Part shown: in pieces, positions 1-64,000 of the stretch
Layout of the letters: each line of letters begins with the position of its first letter
How positions within the stretch are numbered: the first letter of the stretch is position 1
Assembly (NCBI GenBank): GCA_947464185.1
Contig: CANHVY010000001.1
Coordinates: 62,001 to 126,000, forward strand
Source: Burkholderiales bacterium
GTDB lineage: Bacteria; Pseudomonadota; Gammaproteobacteria; Burkholderiales; Burkholderiaceae_C
Direction: 5' to 3'
DNA length: 64,000 nucleotides
The notes under the pieces: generated by a model
The model's input: only the letters and a program-made list of their open reading frames with translations
Databases searched by the model: none
Told to the model about the DNA's origin: nothing
Program-made: the position numbers and the translations under genes

Positions 1-1
1 A

Positions 2-781
2 CCCCCCGGACCCTCAGGCCACACCATCGCGGGTGAGGGGTCTGGGGCTTCCCGTCGGTCGGTCCTGGTGTGGCCGCTGGCGGCGGCTCTCGGCACGCTT
101 GGGGGCTGCGCCACCCGCTTCCCGGGTTCCGGCCAGGCCGGCCTGCGGGTGCCCGCTGACGGCTCGCAGGAGTGGCACCAGGTGCCCCTTCCGGGCAAGC
201 AGGCCACACGCTACCTGGCCGCCACCAAGGACGGACGCGGTGTCGTCCATGCCCGGGCGGAGCGTTCGGCCAGCATGTGGCGGCGCAAGGTGGAGGTGCC
301 TGCCGAGCTTCTGGGCCGGGTGCAATGGTCATGGCGCGTGGACCGGCTCAATCCCCAGGCCAGCATTGGCGACGTGGACGCCGAAGATGCCGTGGCGCGG
401 GTGATCTTCGCCTTCGACGGTGACCGCTCGCGTCTTTCGGCCCGCAACCGGGCGATGTTCGATCTGGCGCAGGCGCTCACGGGGGAGACGCCGCCCTACG
501 CCACGCTCATGTATGTGTGGGAGACAAGCAAGCCGGTGGAGTCGGTGGTGGTGAACCCGCGCAGCGACCGCATCCGCAAGTGGGTGGTCGATTCCGGGCC
601 GCAGCACCTGGGCACCTGGCGTGCGCACCAGCGCGACCTGGCGGCCGATTTCGAGCGCGCCTTCGGCGAAAAGCCCGGGCCTCTGGTGGCCATTGGCAAG
701 ATGACGGACGCCGACAACACCCAGGCCCGGGCCGAGGCTTGGTACGGCCCCATCGAGTTGATGCCAGGTCCACCCGTGTGA
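2..781 (+). CDS. DUF3047 family lipoprotein, 5' partial
   Basis: Resembles the DUF3047 family of bacterial envelope proteins of unknown function; this is recognised from the overall look of the protein (WxWRVD, 'YVWE' and 'IGKMTDADNT' segments), not from a search. The frame is open to the window edge. A GTG at 68 would give a signal peptide with no positively charged n-region, whereas reading upstream adds 'ASRRSVLVWP' before the hydrophobic stretch and the lipobox LGGC, so the real start probably lies before the window. The product is likely an outer-membrane or periplasmic lipoprotein. The downstream ATPase gene is unrelated and has its own AT-rich leader. Confidence 0.7.
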   Translation, partial: PPGPSGHTIAGEGSGASRRSVLVWPLAAALGTLGGCATRFPGSGQAGLRVPADGSQEWHQVPLPGKQATRYLAATKDGRGVVHARAERSASMWRRKVEVPAELLGRVQWSWRVDRLNPQASIGDVDAEDAVARVIFAFDGDRSRLSARNRAMFDLAQALTGETPPYATLMYVWETSKPVESVVVNPRSDRIRKWVVDSGPQHLGTWRAHQRDLAADFERAFGEKPGPLVAIGKMTDADNTQARAEAWYGPIELMPGPPV

Positions 782-837
782 CGCCTCATCCTGGGCGTTT
801 CAGAGCTTTAGGATGGGTTGTGCATCCGCCATGGACG

Positions 838-897
838 GTATGAAAATCCTTTTTTTATGGGGTTAAAATCCGTATTTCACGAAGTTAACCAGGCTGA
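838..897 (+). promoter_or_regulatory. AT-rich leader of the AAA/DUF4143 gene
   Basis: A T7 run, 'GGTTAAAATCC' and 'GAAGTTAACC' give a locally AT-rich stretch directly before the ATG at 898, in otherwise very GC-rich DNA. It probably holds the promoter. I cannot place -35 and -10 boxes with confidence. Confidence 0.35.
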
Positions 898-2133
898 ATG
901 ACTCCTCTTTACCCCCGGTGGATAGAGCCACGGATGGCCGAAGCCATGCGGGATACACCGGTGGTGTTGCTGGCTGGCCCCCGTCAGACGGGCAAGACGA
1001 CGCTTGTGCGCAAGGTGGCGGCCCAGGAGGGCTTGCGCTACCTGACTTTGGACGACGAACTCACCCGCCTGTCTGCCCGGGACGACCCGGCGGGGATGAT
1101 CCGGAGCCTGGACCGCGCGGTGATCGATGAGATCCAGCGCGCCCCCGAGTTGCTGCTGGCTATCAAGAGGAGTGTGGACGAGGACCGACGCCCTGGTCGG
1201 TTTCTTCTGACCGGGTCGGCCAACTTGATGCTGCTGCCGGCAGTGGCCGACTCCTTGGCGGGCCGGATGGAGACTCTCTCGTTGCTGCCCTTGTCGCAGA
1301 GCGAGATCGAGCTCTGCGTTTCGAACTGGCTTGACTGTGCCTTTAGCGGACAACTGCTCCAGCCGGGCCGACCCGCCATCGGCCCGGATCTGGTGGAGCG
1401 GGTGCTGCGGGGTGGATACCCCGAGGCGGTGTCGCGTCCTTCGCCCCGACGACGGGTGGTGTGGGCGCGCCAGTACATCGATGCGCTTGTCCAGCGGGAT
1501 GTCCGGGATGTGGCAGAGGTCCTGAAGCTTGACGAACTGCCGCGACTGCTGCGTGCGCTGGCGCAGACCGCCGGGCAGATGTGCAACTACGCACAGCTGG
1601 GCAGCCAGCTCGGCCTGGATGGGAAGACAGCGCGGCGCTATGTCGGGCTCTTCGAGCAGATGTATCTGCTGCAACGGGTGGAGGTCTGGGCGCGAAACAG
1701 GCTCAGCCGCGTGGTCAAGACGCCGAAATTGCAGTTGCTGGACGCCGGCCTGCTGGCGGCCTTGCTCGACCTGAACGCTGACGCCGTGGCTCAAGACCGC
1801 ACGCGGTTCGGCCACGTGCTGGAGACTTTTGTCTTCGCGGAGCTGCTCAAGCATGCCACCACCTCCGACGGCGACTACCGCCTGATGACCTACCGCGATG
1901 CCGACCAGTTTGAGGTGGACATCGTCATCGAGAACGCTGTCGGACAGGTGGTGGGTGTAGAGGTCAAGGCCGCGGCTACCGTCCGGGAGGCCGACCTGCG
2001 CGGCCTGAGGAAATGGGCCGGCCGCGCGGGCGGCTTGTTCAAGATGGGCGTGTTGTTGTATGACGGCACCGAGACCCTGCCCTTGGGCGAAGGCCTGTGG
2101 GCTGCGCCGCTGTCCACCTTGTGGGGCTCCTGA
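898..2133 (+). CDS. AAA ATPase with DUF4143 domain
   Basis: 411-residue AAA-type ATPase of the AAA_14/DUF4143 family, which is widespread in bacteria and archaea and of unknown cellular role. Visible motifs: Walker A GPRQTGKT at residues 27-34, a Walker B-like stretch ending in VIDEIQRAP, the arginine-containing 'LLTGSANLM' sensor segment, and a C-terminal DUF4143 part. The last 60 residues contain 'FEVDIVI...VGVEVKAA', which resembles the D-(ExK) core of PD-(D/E)XK-like folds often seen at the end of these proteins. The ATG at 898 follows an AT-rich leader unlike its surroundings. It stands alone, with no obvious toxin or partner gene beside it. Confidence 0.85.
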   Translation: MTPLYPRWIEPRMAEAMRDTPVVLLAGPRQTGKTTLVRKVAAQEGLRYLTLDDELTRLSARDDPAGMIRSLDRAVIDEIQRAPELLLAIKRSVDEDRRPGRFLLTGSANLMLLPAVADSLAGRMETLSLLPLSQSEIELCVSNWLDCAFSGQLLQPGRPAIGPDLVERVLRGGYPEAVSRPSPRRRVVWARQYIDALVQRDVRDVAEVLKLDELPRLLRALAQTAGQMCNYAQLGSQLGLDGKTARRYVGLFEQMYLLQRVEVWARNRLSRVVKTPKLQLLDAGLLAALLDLNADAVAQDRTRFGHVLETFVFAELLKHATTSDGDYRLMTYRDADQFEVDIVIENAVGQVVGVEVKAAATVREADLRGLRKWAGRAGGLFKMGVLLYDGTETLPLGEGLWAAPLSTLWGS

Positions 2134-2287
2134 TCACAAGAATGATCCTGCCGGCCTCGGGGCTTTCCCCCTTGGGGCCCCGGCGCGGTTTGACGCATCA
2201 TCTTGGGCTTGATTTCACTGAGCCAGGCTTTCGGCTGCCGGGGTGTCACCCTTGGCGTCAAGCCCCTGTGCTCAACTCACCGCCCTC

Positions 2288-3271
2288 ATGCTCGCCTTCG
2301 TTCTTCGCCGCCTGATGCAGGCCGTCATCGTGATGCTGACGGTGGCTTTCCTGGCCTTCATGCTGTTCCAGCACGTGGGAGACCCCGTCACCAGCCTGCT
2401 GGGGCAGGACGCCACGCAGGAGCAGCGCGACCAGTTGCGCCAGGACCTGGGCCTGGACCAGCCTTTCCCCGTGCAGTTCGCCAAGTTCGTGGGCAATGCG
2501 GTGCAGGGTGAGTTCGGCCTGAGCCTGCGCCAGGGGCGCAAGGTGTCGGCGCTGATCGCCGAGCGTTTCCCGGCCACGCTGGAGCTGGCGTTGGTGGCGG
2601 CCGTGATCGCCTTGCTGGTGGGCATTCCGCTCGGGGTCTACGCGGCGTTGAAGCGCGGCACCTTCGGCTCGCAGGCGGTGATGATGGTGTCGCTGCTGGG
2701 GGTGTCGCTGCCCACCTTCCTGATCGGCATCCTGCTGATCCTGTTCTTCGCGGTGATGCTGAAGTGGTTGCCGAGCTTCGGCCGGGGCGACACCGTGGCC
2801 TTTGGCACCTGGACCACCGGCTTGCTGACGGTGGACGGCTGGAAGCACCTGGTGCTGCCGGCCATCACGCTGTCGGTGTTCCAGTTGGCGCTGATCATGC
2901 GCCTGGTGCGCGCCGAGATGCTGGAAGTGCTGCGCACCGACTACATCAAGTTCGGCCGCGCACGCGGCCTGCACAACCGGGCGGTGTACTTCGGCCACGC
3001 GCTGAAGAACACGCTGGTGCCGGTGATCACCATCACGGGCCTGCAGCTGGGGGGACTGATTGCCTTTGCCATCGTCACCGAGACGGTGTTCCAGTGGCCC
3101 GGCATGGGCCTGCTGTTCATCCAGGCGGTGCAGTTCGCCGATATTCCGGTGATGGCGGCCTACCTGTGCCTGATCGCGCTGGTGTTCGTCATCATCAATC
3201 TGGTGGTGGACCTGCTGTACTTCGCGGTGGACCCGCGGCTGCGCATCGAGAAGTCGACCGCGGGGCATTGA
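2288..3271 (+). CDS. dppB: Dipeptide/oligopeptide ABC permease, DppB type
   Basis: Inner-membrane permease of the DppB/OppB/NikB family, 327 residues and normal for the family. The N-terminus MLAFVLRRLMQAVIVML is the classic start, so I chose the ATG at 2288; an upstream in-frame ATG at 2243 would add 15 residues of no family resemblance. The EAA loop is visible around 'RAEMLEVLRTDYIKFGRARGL', as is the downstream 'ITGLQLGGLIAFAIVTETVFQWPGMG'. It is first in a four-gene transporter operon with dppC 4 nt downstream. The peptide substrate is inferred only from family, because no binding protein gene lies in the operon. Confidence 0.9.
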   Translation: MLAFVLRRLMQAVIVMLTVAFLAFMLFQHVGDPVTSLLGQDATQEQRDQLRQDLGLDQPFPVQFAKFVGNAVQGEFGLSLRQGRKVSALIAERFPATLELALVAAVIALLVGIPLGVYAALKRGTFGSQAVMMVSLLGVSLPTFLIGILLILFFAVMLKWLPSFGRGDTVAFGTWTTGLLTVDGWKHLVLPAITLSVFQLALIMRLVRAEMLEVLRTDYIKFGRARGLHNRAVYFGHALKNTLVPVITITGLQLGGLIAFAIVTETVFQWPGMGLLFIQAVQFADIPVMAAYLCLIALVFVIINLVVDLLYFAVDPRLRIEKSTAGH

Positions 3272-3275
3272 ACGC

Positions 3276-4259
3276 ATGAGCAACTCTTCGGATTCTTCGA
3301 GCGCTGGCGCGGCAGGCGCAGTGGCTCCCCTACCCGTCGTGGCACCGGCCCCGGGCGCCTGGACGCGCTTCTTCGACGGCGACATCTGGTACAGCTTCCG
3401 CACCTCGCCCGTGGCGATCGTGGCGGCGGTGCTGGCCTTCATCTGCATGTTCTGCGCGGTGTTCGCGCCCTGGGTCTCGCCCCACAACCCGTTTGACCTG
3501 GCCTCGCTGGAGTTGAGCGATGCCCGGCTGCCGCCGGCCTGGGAGGCGGACGGCCGAGCGAAGTACCTGCTGGGCACGGACGACCAGGGGCGCGACATCC
3601 TGTCGGCCCTGATGTACGGCGCGCGCATCTCGCTGTTCGTGGGCTTTGCCGCGGTGCTGCTGTCGGTGGTGGTGGGCGTGAGCCTGGGCCTGCTGTCGGG
3701 CTTCGTGGGCGGCAAGATCGACGCCTTCATCATGCGCGTGTGCGACGTGATGCTGTCCTTCCCGTCCATCCTGGTGGCGTTGCTGATCGACGGCGTGGGC
3801 CGCGCGCTGTTCCCCGATGCCCACGAGGCGCTGGCCTTCAGCGTGCTGATCATCGCGATCTCGCTCACCGGCTGGGTGCCTTACGCCCGCACCGTGCGCG
3901 GCTCCACCCTGGTGGAGCGCAACAAGGAGTACGTGCAGGCGGCGCGCGTGATTGGCGTCTCGCCCGGGCGCATCATGCTCAAGCACGTGCTGCCCAATGT
4001 GCTGGGCCCGGTGATGGTGCTGGCCACCATCCAGGTGGGCCAGGCCATCCTGACCGAGGCCACGCTGTCCTTCCTGGGCGTGGGCGTGCCGCCCACCTCG
4101 CCCTCGCTGGGCACCTTGATCCGCGTGGGCAACGATTTCCTCTTCTCCGGCGAGTGGTGGATCACCATCTTTCCGGGCCTGATGCTGGTGCTGATTGCAC
4201 TCAGCGTGAACCTGCTGGGCGATTGGCTGCGCGACGCCGTCAACCCGCGCTTGCGTTGA
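3276..4259 (+). CDS. dppC: Dipeptide/oligopeptide ABC permease, DppC type
   Basis: Second inner-membrane permease (327 residues) of the peptide/nickel transporter family, pairing with the DppB-type protein upstream. Visible features are a Ser/Ala-rich cytoplasmic N-terminus, the 'LLGTDDQGRDILSALMYGARISL' signature of DppC/OppC proteins, and the EAA loop 'GSTLVERNKEYVQAARVIGVSPGRI'. The C-terminus 'LLGDWLRDAVNPRLR' is typical of the family. The ATG at 3276 follows the dppB stop by 4 nt, and the ATPase gene starts 4 nt after its own stop, so the operon is probably translationally coupled. Confidence 0.9.
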   Translation: MSNSSDSSSAGAAGAVAPLPVVAPAPGAWTRFFDGDIWYSFRTSPVAIVAAVLAFICMFCAVFAPWVSPHNPFDLASLELSDARLPPAWEADGRAKYLLGTDDQGRDILSALMYGARISLFVGFAAVLLSVVVGVSLGLLSGFVGGKIDAFIMRVCDVMLSFPSILVALLIDGVGRALFPDAHEALAFSVLIIAISLTGWVPYARTVRGSTLVERNKEYVQAARVIGVSPGRIMLKHVLPNVLGPVMVLATIQVGQAILTEATLSFLGVGVPPTSPSLGTLIRVGNDFLFSGEWWITIFPGLMLVLIALSVNLLGDWLRDAVNPRLR

Positions 4260-4263
4260 ACCC

Positions 4264-5265
4264 ATGACCGCCCCCTTGCTTGAAGTGCGCCACCTGCGGG
4301 TGGAGTTCCCCACCCGCCGCGGCACCTTGCTGGCGCTGGACGACATCTCGTTCGACATCGCCCCGGGCGAGGTGCTGGGCGTGGTGGGTGAGTCTGGCGC
4401 GGGCAAGTCGCTCACAGGCGCGGCCATCATCGGCCTGCTGGAGCCGCCCGGGCGGATTGCCGGGGGTGAGATCCTGCTGGAAGGCCAGCGCATCGACAAC
4501 CTGCCCTACGAGCAGATGCGCGCCATCCGCGGCCGCAAGATCGGCGCCATCTTCCAGGATCCGCTGACCTCGCTGAACCCGCTCTACACCATCGGCCGGC
4601 AACTGACGGAAACCATCCTGACGCACCTGCCGGTGAGCGCTGAAGAGGCGCGGCAGCGTGCCATCCGCCTGCTGCAGGACACCGGGATCCCGGCGGCCGA
4701 GCAGCGCATTGACCAGTACCCGCACCAGTTCTCCGGCGGCATGCGCCAGCGCGTGGTGATCGCCCTGGCCCTGGCCGCGCAGCCCAAGCTGATCGTGGCT
4801 GATGAGCCCACCACGGCGCTGGATGTCTCGATCCAGGCGCAGATCATTGCCCTGCTCAAGCGCCTGTGCAAGGAGCAGGGTGCGGCGGTGATGCTGGTGA
4901 CGCACGACATGGGCGTGATTGCCGAAACCTGCGACCGTGTGGCCGTGATGTACGCCGGGCGCATCGCCGAGATGGGGCCGGTGCACGACGTGATCCACGC
5001 CCCGGCGCACCCCTACACCGCCGGCCTGATGGGCTCCATCCCGGCCATGGACGAGGACCGCGAGCGCCTGCTGCAGATTGACGGTGCGATGCCGCGGCTG
5101 AACGCGATTCCCCGCGGTTGCGCCTTCAACCCGCGCTGCGGCAAGGCCACCGAGCGCTGCCGCCAGGAGCGGCCGGAGCTGCAGGCGGCCGGCACGACGC
5201 GGGCGGCGTGCTGGCATCCGGGTTCGGCCGTGGCCGTGCCGCATGCCGAGGGAGCCAGCGCATGA
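4264..5265 (+). CDS. dppD: Peptide ABC transporter ATPase, DppD type
   Basis: ATP-binding subunit (333 residues) of the peptide transporter. Walker A is GESGAGKS (near residue 45), the signature is [10 protein letters not shown], and Walker B is [12 protein letters not shown]. The C-terminus has the oligopeptide-transporter domain '[12 protein letters not shown]' followed by four cysteines in 'GCAFNPRC...ERC...AACW'. In related DppD/OppD proteins this cysteine pattern binds a [4Fe-4S] cluster; that is family knowledge, and only the cysteines are seen here. It overlaps the next ATPase gene by 4 nt (ATGA), indicating coupled translation. Confidence 0.9.
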
Positions 5266-6254
5266 CCGCCCTGGTGCAAGTCCACGATCTGGCCAAGACC
5301 TTCGACGTCTCGGCGCCCTGGCTCAACCGGGTGGTGGAGCGCAAGCCGCGGCAGTTCGTGCACGCGGTGGACGGCGTGAGCTTTGCCATCGAGCGCGGGC
5401 GCACCCTGGCCCTGGTGGGCGAGTCCGGCTGCGGCAAGAGCACGGTGGCGCGACTGCTGGTGGGCCTGTACGGCCCCACGCGTGGCCGGGTGGAGTTCGA
5501 CGGCCAGGACACGGCCACGCTGGGAGACGGCGCGGCGCTGCGTGCGGTGCGCCGGCGCATGCAGATGATCTTCCAGGACCCGTACGCCAGCCTCAACCCG
5601 CGCTGGAAGGTGCTGGACATCGTGGCCGAACCGCTGCGCGAGCACGGCCTGGTGGAGGGCGAGGAGGCCCAGCGCGCGCGCGTGAGCGAACTGCTGCAGT
5701 CCGTGGGGCTGGCAGCGGCCGACATGGAGAAGTTCCCGCACCAGTTCTCTGGCGGGCAGCGCCAGCGCATCTCGATTGCCCGCGCGCTGGCCACGCAGCC
5801 GGAGTTCCTGGTCTGCGACGAGCCCACCTCGGCCCTGGACGTCTCGGTGCAGGCCCAGGTGCTCAACATCATGAAGGACCTGCAGCGCGCGCAGGGCCTG
5901 ACCTATCTCTTCATCTCGCACAACCTGGCGGTGGTGCGGCACGTGAGCGACGAGGTGGGCGTGATGTACCTGGGCCGTCTGGTGGAGCTCGCCCCCAAGG
6001 CCGAACTCTTTGCCCGCCCGCGCCACCCCTACACGCGCATGCTGCTGGATGCCATCCCCGACATCCACATGACGGGCCGCGCCCGCACGCCGGTGCAGGG
6101 CGAGGTGCCCAACCCGCTGAACCCTCCGGCCGGCTGCGCTTTTCACCCGCGCTGCCCGCACGCGAACGCGCGCTGCTCAGCCGAGCGGCCCGCGCTGCAG
6201 AGCATCGGCGGCATCCGCATCGCCTGCCACGCGGTGGAGGAAGGGCGGATCTGA
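5262..6254 (+). CDS. dppF: Peptide ABC transporter ATPase, DppF type
   Basis: Second ATP-binding subunit (330 residues), partner of the DppD-type protein. Walker A GESGCGKS, signature [10 protein letters not shown], and Walker [13 protein letters not shown] are all intact, and the C-terminal '[12 protein letters not shown]' domain with four cysteines (GCAFHPRC...ARC...IAC) is present. The reading frame is open further upstream, but the ATG at 5262 overlaps the dppD stop and begins [14 protein letters not shown], as the family expects. It ends the operon and converges on lysA, with a repeat-rich gap between them. Confidence 0.9.
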
Positions 6255-6294
6255 TGGGTGGGTTCAGGCGTCGGGCAGCAGCCATCTTGAGCTG

Positions 6295-6356
6295 CCGTTC
6301 GGGCTGAGCCCTTCGACGCCGCTCAGGGCGACCCTTCGACAGGCTCAGGGTGAGCG
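6295..6356. repeat. REP-like inverted elements between dppF and lysA
   Basis: Three degenerate copies of the dispersed 'CCGTTCGGGCTGAGC..TTCGA' element, in alternating orientation, fill the gap between two convergent genes. The family is the same as the elements at 48.46 kb and 53.15-53.46 kb. Placed tail to tail like this, the folded RNA could act as a bidirectional terminator; that is inference. Confidence 0.6.
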
Positions 6357-7640
6357 GGGGGATTTCGGTGGGAGCAGGTGCTCGCCGGCGAAAAGGGAGC
6401 GCACGTCCTCGCGTTCGCGGATCAGCGTGGCCTGGCCGTTGTCCACCATCACCTCGGCGGCGCGCGGCCGGCTGTTGTAGTTGCTGGCCATGACCATGCC
6501 GTAGGCGCCGGCCGACAGCACGGCCAGGCGGTCGCCGGGCTGCACGGCCAGATCCCGGTCGCGTCCCAGCCAGTCGCCGGATTCGCACACCGGCCCCACC
6601 ACGTCCCAGCGCAGCGTCGGCTCGGTGCGCTGTCGGCAGGGCTCGATGGCCATCCAGGCCTCGTACATGGCCGGGCGCACCAGGTCGTTCATGGCGGCGT
6701 CGACGATGCAGAAGTTCTTCACTTCACCGGGCTTGAGGTACAGCACTTCCGTCACCAGCACGCCGGCGTTGCCCACCAGCGAGCGCCCGGGCTCGAACAT
6801 CAGCGTGCGGTGCCCGTGGCCGCGTGCGTCGATGCGCTCGATCAGCCGTGACACCAGTTCATCCGCCCCCGGGGGGGACTCGTCGGTGTAGGTGATGCCC
6901 AGGCCGCCGCCCAGGTCCAGGTGGTGCACGCGGATACCGTGCGCTTCCACCGCTTCCACCAGGTCGAGCATGCGGTCCAGTGCGTCCAGGTAGGGCGCCA
7001 CCTGCGTGATCTGCGAGCCGATGTGGAAGTCGATGCCCGTGACCTCCAGCCCCGGCAGCGAGGCCGCGTGCCGGTAGGCCGCCACGGCGCTCTCGTGCGC
7101 GATGCCGAACTTGTTGCCCTTCAGCCCGGTGGAGATGTAGGGGTGGGTGCCGGCGTCCACGTCCGGGTTCACGCGCAGGCTCACGCGTGCCGTGCGGCTG
7201 GCGGCCACGGCTACCTCGGACAGCACGTCGAGCTCGGCTTCGCTTTCCACGTTGAAGCACAGCACGCCGGCCTCCAGCGCGCGGTGCATGTCGGCACGGC
7301 GCTTTCCCACGCCTGAGAACACGGTCTTGGCGGGGTCACCCCCCGCGGCGATGACCCGCTCCAGTTCCCCCGCCGAGACGATGTCGAAGCCGCAGCCCGC
7401 CTGTGCGAAGGTCTGCAGCACGGCCAGCGCGGAGTTGGCCTTCATGGCGTAGCACACCAGGTGCGGCCGGCCGGACAGCGCACGCTGGTAAGCGGACAGG
7501 GCAGCCTGCATGGCGCGGCGCGAGTACACGTACAGGGGCGTGCCGAAGCGCTGGCCGAGGTCTGCCAGCGAGCAGCCGTCCAGCACCAGGTCTTGCCCTT
7601 GGCGGGCCAGCCAGGGTGCGCCGGGCAGGGGAGAAGTCAT
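6345..7640 (-). CDS. lysA: Diaminopimelate decarboxylase
   Basis: PLP enzyme (431 residues) that decarboxylates meso-diaminopimelate to L-lysine, the last step of lysine synthesis. The PLP lysine is K67 in 'YAMKANS', the glycine-rich 'DLGGGLGITY' phosphate-binding stretch follows, and 'GPVCESGDWLG' carries the catalytic Cys of the fold-III decarboxylases. I chose the ATG at 7640 (MTSPLPGAPW): a 'GGAA' lies just upstream, while the in-frame ATG at 7664 has no ribosome site. It is probably transcribed with lptM, which lies upstream across a gap holding 10-nt tandem repeats. Confidence 0.95.
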   Translation of the reverse strand: MTSPLPGAPWLARQGQDLVLDGCSLADLGQRFGTPLYVYSRRAMQAALSAYQRALSGRPHLVCYAMKANSALAVLQTFAQAGCGFDIVSAGELERVIAAGGDPAKTVFSGVGKRRADMHRALEAGVLCFNVESEAELDVLSEVAVAASRTARVSLRVNPDVDAGTHPYISTGLKGNKFGIAHESAVAAYRHAASLPGLEVTGIDFHIGSQITQVAPYLDALDRMLDLVEAVEAHGIRVHHLDLGGGLGITYTDESPPGADELVSRLIERIDARGHGHRTLMFEPGRSLVGNAGVLVTEVLYLKPGEVKNFCIVDAAMNDLVRPAMYEAWMAIEPCRQRTEPTLRWDVVGPVCESGDWLGRDRDLAVQPGDRLAVLSAGAYGMVMASNYNSRPRAAEVMVDNGQATLIREREDVRSLFAGEHLLPPKSPRSP

Positions 7641-7700
7641 GTGGCAGGTTCCGAAAAAGGGCAAGAGAAGGCGGAAGAGAGCCGAAGGGGGGGGCGAAAG

Positions 7701-7750
7701 ATGGCTAAAGACGGCTAAAGACGGCTAAAGACGGCTAAAGACGGCGAAAG
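7701..7750. repeat. 10-nt tandem repeat upstream of lysA
   Basis: Five head-to-tail decamers with consensus ACGGCTAAAG: the first begins AT, the last has CGAAAG, and the three in between are identical. They occupy the lptM-lysA gap. Read on the gene strand, the unit is CTTTAGCCGT. The number of units may vary between strains because such arrays slip easily. Confidence 0.9.
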
Positions 7751-7774
7751 AAGATGGACTGGCCCGTGAAGGGC

Positions 7775-8035
7775 TCAGCGTTGCAGCGGTGCCGAGGCGG
7801 CGGCGGCGGGCGGACTTGCAGAGGGCTTCGCGGAAGGCTGGGCAGCGGGCTGGGCGGCGGCCTTGGGTGTCAGTGTCAACGGACCCTTTTGTCCGCAGCC
7901 GCCCACCGCCAAAGCCCCCAGAACCACCAGGCCCGCGAGGGTTGCCCGCTGCACCAGCCTTCCGAGGGCGGGACGCGTCGATACACTTCCCGAGATTTGT
8001 CCCGTTTCTCGTCGCGCTTCTCGTTGTGTTCCCAT
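7775..8035 (-). CDS. lptM: LPS-assembly lipoprotein LptM (YifL-like)
   Basis: Short outer-membrane lipoprotein whose mature N-terminus CGQKGPL is the hallmark of LptM/YifL, a factor helping disulfide maturation of the LptDE translocon (family knowledge). The lipobox is AVGGC; the rest is a low-complexity Ala/Pro/Ser tail. The ATG at 8035 gives 86 residues, but a GTG at 7954 preceded by 'GGAAGG' would give a compact and more typical signal peptide (MQRATLAGLVVLGALAVGGC) and would leave room for divergent promoters. I think the GTG is at least as likely. It neighbours cyaY, as yifL does in enterobacteria. Confidence 0.8.
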   Translation of the reverse strand: MGTQREARRETGQISGSVSTRPALGRLVQRATLAGLVVLGALAVGGCGQKGPLTLTPKAAAQPAAQPSAKPSASPPAAAASAPLQR

Positions 8036-8053
8036 CTTGAAATTCTATCGACC

Positions 8054-8419
8054 ATGCCTGCCTCGGACCTGCCCACCCCAGACCAGCCCCTCAGCGACGC
8101 CGACTACCACGCCAAGGCCTTCGCGGTGTTGTCGGCCGTGGAGCAGCTGCTCGATCGCTGGCTGGAAGACGATGTGGTGGACATCGATGCGCGCCGCACC
8201 GGCGGGCTTCTGGAACTGACCTTCCCCGATCGCAGCCACATCGTCATCAACACGCAGCCGCCGTTGCAGGAGTTGTGGCTGGCCTCCCGTGAGGGCGGCT
8301 TTCACTACCGCCATGTGGCGGGCCGCTGGCTGGACACCCGCGACAGCTCGGAGTTCTTCGAGGTGCTGTCGCGCGAAGCGTCGCGGCAGGCGGGCAAGCC
8401 CTTGCGTTTCAGCGCCTGA
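8054..8419 (+). CDS. cyaY: Iron-sulfur assembly protein CyaY (frataxin)
   Basis: 121-residue bacterial frataxin homologue, an iron-binding regulator of the IscS-IscU cluster assembly machine. The acidic N-terminal helix 'AVEQLLDRWLEDDVVDIDARR' and the strand 'LLELTFPDRSHIVINTQPPLQELWLAS' followed by 'GGFHYRH' match the family. The ATG at 8054 gives the expected length; the frame upstream is open but belongs to no protein. It diverges from lptM with as little as 18 nt between the annotated starts, and its 3' end converges on mrcA. Confidence 0.93.
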   Translation: MPASDLPTPDQPLSDADYHAKAFAVLSAVEQLLDRWLEDDVVDIDARRTGGLLELTFPDRSHIVINTQPPLQELWLASREGGFHYRHVAGRWLDTRDSSEFFEVLSREASRQAGKPLRFSA

Positions 8420-8438
8420 GACGAGCGAGCACCTCGAA

Positions 8439-10802
8439 TCAGCGCCGGAACAAGTCCAGGATGCTGCTGCGTTCCTGGCTGCTGGCGGGGCTGGGCACCT
8501 TGTCTTCGAGGCCTAGGCTGCTGACGCCGCGGCTGCCGCCAAACTCATCGAAGGCCCAGTCGCCCTTGGCGCGCACCACACCCTCGGGCGGCTCGTACTC
8601 CTGCACGGGCACCCCTTTGAGGGCCACCTGCATGAAGTCGATCCACACCGGCAGCGACAAGCCGCCCCCGGTTTCATTGCTGCCCAGCTTGCGCGGGTTG
8701 TCGTAGCCAATCCACACCACGCCCACCAGCGTGGGGTGGTAGCCGGCGAACCAGGCGTCCATCGAATCGTTGGTGGTGCCGGTCTTGCCGAACAGGTCAG
8801 GCCGTTGCAGCTGCGCCTGCGCCTTGGCCGCTGTGCCTGAGCGGGTGACTTCCTGCATGAGCGAAGACATCACGAAGGCGTTGCGCGCTTCCAGGGTGCG
8901 CAGCGATTCGTCCAGCACTTGCGGCCTGGCCTCGGTGAGGACTCGGCCGGTGGGGTCGGTCACCTTGGACACCAGCATGGGCTCCAGCCGGTAGCCGCCG
9001 TTGGCGAACACGCCGTAAGCGGTGGCCATCTGCAGCGGGGTGACCGAGCCCGCGCCGAGTGCCATGGTCAGGTAGGGCGGGTGCTTGCCGGCTTCGAAAC
9101 CGAAGCGGGTGATCCAGTCCTGCGCAAACTCCGCCCCCGTGGACTGCAGCACCCGGATCGACACCATGTTCTTGGACTTGGCCAGCGCCGTGCGCAGGCT
9201 CATGGGCCCGTCGAACTTGCCGTCGTAGTTCTTGGGTTCCCACGGCTGGCTGCCGGTGGCGGTGGCGTCGAAGAACAGCGGGGCGTCGTTGACCACCGTG
9301 GTGGGCGTGAAACCCTTCTCGAGCGCGGCCGAATAGATGAAGGGCTTGAAGCTGGAGCCCGGCTGCCGCCAGGCCTGGGTGACATGGTTGAACTTGTTCT
9401 TGCCGTGGTCGAAGCCGCCCACCAGGGACTTGATGGCGCCGGTGCGAGGGTCCAGCGCCACCAGCGCGCCTTCGACCTCCGGCACCTGCGTCAGGGCCCA
9501 CTCACCCTTGGGCCCCTTGAGCGCCCGTACCACCGCGCCGCGGCGAATCTGCACCTTCGGTGCTGCCTTGTCCGACAAGCCCGAGGTGACCGGCTTCAGA
9601 CCCTCGCCAGTGACCGTGATGGTCTCGCCGGATTGCAGCACGGCCACCACCTTGCGGGGCTGGGCTTCCAGCACCACCGCGGCCTTGAGTTCGTCGTTGT
9701 CGGGGTGGGCGTCCAGCGCCTCGGCGATACGCGCGTCCAGCGCGCCTGCGTCCGCCGGCAGCATCACGTAGGCCTCGGGCCCGCGGTAGACCTGGCGCAG
9801 CTCGTAGTCCATCAGCCCCTTGCGCAGCGCCTTGTAGGCTGCGGCCTGCGCCACGGAATCGATGGTCAGGTGCACGTGCAGCCCGCGCGAGTAGGTCTCG
9901 TCACCGTACTGCGCAAACACCAGCTGGCGCGCCATCTCGGCCACGTAGTCGCTCTGGCCGCCCGCCTCGGCAGGGGCGCGGTACTTCAACACCTGCTTCA
10001 GCGCCTGGTCGCGCTGCGCCTCGGTGATGAAGCCGTTGTCCAGCATGCGCTCGATGATGTGACGCTGCCGGACGACGGCACGCCGGGGGTTGCTCAAGGG
10101 GTTGTAGGCCGAGGGCGCCTTGGGCAGGCCGGCCAGCATCGCGGCCTCGGCCACGGTCAACTCCTTCAGGGGCTTGCCGAAGTAGACCTCGCTGGCCGCG
10201 GCAAAGCCGTAAGCCCGATGCCCCAGGAAGATCTGGTTCATGTAGACCTCCAGGATCTGGTCCTTGGACATCAGGGCCTCGATCTTGAAGGCCAGCAGGA
10301 TCTCGTAGATCTTGCGCGTGAAGGTCTTTTCGGTGCTGAGGTAGAAATTGCGCGCCAACTGCATCGTGATGGTGGACGCGCCCTGGCTCTTGGCTTCAGC
10401 GAACTGCGCCAGCGCAGCCCGCAACACCCCCTTGAAGTCCACACCGCCGTGGCGGTAGAAGTTCGCGTCCTCGATGGCGAGCACCCCGTCCTTCATCACC
10501 TTGGGAATCTGGTCGATGGGCGTGTAGATGCGACGCTCCTCGCCGAACTCCGCGAGCAGGGGGCCGTCGGCCGCGAAGACGCGCAGGGGCTGGCGGGGTC
10601 GGTAATCCGTCAGGCTGCTGGTGTCAGGCAGGTTGGGCGTGGCCAGCGCCAGCGCCAGGGCCAGCAGCAGGGCCCCGGCAAGGGGCAGCCCGACAAACCC
10701 CGCCAAGCCCCAGGCCAGCCAGCGCCTGCGCAGGCCGGTAGGGGCAGCCTTGCTGGCGGGGGAGGGTGCTGCTGCGGGTGCGGGGTTCGTTGGTCGAGCC
10801 AT
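8439..10802 (-). CDS. mrcA: Penicillin-binding protein 1A
   Basis: Bifunctional class A peptidoglycan synthase (787 residues), anchored by one N-terminal membrane helix ('WLAWGLAGFVGLPLAGALLLALAL'). The glycosyltransferase domain shows 'AIEDANFYRHGG' with its catalytic Glu near residue 112. The transpeptidase domain shows SSFK (Ser483, Lys486), the SxN motif SKN, and KTGTTND. The start at 10802 (MARPTNP) is supported by a TATAAT box 35 nt upstream, which would fall inside the coding region if the longer 10874 start were used. It diverges from pilM, an arrangement common in proteobacteria. Confidence 0.95.
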   Translation of the reverse strand: MARPTNPAPAAAPSPASKAAPTGLRRRWLAWGLAGFVGLPLAGALLLALALALATPNLPDTSSLTDYRPRQPLRVFAADGPLLAEFGEERRIYTPIDQIPKVMKDGVLAIEDANFYRHGGVDFKGVLRAALAQFAEAKSQGASTITMQLARNFYLSTEKTFTRKIYEILLAFKIEALMSKDQILEVYMNQIFLGHRAYGFAAASEVYFGKPLKELTVAEAAMLAGLPKAPSAYNPLSNPRRAVVRQRHIIERMLDNGFITEAQRDQALKQVLKYRAPAEAGGQSDYVAEMARQLVFAQYGDETYSRGLHVHLTIDSVAQAAAYKALRKGLMDYELRQVYRGPEAYVMLPADAGALDARIAEALDAHPDNDELKAAVVLEAQPRKVVAVLQSGETITVTGEGLKPVTSGLSDKAAPKVQIRRGAVVRALKGPKGEWALTQVPEVEGALVALDPRTGAIKSLVGGFDHGKNKFNHVTQAWRQPGSSFKPFIYSAALEKGFTPTTVVNDAPLFFDATATGSQPWEPKNYDGKFDGPMSLRTALAKSKNMVSIRVLQSTGAEFAQDWITRFGFEAGKHPPYLTMALGAGSVTPLQMATAYGVFANGGYRLEPMLVSKVTDPTGRVLTEARPQVLDESLRTLEARNAFVMSSLMQEVTRSGTAAKAQAQLQRPDLFGKTGTTNDSMDAWFAGYHPTLVGVVWIGYDNPRKLGSNETGGGLSLPVWIDFMQVALKGVPVQEYEPPEGVVRAKGDWAFDEFGGSRGVSSLGLEDKVPSPASSQERSSILDLFRR

Positions 10803-10836
10803 GGGGCCTGCGGTCCTCGCAGCAAGGCAGACAGAG

Positions 10837-10842
10837 ATTATA
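10837..10842 (-). promoter_or_regulatory. -10 box (TATAAT) for mrcA
   Basis: A perfect TATAAT read on the minus strand lies 35 nt before the mrcA ATG at 10802. The -35 region 17 nt further up (TTCTGC) is a weak match, so this is a probable rather than proven promoter. Confidence 0.5.
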
Positions 10843-10939
10843 GAAAGCGCCACCCTCGCGCAGAACCGTGGCATTCGGCACTATGTGCCTTTCCCGACTT
10901 TTATCGCTGATACGATCGCGCGGCAATCTATTCGGTCAA

Positions 10940-10968
10940 TTGACAGACCGCAATTGGAGTCGATTTTC
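10940..10968 (+). promoter_or_regulatory. Possible promoter for the pil operon
   Basis: A perfect TTGACA at 10940-10945 is followed, 16-17 nt later, by a poor -10 candidate (GATTTT/ATTTTC). It lies about 30-60 nt before the pilM start in the shared mrcA-pilM intergenic region. Confidence 0.35.
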
Positions 10969-10999
10969 AGGTGAAACCTTCGTTGAGGAGTATGCAGGC

Positions 11000-12079
11000 G
11001 TGAGGTTCCGTGAGGGGTGGTCAAGCAGGAAGACGGCGCCCATGATCGGCCTGGACATCAGTTCGTCCAGCCTGAAGCTGGTCGAACTCGGCCAAGACTC
11101 CTCGGGACGCTACATGGTGAACCGGATCGCTCAGCAAGCCCTGGAAGCTGGCTGGGTCGTGGAGGGCCAGGTGGAACGCTTCGACCATGTGGTCGAAGCC
11201 ACGCGGCGGCTGGTCGCGCTCAGCGGCACCAAGACCCGCCGCGTGGCCATGGCCCTTCCCCAGGCTTCGGTCATCACCCGCAAGATCACCGTGCCGGCTG
11301 GGCTTCGCGAAGACGAACTGGAAATGCAGGTCCAGGGCGAAGTCAACCAGTACGTGCCGTTCTCCATGGACGAGGTGAGCCTGGACTACTGTGTCGTGGG
11401 CCCCAGCGAGGCCGTGCCTGATGAGCTGGAAGTGATGGTGGCTGCCTGCCGCAAGGACAGGGTACGGGACCGGCAGGCCCTGGCCGAGGCTGCGGGCCTT
11501 CTGCCAGCCGTGCTGGACATCGAGTCGCATGCTTCCAGGATGGCCATCAACCGCTGGTCGGCGTGCCTGCCCCGGCTGGGCAGGAATGCAGTGATCGCCC
11601 TGTTCGAGATCGGCGCCGTCAACACCGGCCTGAAGGTGTTGTACAACGAAGATCTGATGTACGACCGGGACCAAGCCTTTGGCGGTGCACAACTGACGCA
11701 GTTGATCGCTCGGCAGTACGGATTTACCTTGACGCAGGCCGAGCGCCACAAGGTCGAGGGCACTCTGCCCGCGAGCTACCGAAGGGATCTGCTGGAACCC
11801 TACGTGGACAGCGTGGCCCAGGAGATGGGTCGCGGCCTGCAGTACTTCTTCACCAGCACTTCGCACCACAGGGTGGACCATGTGCTGCTGGCCGGCGGTA
11901 CGGCCTTGCTGGCTGGGCTGGCTGTGCGGGTGCAGGAAGCGACAGGTATCGACTGCATGGTGGTCAATCCTTTCGATTCGATGCTTCTGGGCAGCGCCGT
12001 GAGCCCTGATCGGCTGGCGCGCGAGGCCCCGGCCTACCTGGTGGCCTGTGGCTTGGCGATGCGCAGGTTCTACCCGTGA
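11000..12079 (+). CDS. pilM: Type IV pilus assembly protein PilM
   Basis: Actin-like cytoplasmic ATPase of the pilus alignment complex, which binds the N-terminal tail of PilN. 'MIGLDISSSSLKLVEL' is the phosphate-1 loop, and 'VLLAGGTALLAGLAVRVQEATGI' near the C-terminus is the adenosine-binding region. Start choice: GTG at 11000, preceded by GAGGAG and giving a short charged tail before GLDIS as in other PilM proteins (359 residues); the ATG at 11042 is the alternative. First gene of the pilMNOPQ operon, and it overlaps pilN by 4 nt (GTGA). Confidence 0.93.
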   Translation: MRFREGWSSRKTAPMIGLDISSSSLKLVELGQDSSGRYMVNRIAQQALEAGWVVEGQVERFDHVVEATRRLVALSGTKTRRVAMALPQASVITRKITVPAGLREDELEMQVQGEVNQYVPFSMDEVSLDYCVVGPSEAVPDELEVMVAACRKDRVRDRQALAEAAGLLPAVLDIESHASRMAINRWSACLPRLGRNAVIALFEIGAVNTGLKVLYNEDLMYDRDQAFGGAQLTQLIARQYGFTLTQAERHKVEGTLPASYRRDLLEPYVDSVAQEMGRGLQYFFTSTSHHRVDHVLLAGGTALLAGLAVRVQEATGIDCMVVNPFDSMLLGSAVSPDRLAREAPAYLVACGLAMRRFYP

Positions 12080-12681
12080 TCCTCATCAACCTGCTTCCCC
12101 ACCGCGAGACGCAGCGTCTGGCGCGCCGGCGTCACTTCTACCTTTGCTTGACGCTGAGCGCCGTCTCTGGGCTGGGCCTGGTGGTTGCAGGTTCGTCGGG
12201 CCTGGCCCAGATGACTTTCGTGCAGGAGGCACGCAACGCCTACTTGCAGACCGAAATCTCCCGGCTGGACGGCCAGATCAAGGACGTCACCTCTTTGCGT
12301 GTCGAGATCGATGCCTTGAAGGCGCGCCTGCAGTCCATTGAGGACCTGCAGACCGATCGCAACACCCCCGTTCACCTGCTCACCGAGGTGGCGCGTCTGA
12401 CCCCTGAAGGGCTGCACCTGAAATCGCTGGTGCAGACAGGTACCGATGTAGTGCTGACTGGCGTGGCCCAGTCCAACGAGCGCGTGTCCGAGTTCTTGCG
12501 TAACGTGTCCTCGAATGGGCAATGGCTGGAGCGCCCTGAGTTGATCGAGGTGAAGTCCGCCCGGGCCGAAGGTCCGGCCCGCGAACTTGTACGCACTTAC
12601 GAGTTTTCTTTGAGGCTGAAGGTCAAGAGGTCCACCCCGGACCGGTTGCCCGAGAGGCCGGCCAGCCCCACTTCTCCCTGA
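12076..12681 (+). CDS. pilN: Type IV pilus assembly protein PilN
   Basis: Bitopic inner-membrane protein (201 residues). The N-terminal motif INLLPHRE (residues 3-10) is the PilM-binding tail (consensus INLLPWRE). One membrane helix follows ('LCLTLSAVSGLGLVVAGSSGL'), then a periplasmic coiled-coil segment and the compact PilN fold that dimerises with PilO. It starts at a GTG overlapping the pilM stop, so translation is coupled. Confidence 0.93.
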   Translation: MILINLLPHRETQRLARRRHFYLCLTLSAVSGLGLVVAGSSGLAQMTFVQEARNAYLQTEISRLDGQIKDVTSLRVEIDALKARLQSIEDLQTDRNTPVHLLTEVARLTPEGLHLKSLVQTGTDVVLTGVAQSNERVSEFLRNVSSNGQWLERPELIEVKSARAEGPARELVRTYEFSLRLKVKRSTPDRLPERPASPTSP

Positions 12682-12689
12682 TTGCAGCG

Positions 12690-13472
12690 ATGGCCATCTT
12701 CGCGTCACTTCGAGCCAAGTCCTTGCCGTCTGTGGATCTGGATCAGATCCTTGACTCGGTCGCCGTCCAGTTCCAGGGACTGAATCTCCGGGAGCCCGGG
12801 CAGTGGCCCCTCTTGCCCAGGGCAATGGTGTGGGCGCTGACGTTGGTGCTCGTGACAGGGGCGGGGTGGGCCGTGGTGATATCGGAAGCTTCCGCGCGAC
12901 TGGAAGTTCAGCGTGCACGTGAGCCGGTGCTGCGGGACCAGTTCCGCACCAAGCTCAACCAAGCCACCAACCTGGAGGAGTTGCGAAAGCAAAAGCTGCA
13001 GGTTCAGGAGTACGTCAATCAGTTGGAGAAGCAGTTGCCTGGCAAGGCCGACCTCGATGGCGTCCTCTCCGACATCAACCAGTCCGGAATGGGTCGGGGA
13101 CTGTTGTTCGACTCCTTCAAGCCTGGGCCGATGGTGGTGCGAGAGCACTATGCCGAATGGCCGATCGCCCTGAAGGTCACGGGCAGGTACCAGGACATCG
13201 GGTCTTTCCTGGCCGATATCGCCAAGCTGCCGCGTATCGTGACCTTGCACGACATGGTCCTGACCGGTCCGGGCATGAGCCCGCCCGGCCAAACTGCAAC
13301 GCCCCATGCGGCGCCTGCTCTCATGCTGGAAGCTACCGCCAGGACTTATCGCTACTTGGCACCAGGCGAGACTGCCGCTGCGAAGACCGATGCACCGCCC
13401 CCTTCTGCTTCGAATGCTCCTGTTTCGAGGGCTGTTGCGTCGAAGGCTGCTGCGAAGGGAGAGAAGAAATGA
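12690..13472 (+). CDS. pilO: Type IV pilus assembly protein PilO
   Basis: Bitopic inner-membrane partner of PilN (260 residues): a cytoplasmic N-terminus, one helix near residues 48-66 ('VWALTLVLVTGAGWAVVI'), a coiled coil with 'LEELRKQKLQVQEYVNQLEKQLP', and a ferredoxin-like domain ending 'ALKVTGRYQDIGSFLADIAKLPRIV', the most conserved PilO stretch. The tail is Ala/Pro/Lys-rich and longer than in many homologues. It overlaps pilP by 4 nt. Confidence 0.93.
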   Translation: MAIFASLRAKSLPSVDLDQILDSVAVQFQGLNLREPGQWPLLPRAMVWALTLVLVTGAGWAVVISEASARLEVQRAREPVLRDQFRTKLNQATNLEELRKQKLQVQEYVNQLEKQLPGKADLDGVLSDINQSGMGRGLLFDSFKPGPMVVREHYAEWPIALKVTGRYQDIGSFLADIAKLPRIVTLHDMVLTGPGMSPPGQTATPHAAPALMLEATARTYRYLAPGETAAAKTDAPPPSASNAPVSRAVASKAAAKGEKK

Positions 13473-14041
13473 GGCGCGAAGGCAGGCCGATGGCGGGCAT
13501 GGCAGTCGCCCTGCGGCAGGCGTTGGTGTGGCTGGTTGCGGCTGGCGCGCTGGGGCTGACGGCCTGCAGCAGCTCTGAAGACCCGGTGCAGTCCTGGACG
13601 GAGCAGCAGCGCAGGCAAGCGAAGATCGGGCTGCAGGCGCTGCCCGCGCCCGCTCGATTCGAACCGCAAGAGTACGACGCGCAGTCAGGCCCCGACCCTT
13701 TCGACACACACAAGTTGACGTCAGAGATCAAGCTCGCCTCGACGAAGGTCAGCCCGCGGATGGCTGCGGAACTGAACCGACGGCGTGAGCCGCTGGAAGC
13801 CTACGAACTGGAGACCATGGTCATGGCAGGCACCTTGCAGCGCCAGGGCCGGGCGGTCGCTCTGGTCAGCGTCGACAAGTTGCTCTATCAAGTGAAGGTG
13901 GGAGACTACATGGGGCAGAACAACGGCCGCGTCGTGAAGATTGAAGAGGGCAAGCTTGAGCTGCGCGAGGTCGTGCAGGATGGCGCTGGCGAGTGGGTGG
14001 AGCGCACCGCTTCGCTGCAGACCCGGGAGAGCAGGCGATGA
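13469..14041 (+). CDS. pilP: Pilus assembly lipoprotein PilP
   Basis: Inner-membrane lipoprotein (190 residues) linking the PilMNO platform to the secretin PilQ. The signal peptide ends in the lipobox LTAC. A disordered stretch leads to 'YELETMVMAGTLQRQGRAVALVSVDKLLYQVKVGDYMGQNNGRVVKI', the HR-like beta-domain typical of PilP. The ATG at 13469 overlaps the pilO stop; a longer open frame exists upstream but lies inside pilO. Its stop overlaps the pilQ start. Confidence 0.93.
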   Translation: MRREGRPMAGMAVALRQALVWLVAAGALGLTACSSSEDPVQSWTEQQRRQAKIGLQALPAPARFEPQEYDAQSGPDPFDTHKLTSEIKLASTKVSPRMAAELNRRREPLEAYELETMVMAGTLQRQGRAVALVSVDKLLYQVKVGDYMGQNNGRVVKIEEGKLELREVVQDGAGEWVERTASLQTRESRR

Positions 14042-16374
14042 CCATAGATCCACACGGTACGGCGCAGGTCCGTACCTGCTGGCGATTGCGTGCCCTGGCC
14101 CTGATGCGTGCCTTGGCCTTTGCGCCGCTGCTGGCCCTGGGGCCGGCGTTGGCCTGGGCCCAGGTCAACCTGCAGGCCGTGAGCAGTTCCCTGCAAGGGG
14201 GCGTTGAAGTCGTCAGGATCGAGTTCAGCCAGCCCTTGGTACGCCTGCCGGTGGGCTTCGCCGTCCAGACGCCTCCGAGGATTGCGCTGGACTTCGCCGG
14301 GGTATCCAATGCCCTGAGTACCGGCTTGGTGGAGGTGAACCAGGGCAACCTGCGCACCGTCACAGTGGCCGAGGCGGGCGAGCGTACGCGCGTGGTGCTG
14401 AATCTGGTGCGGCCATCGGCATACCAGACGCAGATCGATGGCAACGCTTTGCTGGTGCGATTGGAAGCGGCCGATGCACCGGCCGTGGCAGGCGCTCCCG
14501 GCCCGGCGGCCATGGCGGCCGGTGCCGCCACGGCGACGACGATTGCTCCGGCTGCGACGGGCAGGGCGGCGGTCGGGGCAGCCTCGCCGCAGGCTCTTCG
14601 CGAGATCGACTTCCGCCGTGCGCCGGAAGGCACGGGGCGCATCATCGTCACCCTGCCCAGTGCGGACACGGTGGTGGACATCCGCAACCAAGGACAGAAC
14701 CTGGCCTTGGAGTTTCTGCGTGCATCGCTGCCCGAGAACTTGCGTCGGCGGCTGGATGTCACCGATTTCGGTACCCCGGTGCGTGCCGTGACAACGGTGC
14801 AGAACGGCGACAGGGTGCGCATGCTGGTGGAGGCCAGTGGCGCCTGGGAACACAGCGCCTATCAGACGGACAACCAGTTCGTGCTGGAGGTGCGGCCCGT
14901 GCGCTCCGATCCCAACCGTCTGACGCAGGGTTCGACCTACAGCGGTGATCGCCTGTCGCTGAATTTCCAGAACATCGAGGTGCGCTCTTTGTTGCAGGTG
15001 GTGGCCGACTTCACCAGCTTCAACGTTATCACCAGCGACAGCGTGACGGGCAGCCTGACACTGCGCCTGAAGGATGTTCCCTGGGACCAGGCGCTGGACA
15101 TCATCCTCCAGAGCAAGGGCCTGGGTGTGCGCAGGAGCGGCAACGTGCTGCTGGTGGCCCCCAAGGAGGAGCTCAACGCCAAAGACCAAGCCGAACTGGA
15201 AGCCCGCAACAAACTGGCTGACCTGGAACCGCTGCGTACGCAGTCCTTCCAGCTGAACTACAGCAAGGCCGAAACGCTGGCCCGCGCCCTGGGTGGAGGC
15301 GCGGGTGGCGGTGGCGGTGGTGCTTCGCCAGCGGCGGGTGGCGGGGCAGGCCAGGGCTTGGGCAGAGGGTTGGGAGGTGCCGGTTCGGGGCTGGGCGGGG
15401 CAGCGGCGGGCGGTGGCTTCCAAGGCGCTGCGCGCATCCTGTCGCCCCGCGGCAGCGTGATCGCCGAGGTGCGGACCAACCAGCTGTTCGTCACCGACAT
15501 CCCCAGCACGCTGGAGCAAGTGCAGGCGCTGATCGCCAAGGTGGACGTTCCGGTTCGGCAAGTGTTGATCGAGGCCCGGATCGTGGAGGCGGACGATACC
15601 TTTGGCCGCGCCCTGGGCGTCAAGCTGGGCGGCAACGATCTGCGCGGCGTGCAGGGCGGCGTGCCGGGCTACTCCGTGGGCGGGGGCAACTACCTGGCTT
15701 TCGGCAGCAACTACAGCAGCCTGGTGAGACAAACCGGGCAGGGCGGCTCCAGTTCCAGTTCGTTCTCAGACCCCACGTTCGTCAGTCTGCCGGCCGACAC
15801 GAGCAAGATCGGTTCAGCGGCCGCCACCTTTGCGCTTTCGCTGTTCAGCCCCAGCGCCAACCGGTTTCTCAACCTGGAACTGTCGGCGTTGGAGGCCGAG
15901 GGCAAGGGCAAGATCGTGTCCAGCCCGCGCGTGATCGTGGCCGACCAGGACACGGCGCTGATCGAGCAAGGTGAGGAACTGCCCTTCCAGAACGCTACTT
16001 CCAGCGGTGCGACGGCAGTCTCGTTCAAGAAGGCCAACCTCAGGCTGGAAGTGGTGCCGCAGATCACCCCCGAAGGCAATGTCATTCTGGATGTCATCGT
16101 GAACAAGGACAGCGTCGGGCGCACCACGCCTTCGGGATTCGCCATCGACACCAAGCACGCCAAGACGAAGGTCATGGTGCAAAACGGTGGCACGGTGGTG
16201 ATAGGCGGCATCTACATCCAGACCGAGAAGAACGATGTCAGTAAAGTGCCCTTGCTGGGCGACGTGCCGTACCTCGGCCACCTGTTCAAGAGCACGGTCC
16301 GCACGGTGAGCAAGACCGAGTTGCTGATCTTCATCACGCCGAAGATCGTCACGGATGGGGCGATGGCCAGGTGA
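14038..16374 (+). CDS. pilQ: Type IV pilus secretin PilQ
   Basis: Outer-membrane secretin (778 residues) through which the pilus passes. After a signal peptide come two AMIN peptidoglycan-binding domains (roughly residues 40-120 and 185-275), the STN/N0 domain 'LSLNFQNIEVRSLLQVVADF', an N1-type domain, and the secretin core including 'VSSPRVIVADQDTALIEQGEELPF' and 'VVIGGIYIQTEKNDVSKVPLLGDVPYLGHLF'. A Gly-rich insert (about residues 419-463) interrupts the N1 domain. The start ATG overlaps the pilP stop. The upstream frame is open but belongs to pilP. Confidence 0.95.
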   Translation: MTIDPHGTAQVRTCWRLRALALMRALAFAPLLALGPALAWAQVNLQAVSSSLQGGVEVVRIEFSQPLVRLPVGFAVQTPPRIALDFAGVSNALSTGLVEVNQGNLRTVTVAEAGERTRVVLNLVRPSAYQTQIDGNALLVRLEAADAPAVAGAPGPAAMAAGAATATTIAPAATGRAAVGAASPQALREIDFRRAPEGTGRIIVTLPSADTVVDIRNQGQNLALEFLRASLPENLRRRLDVTDFGTPVRAVTTVQNGDRVRMLVEASGAWEHSAYQTDNQFVLEVRPVRSDPNRLTQGSTYSGDRLSLNFQNIEVRSLLQVVADFTSFNVITSDSVTGSLTLRLKDVPWDQALDIILQSKGLGVRRSGNVLLVAPKEELNAKDQAELEARNKLADLEPLRTQSFQLNYSKAETLARALGGGAGGGGGGASPAAGGGAGQGLGRGLGGAGSGLGGAAAGGGFQGAARILSPRGSVIAEVRTNQLFVTDIPSTLEQVQALIAKVDVPVRQVLIEARIVEADDTFGRALGVKLGGNDLRGVQGGVPGYSVGGGNYLAFGSNYSSLVRQTGQGGSSSSSFSDPTFVSLPADTSKIGSAAATFALSLFSPSANRFLNLELSALEAEGKGKIVSSPRVIVADQDTALIEQGEELPFQNATSSGATAVSFKKANLRLEVVPQITPEGNVILDVIVNKDSVGRTTPSGFAIDTKHAKTKVMVQNGGTVVIGGIYIQTEKNDVSKVPLLGDVPYLGHLFKSTVRTVSKTELLIFITPKIVTDGAMAR

Positions 16375-16418
16375 GCCCGAGGGCGGACCTGGTGGATGGG
16401 CCAATCGGAAAGAGTCGA

Positions 16419-18599
16419 ATGATCATGAACATGTGGGGCATCAAGCGAGGGGCTGCGTTCGTGCTGGCGCTTGGCCTGATGGTCGGGATGCAGGGTTGTG
16501 GGGGTGGGGGCGACAAGGCGGGGGCCTGCATCCTGTGCTCCTCGACGTCGGACACCTCGACGTCCACCTCCTCGGGCGTCCTGTCGCTCACGGCCAGCAG
16601 CACGACGGTGTCCTCCGCCAGCCCGGCCCAGATGACGGCGGTGCTGAAGGACGGCAAGGGCAACCCGGTGGCGGGCCAGGTGGTGACCTTCAAGGTCGTG
16701 AGGTCGCTGGCTGTCACGGGTGTTGCCACCGCCTTGACCAACGCCAATGGAGAAGCCTCCACCACCGTCGCGCCGGCCAGTTCCACCAGCAAGGGCGCCG
16801 ATGAAGTCACGGCCAGCATCACCTACGGCGGCAAGGTGCTGGAGAAGACCGTGGGGTTCCAGTTCAACGCCACGGACATCAGCTTGTTGTTCGCCGCGCT
16901 GCCCAGTGGTTTCACCTTGTCTGCCTACGGGCAGACTTCACTGGCCCTGAATGCCACGGGGGCTTCCGTGGGATCGCCCGTGAGCGTCACGCTGACCAGT
17001 GCCTGTGTGACCTTGGGCAAGGCCACGATTTCGCCGTCCACGGCGACCATGACCTCCGGCAGCTTGACCGTGCAGTATCTGGACAATGGCTGCGGCGCAT
17101 TGAGGGCTTCCGACATCGTGCAGGCCTCGGTGCCTGCGTCGGCGTCCACGGCCACGGTCACGGTGCCTCTCACCACGCCCAATGTCAGCAGCTTGGGCTT
17201 CGTCAGCGCCTCGCCGGAACAGATCTACCTCAAGGGGTCGGGCTTGGGCGAAAGTTCGCTCGTCACCTTCGTGGTACGGGATTCGGCAGGCAACGCGCTG
17301 CCGAACCGGGACGTCAGCTTGACCCTGCTCACAGGCGCCGGCGGCGTCACGATGGAAGGGCAGGCGGTGGGCACGTCCGTCAGCCGCACCTCGGATGCCC
17401 AGGGTCGTGTGTCGGTGCGCATCAATTCAGGGACCGTGCCGACACCCGTCCGGGTGCAGGCCAGTTTGCCCGTGGTCATCGGTGGCGTGACGACGACGGT
17501 GTCCACGGTGTCCAGCAACCTGAGCGTGGCGGTCGGCTTGCCGTCGCAGTTGAACTTCTCGATGTCCCAGAAGACGCTCAACATCGAGGGTTTCGATTAC
17601 GACGGCATCTCCAACACCTACAACATCATTGCCGCGGATCGCAGCGGGAACCCGGTGCCTGCGGGGACGACCATCAGTTTCAGGGCGGAGGGCGGTCAGG
17701 TCGTGGCCACCGCGCAGACGCAGTTGGTCGATGGCATCGCCCGTACCAGTGTGAACTTTGTGTCTGCCCAACCCAAACCTGCGGATGGCCGGGTCACCAT
17801 CACGGCCTACGCATTGGGCGAGGAGTCGTTCGAAGACCTCAACGGCAACAACATTTACGACCCCGCAGAGCCTTTCCAGGACCTGGGCCATGTGTTTTTT
17901 GACCGCCGGTACAACGGTGCATACGAGGCGGGCGAGGACGAGTTCCTGTCGCTGGAGATCAATGGAAGCTCGGCCTGCGTGCCTCCCGCAAACAGCCGGC
18001 TGGCGCTGGGTGTTCAGATTCCTTCCAGGCCGGGCACCTGCGACGGCGTCTGGAGTGGCGCCGGCAAGGTGTATGTGCGCAGGGCCGCCGAGACCGTTCT
18101 GTCGAAATCCACTCCACGGCCTTTGTGGTACGTAGACCCTGACCGTGTAGCGCTTACAGATTCGGGTCTGAGATTCTCATGCGACACGATCACTCTTCAG
18201 GTTGGGCCGTCGCCCACGAACACGGCAGTGTTTGCGAGGGCCATTGGCGCTGTCTGGTACTCTGGCTCGACGAACACCGTCGCAAACGTGGACGGAAGCT
18301 TTTTGCTCTGGGTTGCAGATTCCAACGACGCCCGCTTCAACCCCATGGCGGCAGGAACCACGGTTGAAGCCTCCACGACAACCACCGGACTGACGACGCG
18401 AGTGGCTGGGGGAAGCCCCATAGCCAGCACTTCTGAACCCACGCTGGCTGCAGTGACTGTTACTTTTGGTTCTGACTCCACCGGTGCCCCCATTTCAATC
18501 GGGACCGTTTCGGTCAAGTTCACGTCTCCCAGTGGAACCTCCACTTCCGTTCCCATCACTGTCGTTAAGGGCGACCGCCCCGACGTCTGCACTCCATGA
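16419..18599 (+). CDS. Large Ig-like (Big_1/invasin-type) lipoprotein in the pil-aro operon
   Basis: Predicted 726-residue surface or periplasmic lipoprotein with the lipobox MQGC (Cys27) followed by a Gly/Ser/Thr linker. At least three bacterial Ig-like modules can be seen: strands such as 'QMTAVLKDGKGNPVAGQVVTFKV' with 'TNANGEASTTV', 'TFVVRDSAGNALPNRDVSLTL' with 'SDAQGRVSVRI', and 'NIIAADRSGNPVPAGTTISFRA'. From D473 comes a calcium-loop-like 'DLNGNNIYDPAEPF' and then 'DRRYNGAYEAGEDEF'. Start choice: ATG at 16419, 9 nt after GGA; GTG at 16371 overlaps pilQ. It overlaps aroK by 4 nt, so it is cotranscribed. Function unknown; adhesion or pilus support is inference. Confidence 0.85.
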   Translation: MIMNMWGIKRGAAFVLALGLMVGMQGCGGGGDKAGACILCSSTSDTSTSTSSGVLSLTASSTTVSSASPAQMTAVLKDGKGNPVAGQVVTFKVVRSLAVTGVATALTNANGEASTTVAPASSTSKGADEVTASITYGGKVLEKTVGFQFNATDISLLFAALPSGFTLSAYGQTSLALNATGASVGSPVSVTLTSACVTLGKATISPSTATMTSGSLTVQYLDNGCGALRASDIVQASVPASASTATVTVPLTTPNVSSLGFVSASPEQIYLKGSGLGESSLVTFVVRDSAGNALPNRDVSLTLLTGAGGVTMEGQAVGTSVSRTSDAQGRVSVRINSGTVPTPVRVQASLPVVIGGVTTTVSTVSSNLSVAVGLPSQLNFSMSQKTLNIEGFDYDGISNTYNIIAADRSGNPVPAGTTISFRAEGGQVVATAQTQLVDGIARTSVNFVSAQPKPADGRVTITAYALGEESFEDLNGNNIYDPAEPFQDLGHVFFDRRYNGAYEAGEDEFLSLEINGSSACVPPANSRLALGVQIPSRPGTCDGVWSGAGKVYVRRAAETVLSKSTPRPLWYVDPDRVALTDSGLRFSCDTITLQVGPSPTNTAVFARAIGAVWYSGSTNTVANVDGSFLLWVADSNDARFNPMAAGTTVEASTTTTGLTTRVAGGSPIASTSEPTLAAVTVTFGSDSTGAPISIGTVSVKFTSPSGTSTSVPITVVKGDRPDVCTP

Positions 18600-19162
18600 A
18601 CCTCGCCCTCGTCGGCATGCCCGGCTGCGGCAAGTCCACGGTGGGCAGGCATCTGGCGAGGCACTTGGGCTTGAGGTTCGTGGACTCGGACACGGAACTG
18701 GAGTCACGTATCGGCATGCCGATCCGGGCCTTCTTCGAGGCGCAGGGTGAGGAGGCCTTCCGCGATGAGGAGCAGGCCGTCATCGAAGACCTGTCGCACG
18801 GCCAGGGTCTGCTGATCGCCACGGGTGGCGGGGTGGTCTTGCGGCAGGCCAACCGGGAGGCTCTGCACGCGCGGTGCAAGGTGTTCTACATGCGCGCCAC
18901 GCCAGAGGAGTTGTACCGCCGACTGCGACACGACACCCACCGGCCGCTGTTGCAGGTGGCCGACCCTCTGAAGCGCCTGCGCGAGCTGTACCGGGAGCGC
19001 GACCCCTTGTACCGCCGAACCGCCCACTTCACCGTCGAGAGCCCTCGGCCCTCGGTGCAGGGCCTGCAGCACATGATCCTCATGCAACTGGAACTGGCCG
19101 GCCTCATCGACGCCGGCACGGTGCCCTCGCCGGTGGATCCGCTGGCGCACCCCATTTCTTGA
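18596..19162 (+). CDS. aroK: Shikimate kinase
   Basis: 188-residue P-loop kinase phosphorylating shikimate at the 3-hydroxyl in aromatic amino-acid synthesis. Walker A is GMPGCGKST (residues 7-15); the shikimate-binding '[32 protein letters not shown]' and '[14 protein letters not shown]' segments are intact, as is the lid arginine region 'HRPLLQ'. The start ATG overlaps the stop of the Ig-like gene. It is followed by aroB after 8 nt, the classical aroKB pair. Confidence 0.95.
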
Positions 19163-19170
19163 GGCAGGAG

Positions 19171-20301
19171 ATGGCAACCGATCCCGCGCAAGCGCCCCAG
19201 TCAGGGACGCAGACGGTCACCGTCGACACCGGGCGGGAGCGCTACGACATCGTCATCGGGCGCGGCCTGCTGGGCCGGTCGCAGAGCTGGACAGGCCTGC
19301 CCCGGGCCGCACAGGCGGTGGTGGTGAGCAATGCGACCATCGCCCCCTTGTGGGCCGCGCGTCTGGTGCAGGCGCTGCAGCCCCACTACCGCCAGGTGAC
19401 GGTGATCGAGCTGCCCGATGGCGAGGCGCACAAGGACTGGCCGGCGCTGAACACCATCTTCGACCACCTGCTGACCCACGGTGCGGACCGCAAGACGGTG
19501 CTTTTCGCGCTGGGCGGCGGCGTGGTGGGCGACATCACCGGCTTTGCCGCCGGCTGCTACATGCGCGGCGTGCCCTTCGTGCAGGTGCCCACCACGCTGC
19601 TGGCGCAGGTGGATTCCTCGGTGGGCGGCAAGACGGCCATCAACCATGCGCTGGGCAAGAACATGGTCGGCCTGTTCTACCAGCCGCAGCGCGTGGTGTG
19701 CGATCTGGACACGCTGCAGACGCTGCCGCAGCGCGAGTTCATTGCCGGCCTGGCCGAGGTGATCAAGTACGGACCCATCGCCGATGAGGGGTTCCTGGGC
19801 TGGATCGAGGGCCATCTGGAGCCGCTGCTGGAGCGCCAGCCTGCGGCCATGGCGCACGCGATTCGGCGCTCCTGCGAGATCAAGGCGCAGGTGGTGGGGC
19901 AGGACGAGAAGGAAGGCGGGCTGCGTGCCATCCTGAACTTCGGCCACACCTTCGGCCATGCCATCGAATCGGGTCTGGGCTACGGCCAGTGGCTGCACGG
20001 CGAGGCCGTGGGCTGCGGCATGCGCATGGCCACCGATCTGTCGGTGCGCCTGGGCTTGTTGCCGCCGGCGGCCCTGCAACGCATGCACGATCTGCTGGTG
20101 CGGGCCGGGTTGCCGGTGCGCGCGCCCGACCTGGGCGCCGATCGCTACCTGGAATGGATGGGCCGGGACAAGAAAGCCGAGGCCGGCGAGATCCGCTTCG
20201 TGGTGCTGCAGGCCCTGGGGCGTGCAGCCGTGCAGGGTGCGCCAGACGAGGTGGTGTGGCAAGTGCTGCAGGCCGCGGTTCGGGTGGGCGTGCCCGCCTG
20301 A
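19171..20301 (+). CDS. aroB: 3-dehydroquinate synthase
   Basis: 376-residue NAD- and metal-dependent enzyme converting DAHP to 3-dehydroquinate. Motifs seen: '[23 protein letters not shown]', '[35 protein letters not shown]', and the metal-binding 'AEVIKYG' and '[12 protein letters not shown]' (Glu and two His). The ATG at 19171 follows 'GAGGCAGGAG'; the long upstream frame lies inside aroK and is not coding. Last gene of the pil-aro transcript. Confidence 0.95.
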
Positions 20302-20415
20302 GGGCGGGCGTCGCCAGGACTCCGGGCATGAGGGCTTAAGAGATCAAGGGCTGCAGGGTCAGGCCGTCTGGACCTTTGCGGCTTCCAACAGCGCTGCATC
20401 ACGCCGCCTTCTTCC

Positions 20416-21132
20416 ATGGCCCGCCTGCCCCGCATCGCCCTGCCCAGCCACGCCCACCATGTGGTGCAGCGGGGCCACAACCGCCAGCCCATCGTGCTGG
20501 ACGATACGGACCGCCACCACTGGCGCCAGGTGCTGGCGGATGCGGCGGTGACGCACCGCGTGGACGTGCACGCCTGGCTGCTGCTGGACGACCACTTCCA
20601 TCTGGTGCTGACGCCTTCCACCGCGGAGGGCCTGGGGCGGATGATGCAGTCGCTGGCGCGGCGGCACGCGGCCGAATTCAACCGGCGGCATGGCCGAAGC
20701 GGCACGCTGTGGGACGGGCGCTTCCGCTCTTCACTGGTGCAGCCGGGTGCCTGGCTGGCCGACTGCATGCTGTACGTGGAATCACATCCCAGCCGTACGG
20801 GCGCTGGGGGTGCCGCGCTGGAGTGGCCCTGGTCCAGCCTGGCCCATCATCTGGGGGCCCGCAGAGACCCGCTGGTGGTGGAACCATCCGCGTGGTGGAC
20901 TCTGGGCAACACCCCCTTCGAGCGCGAAGCGGTGTGGCGCCAACGGCTGGAGGTGGCGTTGGCACCGGAGGTGGTACAGCGCATCACCCAGGCCACAAGG
21001 CGCGGCTGGCCCGTGGGCGACGCAGCGTTTCTCCAGAGTCTGGAGCCGGCCACAGGCCGTGCCATGGTGCCCCGGCCCCGAGGCCGCCCTGTCCGTGCCA
21101 GCGTGCCCGGCGCGCATGACGGTTCCGGATAA
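20416..21132 (+). CDS. REP-associated tyrosine transposase (RAYT, Y1/IS200-like)
   Basis: 238-residue single-domain HUH transposase of the RAYT type. The HUH motif is HFH at residues 60-62 in 'LLLDDHFHLVLTP'; the nucleophile is probably Tyr120 in 'CMLYVESHP', aligned with the YxELNP motif of relatives. 'GTLWDGRFRSSLV' is diagnostic of the family, and a basic 'GRP' tail is present. Such proteins usually act on dispersed REP-like hairpins rather than on their own ends. No terminal inverted repeats flank the gene. The REP-like elements elsewhere in the window could be its substrate, but that is only inference. Confidence 0.85.
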   Translation: MARLPRIALPSHAHHVVQRGHNRQPIVLDDTDRHHWRQVLADAAVTHRVDVHAWLLLDDHFHLVLTPSTAEGLGRMMQSLARRHAAEFNRRHGRSGTLWDGRFRSSLVQPGAWLADCMLYVESHPSRTGAGGAALEWPWSSLAHHLGARRDPLVVEPSAWWTLGNTPFEREAVWRQRLEVALAPEVVQRITQATRRGWPVGDAAFLQSLEPATGRAMVPRPRGRPVRASVPGAHDGSG

Positions 21133-21178
21133 GGGATCCGATGGACGGGTCCGATCGCCAGGCCCGACATCCGGGTCG

Positions 21179-21217
21179 GTCTGACGGGACGGTCTGACGG
21201 CACTGTCTGACTGGGGA
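21179..21217. repeat. 13-nt triple tandem repeat beginning GTCTGAC
   Basis: GTCTGAC occurs at exact 13-nt spacing at 21179, 21192 and 21205; the remaining 6 nt of each unit (GGGACG, GGCACT, TGGGGA) diverge. Regular phasing suggests either a decayed tandem duplication or a multi-site protein-binding region. Confidence 0.7.
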
Positions 21218-21396
21218 CTCGCCTCACCCGCGTGTCCGCGGGCCCGGGCCCGCCCTGCAGGCCCGGCTGGCAGGCGGCTTGCTTACGCATCAATGGAGGC
21301 ACCGACCGCGATGGCCTTCAATGTGTCCCTATTTAAGAAGCCATCTGCCGGTTGAGTCAGTCATAAATTAACCTGACCCTATTTAATTGAACTTGA

Positions 21397-21423
21397 GGAG
21401 GATGCTGCACCGCAGTATCCTCC
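21397..21423 (+). promoter_or_regulatory. Strong 12-bp leader hairpin upstream of gltB
   Basis: GGAGGATGCTGC pairs with GCAGTATCCTCC around an ACC loop; the only non-Watson-Crick pair is a G-U in the RNA. It lies 31 nt before the gltB ATG and is not followed by a T-run, so it is more likely an RNA leader structure or an operator (inverted repeat) than a terminator. Confidence 0.55.
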
Positions 21424-21454
21424 TGATCCCGCCGAGAAAGCCCAGGAGCACGAC

Positions 21455-26260
<4,806 letters not shown>

Positions 26261-26285
26261 ACTGCACCGACAAGGAACCAACATC

Positions 26286-27761
<1,476 letters not shown>

Positions 27762-27895
27762 GGCCGCAGTAAGTCGGCGCCGGGAATCCTCACGTCCAGG
27801 TAAAGAAACCCTGCTTAGCGCAACCGGGCCGGGCGCGCATGGGAAAATACCCTGAGTCTTGATTCCCAGTCCACGCGTGCGCGTGGCCGCGCCGC

Positions 27896-28714
27896 TTGAG
27901 CACCGATGCCCTGATCGAGGTCGACCGTGTCAGCTTTTCTTATGACACCGGTCGCCAGATCCTCTCCAACCTCTCCTTGACCTTCCGCCGGGGTCAGGTC
28001 ACGGCCTTGCTGGGCGGCTCAGGCTGCGGCAAGACCACCTTGCTGCGCCTGATCGGTGGCAGTGCCTCACCTGACGTTGGTGAGGTGCGTTTCGACGGGC
28101 AACGGGTCGACGCTGCTGACAAGCCCCGCATGTACGCGCTGCGGCGCCGCCTGGGCATGCTGTTCCAGTTCGGCGCGCTGTTCACCGACCTGACGGTGTT
28201 CGACAACGTGGCCTTTCCGCTGCGCGAGCACACCGACCTGCCCGAGGCCTTGATCCGCGACATCGTGCTGATGAAGCTCAACGCCGTGGGCCTGCGCGGC
28301 GCGGCGCCGCTGCGCATCTCGGAGGTGTCGGGCGGCATGGCGCGGCGCATCGCGCTGGCACGCGCCATCGCGCTGGACCCGGAACTCATCATGTACGACG
28401 AGCCCTTCGCCGGGCTGGACCTCATCTCCATGGGCGTGGCGGCCAAGCTCATCCGCACGCTGAACGACGTGACGGGTGCCACCTCGCTGGTGGTGTCGCA
28501 CGACGTGCCCGAGTGCATGGCCATCAGCGACCACATCGTGCTGATGGCCACGGGGGGGCGCATCGTCGCCCAGGGCAGCCCGCAGGAGTTGATGGACTCC
28601 ACCGATCCGGAGGTGCGCCAATTCGTGCGCGGCGAGCCCGACGGTCCGGTCAAGTTCCACTACCCGGCCACGCCCATCGGGCAGGACTTCGGCGTCGAGG
28701 CTGCAGCGCCATGA
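27896..28714 (+). CDS. mlaF: Phospholipid transport ATPase MlaF
   Basis: ATP-binding subunit (272 residues) of the Mla complex, which carries phospholipids between the outer and inner membrane to keep the outer leaflet asymmetric. Walker A is GGSGCGKT (residues 40-47), the signature is VSGGMARRIALARA, and Walker B is LIMYDEPFAGLD. The start is a TTG at 27896 with no clear ribosome site; no ATG or GTG is available in frame nearby. First of mlaFEDACB, overlapping mlaE by 4 nt. Confidence 0.93.
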   Translation: MSTDALIEVDRVSFSYDTGRQILSNLSLTFRRGQVTALLGGSGCGKTTLLRLIGGSASPDVGEVRFDGQRVDAADKPRMYALRRRLGMLFQFGALFTDLTVFDNVAFPLREHTDLPEALIRDIVLMKLNAVGLRGAAPLRISEVSGGMARRIALARAIALDPELIMYDEPFAGLDLISMGVAAKLIRTLNDVTGATSLVVSHDVPECMAISDHIVLMATGGRIVAQGSPQELMDSTDPEVRQFVRGEPDGPVKFHYPATPIGQDFGVEAAAP

Positions 28715-29502
28715 CCGCCTGGCTCGACACCGTGGCCACGCTGGGCCAGCGCGCGCTCAAGCTGCTGCGCGGTATTGGCCACGCGGCCTTCTTCACGCTG
28801 GACATCCTGCTGGCGATTCCAGCGTCGCTGCGCCGCTTTTCGCTGGTGGTTCGCCAGATCCATGCGGTGGGCAACCTGTCGCTGGTCATCATCCTGGCCT
28901 CGGGCACGGCGGTGGGCTTCGTGCTCGCGCTGCAGATGTACTACGCCCTGGTGACTTACGGCGCCACGGAATCGCTGGGGCTGATCGTCAACCTGTCGCT
29001 GGTGCGTGAACTGGGCCCGGTGGTGACGGCGCTGCTGTTTGCCGGCCGGGCGGGCACTTCGCTCACGGCCGAGATCGGCCTGATGAAGGCCGGTGAGCAA
29101 CTCGCGGCCATGGAGATGATGGCGGTGGACCCCAAGAGCCGCATCCTCGCGCCGCGCTTCCTGGCCGGTGTGGTCTCGATGCCCTTGCTGGCCATCCTGT
29201 TCTCGGCCGTGGGCATCCTGGGCGCCTACGTGGTGGCGGTGTTGCTCATCGGCGTGGACGCCGGCAATTTCTGGAGCATCATGCAGTCGCGCGTGGATGT
29301 CTGGCGCGATGTGGGCAACGGCGTCGTCAAGAGTTTCATCTTCGGGCTGATCTGCACGCTGGTGGCGCTGTACCAGGGGCATGAGACCGAGGCCACGCCC
29401 GAGGGTGTGGCTTACGCCACCACGCGCACGGTGGTGATCTCGTCGCTGGGGGTGCTGGCAATGGACTTCGTGCTGACCGCACTGATGTTCTCCACGCCCT
29501 GA
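28711..29502 (+). CDS. mlaE: Phospholipid transport permease MlaE
   Basis: 263-residue inner-membrane permease of the MlaE/YrbE family. 'RELGPVVTALLFAGRAGTSLTAEIGLMKAGEQLAAMEMMAVDP' is the family signature between the early membrane helices. The ATG at 28711 overlaps the mlaF stop; the longer upstream frame is antiphase to mlaF and is not coding. It works with MlaF, MlaD and MlaB. Confidence 0.94.
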   Translation: MTAWLDTVATLGQRALKLLRGIGHAAFFTLDILLAIPASLRRFSLVVRQIHAVGNLSLVIILASGTAVGFVLALQMYYALVTYGATESLGLIVNLSLVRELGPVVTALLFAGRAGTSLTAEIGLMKAGEQLAAMEMMAVDPKSRILAPRFLAGVVSMPLLAILFSAVGILGAYVVAVLLIGVDAGNFWSIMQSRVDVWRDVGNGVVKSFIFGLICTLVALYQGHETEATPEGVAYATTRTVVISSLGVLAMDFVLTALMFSTP

Positions 29503-29555
29503 CGCCGGATGCCGTTCACACGCCTGCTCGCACTGCTGCCTGGGAGAGACCAAGA

Positions 29556-30034
29556 ATGAACAAGAGAAACATCGAGATCCTGGTGGGCTTCTTCGTCCTG
29601 CTGGGCCTGGCCGGGCTGCTGTTCCTGGCCCTGAAGGCGGCCAACCTGGCCAGCTTCGGCGCGCGCGACGGCTACCAGGTTAGCGCCCGCTTCGACAACA
29701 TCGGTGGCCTCAAGCCGCGTTCGCCGGTGCGCAGTGCCGGCGTCACGGTGGGCCGGGTCACGTCCATCGCGCTGGACGCCAAGACCTTCGAGGGCGTGGT
29801 GACCATGGAGATCGACAGCAGCGTGCGCTTCCCCAAGGACTCCTCGGCCAAGATCCTGACCGCCGGACTGCTGGGAGACCAGTACATCGGCATCGAACCC
29901 GGTTCAGCGGACGATAACCTGGCTGCCGGCGCGGTGATCCGCCAGACCCAGTCGGCCGTGGTGCTGGAAAACCTGATCGGCCAGCTGGTCACGGGCAAGG
30001 CCGGCGAGGCGGCAGAACAGGCGGGGCAGAAGAA

Positions 30035-30038
<4 letters not shown>
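29556..30038 (+). CDS. mlaD: Phospholipid transport MCE protein MlaD
   Basis: 160-residue periplasmic subunit held by an N-terminal membrane anchor (residues 7-27). One MCE domain follows ('[32 protein letters not shown]') and ends with the '[13 protein letters not shown]' stretch. It forms the hexameric ring that receives lipid from MlaC. It overlaps the next gene, mlaA, by 4 nt (GTGA). Confidence 0.94.
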
Positions 30039-30988
<950 letters not shown>

Positions 30989-31057
30989 ACCAGAATCCGA
31001 GTCTGTTCGTTGAAGGCTGAACCGGCCTGCACTGCAGGCCTTGTCTGAAGGATCATC

Positions 31058-31708
31058 ATGTTGAACAAGCTCCAACCCCGTGTGCACCGCCGCGCCGCCC
31101 TGGTCATGCTGGCCCTGGCGATGGGGGTGGGTGCAGGGTTTGAGGCCCGCGCTCAGGCCCCCGCCACACCTGACGCGCTGGTGCGCCAGATCTCCACCGA
31201 GGTCATCGACACGGTGAAGGCCGACAAGGAGATCCAGGCCGGCAATCTGGGCAGGATCATCGCCTTGGTGGATGCCAAGGTCATGCCGCACGTGAACTTC
31301 CAGCGCATGACGGCCATCGCCGTGGGTCGCGCCTGGCGCACGGCCACGCCCGATCAGCAAAAGCGTCTGCTCGACGAGTTCAAGACCCTGCTGGTGCGCA
31401 CCTATTCCGGCGCGCTCACCCAGGTGAAGGACCAGACCGTGCAGTTGAGGCCGCTGCGCGCGGGGGCAGACGACTCTGAGGTGGTGGTGCGCACCGAGGT
31501 CAAGGGCAAGGGCGACCCCATCCAACTCGACTACCGCATGGAGAAGACGCCCGCCGGCTGGAAGATCTACGACGTGAACGTGCTGGGCGTCTGGCTGGCC
31601 GACACCAGCTTCAAGTCGCAGTTCGCGCCCATCATCGCCAACTCAGGGCTTGACGGCCTGATTGGCAACCTGGTCGAGCTCAACCGCAAGGCGGCCGCCC
31701 GCAATTGA
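31058..31708 (+). CDS. mlaC: Periplasmic phospholipid shuttle MlaC
   Basis: 216-residue periplasmic lipid carrier between MlaA at the outer membrane and MlaFEDB at the inner membrane. A Sec signal peptide ends at 'FEARAQA'; the core 'VMPHVNFQRMTAIAVGRAWRTATPDQQKRLLDEFKTLLVRTYSGAL' and 'YRMEKTPAGWKIYDVNVLGVWLADTSFKSQF' match the MlaC (Ttg2D) family. It follows mlaA by 69 nt, the largest gap in the operon. Confidence 0.95.
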   Translation: MLNKLQPRVHRRAALVMLALAMGVGAGFEARAQAPATPDALVRQISTEVIDTVKADKEIQAGNLGRIIALVDAKVMPHVNFQRMTAIAVGRAWRTATPDQQKRLLDEFKTLLVRTYSGALTQVKDQTVQLRPLRAGADDSEVVVRTEVKGKGDPIQLDYRMEKTPAGWKIYDVNVLGVWLADTSFKSQFAPIIANSGLDGLIGNLVELNRKAAARN

Positions 31709-31718
31709 GCTCCAGGCG

Positions 31719-32000
31719 ATGAAGCTGCCCGGCACGCTCACCCTGCCCTCGGCGCGCCAGACCACCGAGGCCCTGGCGCAGGCGCTGGCGGCCCTGCCGG
31801 CGGGGGGCACGTTCTGCGTGGATGCCTCAGGTCTGGCCGACCTGGACACGTCGGCCCTGGCTGTGCTGCTGCAGGCCCGCCGCGACGCGCAGGCCCGGGG
31901 TCTGGCCTGGCAACTGCAGAGCGCACCCCCCAAGCTGCGGCAGTTGGCCGCGCTCTACGGCGTGGAGGCCCTTCTTTGGCCTCCTGCTGAACCGGCCTGA
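31719..32000 (+). CDS. mlaB: STAS-domain protein MlaB
   Basis: 93-residue cytoplasmic STAS protein that binds and stabilises MlaF. The core 'CVDASGLADLDTSALAVLLQARRDAQARG' holds the conserved Asp-Thr-Ser. The ATG at 31719 follows CCAGG and lies 10 nt after mlaC; the earlier in-frame start falls inside mlaC. Last gene of the mla operon, converging on hexR. Confidence 0.88.
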   Translation: MKLPGTLTLPSARQTTEALAQALAALPAGGTFCVDASGLADLDTSALAVLLQARRDAQARGLAWQLQSAPPKLRQLAALYGVEALLWPPAEPA

Positions 32001-32023
32001 AGGGCCGCCTCGGACGGGGGCGC

Positions 32024-32932
32024 TCAGTTCCGGTCCGTGTAGCGCCGTGTGCGCAGGTTGCGCTTGATGTCCTGCAGCATGGGCCGCAGGCTTTCGCTCG
32101 GCAGCCGCAGCGCCACGCCCGTGGTGAGGATGTCCACGATCATCAGGTGCAGCAGACGGCTGACCATGGGGCTGTAGCGGTCGAAGTCTTCCGGGTGGTC
32201 GGCAGCCAGCAGGATGTGGCCGGGCTGCCGGGCCGCGTGGGCCAGGGGCGAATTGCTGGCCGTCACCACGATCACCGTGGCGCCCTTGCGGTGCGCGATG
32301 TCGGCCACGTCGATGAGGTCGCGGCTGCGCCCGGAGTTGCTGAACACCACCGCGCAGTCGCCCGAGCCCAGCATGGTGGCGCTCATCACCTGCACGTGGC
32401 CGTCGGTGCAGGCGGCCGAGTGCACGCCCAGCCGGAAGAACTTGTGCTGCGCGTCCATGGCCACGATGCCCGAGTTGCCCACGCCGTAGAACTCGATGCG
32501 CCGACCGTCTCGGCAGGCCTGCGCCAGGGCGCTGATGGCCTGCTCAATGGCGTGGCTGGTGGCGGCGTTGCGGTACTTCAGCAGGGCGCTCACCGCGTTG
32601 TCGATGACCTTCACCACCAGGTCACCCGGCTTGTCGTCCTCGTCCACCGCGCGGTGGACGAAGGGCACGCCCTCGTTCACGCTGCCGGCCAGCTTGAGCT
32701 TGAAGTCGGCCAGGCCGTCGTAACCCACGCTGCGGCAAAAGCGCACCACCGTGGGCTTGCTGACATGCGCCCGCTCGGCCAATTCGGCCACGGGCTGCGT
32801 GGCGAAGCTGCGCGCGTCCGACAACACCAGCCGCGCCACCCGCTGCTCAGCGGGCGGCAGTGCGGGGATCGCCGCGCGGATGCGGTCCAGCATCATCGGC
32901 ATCGCGCCGGCTTCTTCCGCTCGGGTGCTCAT
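32024..32932 (-). CDS. hexR: RpiR/HexR-family transcriptional regulator
   Basis: 302-residue regulator with an N-terminal RpiR helix-turn-helix ('SFATQPVAELAERAHVSKPTVVRFCRSVGYDGLADFK') and a C-terminal sugar-isomerase (SIS) domain ('IEFYGVGNSGIVAMDAQHKFFRLG', 'VFSNSGRSRDLIDVA'). HexR senses 2-keto-3-deoxy-6-phosphogluconate and controls central sugar genes (family knowledge). It lies 61 nt downstream of zwf on the same strand. The start at 32932 (MSTRAEEAG) fits the family; a longer frame runs back into zwf. A HexR-like box lies before zwf. Confidence 0.88.
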   Translation of the reverse strand: MSTRAEEAGAMPMMLDRIRAAIPALPPAEQRVARLVLSDARSFATQPVAELAERAHVSKPTVVRFCRSVGYDGLADFKLKLAGSVNEGVPFVHRAVDEDDKPGDLVVKVIDNAVSALLKYRNAATSHAIEQAISALAQACRDGRRIEFYGVGNSGIVAMDAQHKFFRLGVHSAACTDGHVQVMSATMLGSGDCAVVFSNSGRSRDLIDVADIAHRKGATVIVVTASNSPLAHAARQPGHILLAADHPEDFDRYSPMVSRLLHLMIVDILTTGVALRLPSESLRPMLQDIKRNLRTRRYTDRN

Positions 32933-32993
32933 GCCGCCTTCTCTCGGGCCGCCGTCGCCATGGCCTGCCCAGCAGGGCTTGTGGCCGGGCGGC

Positions 32994-34451
32994 TCACTGC
33001 TCTTCGTCCCAGGTACAGCCGTCGCGGGCCACCATCGCGCTGGCGGCAGGCGGGCCCCAGCTGCCTGCGGTGTAGGGGCGCGGCCCATTGGGGTCGCGCT
33101 CCCAGGCCTGCAGGATGGGCATCACCCAGCGCCAGGCCTGCTCTTGTTCGTCGCTGCGCACAAACAGGTTCAAGCGCCCGGCAATCGCGTCCAGCAGCAG
33201 CCGCTCGTAGGCGCCCACCCGCTCGGTGGGGAAGGCCTTGTCGAAATCCAGGTCCAGCTTCACAGGTGACAGCAGTTCGGCCGCCCCGCCATGCGACAGG
33301 TTGCCCTTGGCCGCCAGCAGGTGCAGTTCCAGCCCATCCTCGGGTTGCAGCTTGATGACCAGCTTGTTCGCCCGGTGCGAGCCCGGGAAGATGGGGTGCG
33401 GCACGGCGCGGAAGTTCACCACGATCTGCGCGTCGCGGCCGGGCAGGCGCTTGCCAGTGCGCAGATAGAACGGCACGCCGGCCCAGCGCCAGTTCTGCAC
33501 CTCGGTGCGCAGCGCCACGAAGGTCTCGCAGGTGCTGCCGGGCGGCACCTTCACTTCCTCCAGATAGCCCTTGACGGGGTCGCCCTGCACGTTGCCGGCC
33601 TTGTACTGTCCGCGCACCACGTCGCGCAGCACGGTCTCGGCCGTGAAGGGCTTCAGCGAGCGCAGCACCTTGAGCTTCTCGTCGCGGATGGCGTCGGCAT
33701 CGCTGGTGCTGGGCGGCTCCATGGCGATCATGGTCAGCAGCTGCAGCGCATGGTTCTGGATCATGTCGCGCAGCGCGCCGGTCTTGTCGTAGTAGTCGCC
33801 GCGCGTGCCCACGCCCAGAGACTCGGCCAGCGTGATCTGGATGTTGGCGATGCTCTCGCGACGCCACAGGGGTTCGAACAGGGCATTGCCGAAGCGCAGC
33901 GCCATCAGGTTCTGCACGGCAGGCTTGCCGAGGTAGTGGTCGATGCGGAAGGCCTGCTCCTCGCGGAACGCCGAGCGCACCACGCGGTTGATCTGCAGCG
34001 CGCTGTCCAGATCGTGGCCCAGCGGCTTTTCCAGCACCACGCGCACCTGCGGGCCGTTCAGGCCGGCGGCGCCCAATTGCTCGCAGATCACGGGAAAGAG
34101 GTAGGGGCTGGTGGCCAGGTACAGCACCACGGTGTCGGCGCTGCGCTCGTCGATCCAGGCCTTGAGCCCTTCGTAGTGCTCGGGTCGGGACAGGTCCATG
34201 CGGCGGTAATGCAGCAGCCGGGCGAAACGCTCGAACTCCTCGTCGCTGGGGCGCTTGGAAGACTCCACTTCCACGAAGCGGTCGCGGACGAAGCGGCGGT
34301 ACTCGTCATCACTGCGCTCGTCGCGCGCCACGGCCAGGATGCGGCCTCCCTCGGGCAGCTTGCCGTGGCGCAGGGCCTGGAACAGCGCGGGCATCAGCTT
34401 GCGCCAGGTCAGGTCGCCGGTGCCGCCGAAAAAGACAAGATCAAAGGACAT
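32994..34451 (-). CDS. zwf: Glucose-6-phosphate 1-dehydrogenase
   Basis: 485-residue enzyme oxidising glucose-6-phosphate to 6-phosphogluconolactone with NADP, the entry to the pentose-phosphate and Entner-Doudoroff pathways. The Rossmann motif is FFGGTGDLTWRKL, and the active-site peptide 'RIDHYLGKPAVQNL' is intact. I chose the ATG at 34451 (MSFDLVFFGG); a GTG at 34457 adds two residues and is better spaced from AGGA, so it is a real alternative. Expected to be repressed by the adjacent HexR. Confidence 0.96.
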   Translation of the reverse strand: MSFDLVFFGGTGDLTWRKLMPALFQALRHGKLPEGGRILAVARDERSDDEYRRFVRDRFVEVESSKRPSDEEFERFARLLHYRRMDLSRPEHYEGLKAWIDERSADTVVLYLATSPYLFPVICEQLGAAGLNGPQVRVVLEKPLGHDLDSALQINRVVRSAFREEQAFRIDHYLGKPAVQNLMALRFGNALFEPLWRRESIANIQITLAESLGVGTRGDYYDKTGALRDMIQNHALQLLTMIAMEPPSTSDADAIRDEKLKVLRSLKPFTAETVLRDVVRGQYKAGNVQGDPVKGYLEEVKVPPGSTCETFVALRTEVQNWRWAGVPFYLRTGKRLPGRDAQIVVNFRAVPHPIFPGSHRANKLVIKLQPEDGLELHLLAAKGNLSHGGAAELLSPVKLDLDFDKAFPTERVGAYERLLLDAIAGRLNLFVRSDEQEQAWRWVMPILQAWERDPNGPRPYTAGSWGPPAASAMVARDGCTWDEEQ

Positions 34452-34497
34452 GACCACTTACCCGTCCTGACCGGCTCAAAGCCGACACAGAGGAGGG

Positions 34498-34512
34498 TGT
34501 AATTTTGTTACA
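34498..34512. promoter_or_regulatory. HexR-like operator upstream of zwf
   Basis: TGTAATTTTGTTACA is an inverted repeat with perfect TGTAA/TTACA arms and a 5-nt centre. It closely matches the TGTAATTAAATTACA consensus known for HexR in gammaproteobacteria, and it lies 46 nt before the zwf start in an AT-rich patch, next to the hexR gene it would serve. Confidence 0.65.
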
Positions 34513-35098
34513 TGATTGATCATGCATCGGTTTCATAAGCAGGTCAACGGGGGCTCGGCAGGGGGGCTCCGGGTGAGCGTGTGGAGGGGTTGTGTGACGC
34601 AACCTTCAGTCTCAAGGCAGGATGCGGGCCCGTGGCTGCCGCCGTGTACTTGCGATGGCGCCTTGTGCAGGCCCTGAGTGTCGACTGGCGACGGCGGGGC
34701 CTTGCCCCTGGCTCAAGCTCCTGCTGGAAGTTTGCATCGATGTCGCTCTGCCTGCGTCGCGTCGCGTCAACGACCCGTCGGCACACGACACGCTGCAGGC
34801 GCCGCTGGCCATCGCCCTCGATGGCTACGGCGTCGACACCGTGCAGCGGCAGGTGCTGGTCAGCCAGAGGTGGCGGCTGCTGATCCGGGACGTGGACAGC
34901 ACCTGGGAGACGCCCCAGCGCTGGAGCTGAAAGGTCCGTCCCGACGCCGACCGGCTTTTTGTTCGCGGCGGCGGCCTGCAGCATGGCGAGCACGCCACCA
35001 AGGCGCGCGCGCGGTTTCCCTGAGGGTTTTCGGCTGCCAGAACCGGGTGGTCTCGCCCGCCCCTCGGCAGGGAGCGCTCGCTCACCAGTGGCGAGCGT
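34513..35098. other. Gene-poor region between zwf and vapBC
   Basis: About 590 nt without a recognised gene. The only coding-like stretch is in frame with the small ORF at 34622-34930. The rest, including 34931-35098, shows nothing identifiable. Together with vapBC and the following gap, it looks like a small accessory region. Confidence 0.6.
34622..34930 (+). CDS. Hypothetical ORF, possibly degraded
   Basis: 102-residue frame with no recognised family. Roughly the last 70 codons (from 'LKLLLEVCIDVALPASRRVNDP' to 'STWETPQRWS') have strongly GC-rich third positions like a real gene. The first 30 do not, whereas the neighbouring forward frame there reads 'VYLRWRLVQALSVDWRRRGLAPG'. This pattern suggests an older gene broken by a frameshift. 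No ribosome site is convincing. Confidence 0.25.
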   Translation: MRARGCRRVLAMAPCAGPECRLATAGPCPWLKLLLEVCIDVALPASRRVNDPSAHDTLQAPLAIALDGYGVDTVQRQVLVSQRWRLLIRDVDSTWETPQRWS

Positions 35099-35479
35099 TC
35101 AATTCTTGCCCTTGTCGATGAGCGTCACGGCAGGCAGCCCCTTGAAGTGACCGTCGCACGTCAGGAGGGACGCCCCCTGGCTTTGTGCCGTGGCGAAGAC
35201 GATGGCGTCCGCAGTCGCCAGCTTGTGCGCCCGTGTTGCCTCCGCTGCGGCCAGTGCTATGGGAGTGTCGAGCGCGACGACGTGACAGATCTGCGTGAAG
35301 GCGATCACTTGATCGGCTCGCTCTTCCCCCACCTCACGGGTGAGCCACTTCGCCAACTCAAGCTGCACGATGGTCGGCACCACCCAATCGGTCGGTGGTG
35401 GCAAGTGCGGCTCGATACTGCGCGCCGTAGCCGAGCCGATCAGCCACTCGATCCATGCTGAGGTGTCGACAACGACCAT
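35099..35479 (-). CDS. vapC: VapC-type PIN-domain ribonuclease toxin
   Basis: 126-residue PIN-domain protein, probably an RNA-cleaving toxin of a type II system. The acidic active site is complete: Asp5 in 'VVVDTSAW', a Glu in 'VQLELAKW', Asp in 'ATADAIVFATA' and Asp in 'LTCDGHF'. The start codon overlaps the antitoxin stop by one base (TGATG), the usual toxin-antitoxin coupling. Confidence 0.92.
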   Translation of the reverse strand: MVVVDTSAWIEWLIGSATARSIEPHLPPPTDWVVPTIVQLELAKWLTREVGEERADQVIAFTQICHVVALDTPIALAAAEATRAHKLATADAIVFATAQSQGASLLTCDGHFKGLPAVTLIDKGKN

Positions 35480-35691
35480 CAGACCCGGTCCGACCGATCA
35501 CGGTGGCCCTCGGGCGATGCGCCGCGGGCGATGCCTTTGAGAGTCTGCAGTTTGGGGACAGGTACCAGCAGCACGCCCGTCCCCTTCGGGATGAAGGCAA
35601 ACGTGACGCCCGCTTCCCAATGCTGCGCTGCCCGGATGGCCTTGGGTATGGAGATCTGGTACTTGGTGGAGAGGGTGGCGGTGGGGTTCAT
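35479..35691 (-). CDS. vapB: VapB-type (AbrB/SpoVT fold) antitoxin
   Basis: 70-residue antitoxin with the swapped-hairpin DNA-binding N-terminus 'TLSTKYQISIPKAIRAAQHWEAGVTFAFIPKG'. The C-terminal tail ('LQTLKGIARGAS...') should bind and block VapC. Such pairs repress their own promoter, which would lie just upstream of 35691. Confidence 0.9.
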   Translation of the reverse strand: MNPTATLSTKYQISIPKAIRAAQHWEAGVTFAFIPKGTGVLLVPVPKLQTLKGIARGASPEGHRDRSDRV

Positions 35692-36015
35692 GGTGCGGCA
35701 ATCCGATCGATCAAAGGATGGTAAGACGTCGCGCCGGGGCTGTCCAGTCTGAACAGTTGGGCTGCCGGACGGGGCGACGGCAAGGAGGCGCGCACGTTGC
35801 AGGCCGCAGCCGTCACCTACCGCCTCGCCTTCGGCTCCTGCGCCACGGTATCTTGAGTTGGAGCCCCACCTGGCCCGCGTCGATGGGCCTGTCGCAGCGC
35901 GGCTTCCTGCAGGCGCTGCTGGCCCCTTTCAACAGGGCGGACGAGACGGCTCAGCCGGCCCGGATCTGCTGCGCGGCATCCTGCTGCGAACGCCTGGCCG
36001 CGGCCCAACGCCAGA
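35692..36015. other. Gap between vapB and the DUF1501 gene
   Basis: 324 nt. Short frames exist on both strands, but none has a recognisable family, a ribosome site or a consistent coding bias. The first ~40 nt (with 'ATCCGATCGATCAAAGGATGG') probably include the vapBC promoter and operator. Nothing else is identifiable. Confidence 0.5.
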
Positions 36016-37200
36016 TCAGACCAGCCCCAGGTCGCGCGGTTCGGCCATCGGAAACACGGCGGAGAGTTGCGCCGGGCTCAGGCCGAACTGGCGCTGCAGC
36101 AGGCCGCCCAGCAGGCTGCGGACTTCATTGAGCACGGGGTAGTCGCGGTTCTGGAACAGGTTGTTGGGCGTGACGGCCACCTGTTCTCCCACCACCTGGC
36201 CACCGCGCACGGCGCCCCCCAGCACCCAGTACGCGCTGCCATGGCCGTGGTCGGTGCCGTTATTGCCGTTCTGCCTGAAGGTGCGGCCGAACTCGCTCAC
36301 CACCACCACCGTGGTCTGGCTCCAGCGGGAACCCATTTCCTGGGCATAGGCGGCCAGGCCGCGGCCCAGCTCCTCCAGGCGGGAGGCCAGCTGCCCGGTG
36401 GCGCCGCCCTGCGCGACATGGGTGTCCCAGCCGCCGACATCCACGAACCCCAGGCGGTGGCGGCCCTTCATGAGCCGGGCGATGCGCCGCGCCTCCAGCT
36501 CGAACCCGCGGGCGCTGACGGCGTTGCGGCTTGCCGCGCCCATCTCGGCGGCCATGTCGCGCAGCACCTCGTCGCGCACGGCAAAGCCCTGGCTCACCGC
36601 GCCCGCGAGTTCCGTGCCCTGGTACATCGCGCCGATGATGTGGCTTTGGCGTGCGTCCACGCTGGGCCGGTTCACGTTGCGCAGCGCGGTGTTCGCCACT
36701 TGGGCCTCACCTTGCATCACCAGCGGCACCCGGTCGGTGAAGGCCATGGCGGCGGCGCCCCTGAGCGTGCCGGCCAGCCGGTTCATGAAGCCCGAACGGT
36801 AGTTGCGCGGCCCCTGCAGGGGCTGCCCCAGTTCGATGCTGTCCTGCGTCTCGAAATGGCTGCGCGACGTGTCGTGCGAGCCGGCAAAGGGCACGAAGGC
36901 GATCTCGCACCGCTCCCACAGCGGATACAGGCTGTCGCGCAAGGCCGGGTGCAGGCCCCAGTCGGCGTCGAGCGCCAGGGCCGCTGCGGCGCCGCTGCCG
37001 GGGCGTGGCACGGCGATGGTGGGTCGGGCCTCGTAGTAGAAGCTGCTGCTCACGGGGACCAGCAGGTTGGCGGCGTCGTAGCCGCCCCGCAGGAACACCA
37101 GCAGGAAACTCGGCTGCTCCGCGCCGACCGCCCAGAGCTGCCCGCCGCCCAGGCTCAGGCCCGTGCCGGCCAGGCCTTGCAACAGTTGTCGTCTGTCCAC
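36016..37200 (-). CDS. DUF1501 family secreted protein
   Basis: 394-residue protein of the DUF1501 family (alkaline-phosphatase/sulfatase-like fold, function unknown), exported by a twin-arginine-like signal (MDRRQLLQGLAGTG). Family stretches seen: 'FLLVFLRGGYDAANLLVP', 'SHDTSRSHFETQDSIELG', 'GFVDVGGWDTHVAQGG' and 'VVVSEFGRTFRQNGNNGTDHGHGSAYWVLGG'. It sits 19 nt downstream of a DUF1800 gene on the same strand; the two families are almost always paired, so the products probably work together. Confidence 0.9.
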   Translation of the reverse strand: MDRRQLLQGLAGTGLSLGGGQLWAVGAEQPSFLLVFLRGGYDAANLLVPVSSSFYYEARPTIAVPRPGSGAAAALALDADWGLHPALRDSLYPLWERCEIAFVPFAGSHDTSRSHFETQDSIELGQPLQGPRNYRSGFMNRLAGTLRGAAAMAFTDRVPLVMQGEAQVANTALRNVNRPSVDARQSHIIGAMYQGTELAGAVSQGFAVRDEVLRDMAAEMGAASRNAVSARGFELEARRIARLMKGRHRLGFVDVGGWDTHVAQGGATGQLASRLEELGRGLAAYAQEMGSRWSQTTVVVVSEFGRTFRQNGNNGTDHGHGSAYWVLGGAVRGGQVVGEQVAVTPNNLFQNRDYPVLNEVRSLLGGLLQRQFGLSPAQLSAVFPMAEPRDLGLV

Positions 37201-37219
37201 GAGCGTTCCTCCTGACGCC

Positions 37220-38812
37220 TCAGCGCCGCATCATTTCAGGGGACGACAGCAGGAACGTGTTCCATTCCTGCGGCGTAGTCGCTTGCGCCAGGGCAGCCCG
37301 GGTGCCGGGGCCCAATCGGTGCTGCAGCACCTGATCGAACAGCAGACGCGGCGCCTGCGGTACCGACGATCCTGGCGGCGGCGGCGTGCCCTGGGCCGCG
37401 CCTGCGGGCGTGAACAGGCTGCCAGACCCCGATCCGATGGCCCGCGCCACCTCGAATCGGGCCGTCATCTGCCCCGGGCCGGACCATGCGGCTTCATCGA
37501 GCGGCCAGCCGTCGGGGGTCTGCCGGCCATAGAGGGGCTGGCCCAGGCGGTTCAGCCAGGCCAGGACTGCGGAGGCGTTCTGGATCACGCGGTCGTCGTA
37601 CGTCAGGCGCAGGGCGGAGACCACGAAGCGCATCGGGTCCTTGAACTGGCGTCCCGCACCCTGCGCGAACTCGGGCGAACCCAGCAGCGCGCGCAGCGTG
37701 AAGGCGATGTCACCGTCCGAAGCGGAGAACGCCCGAGCCACCCGCTCCACCAGTGCGGGCGGGGGCGGGTCCGATAACCAGTACTGCACGAGCTTGCGGC
37801 TGAGGTGACGGGCCGTGGACGGATGTCGGGCCAGCCGGTCCAGGGCCTCTTCCACCTCCGCCAGGCCGCGCTGCTGCAGGGGCTGGCCCAGCAGGCTCTT
37901 GGCGGTGAAGTCATGCCGGCCGGGGTGGAACTCGAACACGCCGCGCCGCACGTAGGAGCCTTGCATCTCGCGCCGCGCCACAGGGGTGTTGGCGGGGGTG
38001 AGGTTGACACCTGCGCCGGTCAGCACCCGCGCCAGTTCCTGCACGTCCTTCTGCGTGTAGGGGCCCCCGGCACCCAGCGTGTGCAACTCCATCAACTCCC
38101 GCGCCAGGTTCTCGTTGCTGCGGTTGACGGCGTTCTGTTCGTTGTCCAGGTAGCGCAGCATCGCCGGGTGCAAGGCTGCTGCGCGCAGCAGGTCACGGAA
38201 GCGGCCCAGGGCGTGCGGCCTGATGGCGGTGTCTTCGTAGTCTCCCACCATGGCGCGGATGTTCGCCTTGCTCTGGAACACGCTGAAATGGTTCAGCCAG
38301 AACCAGGTCATCTGCTCCTGCAACTGGCGCGGCGAGTACAGCGCCCGCAGCAGGTGGCGCGTTGCCGCTTCACGCGCCAGGCGGGTGAGTTCCTGCTGGT
38401 ACGCCTGCTGGGCTGCCCGCTTTTCGTCGTCGTTCTTCTGGGCATCGGCGGTGCGGCGCTGATGTTCCAGGTCGAACATCAGCGTGATGAAGGGCTGCCG
38501 GCTCAGCGTCAGGGCGTCGATCTGCGCTTGTGCGGCTGCCGGCAGCAGGGTCGGGCCGGGCGCGAGCTGTTCGTCCAGCATCGCGGTGAAGTCCCGCCCG
38601 GCAGATGACGCCAGGGCCGACGCAGACGCGCCCCAGGTGAGGCGGTTGACGACGTGATAGCGCGCAAGCGCGGTCTCACCGGGTGCCGTCGCGGCCGTGG
38701 ACGCGTGCGCAGGCCGCGACCCGGGAGCGGGCACCGTGGAACAGGCTGCCAGAAACAACGCCAACGCCAGGCCCAGGACATGGTGGGCGAGGGATCGCCT
38801 TTCAGCCTTCAT
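37220..38812 (-). CDS. DUF1800 family lipoprotein
   Basis: 530-residue DUF1800 protein of unknown function. The signal ends in the lipobox LAAC (Cys24). Family stretches include 'YHVVNRLTWGAS', 'LQEQMTWFWLNHFSV', 'NENLARELMELHTLGAGGPYTQKDVQELARVLTG', 'FHPGRHDFTAKSLLG' and 'LSRKLVQYWLSD'. The frame is open far upstream, but the ATG at 38812 begins the signal peptide (MKAERRSLAHHVLGLAL); MRTRHH at 38839 is the alternative. Cotranscribed with the DUF1501 gene. Confidence 0.9.
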   Translation of the reverse strand: MKAERRSLAHHVLGLALALFLAACSTVPAPGSRPAHASTAATAPGETALARYHVVNRLTWGASASALASSAGRDFTAMLDEQLAPGPTLLPAAAQAQIDALTLSRQPFITLMFDLEHQRRTADAQKNDDEKRAAQQAYQQELTRLAREAATRHLLRALYSPRQLQEQMTWFWLNHFSVFQSKANIRAMVGDYEDTAIRPHALGRFRDLLRAAALHPAMLRYLDNEQNAVNRSNENLARELMELHTLGAGGPYTQKDVQELARVLTGAGVNLTPANTPVARREMQGSYVRRGVFEFHPGRHDFTAKSLLGQPLQQRGLAEVEEALDRLARHPSTARHLSRKLVQYWLSDPPPPALVERVARAFSASDGDIAFTLRALLGSPEFAQGAGRQFKDPMRFVVSALRLTYDDRVIQNASAVLAWLNRLGQPLYGRQTPDGWPLDEAAWSGPGQMTARFEVARAIGSGSGSLFTPAGAAQGTPPPPGSSVPQAPRLLFDQVLQHRLGPGTRAALAQATTPQEWNTFLLSSPEMMRR

Positions 38813-38899
38813 GACCGCCGCATGATGCCTTGTCCGCATCCGCCTGACCAGGGGGGCCACGCCGCGTACCCGACAGTCCCAGCGCTTAGCATCACACCT

Positions 38900-39967
38900 G
38901 TGAACGCCCTGCGCCTGCATCACCTGACCTGGCAACCCGCCGGCGGCGGGCGGCCAGTGCTCGATGCAGTGGATTTTGCGGTCGGCACTGGCGAGGTGGT
39001 GGCCGTGCTCGGGCCTTCGGGGGCGGGCAAGACATCGCTGCTGCGCCTCGTGGCCGGCCTGGAGGTGCCCACGCGCGGCCGGGTCGAGATCGCTGGCGCC
39101 GACGTCACCGCACTGACCGCGAACGACAGGCCCGTAGGTCTGGTGGCGCAGAACGCCCGCCTGTTTCCCAACCTGACCGTGATGGACAACGTGGCTTTCA
39201 GGCTGCGGCTGGCATCTGCCGACGCGCAGGGCGCCCAGAGCGCGCTGGCGCGAGCGCGCAGCACTCTGCAGCTTCTGGACATCGAAGCGCTGGCGCAACG
39301 GCTCCCGGGCGAACTCTCCGAGGGCGAACATCAACGGGTCGCGCTGGCGCGCGCACTCGCCCCCGGGCCGACGATGCTGCTGCTGGACGAGCCAATGTCG
39401 CACCTGGACAGGCGCCTGCGGCGTGCCCTGCGCAGGCAGATCCTGGACCTGGGTGCGGGGCTGGGCCTGACGCTGGTCTATGTGACGCACGATCAGGCCG
39501 AGGCCATGGCCGTGAGCGACCGCATCGTCCTCCTGCACGAGGGTCGCGTCGTGCAGCAAGGCACGCCGCGCAGCCTGTACGAGCAACCGGCTTCGGCCTT
39601 CGTGGCGGCGTTCATGGGCGACATGCGTCTGTTCGACGCCTGGAGCGACAGCTGCGGTGTGGTGAAGCTGGGCCCGCTGCACCTGTGCAAGCCAATCGAC
39701 CCGCTCCCAGGTGCGGCGCCCGTACCAGGGCCAGTACGCGTGGTGGTCAGGCCGCATGCCTGGCGCATCGGTCCGGCACATGCTCGCGGGCTGCCGGCGC
39801 GGGTGCTGCGCAGTGCCTGCCTCGGGGCGCAGGTGGAATACACCTTGGCCAGCGACTTGGGGGAGGTGCTGGCGTTGACACCGCGCGCGCCCCTCCTGCA
39901 TGAGAACGGCGCTCCCGTCAGCCTGACGCTGGCCGGCCAGGGTGTCTCGATTCTGCCCGCAGCCTGA
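38900..39967 (+). CDS. ABC transporter ATPase, Fe/spermidine (FbpC/PotA) type, with altered signature
   Basis: 355-residue ATP-binding protein of the class that ends in a TOBE-like domain. Walker A GPSGAGKT and Walker B LLLDEPMSHLD are normal and the H-loop 'YVTHDQAEA' is present. The signature reads LSEGEHQR (residues 139-146) instead of LSGGQQQR, so the Gly that closes the ATP sandwich is replaced by Glu. The GTG at 38900 (MNALRLHHLTW) fits the family. It precedes a two-component system and a complete transporter that has its own ATPase. Confidence 0.85.
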   Translation: MNALRLHHLTWQPAGGGRPVLDAVDFAVGTGEVVAVLGPSGAGKTSLLRLVAGLEVPTRGRVEIAGADVTALTANDRPVGLVAQNARLFPNLTVMDNVAFRLRLASADAQGAQSALARARSTLQLLDIEALAQRLPGELSEGEHQRVALARALAPGPTMLLLDEPMSHLDRRLRRALRRQILDLGAGLGLTLVYVTHDQAEAMAVSDRIVLLHEGRVVQQGTPRSLYEQPASAFVAAFMGDMRLFDAWSDSCGVVKLGPLHLCKPIDPLPGAAPVPGPVRVVVRPHAWRIGPAHARGLPARVLRSACLGAQVEYTLASDLGEVLALTPRAPLLHENGAPVSLTLAGQGVSILPAA

Positions 39968-40068
39968 TGAGGCGTCCTGTCCGCCTCGTATCTTGCAACC
40001 CGCTTTCGCGCACCCATGGTGATTGCCCGATAGACCGCAGGCCTCTCGAGTGCGAAGCTACGCTGCAT

Positions 40069-40788
40069 ATGAGTGTGTTGCTGGTCGAGGACGATCTGGG
40101 GCTGGTGCAGGCGCTGGGCCGGGCGCTGGCCGCGCGCGGGTTCTCCCTGGTGTCGTGTGGCGATGGCTTGGAGGCTCTGGCTTTGTGCCAGCGTCAACGC
40201 TTCGACGCCATCGTCCTCGACCTGTCCCTGCCCGACATCGACGGCCTGGAGGTGATGGCGCGACTGCGCGGTCGCGACGACGTAACTCCCGTGCTGATCC
40301 TGACGGCCCGCGGAGCGGTGGGAGAACGCGTGATGGGGCTCAATGCAGGAGCTGACGACTACCTGGTCAAGCCATTCGACCTGGACGAACTGGAAGCGCG
40401 GTTGAGGGCCCTGATCCGTCGTCACCAGGGCGAGGGCGATCTGCGCTGCGGTCGCCTGCGCCTGGAACGCAGCGGCCCGGCCTGCTGGATCGACGAGCGC
40501 CCGCTGGACCTGCCGGCTCGGGAGGCCGCGCTGCTGCGTGCCCTCATGCTGAGGTCGGGGCAGACGTTGGCGCGCGAGCACTTGCATCACGCCGTCTTTC
40601 CTGTCAACGAGCCCGGTGGACCTGGGGGCACCTCACCACAGGGGGACGCGCTGGACGTGGTCGTCCACCGCCTGCGCAAGCGCCTGGCCGGTGCCGCCCT
40701 GGAGATCGTCACCCTGCGCGGCATTGGCTACATGCTGTGCGAAGACACAGCGCAGACCACAGGCATGGTGAAAAGGGCGCGTGCATGA
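40069..40788 (+). CDS. OmpR-family response regulator
   Basis: 239-residue regulator. The receiver domain has 'VEDD', the phospho-acceptor Asp51 in 'IVLDLSLPDIDG', and Lys101 in 'YLVKPFDLDELEARL'. A winged-helix DNA-binding domain ends in 'DVVVHRLRKRLAGAALEIVTLRGIGYML'. The ATG at 40069 starts MSVLLVEDD; the upstream frame to 39967 is not family-like. It overlaps the kinase gene by 4 nt and probably controls the transporter operon it precedes. Confidence 0.9.
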   Translation: MSVLLVEDDLGLVQALGRALAARGFSLVSCGDGLEALALCQRQRFDAIVLDLSLPDIDGLEVMARLRGRDDVTPVLILTARGAVGERVMGLNAGADDYLVKPFDLDELEARLRALIRRHQGEGDLRCGRLRLERSGPACWIDERPLDLPAREAALLRALMLRSGQTLAREHLHHAVFPVNEPGGPGGTSPQGDALDVVVHRLRKRLAGAALEIVTLRGIGYMLCEDTAQTTGMVKRARA

Positions 40789-41873
40789 CCCGGACGGACC
40801 AGCGCGCCGAACCAGGGCGACCTGCTCTTGCGGGTTCGTTGAGGACCCAGGTGGCGCTGGGAGCGCTCGGCGCAGCCGGCCTGGGCGCTGCTTCTCTTGG
40901 GGTGTGGCTGGTGCCAGGCCCGTCGCCAGCCTCAGCGCCATGGCCCATGGAGGCTCTTTTTTGGGCGGCTTCGGTCATCACGGCTTCTGCCGCCCTGGCC
41001 TTGGCCTGGGCCACCGGCCGGCACGCGGCCATTTCCTGGCGTCGGTGGGAGCAGGCCTTGCAGCGGCATGACGGTGAGGCCGACACGCCCCTGGACGCTG
41101 AGGGGCCCTGGGAGGTGCAGGCCAGCCTGTACACGCTCAATGCGTGGATCGAACGCCGGCGTCAGTCCAGCGGACGACAGCAGCGGCTGCTGGGCGACGC
41201 CTCTCACCAGTTGCGCACGCCGCTGGCGGTGCTGCGCACGGTGCTGCAGGGCACGCCGGCGATGGAGCTTGGCATGCGTCGGGATGAACTCTTGCGCACC
41301 GTCGACCGCGCCACCGAAGTGGTCAACGAGATGTTGGCCCGCTTGAAGCTCGACCAGCGCCGCGTCGGGCCAGCGTCCGCCACCGAGCTTCGCCTGGACA
41401 GCGTCGCACGGGAAGCCGCGCTGGAGTTCGCGCCCTTGATCGGCACGCAGCGCTTGAACTTCGAGCTGCAGGCGGAGCCGCTGTCCGTCAGGGCGGACGC
41501 CTGGATTCTGGGCGAGCTCGTGCGCAACCTGCTCGCCAACGCCATCCGGCACTCGCCGCGCGAAGGGGCGCTCGGCATCGTCGTGCGCCGCACCCATGAG
41601 GGGCCCGAGCTCATCGTCTGGGACGCCGGGCCCGGACTCCGCGAAGGGCCCCGCGAGCGACTGTTCGAGCCCTTCGCGGCGGCAGCAGCCAGCGGCATCG
41701 GCCTGGGGCTGTCGATCTGCCGCGAGTTCGCGCAGGCCATGGGCGCACATGTCGAGCTCTACAACCGCACCGATGGCCAGCGGATCATCGGGGTTGATGC
41801 CGTCGTACGCTGGCCCGCTGCTGCTACTTCTCCCCTTGTCACCACCCATCCCCACGAAGGAGATTCCCGATGA
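40785..41873 (+). CDS. Sensor histidine kinase with minimal periplasmic loop
   Basis: 362-residue kinase. There are two membrane helices (about residues 20-42 and 58-78) separated by only some 15 residues, so there is no periplasmic sensor domain. The H-box is 'LGDASHQLRTPL' (His141); N-, G1- and G2-boxes are 'LVRNLLANAIRHSP', 'DAGPGL' and 'GIGLGLSICREFA'. The TctE-like arrangement suggests sensing within the membrane or through a partner such as the adjacent binding protein. Its stop overlaps the start of the binding-protein gene. Confidence 0.88.
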   Translation: MTRTDQRAEPGRPALAGSLRTQVALGALGAAGLGAASLGVWLVPGPSPASAPWPMEALFWAASVITASAALALAWATGRHAAISWRRWEQALQRHDGEADTPLDAEGPWEVQASLYTLNAWIERRRQSSGRQQRLLGDASHQLRTPLAVLRTVLQGTPAMELGMRRDELLRTVDRATEVVNEMLARLKLDQRRVGPASATELRLDSVAREAALEFAPLIGTQRLNFELQAEPLSVRADAWILGELVRNLLANAIRHSPREGALGIVVRRTHEGPELIVWDAGPGLREGPRERLFEPFAAAAASGIGLGLSICREFAQAMGAHVELYNRTDGQRIIGVDAVVRWPAAATSPLVTTHPHEGDSR

Positions 41874-42892
41874 AGAAGACCCGCATCATCATAGCGACCC
41901 TGTTCGCGCTCACCGGTGCAGTTCAGGCGCAAGACGCCGGGCAGATCAACGTGATCTGCTCGGTGCAGGCCGAGTGGTGCAACCTGATGCAGACGGTGTA
42001 TTCGCGCACCACGGGGGTGAAGGTCAACATGTCGCTCAAGGGCTCGGGTGAGGCGCTGGCGCAATTGATCGCCGAGCGCGCCAATCCCAAGACCGACGTC
42101 TGGTTCGGCGGCACGGGCGACCCGCACCTTCAGGCTGCCGAGCAGGATCTCACGCTGGAGTACAAGTCCGCCAGCCTGCCGCAACTGCACGCCTGGGCGC
42201 AGCAACAGGCGGCGCAGAGCAAGTTCCGCACGGTGGGCATCTACTCCGGCCCCCTGGGCTTTGGCTACAACCCCGAGTTGCTGGCCAAGAAGAAGCTGCC
42301 CGTGCCCAAGACCTGGAGCGACCTGCTCAAGCCCGAGTACAAGGGCGAGATCCAGGTGGCCAACCCGGCCTCCAGCGGCACGGCCTACACCATGGTGGCC
42401 ACGCTGGTGCAGCTGATGGGCGAGGACAAGGCCTTCGACTACATGAAGAAGCTGCACCGCAACATCAGCCAGTACACCCGCTCGGGCACGGCGCCCATCA
42501 AGGCCGTGGCGCGCGGCGAGACCTCGGTGTCCATCAGCTTCGTGCACGACGGCCCGGGCGAGAAGATGCAGGGCTTCCCGGTGGAGACCATCACGCCGAG
42601 CGACGGCACGGGTGCCGAGATCGGCTCCATGAGCCTCATCAAGGGGGCGCGCAACCTGGAGGCGGCCAAGAAGTTCTACGAGTGGGCGCTCACGGCCTCC
42701 GCTCAGGAAATGGGTGCGGCGGCCAAGCAGTTCCAGTTGCCCTCCAACAAGAGCGCCAAGGTCGACCCGCGCGTGCCGGATTTCAAGAAGATCAAGTTCA
42801 TCGACTACGACTACGCCAAGTACGGCTCCTCGGCCGAGCGCCGGCGCCTGATCGGCAGGTGGGAGAAGGACGTCAACTCGCTGCCGCGATGA
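41870..42892 (+). CDS. AfuA-type ABC transporter substrate-binding protein
   Basis: 340-residue periplasmic binding protein (COG1840 type) with a signal peptide ending at AVQAQ. The mature part begins 'INVICSVQAEWCNLMQTVY' and ends 'FIDYDYAKYGSSAERRRLIGRWEKDV', a tail I associate with AfuA-like proteins. No Tyr-Tyr pair of the FbpA iron site is present. Automatic annotation would say ferric; a sugar phosphate or other phosphorylated solute is an alternative, since AfuA of Actinobacillus is known to bind hexose phosphates. It overlaps the kinase gene by 4 nt, with AAGGAG upstream. Confidence 0.85.
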   Translation: MKKTRIIIATLFALTGAVQAQDAGQINVICSVQAEWCNLMQTVYSRTTGVKVNMSLKGSGEALAQLIAERANPKTDVWFGGTGDPHLQAAEQDLTLEYKSASLPQLHAWAQQQAAQSKFRTVGIYSGPLGFGYNPELLAKKKLPVPKTWSDLLKPEYKGEIQVANPASSGTAYTMVATLVQLMGEDKAFDYMKKLHRNISQYTRSGTAPIKAVARGETSVSISFVHDGPGEKMQGFPVETITPSDGTGAEIGSMSLIKGARNLEAAKKFYEWALTASAQEMGAAAKQFQLPSNKSAKVDPRVPDFKKIKFIDYDYAKYGSSAERRRLIGRWEKDVNSLPR

Positions 42893-42953
42893 GCAACCTG
42901 CAGGGCCTGACGCCTTTGCATCTGTGCAGCCTGGTGGGCGGGTGACACGCAGC

Positions 42954-45158
42954 ATGACGAATGTGAACCACGGCGCCCGGTCGGGTCAGCGTGCCATCCG
43001 CGCCTGGGCGATGCTGGGCCTGGCGGCCTGCGTCTTGCTGCCCTGGTACTTCCCGCAGGACCTGCGGCTGGTGGCGGCGCTGCGTGGCGTTTGGGGCCCT
43101 GAGCCCACGGCTGCAGCCCTGGTGCAGGTGGGGGAGCATGGTCGCACCTGGCTGGGCGGTGGGGTCGGTGCGCTGATGCTGGCGCTGGCGGCCGGTTTCA
43201 TGCCGGCCGGGCGTGCACAGGGCCGGGTGCTGCTGGTGGCGGCAGCCTTGGGCCTGCTGGTGGTGCTGGGCGGCGGCTTCACGGTCGGGCTCCGGGGCTG
43301 GAACTTTGACCTCCTCAATGCCTGGTTCGGAGAGTTGCCTCGAGGGCAGATCGGCTTGGGCTTGGGCGGTGCCGTCACGCTGCTCAGCCTGCTGATCCTG
43401 CTGGGTGCCGGGCTGGCGCGGCTGGGACGCTTTCGGGGCGACCTGTTCGTCGCCGCTGCGGTGGTGCTGTGCTCGGGCTTGCTGCTGCTGTTCGTGGCGC
43501 TGCCGGTGGCGCGCAGCCTGCTGGGGGCCTTTCTCGACGAGGCCGGGGCCTGGTCCCCGCCAGCCTTGTGGGAGCGCCTGGCGCACGAACGGGTCTGGGG
43601 CCTGTCCTGCCTGGTCGGTGGGGTGCGCTGCGGCGTGGCCTGGAACACGCTGTTCCTGGCGCTGCTGACGGCGGCAGGCACCACGGTGATGGGCACGCTC
43701 ATTGCCCTGTACGCCGAGCGGGGCAGTGCGCGCTGGCGCAGGCCCATGAACGTGCTGGCGCTGCTGCCCATCATCACGCCGCCGTTTGTCGTGGGCCTGG
43801 GGTTGATCCTTCTCTTTGGCCGTGCCGGACTGGTGAACCAGTTTCTCGAGTGGGCCTTCGGCATTCCGCCCACGCGCTGGTTCTACGGGCTTTTCGGGGT
43901 GTGGTTGGCGCAGATGTTCGCCTTCACGCCCATCGCCTTCATGATCATGCGTGGCGTGGTGCAGGGCATTTCGCCCAGTCTGGAGGAGGCGGCGCAGACG
44001 CTGCGCGCCTCGCGCATGCGCACCTTCATGACGGTGACGCTGCCGCTGCTCAAGCCCGGGCTGGCGAACGCCTTCCTGGTGGGTTTCATCGAAAGCATTG
44101 CCGACTTCGGCAACCCCATCATCGTGGGCGGGCAGTACGCGGTGCTGTCCACCGACATCTTCTTCGCCATCGTCGGCGCGCAGTACGACCAGGGCCGCGC
44201 CGCGTCGCTCGCCCTGGTGCTGACGGGTTTTGCGCTGGCCGTGTTCTTCCTGCAGCAGCGCGTGCTCGGGCGGGCGAACTACACCACGGTGTCGGGCAAG
44301 GGCGATGCGGGCGTGGCCATGGCGATGCCCGACAGCTTGCGCCGGCTGTGCCTGGCCACGGCCGGGCCCTGGTTGTTGTTCACGGTGGTGGTCTATGTCT
44401 TTGCCTTCATCGGCGGCTTTGTGCAGACCTGGGGCCGCGACTACACGCCCACGCTGGCGCACTTCCGCACCGCGTTCGACCTGCAGTGGGGCGCGCACGG
44501 CCTGGTCTGGGCGGGCACGGCGTGGAGCTCGTTGTTCACCACCGTCAAACTGGCGGCCATCGCGGCGCCGCTGTGCGCGGGCCTGGGCCTCCTGATCAGC
44601 TGGCTGCTGGCGCGCACGCAGTTCGCGGGGCAGCGCGCCTTCGAGTTCTCCGCGCTGCTGGCGTTCGCCATCCCCGGTACGGTGCTGGGCGTGAGCTACA
44701 TCCTCGCCTTCAACGTGCCGCCCTTCGAGCTCACGGGTACCGGCATCATCATCGTGCTGTGTTTCATCTTCCGCAACCTGCCGGTGGGTGTGCGCGCCGG
44801 CACGGCCAGCTTCAAGCAGCTGGACAAGTCGCTCGACGAGGCCAGCACCATGCTGCGTGCGGGCACCGCCACCACCTTGCGCCGCGTGGTGCTGCCGCTG
44901 CTAAAGCCCGCGCTGGTGGCGGCCCTGGTGTACAGCTTCGTGCGCAGCATGACCACGGTGTCGGCGGTCATCTTCCTCGTCACCGCGGAGTACGAGCTCG
45001 CCACCACCTACATCATCGGCCGCGTGGGCAATGGCGACTACGGTGTGGCGCTGGCCTACTGCACCGTGCTGATCGTGCTGATGTCGCTGGCCACGGCGTT
45101 GATCCAGTTCCTGGTGGGTGAACGGCGGCTGGGGCGGCGCGCGGTGGCGGCGCATTGA
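42954..45158 (+). CDS. AfuB-type fused double permease
   Basis: 734-residue inner-membrane protein containing two permease domains in one chain. An N-terminal block of about five helices (residues 15-190) precedes them. EAA loops are visible twice: 'EEAAQTLRASRMRTFMTVTLPLLKPGL' and 'LDEASTMLRAGTATTLRRVVLPLLKPAL'. FbpB-type proteins are shorter, while AfuB-type proteins are nearer this size. I chose the ATG at 42954; GTG codons at 42942 and 42924 are alternatives. It lies 61 nt after the binding-protein gene. Confidence 0.85.
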   Translation: MTNVNHGARSGQRAIRAWAMLGLAACVLLPWYFPQDLRLVAALRGVWGPEPTAAALVQVGEHGRTWLGGGVGALMLALAAGFMPAGRAQGRVLLVAAALGLLVVLGGGFTVGLRGWNFDLLNAWFGELPRGQIGLGLGGAVTLLSLLILLGAGLARLGRFRGDLFVAAAVVLCSGLLLLFVALPVARSLLGAFLDEAGAWSPPALWERLAHERVWGLSCLVGGVRCGVAWNTLFLALLTAAGTTVMGTLIALYAERGSARWRRPMNVLALLPIITPPFVVGLGLILLFGRAGLVNQFLEWAFGIPPTRWFYGLFGVWLAQMFAFTPIAFMIMRGVVQGISPSLEEAAQTLRASRMRTFMTVTLPLLKPGLANAFLVGFIESIADFGNPIIVGGQYAVLSTDIFFAIVGAQYDQGRAASLALVLTGFALAVFFLQQRVLGRANYTTVSGKGDAGVAMAMPDSLRRLCLATAGPWLLFTVVVYVFAFIGGFVQTWGRDYTPTLAHFRTAFDLQWGAHGLVWAGTAWSSLFTTVKLAAIAAPLCAGLGLLISWLLARTQFAGQRAFEFSALLAFAIPGTVLGVSYILAFNVPPFELTGTGIIIVLCFIFRNLPVGVRAGTASFKQLDKSLDEASTMLRAGTATTLRRVVLPLLKPALVAALVYSFVRSMTTVSAVIFLVTAEYELATTYIIGRVGNGDYGVALAYCTVLIVLMSLATALIQFLVGERRLGRRAVAAH

Positions 45159-45241
45159 GCATGCCCTGCTCACCACCCGGGCCCACCGCTGCAAGACCTG
45201 GCTGACCTTCGACAAGCCCCCAATCCCCTGAAAGCCTCGCC

Positions 45242-46312
45242 ATGAGTTCCATCGGCATCGAATTCCGCCAGGTCACCAAGCGCTATGGCGACGCGCGTTC
45301 GCCGCTCGTGGTCAAGGGCATCGACCTGCAAGTGCCCAAGGGCTCGCTGACCACCATCCTCGGCCCCTCGGGCTGCGGCAAGACCACCTCGCTGCGCATG
45401 ATCGCGGGCCTGGAGTCGCCCACGTCGGGCACCCTCCTGATCGACGGGCAGGACGTCACCACGCTGGGCCCGGCCGAGCGCAACGTCAGCATGGTGTTCC
45501 AGAGCTACGCGCTGTTCCCGCACATGAACGTGGTCGAGAACGTGGGCTACGGGCTGTCGGTGCAGGGCCTGTCGCGCGACACCACGGCACAGCGCGCCCG
45601 CGCGGCCATGGAACTGGTGGGCCTGGCCGGCTTCGAGCAGCGCCTGCCGAGCGAACTCTCCGGCGGCCAGCAGCAGCGCGTGGCGGTGGCGCGCTCGCTG
45701 GTGCTGGAGCCCAGCGTGCTGCTGTTCGACGAGCCGCTGTCCAACCTGGACGCGCGGCTGCGCCGCAGCATGCGCGAGGAGATCCGCGCCTTGCAGCAAC
45801 GCCTCAAGCTGACGGTCGCCTACGTCACGCACGACCAGAGCGAGGCCCTGGCCGTCAGCGACCAGATCATCGTCATGGACGCCGGCCTCATCGCCCAGGC
45901 CGGCACGCCGCGCCAGCTCTATGAGCAGCCGGCCACCGAGTTCGTGGCCGGCTTCATGGGCGAGGCCTTGCGCTTCGAAGCGACAGTCGATGAAGCGGGG
46001 CTGGTGCACCTGGGCCCGCTGCGGTTTGCGCCGCGCCGGCCGGTGGCGCCCGGCCCGGTGCGTGTGGCGGTGCGGCCCGAGGCCTGGCAGGTGGAGGCCG
46101 TGCCCGCGGCATCAGGTGCGCAAGGCGAGGCGGGTGCGCTGCCCGGCACCCTGCGCAAGATGGCCTACCTGGGCAGCTTCCTGGAACTCACCGTGGACAC
46201 GCCGTTGGGCGAGGTGTTTGTCGTCTCCCCCGGGGTGGACCACGCCTGGCAATCAGGGGATGTCATGCGCCTGCGCCTGGGCAGCCACGGGGTGTCGGTG
46301 GTGGCTGGGTGA
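45242..46312 (+). CDS. AfuC/FbpC-type ABC transporter ATPase
   Basis: 356-residue ATPase with all motifs intact: Walker A GPSGCGKT (41-48), signature ELSGGQQQRVAVARSL, Walker B LLFDEPLSNLD, H-loop 'YVTHDQSEA', then a C-terminal TOBE-like regulatory domain. It completes the transporter formed with the two upstream genes and is probably the functional motor, in contrast to the ATPase at 38900. It converges on the exporter gene downstream. Confidence 0.92.
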   Translation: MSSIGIEFRQVTKRYGDARSPLVVKGIDLQVPKGSLTTILGPSGCGKTTSLRMIAGLESPTSGTLLIDGQDVTTLGPAERNVSMVFQSYALFPHMNVVENVGYGLSVQGLSRDTTAQRARAAMELVGLAGFEQRLPSELSGGQQQRVAVARSLVLEPSVLLFDEPLSNLDARLRRSMREEIRALQQRLKLTVAYVTHDQSEALAVSDQIIVMDAGLIAQAGTPRQLYEQPATEFVAGFMGEALRFEATVDEAGLVHLGPLRFAPRRPVAPGPVRVAVRPEAWQVEAVPAASGAQGEAGALPGTLRKMAYLGSFLELTVDTPLGEVFVVSPGVDHAWQSGDVMRLRLGSHGVSVVAG

Positions 46313-46345
46313 GGCCTCGAGGGGTCGACGGGCGGCCCGATGGCT

Positions 46346-47236
46346 TCAGCTTCGAGCCTGCCCGCCGCCCCGCACCTCCACCCACAGCAGGTACAGCCCG
46401 CTGGCCACCACCACGGTGGCGCCGGCGATCACCAGCGCATCGGGCACCTGGGCGAAGACCAGCCAGCCCAGCAGCGTCATGTAGAGGATCTGCTGGTAGA
46501 GAAAAGGCCCCAGCGTGGCGGCCGTGGCGTAGCGGTGCGCCTGTGCCACGAAGTAGTGGCCCAGGCCGCCGCACAGGCCGGCCAGCCCGATGATGGCCCA
46601 GGTGAAGGCGTCGGCCGGGTCTTTCCATTGCGCCAGGCCGAAGGGGGCGATGACCACGGCGGCACCGATGGCCGACATCAGCTGCAGCGACGCGGCGGAC
46701 TCGGTGGCGGCCAAGCGTCGCGTCAGGATGTTGAAGCTGGCGTACAGCACGGCGTTGCCCATCGCCAGCAGCAGCGCCGGATGGAAGGCACCGGTCCACG
46801 GCCGCATGATCAGCATCACCCCGCCCAGGCCCGCGGCAATCGCCAACCAGCGCCGGGCGTCAAGGCGCTCGCCCAGCCACCAGGCGCTGAGCAAGGCGAT
46901 GAGCAACGGCACGGAGAACTGGATGGCCCCCGTCTCGGCCAGCTGCAGGTACTGCAGCGCCCAGAAGTTCATCGCCGTCATCACGCCCAGCATGGCGCCG
47001 CGCAGCGCCTGCAGCTTCACGTTGCGCACCCGCACCAGCTCGCGGCCGTACATCGGCGCCAGCAATGCCGAGGTGATGAACACATGCGCCATGAAGCGCA
47101 TCCACACCACCTGGAAGACCGGCAGGTCCTGCACCAGCCACTTGGCGCAGGCATCCAGGACGGCGAACAGCAGGGTGGTCAGGCAGACCAGCGAGATGCC
47201 GATGCGGCGGTTGCGCGCGTTGTCGTCGTGGAGCAT
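46346..47236 (-). CDS. DMT-superfamily (EamA) transporter
   Basis: 296-residue inner-membrane protein with about ten helices arranged as two EamA repeats ('GISLVCLTTLLFAVLDACAKWLV' and 'LAMGNAVLYASFNILTRRLAA'). Family members export metabolites such as amino acids; the substrate cannot be read here. The start ATG at 47236 is favoured because AGGA lies 7 nt upstream; ATGs at 47251 and 47284 are in frame but less well placed. It diverges from tal. Confidence 0.85.
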   Translation of the reverse strand: MLHDDNARNRRIGISLVCLTTLLFAVLDACAKWLVQDLPVFQVVWMRFMAHVFITSALLAPMYGRELVRVRNVKLQALRGAMLGVMTAMNFWALQYLQLAETGAIQFSVPLLIALLSAWWLGERLDARRWLAIAAGLGGVMLIMRPWTGAFHPALLLAMGNAVLYASFNILTRRLAATESAASLQLMSAIGAAVVIAPFGLAQWKDPADAFTWAIIGLAGLCGGLGHYFVAQAHRYATAATLGPFLYQQILYMTLLGWLVFAQVPDALVIAGATVVVASGLYLLWVEVRGGGQARS

Positions 47237-47389
47237 GCAGGAGTCCTGCATTGATTCTAGGAGTCGACCCGCACGTGGCGGCATCGGACAATGCGACGCA
47301 CGCTGGGCTGCGTTTGTGCAGGCCCGTCATTTGCTTCTGATCCTCTTGTTTTGGATCCCGTTGATTTGGAATCCTCCACTGCCCACGCC

Positions 47390-48343
47390 ATGAACCAGCT
47401 CGACCAGCTCAAGCAATTCACCACCGTCGTGGCCGACACCGGCAATTTCCGCCAGCTCGCCCAGTTCACGCCGCGCGACGCCACGACCAACCCCTCGCTC
47501 ATCCTGAAGGCGGTGCAGCAGCCCGAGTACGCACCGCTGCTGGCCGACACGGTGGTGGCGCACCGCGCGCGAGCGGTGCCGGAGATCGTGGACGAGGTGC
47601 TGGTGCGCTTCGGCCTGGAGATCCTGAAGGTGGTACCCGGCCGCGTCAGCACCGAGGTGGATGCGCGCCTGTCCTTCGACCGCGCCGCCACCGTGGCGCG
47701 GGCCCGTCGCTTGATCGCGCTGTACGAGGCCGCCGGCATCGCCCGCGAACGCGTGCTGATCAAGATCGCCGCCACCTGGGAGGGCATCCAGGCCGCTGCG
47801 GAGCTGGAGCGCGACGGCATCCGCTGCAACCTCACGCTGCTGTTCGCCTTCTGCCAGGCCGTGGCCTGCGGCGCGGCGGGCGTGCGGCTGATTTCGCCCT
47901 TCGTGGGCCGCATCTACGACTGGCACAAGAAGGCCGCTGGCGCCGCCTGGGACGAGGCCGCCCGCGCCGGGGCGAACGACCCCGGCGTGCAGTCGGTCAG
48001 CCGCATCTACGCGTACTACAAGCGCCACGGCATCGTCACCGAGGTGATGGGTGCGAGCTTCCGCAACGTCGGCCAGATCACGGCGCTGGCCGGCTGCGAC
48101 CTGCTGACCATCAGCCCGGAGTTGCTGGCGGCACTGCAGGCCACCGATGCCCCGCTGACCCGGGTCCTGGACCCGCAAGCTGCAAGAGACGCCGACCTCC
48201 CGGCCGTGCACCTGGACGAGGCGGCCTTCCGATGGGCCTTGAACGAGGACGCCATGGCCACGGAGAAGCTGGCCGAGGGCATCCGCGCCTTCGCGGTGGA
48301 CGCGTCCAAGTTGGACCGCATGATCGAAGGCCTGCGGGGCTGA
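47390..48343 (+). CDS. tal: Transaldolase
   Basis: 317-residue class I transaldolase moving a three-carbon unit between sedoheptulose-7-phosphate and glyceraldehyde-3-phosphate. The Schiff-base Lys125 lies in '[12 protein letters not shown]', and '[12 protein letters not shown]' and '[15 protein letters not shown]' match the TalB family. The ATG at 47390 gives the standard N-terminus ([18 protein letters not shown]). It lies 169 nt upstream of pgi and forms a sugar-phosphate group with pgi. Confidence 0.96.
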
Positions 48344-48457
48344 GCTTGCCGTGCCGCTGCGTGTTCCCCGCACCTGTGCCCATACGCCCGGGGCGCACTT
48401 GGCAGGGTGCACTCGGCTGAGCGATCCCTTCTGGCCTGGGTGTCTCGGGGTGATGAT

Positions 48458-48484
48458 CCGTTCGGGCTGAGCCTGTCGAAGCCC
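48458..48484 (+). repeat. REP-like element before pgi
   Basis: One copy of the dispersed element (CGTTCGGGCTGAGCCTGTCGAAG core) in the tal-pgi gap, 28 nt before the pgi start. Same family as the clusters at 6.3 kb and 53.15-53.46 kb. Confidence 0.7.
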
Positions 48485-48512
48485 TCTTTTCGCCTGAAGG
48501 AGCAATCCGCCC

Positions 48513-50162
48513 GTGAACAAGCTGTCCCACCCCCGCTGCGACCGCACCGCTGCCTGGGCCGCGCTGCAAGGCCACTTCCAGGCCCACGGCCGCGGCTTGG
48601 ACCTGCGCGAGGCTTTCGCGCGCGACCCGGCGCGTTTCGAGACGCTGTCCTTCGAGGCGCCGGAGGTCTTTGCCGACCTGTCGAAGAACCTGCTGGATGC
48701 GGCCACGCTGCATTTCCTGCTCGATCTGGCGCGGGAGTGTGGCCTGGAGGCCCGGCGCGACGCGATGCTGGCCGGCGAGAGCGTCAACCTCACCGAGGGC
48801 CGGGCGGTACTGCACACCGCGCTGCGGGCGCCGCGCGGGGCCGCACCCTTCAGCGACGAGGTGCACGCCACGCTGGACGCCATGCTGGCCTTTGCTGACG
48901 AGGTGCGGGCCACGACGCAGGGTGACCTCGGCGGCCCTGGCGGGACGCCTGGCCCCGGTGCCATCACCGACGTGGTGAACATCGGCATTGGCGGCTCCGA
49001 CCTCGGCCCGCGCATGGCCGTAGCCGCGCTGGAGCCCCTGGCCCGCAGCGGCCCGCGCCTGCACTTCGTCAGCAACGTCGACGGGCACGACATTGACGCG
49101 GTGCTGCGCGGCCTGGACGCCCGCCGCACGCTCTTCATCGTGGCCAGCAAGACCTTCACCACGCAGGAGACCATGGCCAACGCCCATGCGGCGCGCGACT
49201 GGTTCGATGCCCAGGGCGGCACCGACCGCGCAGCGCACTTCGTGGGCGTGACCACCAACCTGAGCGCCGCGGCCGACTTCGGCATCACCCGTACCTTCGG
49301 CTTCTGGGACTGGGTGGGCGGGCGCTACTCGCTGTGGAGCGCCATCGGCCTGCCGCTGGCCATCGCTATCGGCAGCGCGCAGTTCCGCGCCTTCCTGGAC
49401 GGTGCCCACGCCATGGACCGGCACTTCGCCACCGCGCCGCTGGCGCACAACCTGCCGGTGCTGCTGGGGCTGCTGGACGTCTGGTACCGCAACTTCCACG
49501 GCTTTGCCAGCCGCAGCGTGGCGCCCTACCACCAGGGCCTGCACCGCCTGCCGGCCTACCTGCAGCAACTGGAGATGGAGTCCAACGGCAAGGGCGTGGA
49601 CCTGGACGGCGCGCCGCTGCCCTACGGTACCAGCCCCGTGGTGTGGGGCGAGCCGGGCACCAACGGCCAGCACGCCTACTTCCAGATGCTGCACCAAGGC
49701 ACTGACGTGATTCCGGTGGAATTCATCCTGGTGCGCCAGCCGGCGCATGCCTTGCGCGACCAGCACGCCAAGCTGCTGGCCAACGGCCTGGCGCAGGCGC
49801 AGGCGCTGATGCTGGGCAAGACCACCGACCAGGCGCTGGCCGAGCACGCGCCCACGGCTTCAGCCACGCTTGACCGCGCCGTGCTGGCCCGCCACCGCAC
49901 CTTCCCCGGCAACCGGCCCAGCACCACGCTGCTGCTGGAGGCGCTCACGCCCCGAACGCTGGGTGCACTGATTGCGCTGTACGAGCACCGCGTGTTCGTC
50001 AGCGGCGCGCTGTGGGGCCTCAACAGCTTTGACCAATGGGGCGTGGAGCTCGGCAAAGCCTTGTGCAACGCCCTGCTGCCGCGCCTGGACAGCGGCGACG
50101 TGGTGGGGCTGGACGGCTCCACGGCCGGGCTGCTGCAGCGTCTGAAGGGTGCCCGCGCGTGA
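48513..50162 (+). CDS. pgi: Glucose-6-phosphate isomerase
   Basis: 549 residues, the same length as the E. coli enzyme. It interconverts glucose-6-phosphate and fructose-6-phosphate. Family signatures: 'NIGIGGSDLGPRMA', 'VASKTFTTQETMANA', 'GGRYSLWSAIGLPLAIA' and 'GLNSFDQWGVELGKAL'. It starts at a GTG (48513) with AAGGAG 12 nt upstream and ends in a GTGA overlap with the HAD gene. Confidence 0.97.
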   Translation: MNKLSHPRCDRTAAWAALQGHFQAHGRGLDLREAFARDPARFETLSFEAPEVFADLSKNLLDAATLHFLLDLARECGLEARRDAMLAGESVNLTEGRAVLHTALRAPRGAAPFSDEVHATLDAMLAFADEVRATTQGDLGGPGGTPGPGAITDVVNIGIGGSDLGPRMAVAALEPLARSGPRLHFVSNVDGHDIDAVLRGLDARRTLFIVASKTFTTQETMANAHAARDWFDAQGGTDRAAHFVGVTTNLSAAADFGITRTFGFWDWVGGRYSLWSAIGLPLAIAIGSAQFRAFLDGAHAMDRHFATAPLAHNLPVLLGLLDVWYRNFHGFASRSVAPYHQGLHRLPAYLQQLEMESNGKGVDLDGAPLPYGTSPVVWGEPGTNGQHAYFQMLHQGTDVIPVEFILVRQPAHALRDQHAKLLANGLAQAQALMLGKTTDQALAEHAPTASATLDRAVLARHRTFPGNRPSTTLLLEALTPRTLGALIALYEHRVFVSGALWGLNSFDQWGVELGKALCNALLPRLDSGDVVGLDGSTAGLLQRLKGARA

Positions 50163-50797
50163 GCGGCCCCGCTGTCATCTTCGACTTCGGCGCCGTGCTG
50201 TTCCAGTGGCAGCCGCTGGCGCTGTTGCAGCAGACCGTGCCGGACCTGGCGCCTGACGAGGCCGCGGCCCGGCGCGTGGCGGCGAGCTTCTTCGAGAGCT
50301 TCACGCCAGACAGCGACTGGGCCCGTTTCGACCTGGGCCTGGTGGAGGAGGCCGAACTCGCACAGCGCATCGCCGCGCGCACCGGCGCGCTTGAGGACCG
50401 CGTGCGCCGCGTCATCGACGCCATCCCCGGCCACCTGCAGCCCCAGGCCGACTCCGTGGCCCTGCTGCAGCGCCTGAAAGCCGCGGGTCACCGCCTGTAC
50501 TACCTGTCCAACATGCCGAGCGCCTATGCCGCGCACCTGGAGCGGCAGAACGCCTTCATCGGCGACTTCCTCGACGGCATCTTCTCGGCGCGCGTGGGCC
50601 TGGTGAAGCCGCACCGGGCGATCTTCGAGCTGGCCGACGAGCGCTTTGGTTTGGCGGGCATGCCCACGGTCTTCATCGACGACCACGCCGGCAACATCGC
50701 CGCCGCGCAGGCGCACGGCTGGCAGACGGTGCACTTCAGCGGGGCGGCGCAAGCCGAGCGGGAACTTCAGCAGGCGGGGTGGCTGCCGCTGCCTTGA
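50159..50797 (+). CDS. HAD-family hydrolase (sugar-phosphatase-like)
   Basis: 212-residue haloacid-dehalogenase-type phosphatase of the YihX-like group. Motif I is 'VIFDFGAVLF', motif II 'LYYLSNMPS', motif III Lys in 'GLVKPHRAIF', and motif IV 'TVFIDDHAGNIAAA'. YihX acts on alpha-glucose-1-phosphate; that substrate is only suggested here. The GTG at 50159 overlaps the pgi stop, so it is cotranslated with a sugar-phosphate enzyme, which supports a related role. Confidence 0.82.
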   Translation: MSGPAVIFDFGAVLFQWQPLALLQQTVPDLAPDEAAARRVAASFFESFTPDSDWARFDLGLVEEAELAQRIAARTGALEDRVRRVIDAIPGHLQPQADSVALLQRLKAAGHRLYYLSNMPSAYAAHLERQNAFIGDFLDGIFSARVGLVKPHRAIFELADERFGLAGMPTVFIDDHAGNIAAAQAHGWQTVHFSGAAQAERELQQAGWLPLP

Positions 50798-50836
50798 GCG
50801 CCGGGCGCGGCGGCTTGGCCGGGCCGTGAGGGCCTC

Positions 50837-50852
50837 TGCGGGATGTCCCGCA
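50837..50852. promoter_or_regulatory. Inverted repeat upstream of livK-like gene
   Basis: TGCGGGATGTCCCGCA is a 7-bp perfect stem with a 2-nt centre, followed directly by 'CAGGGAAAACCC'. It lies 108 nt before the binding-protein start and could be an operator for the liv operon or part of a terminator for pgi-HAD. Confidence 0.35.
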
Positions 50853-50960
50853 CAGGGAAAACCCGGATCTGATTCCCAGCGCCGGCGGTGGACATCGCCT
50901 TGGTGTCACATTCCGGGCCGCGCGCCTGCGCGCGTCGTTCAACCCCGACCGGAGACCGCC

Positions 50961-52169
50961 ATGTCCCTCAGCCCCCGTTCCCCCTCCCGCCGCCAGGTGC
51001 TCCAGGGCACTGCTGCCGCTGTCGGCGCCGCGTCCTTCGCACCGGCGCTGCTGGCGCAGGCCGCGCCGGTGCGCGTGGGCTATTCCATGTCGCGCACGGG
51101 CCCGTGGACGGGCGGCGCGCAGGTCAGCCAGGAGCCCAATTTCCTGCTCTGGGCCGAGCAGCAGAACCAGGCCGGCGGCCTGGACGTCAAGGGCGTGCGC
51201 CGCCGCATCGAGCTCATCAGCTCGGACGACCGCAGCGACACCGAGACCGTGGTGCGCACCTACGAAAAGCTGATGGGCAGCGACAAGGTGGACCTGGTGC
51301 TGCCGCCCTGGGGCAGCAACGCCAACTTCGCCGTCGCCCCGCTGGCCAACCGCTTCGGCTACCCCTTCCTTGCGCCCACCGCGCTGAGCCGCCGCCTGGT
51401 GGAGATGAAGCTGCCGTACTTCTTCCTGCTTCTGCAGCAGCCCAAGGCGATGTGCGAGGCCATCGTGGACATGTTCAAGGCCAACGGCATCCGCACCGTG
51501 GCCTGCGTCTACGTGGACGACCTGTTCGGGCTGGAGAACTACGCCGCCTTCAAGGTGGCGCTGCAGGGCACCGGCATCAACCTGGTGGAGGATAAGAGCT
51601 ACCCCGGCGGCGTGAAGGACCTCTCGCCCGTGCTGCGCTCCATCAAGGACAAGAACCCCGACGCCTTCGTGGGCTTCACCTACCCGCCCGACACCATCCT
51701 GGCCAGCCGCCAGGCCAAGGAGATCGGCTTCAACCCCAAGGTGTTCTACGCCTCGGTGGGCACGGCCTTCCCGTTGTACAGGAACGTGATGACACCGGTT
51801 GGCGCCGAGGGCGTCACCGGCATGGGCTCCTGGAATTCCAAGACCAGCCCGGGCGCCAAGGCCTATTTCGACGCCCACGTGGCCAGCCAGAAGAAGGAGC
51901 CGGACCGCTGGGCCAGCGGCGCGGCCTGGGCGGGCCTGGAGATCCTGACCAACGCGGTGAAGCAGGCGGGTCTGGACCGCAAGGCCATCCGCGACTACGT
52001 CGCCGGCACCACGCACAAGACCATCATCGGCGACATCCGCTTCCAGGGCAGCGAGAACGTGGGCACCCCGGGCACCATCGGCCAGTGGCAGAACGGCGAG
52101 TTCGAGGTGGTGTGGCCGACTGCGCGTGCCACCGCCAAGCTCAACGTCAACAAGCCGGCCTGGAAGTAA
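50961..52169 (+). CDS. Branched-chain-type ABC substrate-binding protein
   Basis: 402-residue periplasmic binding protein of the Leu/Ile/Val (type I) family, exported by a twin-arginine-like signal (SRRQVLQGTAAAVGAASFAPALL). The mature start 'VRVGYSMSRTGPWTGGAQVSQEPNF' and 'LVEDKSYPGGVKDLSPVLRSIKDKNPDAFVGF' are typical. Members with these features often bind aromatic acids, amides or urea rather than leucine; the substrate cannot be read here. The ATG at 50961 follows GGAGA. First gene of the transporter operon. Confidence 0.88.
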   Translation: MSLSPRSPSRRQVLQGTAAAVGAASFAPALLAQAAPVRVGYSMSRTGPWTGGAQVSQEPNFLLWAEQQNQAGGLDVKGVRRRIELISSDDRSDTETVVRTYEKLMGSDKVDLVLPPWGSNANFAVAPLANRFGYPFLAPTALSRRLVEMKLPYFFLLLQQPKAMCEAIVDMFKANGIRTVACVYVDDLFGLENYAAFKVALQGTGINLVEDKSYPGGVKDLSPVLRSIKDKNPDAFVGFTYPPDTILASRQAKEIGFNPKVFYASVGTAFPLYRNVMTPVGAEGVTGMGSWNSKTSPGAKAYFDAHVASQKKEPDRWASGAAWAGLEILTNAVKQAGLDRKAIRDYVAGTTHKTIIGDIRFQGSENVGTPGTIGQWQNGEFEVVWPTARATAKLNVNKPAWK

Positions 52170-52233
52170 ACCCTCCGCCAAGCCCTGACCGCCGGGCGCA
52201 CGGCACGTGGTGCCGCCCGGTGAACGCATCTCC

Positions 52234-53124
52234 ATGTCCGCCGCTGCCTGGATCGAGCTGATCACCTCCGGCCTCATCACCGGGGGCATCTACGCCTTGG
52301 TGGCGCTCGGCCTGAACCTGCAGTACGGGCTGATGCGCATCCTCAACATCGCGCATGGCGAGTTCCTGATGGTGGGCGCCTTCCTTACCTGGTGGGTGCA
52401 GTCGTCTTTCGGCCTGTCGCCCCTGCTGATGGTGCCGGTGTCGTTCGCGCTGCTGATGGCGCTGGGCCTGGCCATCCACTTCCTGTGCTTCCGGCGGCTG
52501 ACGGCCACCTCGCCCAACCTGGACATCTTCGAGGCGCGTGGCCTGATGGTGGCCTTCGGCCTGATGTTCCTGGTGCAGAACTTCGTGTCCTGGCAGTGGG
52601 GCGGTGACCTGCGGGGCTACGACTACCTGACCGAGCCGGTGAAGCTGGGGCAGGCGCAGTTTGCGGGCAACAAGCTGCTGGTGTTCGGCCTGGCGCTGCT
52701 GTTCAGCGGCGCGCTCATCGTGCTGATGCGCATGACGCTGCTGGGCAAGGGCGTGCGGGCGCTGATGCAGTCGCCCGTGGGGGCGCAGCTGGTGGGCATC
52801 GACACGCGCCGGCTGCACCCGCTGATGTTCGGCATCGGCCTGGGGCTGTCGGGCGTGGCCGGCTGCCTGCTGTCCATGGCCTACACCATCTCGCCCTCGA
52901 TGGGCGAGCCCTACACCGTCACCGCGCTCATCGTCATCACGCTGGGCGGCTTCGGCAGCATGGGCGGAGCGCTGGCCGGCGGGCTGCTGCTGGGTGTGGT
53001 GGAGGCCATCGGCATGCACTACACCAACCCCTCGTTGAAGGCGCTGCTGTCGTACACGGTGTTCATCGCCGTGCTGCTGCTGCGGCCCGAGGGCCTGTTC
53101 ACGCGCAAGACACGCAAGGCCTGA
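52234..53124 (+). CDS. livH: Branched-chain-type ABC permease LivH
   Basis: 296-residue inner-membrane permease. The N-terminal 'LITSGLITGGIYALVALGLNLQYGLMRILNIAHGEFLMVGAF' is the LivH signature, and 'ALIVITLGGFGSMGGALAGGLLLGVVEAIG' is the C-terminal one. The ATG at 52234 is preferred; a GTG at 52207 adds nine residues. The partner livM gene is separated from it by a 373-nt array of inverted repeats, which is unusual for this operon. Confidence 0.92.
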   Translation: MSAAAWIELITSGLITGGIYALVALGLNLQYGLMRILNIAHGEFLMVGAFLTWWVQSSFGLSPLLMVPVSFALLMALGLAIHFLCFRRLTATSPNLDIFEARGLMVAFGLMFLVQNFVSWQWGGDLRGYDYLTEPVKLGQAQFAGNKLLVFGLALLFSGALIVLMRMTLLGKGVRALMQSPVGAQLVGIDTRRLHPLMFGIGLGLSGVAGCLLSMAYTISPSMGEPYTVTALIVITLGGFGSMGGALAGGLLLGVVEAIGMHYTNPSLKALLSYTVFIAVLLLRPEGLFTRKTRKA

Positions 53125-53145
53125 ACATGGGCGCGCAAGCCATCC

Positions 53146-53458
53146 CCGTTCGGACTGAGCTTGTCGAAGTCCAGGACCTGGGGTCCGGTACCGGGATGTC
53201 TTTCATCCCCGGTCAGACTGAGCTTGTCGAAGTCCCGAAACCCGTGTTGGTAGACCTGCGCTTTGACAGGCTCAGCGCGAACGGAGCCGGGAGGAGCCGG
53301 CGCTTCGACAGGCTCAGCGCGAACGGTATTCTGGGCAGGGAACGCTGGGTCGGGACCGCTGCGAACGGTTTGAATGTCAACCCCGTTCGGACTGAGCTTG
53401 TCGAAGGCCTGGAACCCGTGGTCGTGCACTGGCGCTTCGACAGGCTCAGCGCGAACGG
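53146..53458. repeat. Six-copy REP-like inverted-repeat array between livH and livM
   Basis: A 24-nt element (CCGTTCGGACTGAGC then TTGTCGAAG) occurs at 53146-53169, 53209-53232 and 53383-53406 in one orientation, and at 53261-53284, 53303-53326 and 53435-53458 in the other. Opposite copies can pair into long RNA stems. It fills the livH-livM gap, and nothing there resembles a gene. Confidence 0.9.
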
Positions 53459-53497
53459 TGCCTTGAAGGTTCCCCTGGCAGGACGGAAGGCAATGGG

Positions 53498-54514
53498 ATG
53501 ACCGACCGCCAAGTGCTGGTGCGTGACCTGCTGGTGTGGTTCGGCCTGACCGGCTGGGCTCTGGCGCTGCCGGCTTTCGGCAGCGAGTTTGTCGTGTCCA
53601 TGGCGCTCACCTGCCTGATGTACGTGGCGCTGTCGTCGAGCTGGGGCCTGTTCTGCGGCAGCACGCGCTACCTGTCGCTGGCCACGTCAGCCTTCTTCGG
53701 CATCGGCGCCTACACCAGCGCGCTGATGCTGGAACGCACCGGCTGGGTGGAATCCATCGCCATGGGCGCGCTCATCGCCACCGCGGTGGCGGTGGTCATG
53801 GGCGCAGCGGTGCTGCACCTGCGCGGCACCTACTTCGCCGTGCTCACCTTTGGCATGACGGAGTTGATCCGCCACGCCATCACCTATTTCGAGAAGTCGG
53901 TCACCGGCACCGTGGGCCGGGTGCTGACCGTGGTGCCTGAGCGCGACACCATCTACATCACGGTGCTGGCGCTGGCCTCGGCCACGGTGGCGCTGTCCAT
54001 CCTCATCCGACGCACGCGCTTCGGCCTGGCCTTGCTGGGCATCGGTGCTGACGAGCAGCGCGCACAGACGCTGGGGGTGAACACGCGTTGGGTGAAGATC
54101 GCCGGCTTTGCGATGACGGCGGCGGTGGCTGGCGCGGTGGGCGCAGCCATGTCGGTGCGCTGGACCTACATCGACCCGCACACCGTCTTCAACCCCTTCA
54201 TCGGCTTCCAGACGGTGCTCATCGCCCTGATCGGTGGCGCCGTCACGCTGTGGGGGCCGCTGATCGCCGCGGTGGTGTTCAGCCTGCTGGCCGAGACCCT
54301 GCGCCTGGCCGCGCCGCAGGTCTACATGATGACGCTGGGCCTGCTGCTGATCCTGTCGGTGCTGTACCTGCCCGGCGGACTGGCCTCGCTGCGCTGGGAC
54401 ACCTGGAAGCTATGGCGCGACGACGTGAAGAGCTGGTGGCGCGAGCGCCGCTATGAGTGGAGCGGCGAGAAGGCGCGCGACAAGCGCCTGGCCCGGGAGC
54501 GCCGCCTTGGCTGA
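53498..54514 (+). CDS. livM: Branched-chain-type ABC permease LivM
   Basis: 338-residue inner-membrane permease, partner of LivH. 'YLSLATSAFFGIGAYTSALML', 'RGTYFAVLTFGMTELIRH' and 'LIGGAVTLWGPLIAAVVFSLLAETLR' are family stretches. The C-terminus is a charged tail (residues ~300-338) rich in Trp and Arg. It follows the repeat array, with GGACGG-AAGG before the ATG at 53498. Confidence 0.92.
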   Translation: MTDRQVLVRDLLVWFGLTGWALALPAFGSEFVVSMALTCLMYVALSSSWGLFCGSTRYLSLATSAFFGIGAYTSALMLERTGWVESIAMGALIATAVAVVMGAAVLHLRGTYFAVLTFGMTELIRHAITYFEKSVTGTVGRVLTVVPERDTIYITVLALASATVALSILIRRTRFGLALLGIGADEQRAQTLGVNTRWVKIAGFAMTAAVAGAVGAAMSVRWTYIDPHTVFNPFIGFQTVLIALIGGAVTLWGPLIAAVVFSLLAETLRLAAPQVYMMTLGLLLILSVLYLPGGLASLRWDTWKLWRDDVKSWWRERRYEWSGEKARDKRLARERRLG

Positions 54515-54524
54515 TGGGGCTGAT

Positions 54525-55445
54525 GTGCCTGATGTGGCTCGGGCCGTGTCCCCCTTCGCCCGCCAGGGCGCCTCTTCGGCTGCGCCGGCCCAGCCCGTGC
54601 TGCTGGAAGCCCGTGACGTGACCGTGCGCTTCGGCGGGCTGGTGGCGGTGGACGCCGTGAGCGCGAGCTTCCGCGCGGGGGAACTGGTGGGCATCATCGG
54701 CCCGAATGGCGCGGGCAAGACCACCTTCTTCAACGCGCTCACGGGCGTGCAGCGGCCCACCGCCGGGCGCCTGGTGGCCGATGGGCGTGACCTCACCGGG
54801 GCGGGGCCGCACCGCTTTGCCGCGCGCGGCCTGGCCCGCACCTTCCAGACGCCCCGCGTGTTCGGTGAACTGCCCGTGGCCACCAACATCGGCTTCGGCC
54901 TGAAGTTCGCCGGCCGGCGCCGGCGCCAATGGTGGCTGTGGGGCGACGAGGTGGGCGTGCCCTGGGCGCTGCGCGACGTGGAGGGCATCCTGGGCCTGAT
55001 CGGCCTGCGCGAGCAGGCGGCGCTGCCGGCCGGCTCGCTCACGCCGTCGCAGCAGCGCCTGCTGGAGATCGGCATGGCGCTGTCCACGCGGCCGCGCCTG
55101 TTGCTGTTGGACGAAGTGGCCGCCGGCCTGACCGAGGCCGAGCTGGAAGACATGGCCCGGCTGATCCGCCGCCTGCGCGACGAGCTGGACCTGACCGTGG
55201 TGTGGATCGAGCATGCCGTGACCACGCTGCTGCGGCATGTGGAGCGCGTGATCGTGCTGCACCAGGGCCGCAAGATCGCCGACGCCACCCCCGCCGAGGT
55301 GGTGCGCGACCCGGAGGTGATCGAGGCCTACCTGGGCGACGAGATGGTGGACGAGGACCTGTCGCGCCCTGCCGGCGCGGCCGGTGCCCCGACGCCCCCT
55401 GCTGACGGGGTTGCGCAGGCTGCGCCGTCGAGGACCTCCTCATGA
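54525..55445 (+). CDS. livG: Branched-chain-type ABC ATPase LivG with degenerate signature
   Basis: About 306 residues. Walker A GPNGAGKTT and Walker B LLLLDEVAAGLTEAE are intact, but the ABC signature reads LTPSQQRLLEI (residues 172-182) where relatives have LSYGQQRRLEI, so its Gly is replaced by Ser. The start is uncertain: GTG at 54525 has GGGG 5 nt upstream, GTG 54534 and TTG 54507 are possible, and ATG 54453 would overlap livM by 62 nt. It overlaps livF by 4 nt. Confidence 0.88.
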   Translation: MPDVARAVSPFARQGASSAAPAQPVLLEARDVTVRFGGLVAVDAVSASFRAGELVGIIGPNGAGKTTFFNALTGVQRPTAGRLVADGRDLTGAGPHRFAARGLARTFQTPRVFGELPVATNIGFGLKFAGRRRRQWWLWGDEVGVPWALRDVEGILGLIGLREQAALPAGSLTPSQQRLLEIGMALSTRPRLLLLDEVAAGLTEAELEDMARLIRRLRDELDLTVVWIEHAVTTLLRHVERVIVLHQGRKIADATPAEVVRDPEVIEAYLGDEMVDEDLSRPAGAAGAPTPPADGVAQAAPSRTSS

Positions 55446-56254
55446 TGTGGCACCGCCCCGACGGCTTCACGCTGGGTGGCAACGGCCGTGCGCACCTGAA
55501 GGTGGAAGGCCTGGCGGCCGGCTACGGGCCGGTGCAGGTGCTGCGCGGCCTGCGCTTCGAGGCCCGCCCCGGGCTCACGGTCATCCTCGGGCCCAACGGC
55601 GCGGGCAAGACCACGCTGCTGCGCGCGCTGGCGGGCCTGATCCCGCGCGGCGGCGAGGTGCTGCTGGACGGCGAGGAACTGCCGGAGAAGACGCATGAGA
55701 TCGTGCGCGCCGGCGTGGCGCTGGTGGCCGAAGGGCGGCAGCTGTTCCCCCAGATGACGGTGACCGAGAACCTGGAGCTGGGCGGCTGGCTGGTGCCGAA
55801 GGCCGAACGCGCGCGCCGGCTGCAGCAGGTGCTGCAGGACTTCCCCAAGCTGCGCGAGCGCGCCGGGCAACTGGCCGGCACCATGAGCGGCGGCGAGCAG
55901 CAGATGGTGGCCGTGGCCCGCGCCATGATGAGCGCACCGCGTCTGCTGATGCTGGACGAACCCTCGCTGGGCCTGGCCCCGCGCATGGTGGACGAACTGC
56001 TGGCGTTGGCGCGGCGCATTGCCGACGCTGGCACCACCGTGCTGATGGTGGAGCAGAACGTCAAGAAGGCCCTGGCCGTGGCCGACCGGGGCTACGTGCT
56101 GGAGCGCGGCGCCCTGGTGGCCAGCGGGCCGGCGCGCCTGCTGGCGCGCTCCACCGTGGTGCGCGAGGCCTATCTGGGCGCGCAGGCCGAAGACACCACC
56201 TCGGCCGCCGATGCGGCCCGCCGGGGGCGTTCCGCTGCTGCCCCCGTGTCCTGA
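55442..56254 (+). CDS. livF: Branched-chain-type ABC ATPase LivF
   Basis: 270-residue second ATPase of the transporter. Walker A GPNGAGKTTLLRALAG, signature MSGGEQQMVAVARAMM, Walker B LLMLDEPSLGLAP and the 'LMVEQNVKKAL' H-region substitute are all typical of LivF. Because LivG has an altered signature, LivF supplies the only canonical one in the pair. It is followed 30 nt later by the aldehyde dehydrogenase gene, probably in the same transcript. Confidence 0.93.
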   Translation: MMWHRPDGFTLGGNGRAHLKVEGLAAGYGPVQVLRGLRFEARPGLTVILGPNGAGKTTLLRALAGLIPRGGEVLLDGEELPEKTHEIVRAGVALVAEGRQLFPQMTVTENLELGGWLVPKAERARRLQQVLQDFPKLRERAGQLAGTMSGGEQQMVAVARAMMSAPRLLMLDEPSLGLAPRMVDELLALARRIADAGTTVLMVEQNVKKALAVADRGYVLERGALVASGPARLLARSTVVREAYLGAQAEDTTSAADAARRGRSAAAPVS

Positions 56255-56284
56255 AACCTCGAACCCATTCCCAGGAGCCTCCCG

Positions 56285-57739
56285 ATGTCTGATCTGTCCA
56301 TGCTGATCAACGGCCTGAAGGTCACGGCCGAGAAGAACGCCACCTTCGAGCGCCGCAACCCGCTGGACGGCACCGTAGCCACGCGCGCCCCGGCGGCCTC
56401 GCCGGCGGATGCCGTGATGGCGGTCGAAGCCGCCGCCGAGGCCTTCAAGACCTGGAGCGAGACGGGGCCCAGCCTGCGCCGCGCCCTGCTGCTGAAGGCG
56501 GCTGACCAGTTGGAGGCCCGCACCCCGCAGTTCATCGAGGCCGTCTCGGCCGAGACCGGGGCCACCGGCATGTGGGGCGGCTTCAATGTCTTCCTGGCCG
56601 CGGGCATGCTGCGCGAGGCCGCCGCGTTGACCACGCAGATCGTGGGCGAGGTGATTCCTTCGGATGTGCCCGGCAGCCTGGCCATGGGCGTGCGCCAGCC
56701 CGCAGGGGTGGTGCTGGGCATCGCGCCCTGGAACGCGCCCGTCATCCTGGGCGTGCGCGCCATTGCCACGCCGCTGGCCTGCGGCAACACCGTCATCCTC
56801 AAGGGCAGCGAGAACTGCCCGCGCACGCACCAGCTCATCATCGAGGCGTTGCAGGAGGCGGGCTTCCCGCCAGGCGTCGTGAACTACATCACCAACGCCC
56901 CGGCCGATGCCGGTGCGGTGGTGGAGGCCATCGTGGCGCACCCAGCGGTGCGGCGGGTGAACTTCACCGGCTCCACGCGCGTGGGCCGGCTGATTGCCAT
57001 GACCTGCGCCAAGTACCTCAAGCCCGCCGTGCTGGAGTTGGGCGGCAAGGCACCGCTGCTCGTGCTGGACGACGCCGACCTGGACGACGCCGTGAACGGC
57101 GCGGCCTTCGGCTGCTTTGCCAACAGCGGCCAGATCTGCATGAGCACCGAGCGCCTGATCGTGGACGAGAAGGTGGCCGATGAGTTCGTCAAGAAGTTCG
57201 CCACCAAGGCCCGGGCCCTGCCCCTGGGCGACCCGCGCAAGCCCGAACCCGTGGTGCTGGGCAGCGTGATCGGCATGTCCACCGTGGAGCACTGCAACGC
57301 GCTGATCGACGATGCGCTGGCCAAGGGTGCCAAGCTGGTGTGCGGCGGCAAGGCCGACAGCACGCTGATGCCGGCCACGCTGCTGGACCACGTGACCCCG
57401 GCCATGCGCATCTACCGCGAAGAGACCTTCGGCCCGGTCAAGGCCATCGTGCGCGTGCGCAACACCGAGGAGGCCATCGCCTGTGCCAACGACAACGAGT
57501 ACGGCCTGTCGGCGGCGGTGTTCGGGCGCGACGTGGCGCGCGCCATGAACGTGGCGCGGCGCATCGATTCCGGTATCTGCCACGTCAACGGCCCCACCGT
57601 GCACGATGAGGCGCAGATGCCCTTCGGCGGGGTCAAGGGCAGTGGCTTCGGCCGCTTCGGCGGCCGAGCAGGCGTGCATGAGTTCACCGAGCTGCGCTGG
57701 GTGACGGTGCAGACGACGCCGCGACAATACCCCTTCTGA
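56285..57739 (+). CDS. NAD(P)-dependent aldehyde dehydrogenase
   Basis: 484-residue enzyme oxidising an aldehyde to the acid. The nucleophile is Cys285 in 'NSGQICMSTERLIV' and the general base Glu251 in 'LELGGKAPLLVL'; 'GIAPWNAPVILGVRAIATPLACGNTVILKGSE' binds the cofactor. Overall it most resembles the salicylaldehyde/vanillin dehydrogenase group, so an aromatic aldehyde is plausible. Position behind a liv-type transporter suggests that it acts on, or downstream of, the imported compound. Confidence 0.88.
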   Translation: MSDLSMLINGLKVTAEKNATFERRNPLDGTVATRAPAASPADAVMAVEAAAEAFKTWSETGPSLRRALLLKAADQLEARTPQFIEAVSAETGATGMWGGFNVFLAAGMLREAAALTTQIVGEVIPSDVPGSLAMGVRQPAGVVLGIAPWNAPVILGVRAIATPLACGNTVILKGSENCPRTHQLIIEALQEAGFPPGVVNYITNAPADAGAVVEAIVAHPAVRRVNFTGSTRVGRLIAMTCAKYLKPAVLELGGKAPLLVLDDADLDDAVNGAAFGCFANSGQICMSTERLIVDEKVADEFVKKFATKARALPLGDPRKPEPVVLGSVIGMSTVEHCNALIDDALAKGAKLVCGGKADSTLMPATLLDHVTPAMRIYREETFGPVKAIVRVRNTEEAIACANDNEYGLSAAVFGRDVARAMNVARRIDSGICHVNGPTVHDEAQMPFGGVKGSGFGRFGGRAGVHEFTELRWVTVQTTPRQYPF

Positions 57740-57780
57740 TCGGTGGACCCCACCGTCACGCCCTGCTGGAGAACGAACCC

Positions 57781-58908
57781 ATGACCACCCGCCCCAACCC
57801 CCCGTTCCGTGCCGACCATGTCGGCAGCTTCCTGCGCCCGGCCTACCTGCTGGAAGCGCGCGAGAAGAAGGCCAAGGGCGAGATCACGCCCGAGCAGCTG
57901 CGCGAGGTGGAAGACCGTGCCATCGACGAGATCGTGCGCTTCCAGGCCGACGCCGGCCTGCAGGCCATCACCGACGGCGAGTTCCGCCGCACCTATTTCC
58001 ACATCGACTTCCTGGACCAGTTGGGCGGGGTGAAGACCGACATTCCGTTCACCATCCGCAAGCCTGACGGCACCGAGGAGCTGGCGCCGCCGGCCATTCG
58101 CGTCATCGACAAGGTGCGCCATGTCAAGGACATCCAGCTGGCCGACTTCCAGTACCTGAAGTCGCGGGTGGAAGCCCTGGGCAAACCTGGCCTGCTGCCC
58201 AAGGTGACTATCCCGTCGCCCACCATGCTGCACTTCCGCGGCGGGCGCGCCGGCATCAGTCGCGAGGCCTACCCCGAGCTCGATCCCATGTTCTACGACG
58301 ACGTGGCCGACGCTTACGGCGCGGAGCTGAAGTCCCTGGCCGATGCCGGCTGCACCTACGTGCAGATGGACGACACCAACCTGGCCTACCTGTGCGACGA
58401 AAAGATGCGCGAGGCGGCGCGCCAGCGTGGCGACGACCCCAACGAGCTGCCCTACCGCTACGCCGACTTCATCAACAAGGTGGTGGCGCGCAAGCCCGCC
58501 GGCATGACGCTGGCCATGCACCTGTGCCGCGGCAACTTCAAGAGCACGCACGCCGCGGCCGGCAACTACGAGCCGGTGGCCGAGGCGCTGCTGTCCAAGA
58601 TGAACCTGGACGCCTTCTTCCTGGAGTACGACGACGACCGCTCGGGCGATTTCCGGCCGCTGCGCTTCCTGTCCAAGGGCAAGATCGTGGTGCTGGGCCT
58701 GGTGACCACCAAGTTCGGCCAGCTCGAAAGCAAGGATTCCTTGAAGCGCCGCATCGAGGAAGCCGCACAGTACGCCCCCATCGACCAGCTGTGCCTGAGC
58801 CCGCAGTGCGGTTTCTCCAGCACCGTGCACGGCAACAACATCGCCGTGGAAGACCAGCGCCGCAAGCTGGAGCTGGTGGTGGAGACGGCGCAGGAAGTCT
58901 GGGGCTGA
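57781..58908 (+). CDS. MetE C-terminal-like methyltransferase (YxjG family)
   Basis: 375-residue protein resembling only the catalytic half of cobalamin-independent methionine synthase, as in YxjG/YxjH. Zn ligands are in place: His247 and Cys249 in 'AMHLCRGN', Glu282 in 'FFLEYDDDRSGDF', and Cys343 in 'LSPQCGFSST'. The N-terminal 'RADHVGSFLRP' is conserved. Homologues act in methylthiol or sulfur-compound chemistry; the true methyl donor is unknown. It follows the aldehyde dehydrogenase by 41 nt. Confidence 0.86.
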   Translation: MTTRPNPPFRADHVGSFLRPAYLLEAREKKAKGEITPEQLREVEDRAIDEIVRFQADAGLQAITDGEFRRTYFHIDFLDQLGGVKTDIPFTIRKPDGTEELAPPAIRVIDKVRHVKDIQLADFQYLKSRVEALGKPGLLPKVTIPSPTMLHFRGGRAGISREAYPELDPMFYDDVADAYGAELKSLADAGCTYVQMDDTNLAYLCDEKMREAARQRGDDPNELPYRYADFINKVVARKPAGMTLAMHLCRGNFKSTHAAAGNYEPVAEALLSKMNLDAFFLEYDDDRSGDFRPLRFLSKGKIVVLGLVTTKFGQLESKDSLKRRIEEAAQYAPIDQLCLSPQCGFSSTVHGNNIAVEDQRRKLELVVETAQEVWG

Positions 58909-58924
58909 GGGTCCGGGCGGACCC
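58909..58924. terminator. Possible bidirectional terminator hairpin
   Basis: GGGTCC-GGGC-GGACCC is a perfect 6-bp stem directly after the stop codon at 58908 and before the stop of the convergent amidohydrolase gene. There is no T-run on either side, so terminator function is uncertain. Confidence 0.35.
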
Positions 58925-58930
58925 CGCGCT

Positions 58931-60127
58931 TCAGCCCCTGGGCTGTGCCAGCCACTCCTCGGCCAGGCGCACCCAGGCCGTGGCCCCCAGCGGGATCAGC
59001 TCGTCGTTGAAGTCGTAGCTGGGGTTGTGCAGCATGCACGGCCCCAGGCCGTGGCCGCCCTCGCGGTGGGCGCCGTCGCCGTTGCCGATCATGAAGTAGC
59101 AGCCCGGCTTGGCCTGCAGGAAAAAGCTGAAGTCTTCTGCGCCCATGGTGGGTTCGAACTCCACCACGTTCTCCGGGCCCACCACCGAGCCCAGCACGCG
59201 GCGGGCGAACTCGGTCTCCTTCACGTGGTTGATGGTGGGCGGGTAGTTGCGCGTGAAGTGGAACTCGCAGGTGGCGCCGAAGGCGGCGCAGGTGTGCTCG
59301 GCCACCGCCTTCATGCGCTGCTCGATCAGGTCCAGCAACTCGAATGTGAAGGTGCGCACCGTGCCCTGCAGTTCGCAGGAGTCGGGCACCACGTTGGTGG
59401 CCTCGCCGGCGTGGATCATGGTCACGGAGATCACGCCCGGGTCCACCGGGCGGCGGTTGCGCGTGATGATGGTCTGGAAGGCCTGCACCATCTGGCAGGC
59501 CACGGGCACCGGGTCGATGCCGTTGTGGGGCAGGGCGGCGTGCGATCCCTTGCCGCGGATGACGATGCGGAACTCGTTGCTCGAGGCCAGCATGCCCCCG
59601 CTCTTGAGCGCGAACTGCCCCACCTTCATGCCCGGCCAGTTGTGCGCGCCGAACACGGCCTCCATCGGGAATTTCTCGAACAGGCCGTCCTTCATCATCT
59701 CGCGCGCCCCGCCGCCGCCTTCCTCGGCCGGCTGGAAGATGAGGTAGACCGTGCCGTCGAAGTTGCGGTGCCGCGCCAGGTGGCGCGCCGCCGCCAGCAG
59801 CATGGCGGTGTGGCCGTCATGACCGCAGGCGTGCATCTTGCCGGGGTGGGTGCTGGCATGGGCGAACTGGTTGTGCTCGGTCATCGGCAGCGCGTCGATG
59901 TCAGCGCGCAGCCCCACGGCGCGGGAGGAGGTGCCGTTCTTCACGATGCCCACCACGCCCGTCTTGCCCAGGCCGCGGTGGATGGGGATGCCCCACTCCG
60001 TCAGCGCCTTGGCGATCACGTCGGCCGTGCGCACTTCCTCGAAGCACAGCTCGGGGTGGGCGTGGATGTCGCGTCGGATGGTGGTGATGGCGGCCGCGTC
60101 GGCCAGGATGGATTCGATGAGCTGCAT
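58931..60127 (-). CDS. M20-family amidohydrolase (hippurate hydrolase-like)
   Basis: 398-residue metallo-amidohydrolase of the M20D group, which cleaves N-acyl amino acids. Metal ligands appear in 'MHACGHDGHTAML', 'IFQPAEEGGGG' and 'FGAHNWPG', with 'TMGAEDFSFF' near the C-terminus. The ATG at 60127 (MQLIESILADAAAITTIRRDIHAHPEL) is the family start; the longer frame to 60331 runs into the divergent promoter region. The natural substrate is not evident from the context. Confidence 0.9.
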   Translation of the reverse strand: MQLIESILADAAAITTIRRDIHAHPELCFEEVRTADVIAKALTEWGIPIHRGLGKTGVVGIVKNGTSSRAVGLRADIDALPMTEHNQFAHASTHPGKMHACGHDGHTAMLLAAARHLARHRNFDGTVYLIFQPAEEGGGGAREMMKDGLFEKFPMEAVFGAHNWPGMKVGQFALKSGGMLASSNEFRIVIRGKGSHAALPHNGIDPVPVACQMVQAFQTIITRNRRPVDPGVISVTMIHAGEATNVVPDSCELQGTVRTFTFELLDLIEQRMKAVAEHTCAAFGATCEFHFTRNYPPTINHVKETEFARRVLGSVVGPENVVEFEPTMGAEDFSFFLQAKPGCYFMIGNGDGAHREGGHGLGPCMLHNPSYDFNDELIPLGATAWVRLAEEWLAQPRG

Positions 60128-60300
60128 GGGGGTCTCCGGTGGGTTGGCGAGCTCACCAAGGCGGTGACCCTGCCGACGTCTGGTAGCCAGGATGGTAGCC
60201 GGCTGACGCCATCCACGCTGCCTGCATATCGATAAGCACATTGCTTCGTTCCCCGCAGGCGGGACTGCGGAAATCATGGTGGCCTCTGAACTCACCGACC
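60128..60300. promoter_or_regulatory. Divergent promoter region of the sulfate operon
   Basis: 173 nt shared by the amidohydrolase and sbp genes. An AT-rich 'TGCATATCGATAAGCACATTGCTT' segment (about 60223-60246) is the likely regulator/promoter site, and CCGCAG-GCGGGA-CTGCGG (60253-60270) forms a 6-bp hairpin in the sbp leader. Control by a CysB-type regulator is inferred from the operon, not from a recognised box. Confidence 0.4.
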
Positions 60301-61338
60301 ATGGTTGCCATGAACCGCAAGCCCCCTGCATCGATCTCCCTGGCCCGCCGCTGGATCACCATGGCTCTGATGGCCGGGGCCTGCACCTGGGCGCAAGCCA
60401 AGGACTTCACGCTGCTGAATGTCAGCTACGACCCCACACGCGAGTTCTATGCGGAGTTCAACAAGGCCTTTGCCGCGCACTGGAAGGCGCGAACCGGTGG
60501 CAATGTCACCATCAGGCAGTCGCATGGAGGCTCGGGCCGACAGGCGCGCTCCGTCATCGACGGCCTGGAGGCCGATGTGGTGACCTTGGCGCTGGCCTAC
60601 GACATCGATGAGCTCCACGACAAGGGCCGGTTGATTCCTGCGGATTGGCAGAAGCGCCTGCCCCACAACAGCGCGCCCTACACCAGCACCATCGTCTTCC
60701 TGGTGCGCAAGGGCAACCCCAAGGGCATCAAGGACTGGGATGACCTGGTCAAGCCCGGTGTTTCCGTCATCACCCCCAACCCCAAGACCAGCGGCGGTGC
60801 CCGCTGGAACTACCTGGCCGCCTGGGGGTACGCGCTGAAGAAGAACGGCGGTGATGCGAAGAAGGCCGAGGCCTTCGTGGCCGCCTTGCTCAGGAACGTT
60901 CCGGTGCTGGACTCTGGCGCGCGCGGCTCCCTGATCACCTTCACCGAGCGCGGCGTGGGCGATGTCTTCCTGTCCTGGGAGAACGAAGCCTTTCTCGCCA
61001 GCAAGGAACTGGGACCGGACAAGTTCCAGGTCGTCGTGCCCAGCCTGAGCATCCTGGCAGAGCCTCCGGTGACGGTGGTGGACAGGACCGTGGACCGCCG
61101 CGGCACACGCGAGGTGGCGCAGGCCTACCTGCAGTACCTGTACACCCCGGAGGGCCAGACCCTCGCGGCCGAGAACTACTACCGGCCGGTGGACCCGAAG
61201 GTGGCGGCCCGCTTCGAAAAGCAGTTCCCCAAGGTCAACCTGTTCACCATCGACGAGGTGTTCGGTGGATGGGCCAAGGCCCAGAAGACCCACTTCGCCG
61301 ACGGCGGCGTGTTCGACCAGATCTACACCAAGAGGTGA
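60301..61338 (+). CDS. sbp: Sulfate ABC transporter binding protein
   Basis: 345-residue periplasmic sulfate/thiosulfate-binding protein. The mature start '[29 protein letters not shown]' and the segments '[30 protein letters not shown]' and '[20 protein letters not shown]' match the Sbp/CysP family. Two ATGs (60301 and 60310) are possible, neither with a good ribosome site; the first is used here. Its stop overlaps the GTG of the small ORF that follows. Confidence 0.93.
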
Positions 61339-61490
61339 GCCCGGTGGACACGAACGTGCTGCTGGACCTGCTGCGTCTTCTGGGTCTGGTGGCTCTGCCG
61401 GCAGGTGTTGCGTTCCTGGTCAAGAGCCCTCGCACCGGCGCGGAGGACTGGACTGACAAGCCCTCGCATGCTGGGGAGCCTCGCCCGTGA
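61335..61490 (+). CDS. Small putative membrane protein in the sulfate operon
   Basis: 51-residue ORF between sbp and cysT. Starting from the GTG at 61335, it overlaps the sbp stop (GTGA), and its own stop overlaps the cysT GTG (61487), so it is coupled on both sides. One hydrophobic helix (residues ~9-26, [19 protein letters not shown]) is followed by a polar tail with '[14 protein letters not shown]'. A GTG at 61344 would give 48 residues. No family recognised; a membrane subunit or a spacer peptide is inference. Confidence 0.6.
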
Positions 61491-62353
61491 CAGCCCCCCG
61501 CCGCGCTCGACGGCGTTCAGGTTTGCTTGCTGGCCTGCTCACCCGCCACAGCGTGCTGCCCGGCTTCGACCTGGCGCTGGGATTCGCTCTGTTGTACCTG
61601 AGCCTGATCGTGCTGGTGCCGCTGTCGGCCGCCTTCCTGAAGACCTTCACGCTGACCTGGGCGCAGTTCGTGGACGCGACGACCACGCCGCGGGTGCTGG
61701 CGTCCTATCGGCTCACCTTCGGCGCGTCCTTCCTGGCGGCCTTGCTTAACGCCGTGTTCGGCCTCATCACGGCCTGGGTGCTGGTGCGCTACGAATTTCC
61801 CTTCAAGCGGCTCGTGGACGCGCTCGTGGACCTGCCTTTTGCCTTGCCCACGGCCGTGGCGGGCATCGCGCTCACGGCGCTGTGGGCCCAGAACGGCTGG
61901 CTGGGCAGCTGGCTGCCCTTCAAGGTGAGCTTCACGCCGATAGGGGTGTGGGTCGCGCTGGTCTTCATCGGTCTGCCCTTCGTGGTGCGCACCCTGCAGC
62001 CCGTGCTGGAGGAACTGCACCGCGAACTGGAGGAAGCTGCCGCCACCCTCGGGGCCACCCGGTGGCAGACCTTCACCAAGGTGATCTTCCCCCTGCTCAC
62101 GCCGGCGCTGCTGACCGGGTTCGCCCTGGCCTTCGCGCGGGCGCTGGGGGAGTACGGTTCGGTGATCTTCATCGCCGGCAACATGCCCATGATCAGCGAG
62201 ATCACGCCGCTGCTCATCATCACCAAGCTCGAGCAGTACGACTACGCCGGGGCCACGGCACTGGCCGTGGTGATGCTGGTGGTGTCGTTCGCGCTGCTGC
62301 TGCTGATCAATCTGCTGCAAGCCTGGGCCCGCCGGCGCCAGGGGGGGTATTGA
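61487..62353 (+). CDS. cysT: Sulfate ABC permease CysT
   Basis: 288-residue inner-membrane permease (CysT/CysU). Family stretches: '[28 protein letters not shown]', the EAA loop '[31 protein letters not shown]', and '[28 protein letters not shown]'. It starts at a GTG overlapping the small ORF stop and is followed by cysW after 1 nt. Confidence 0.95.
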
Positions 62354-62354
62354 C

Positions 62355-63296
62355 ATGCGCGCCACCTCCGAACCGCGCTGGGTGCAATGGGTCCTGATCG
62401 GCCTGACCCTGTCGTTCATGACGCTGTTCCTGTTCGTCCCGCTGGCCACGGTGTTCGTGGAGGCGCTGAAGAAGGGCTGGGGCGTCTACCTGGCCGCTAT
62501 CACCGAACCTGATGCGCTCTCGGCCATCCGCCTCACCTTGCTGGCGGCGGCCATCAGCGTGCCGCTGAACCTGGTGTTCGGTGTGGCCGCGGCCTGGGCC
62601 ATCGCCAAGTTCGAGTTCCGGGGCAAGAGCACGCTGCTGACCTTGATCGACCTGCCGTTCTCCGTGAGTCCTGTCATCGCCGGCCTGATCTACGTGCTGG
62701 TGTTCGGCTTGCAGGGGTGGTTCGGCGAGTGGCTGCGCGAGCACGACTTGAAGGTCATCTTCGCGGTGCCGGGCATCGTGCTGGCCACCGTCTTCGTCAC
62801 CTTCCCCTTCGTGGCCCGCGAACTCATCCCCTTGATGCAGGCGCAAGGCACAGACCAGGAGGAGGCTGCGCTGGTGCTGGGCGCCAGCGGCTGGCAGACC
62901 TTCTGGCGCGTGACCATGCCCAACGTGAAGTGGGCCCTGCTGTACGGGGTGATCCTGTGCAATGCGCGGGCGATGGGAGAGTTCGGTGCGGTCAGCGTGG
63001 TGTCGGGCCACATCCGAGGCCAGACCAACACCATGCCGCTGCACATCGAGATCGCCTACAACGAATACCAGTTCGCCGCGGCCTTTGCCGTGGCCTCGCT
63101 GCTGGCAGGACTGGCGCTGGTGACCTTGGCGCTGAAGTTCGCGGTGGAGCAGCGTGTGCGCCTGGCCCGCGCGGCAGGTACCCACCAGGGCGGCGCCGGC
63201 CTGCACGGGGCCGCGCCGGTGTCGCCTGCCGTGGAGGCGCAGGCGACCGCTTCCGGAAAGACCCCTCTCAACAAGCTTCGCCCCAGCACACCATGA
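62355..63296 (+). CDS. cysW: Sulfate ABC permease CysW
   Basis: 313-residue second permease of the sulfate transporter. '[23 protein letters not shown]', the EAA loop '[32 protein letters not shown]' and '[35 protein letters not shown]' identify it. A low-complexity C-terminal tail (residues ~270-313) extends beyond the usual end. It overlaps cysA by 4 nt. Confidence 0.95.
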
Positions 63297-64000
63297 GCAT
63301 CCAGATCCGCCACCTGCACAAGCGTTTCGGCACCACCATCGCCTGCGACCACCTGGACCTGGAGGTCGGTTCAGGCGAACTCGTGGCCCTGCTGGGCCCC
63401 TCGGGTTGCGGCAAGACCACGCTCTTGCGCGTGATCGCAGGGCTGGAGGTCCCTGACGAAGGAGCCGTCCTGTTCAACGGGCAGGACGTCACGCAGACAC
63501 CCGTGCGCGAGCGCGGGGTGGGCTTCGTGTTCCAGCATTACGCGCTGTTCAACCACCTGAGCGTCTTCGAGAGCGTCGCCTTTGGTCTGCGGGTGCGCCC
63601 GGCGCGCGGGGATGCGGTCCGGGCGGCCCGTCCGGCCGAAGCGCAGATTCGCGAGAAGGTGACGTCCTTGCTGGCGCTGGTCCAGCTCGAGGGCTTGGGG
63701 GGCCGTTTTCCTCACCAGTTGTCCGGCGGGCAGCGCCAGCGCGTGGCCTTGGCCCGCGCCCTGGCCGTGGAACCCCGTGTGCTGCTGCTGGACGAGCCCT
63801 TTGGCGCGCTCGATGCCAAGGTGCGCAAGGAACTGCGCCGATGGCTGCGCCAGCTGCATGACGAGGTGCATGTCACCAGCGTGTTCGTCACCCATGACCA
63901 GGACGAGGCGCTGGAGGTGGCGGACCGCGTGGTGGTCATGAACCAGGGCCGCATCGAGCAGCAGGGCTCGGCCGAGGACTTGATCACGCGCCCTGCCACC
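63293..64000 (+). CDS. cysA: Sulfate ABC ATPase CysA, 3' partial
   Basis: First 236 residues of the sulfate transporter ATPase, cut by the window end. Walker [10 protein letters not shown], signature [16 protein letters not shown], Walker [12 protein letters not shown] and H-loop 'FVTHDQDEA' are all seen. The ATG at 63293 ([15 protein letters not shown]) overlaps the cysW stop. The missing part should hold the TOBE-type regulatory domain. Confidence 0.95.

Follow-up and report, generated by a model that had tools for sequence, protein, structure and literature searches.

Although type IV pili are conserved as machines, their partners at the surface have to vary. Cargo of the TcpF/CofJ type, a non-pilin protein encoded within a type IV pilus operon, is soluble and belongs to type IVb systems; among proteins that serve secretins, pilotins are marked by a TPR fold and TsaP by a LysM domain. 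The PilY1/PilC adhesins act at the pilus tip. According to the accessible part of one report, TcpF is encoded in the TCP operon and is secreted in a pilus-dependent manner (PMC9565799). In the accessible parts of two others (PMC9245377, PMC12802150), InvL of Acinetobacter baumannii is a 492-aa lipoprotein with a lipobox, GGG after the cysteine, tandem Ig-like domains, an invasin-like fold and a predicted lectin-like cap; its gene lies between phosphatase and dihydrolipoyl dehydrogenase genes and is swapped, between these conserved neighbours, for a dissimilar lipoprotein gene (74% versus 23% of isolates). Export by the type II secretion system (T2SS) is demonstrated there for InvL, and lipoproteins exported in this way are said to carry GGG or ND(N/D) after the cysteine and to need GspN. 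The passenger domains of intimin and invasin also form a string of Ig domains, preceded by an N-terminal beta-barrel anchor (PMC9245377, accessible part).

The gene analysed here shares with InvL the lipobox, the glycines after the cysteine, the tandem Ig-like domains, an invasin-like predicted fold and replacement by dissimilar lipoprotein genes between conserved neighbours. It differs in its place, a pil-aro gene row, and in that its slot, the pilQ-aroK interval, has several classes of occupant. In the window (the whole 64,000-nucleotide stretch of DNA that was analysed), the gene encodes, as the sequence-only reading had stated, a 726-aa lipoprotein with Ig-like modules and overlaps aroK by 4 nt (ATGA); a 44-nt gap separates the pilQ stop (16374) from its start. 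The features are the following.

10868..14041, + strand: open reading frames (ORFs) that we take to be pilM-pilN-pilO-pilP, from order and similarity in relatives; pilM start uncertain
14038..16374, + strand: pilQ, secretin of the type IVa pilus, bordering the slot on the left (ATG read at 14038; TIGR02515, E 6e-146)
16419..18599, + strand: slot gene for a 726-aa, invasin-like Ig lipoprotein of class I, from ORF, Pfam, AlphaFold and VIA
16419..16499, + strand: signal peptide and lipobox, the latter by eye and regular expression; codon of the lipidated Cys27 at 16497-16499
16500..16574, + strand: GGGG sorting-motif-like start and low-complexity tether (pLDDT <50 at residues 19-37 and 39-49)
16575..17822, + strand: four tandem Ig-like domains (residues ~53-151, 152-254, 255-373 and 374-468; boundaries drawn by eye on the DSSP line and the VIA ranges)
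17835..17870, + strand: EF-hand-like loop D473-E484, from conserved columns
18054..18596, + strand: C-terminal beta domain(s) of the AlphaFold model, residues ~546-726, presumed distal tip
18099..18596, + strand: mosaic 3' module, residues 561-726 (GC3 0.63, lower identity to near relatives)
18596..19162, + strand: aroK, encoding shikimate kinase and bordering the slot on the right (Pfam SKI, E 1.7e-48)
19171..20301, + strand: syntenic ORF, presumably aroB

The slot protein of the window (P0001) carries the lipobox MQG-C, with the cysteine at residue 27, followed by a GGGG start likened to the motif described in the accessible part of PMC12802150. Pfam recognised Big_1 (PF02369) in three stretches (E 3e-10; 40.5 bits, above the gathering score of 34.9), and the AlphaFold prediction, proposed in the sequence-only reading as a check, gave an all-beta model in which Ig domains follow one another in a string (pLDDT 85.9, pTM 0.62). 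The C-terminal beta domain, where a lectin-like cap such as that of the intimin/invasin (type Ve) autotransporters would lie, was folded and compared as part of the whole chain. The best matches of this model in a VIA comparison were the intimin and invasin passenger domains 6tpl, 1cwv and 1f00, which, at the level of predicted structure, supports the suggestion of an adhesin-like fold; counting against our best explanation, multi-domain Ig folds resemble many unrelated proteins and the whole-chain rmsd was large. A plain Foldseek search yielded generic multi-Ig matches, among them axoneme, complement, titin and S-layer proteins; the VIA comparison was used in its place. The anchor of the slot protein is a lipid: neither the model nor the Pfam list of P0001 contains an N-terminal outer-membrane beta-barrel, and the order is lipobox, tether, Ig domains. 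The Pfam scan of P0001, with E up to 1, matched neither a TPR or LysM family, in keeping with the all-beta Ig model, nor the PilY1 beta-propeller (PF05567). The sequence described earlier as calcium-loop-like is the loop D473-E484, which we liken to an EF-hand on what we take to be the Ca-site pattern; its positions D473, N475, G476, N478 and E484 are invariant or nearly so across the family. The first Ig domain is repeated in relatives (four copies in P0003 and three in P0004, counted by eye).

Among the 81 genomes of the window's genus group that were examined, 72 were resolved; a lipoprotein gene occupies the pilQ-aroK interval in 65 of these, and the slot is empty in six. Many of the genomes are fragmented MAGs; named isolates nonetheless show the same arrangement. 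Since both arrangement and gene recur in other genomes, chance or an assembly error is an unlikely cause, and synteny bears out the view that the gene is a settled member of the pil-aro row. Occupants of the slot range from 129 to 1784 aa in length. Sixty-eight of them form three mutually dissimilar C-terminal classes and four singletons, counts that hang on the blastp settings used (E 1e-8 with single linkage and a low-complexity filter). In its own genome P0001 gave one match, and a search with it gave matches in 31 of 148 genomes, its own included, which underestimates occupancy because at most seven candidates were scored per genome and the other classes are invisible to P0001. PilQ lies upstream and AroK downstream in most of the 30 loci kept, and wider stretches settled most of the others. 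Three homologues lie away from pilQ, namely L035, beside Tad genes (the best match of its neighbouring ATPase is the TadA family, at 344 bits, below the model cut-off of 373), L037 and L038. On the question raised earlier, whether the protein is always found between pilQ and aroK, the gene adjoins the secretin gene in most of the close relatives examined; other loci, other occupants and empty slots also occur.

PilY1-like genes, whose known counterparts are pilus-linked adhesins, also occur in the interval in some relatives. In L033 (2700-9130) and L034 (1600-8540), about 6.9 kb separate the slot gene from aroK and hold an opposite-strand PilY1-like gene together with pilin-like genes; Pfam confirmed the PilY1 assignment in L033 (PF05567). 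In L050 (1300-8280) the interval is filled by a PilY1 gene, with no lipoprotein found there by our scan, and L078 has both, its lipoprotein being of class II and its PilY1 match distant. The pilin-like genes in L033, L034 and L050 were recognised by eye.

In the wider family, a single-sequence scan of genome contigs confirmed no relative; an alignment scan of named genomes confirmed 363 of 419 pattern matches, and the best 80 by similarity were examined. Within these 80, the PilQ-gene-AroK order is found in 49, and in ten PilQ is upstream with AroK out of reach; two are on cut contigs (L143, L167), two are convergent beside the pil-aro row (L170, L174), one is elsewhere within the pil-aro region (L158) and six are downstream of Tad genes. 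L149 lies in an MSHA-like operon (secretin at 246.9 bits for MshL, cut-off 250.2; neighbouring ATPase matching TIGR03015 below cut-off), L162 is divergent from a PilQ operon, L155 stands directly before gspD-gspE and L168 directly after gspN. Six loci have no such system within 6 kb (L150, L156, L159, L164, L172 and L178), the evidence being tblastn searches with pil and Tad queries and a reading of the ORFs rather than a family scan; the key neighbours of L149, L155, L162, L168 and L176 were checked by NCBIfam or Pfam. Among the holders are the laboratory strain Rubrivivax gelatinosus DSM 1709, whose genome (L119) shows the arrangement seen in the window, Rubrivivax rivuli, Roseateles, Ideonella, Inhella, Zoogloea and Janthinobacterium, the homologue of the last in a Tad context.

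An order-level draw of 300 genomes, searched with the class I profile, gave 21 matches, including the window's own genome and four already seen. The 17 stretches from the 16 other genomes comprise five linked to PilQ, one on a contig too short, one about 3 kb from Tad-type genes (L219) and ten without link, among them L231, where a gene for a GspE-like ATPase lies at about 1 kb; linkage of L228 was judged by tblastn alone. Linkage is thus strong within the core of class I and weak among the distant members. The suspected tie to the pilus or its secretin is supported and extends to Tad, MSHA-like and T2SS operons. Homologues at unrelated loci, which would have told against that tie, do exist in part: no secretin system lies within about 6 kb of 6 of the 80 most similar or 10 of the 17 distant ones, and the frequency of unlinked distant homologues weighs against our best explanation.

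The interval behaves as a swap slot, a finding that is new here; a literature search, outside which subscription papers mostly fell, found no description of such a gene between pilQ and aroK. In seven pairs of genomes whose occupants differ (one pair contrasts an occupied with an empty slot), blastn homology of 81-93% breaks off at or near the pilQ stop and is regained at or near the aroK start, and nothing aligns between these borders; in the pair L012/L073 it reaches about 130 nt past the pilQ stop, through the signal-peptide region. An eighth pair, of the same class, aligned throughout. G039 (class I) and G007 (class II), for example, share 99.5% identity over the PilQ C-terminus (195 aa) and 91.9% over AroK, and their slot proteins have no blastp match. 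On a tree of the PilQ C-terminus and AroK (71 rows; built by a quick method, with weak support on many branches), class I versus II required 16 changes, against a mean of 15.8 (10-20) in 300 shuffles, 196 of which were at or below 16. Class I/II membership therefore does not follow the core-gene phylogeny. Over all slot states the tree required 31 changes, against a shuffled mean of 35.5, and 8 of 300 shuffles were as low, so that the remaining states carry some phylogenetic signal, which counts against our best explanation. In searches that covered class I, viral contigs gave 60 pattern matches with no relative confirmed and plasmids, searched with P0001, gave none, so that a phage- or plasmid-borne cassette of this class was not seen in those collections. 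That even close relatives have swapped the protein for dissimilar versions points to a contact or adhesion module that changes fast and is tied to the pilus.

The window copy is itself mosaic. The 3' quarter had been described as less GC-biased, and indeed GC3 is 0.87, 0.85, 0.78 and 0.63 at residues 1-240, 241-480, 481-560 and 561-726, respectively; among 14 relatives, GC3 drops by no more than 0.08 over the last 166 codons. Compared by 60-residue block with P0005, one of its closest homologues of similar length, P0001 is 85-96% identical at residues 61-480, 73% at 481-540 and 45-60% beyond, with the main fall near residue 565 in the pairwise alignment. This pattern recurs in the other close rows, and the C-terminal module of the window's copy thus stands apart from its nearest relatives generally, not from one of them. 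The drops in GC3 and identity together support a separately acquired 3' module, as had been proposed.

As to export, GGG is present at P2'-P4' in 58 of 69 slot proteins (C-GGGG in P0001), and in 64 of 69 five or more of the residues P2'-P8' are G/S/N/D; in L072 the regular expression misplaced the cysteine, the true start being CGVGN. The window's genome encodes GspN (PF01203, G000:C1:46546-47316) and three secretin domains, one beside gspN (C1:44522-45025) that, from its position, would be GspD. Two scans of sampled stretches of this genome gave 7 lipoprotein candidates among 357 ORFs and 9 among 358, counts that include the slot gene and some clearly false entries. GGG occurs in two of the eight other candidates, some of which look false, and the motif is thus weak evidence and enrichment cannot be claimed. 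The two are L192 16702-17598 (-) and L206 12327-13796 (+). GspN was not found in 9 (mostly fragmented assemblies) of the 70 genomes with an occupied slot and in 4 of the 11 with an empty slot (Fisher p 0.07; a few genomes in each set come from outside the genus group). Its co-occurrence with an occupied slot is not significant, and the nine genomes are possible counter-examples to T2SS dependence. From the InvL precedent, the prevalence of GGG and the presence of GspN and a secretin, we propose surface display via a secretin machine; by this analogy the slot protein is probably displayed with its variable C-terminal tip outward.

We consider it somewhat probable that the slot encodes a variable outer-membrane lipoprotein, an Ig stalk with a changeable tip, swapped at a pilQ-aroK cassette site and serving as an adhesin or contact module by the pilus. 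The invasin-like stalk, lipid-anchored in the outer membrane, would probably extend from the cell surface and bear the changeable C-terminal tip. At this dedicated site, homologous recombination in the conserved flanking genes would swap the whole occupant, and intragenic recombination would swap the tip or add stalk domains. Export would most likely use a secretin-type machine, either a T2SS with GspN in trans or PilQ itself, and surfaces, partners or phages might exert the diversifying pressure. Gene order, lipobox, cassette replacement, mosaic tip and the links to several secretin machines are read from sequence, the fold is predicted, and the function is proposed by analogy. The sequence-only reading had named a partner of the secretin as one possibility. 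On such a reading an outer-membrane lipoprotein would assemble, anchor or gate PilQ in the manner of pilotins or TsaP, its Ig string lying in the periplasm or surrounding the pore. The secretin gene adjoins it in most close relatives examined, and homologues sit next to MshL-like and GspD genes and within Tad operons; both points speak for such a role, which is nevertheless improbable: PilQ C-termini 95-99.5% identical adjoin dissimilar or absent occupants in 7 of the 20 pairs compared, a swapping that a fixed ring component should not tolerate, the slot proteins vary greatly in length, and the Pfam scan of P0001 lists neither the TPR nor the LysM mark of pilotins and TsaP.

The indifference of class I/II to core phylogeny, the empty slots and the distant homologues at unrelated loci would also suit a generic variable surface lipoprotein (a decoy, phage barrier or recognition tag) that merely uses the pil-aro promoter, with no functional tie to the pilus. 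This strikes us as rather unlikely, the homologues in Tad, MSHA-like and T2SS operons and the PilY1 genes in the interval being hard to square with a random site. Finally, PilQ, or the cognate secretin at Tad, MSHA-like and T2SS loci, might carry the lipoprotein to the surface as dedicated cargo. We regard this as possible, if on the doubtful side: a secretin machine is the common factor of the linked loci, but we know of no lipoprotein cargo of a T4aP secretin, and GspN with a second secretin beside it in the same genome could explain export without PilQ. Pilus-dependent secretion of TcpF is a precedent for it (PMC9565799, accessible part). A more speculative extension, on which we place only tentative weight, is that T4aP, Tad, MSHA-like and T2SS machines each own a secretin-displayed lipoprotein cargo, that of Rubrivivax-like bacteria being a switching invasin-like adhesin cassette at pilQ; if true, this cassette would be a swappable, pilus-exported locus of surface identity or adhesion. 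A precise cassette site in a core pil-aro row, with occupants exchanged between close relatives, provides a natural series on the selection of surface diversity at the pilus base, for which attachment, kin contact and phage are candidate selectors. It also opens to testing the export of lipoproteins by T4aP secretins and the service of the T2SS and GspN to lipoproteins encoded next to pilus genes.

Several loci deserve separate mention. Downstream of aroB the window contains a REP-associated tyrosine transposase-like gene (20416-21132, + strand; NCBIfam NF047646, E 3e-15, below cut-off). Small slot lipoproteins of 129-147 aa occur in L061, L062, L065, L067, L068, L072 and L084; one was scanned and had no Pfam match, and six that were aligned share two further conserved cysteines. 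L158 holds two Ig lipoproteins in one pil-aro region, just before aroK (954-2927) and after aroB (5824-7854). In L043, from a close relative of the window's genome, the slot lipoprotein (2545-7776, + strand) has 1744 aa and three stretches of T2SS-T3SS_pil_N, a domain that Pfam names after pilus formation proteins. An extreme stalk expansion is seen in L237 (G029:C451:777-6059), where a single slot frame of 1784 aa contains eleven P0001 matches.
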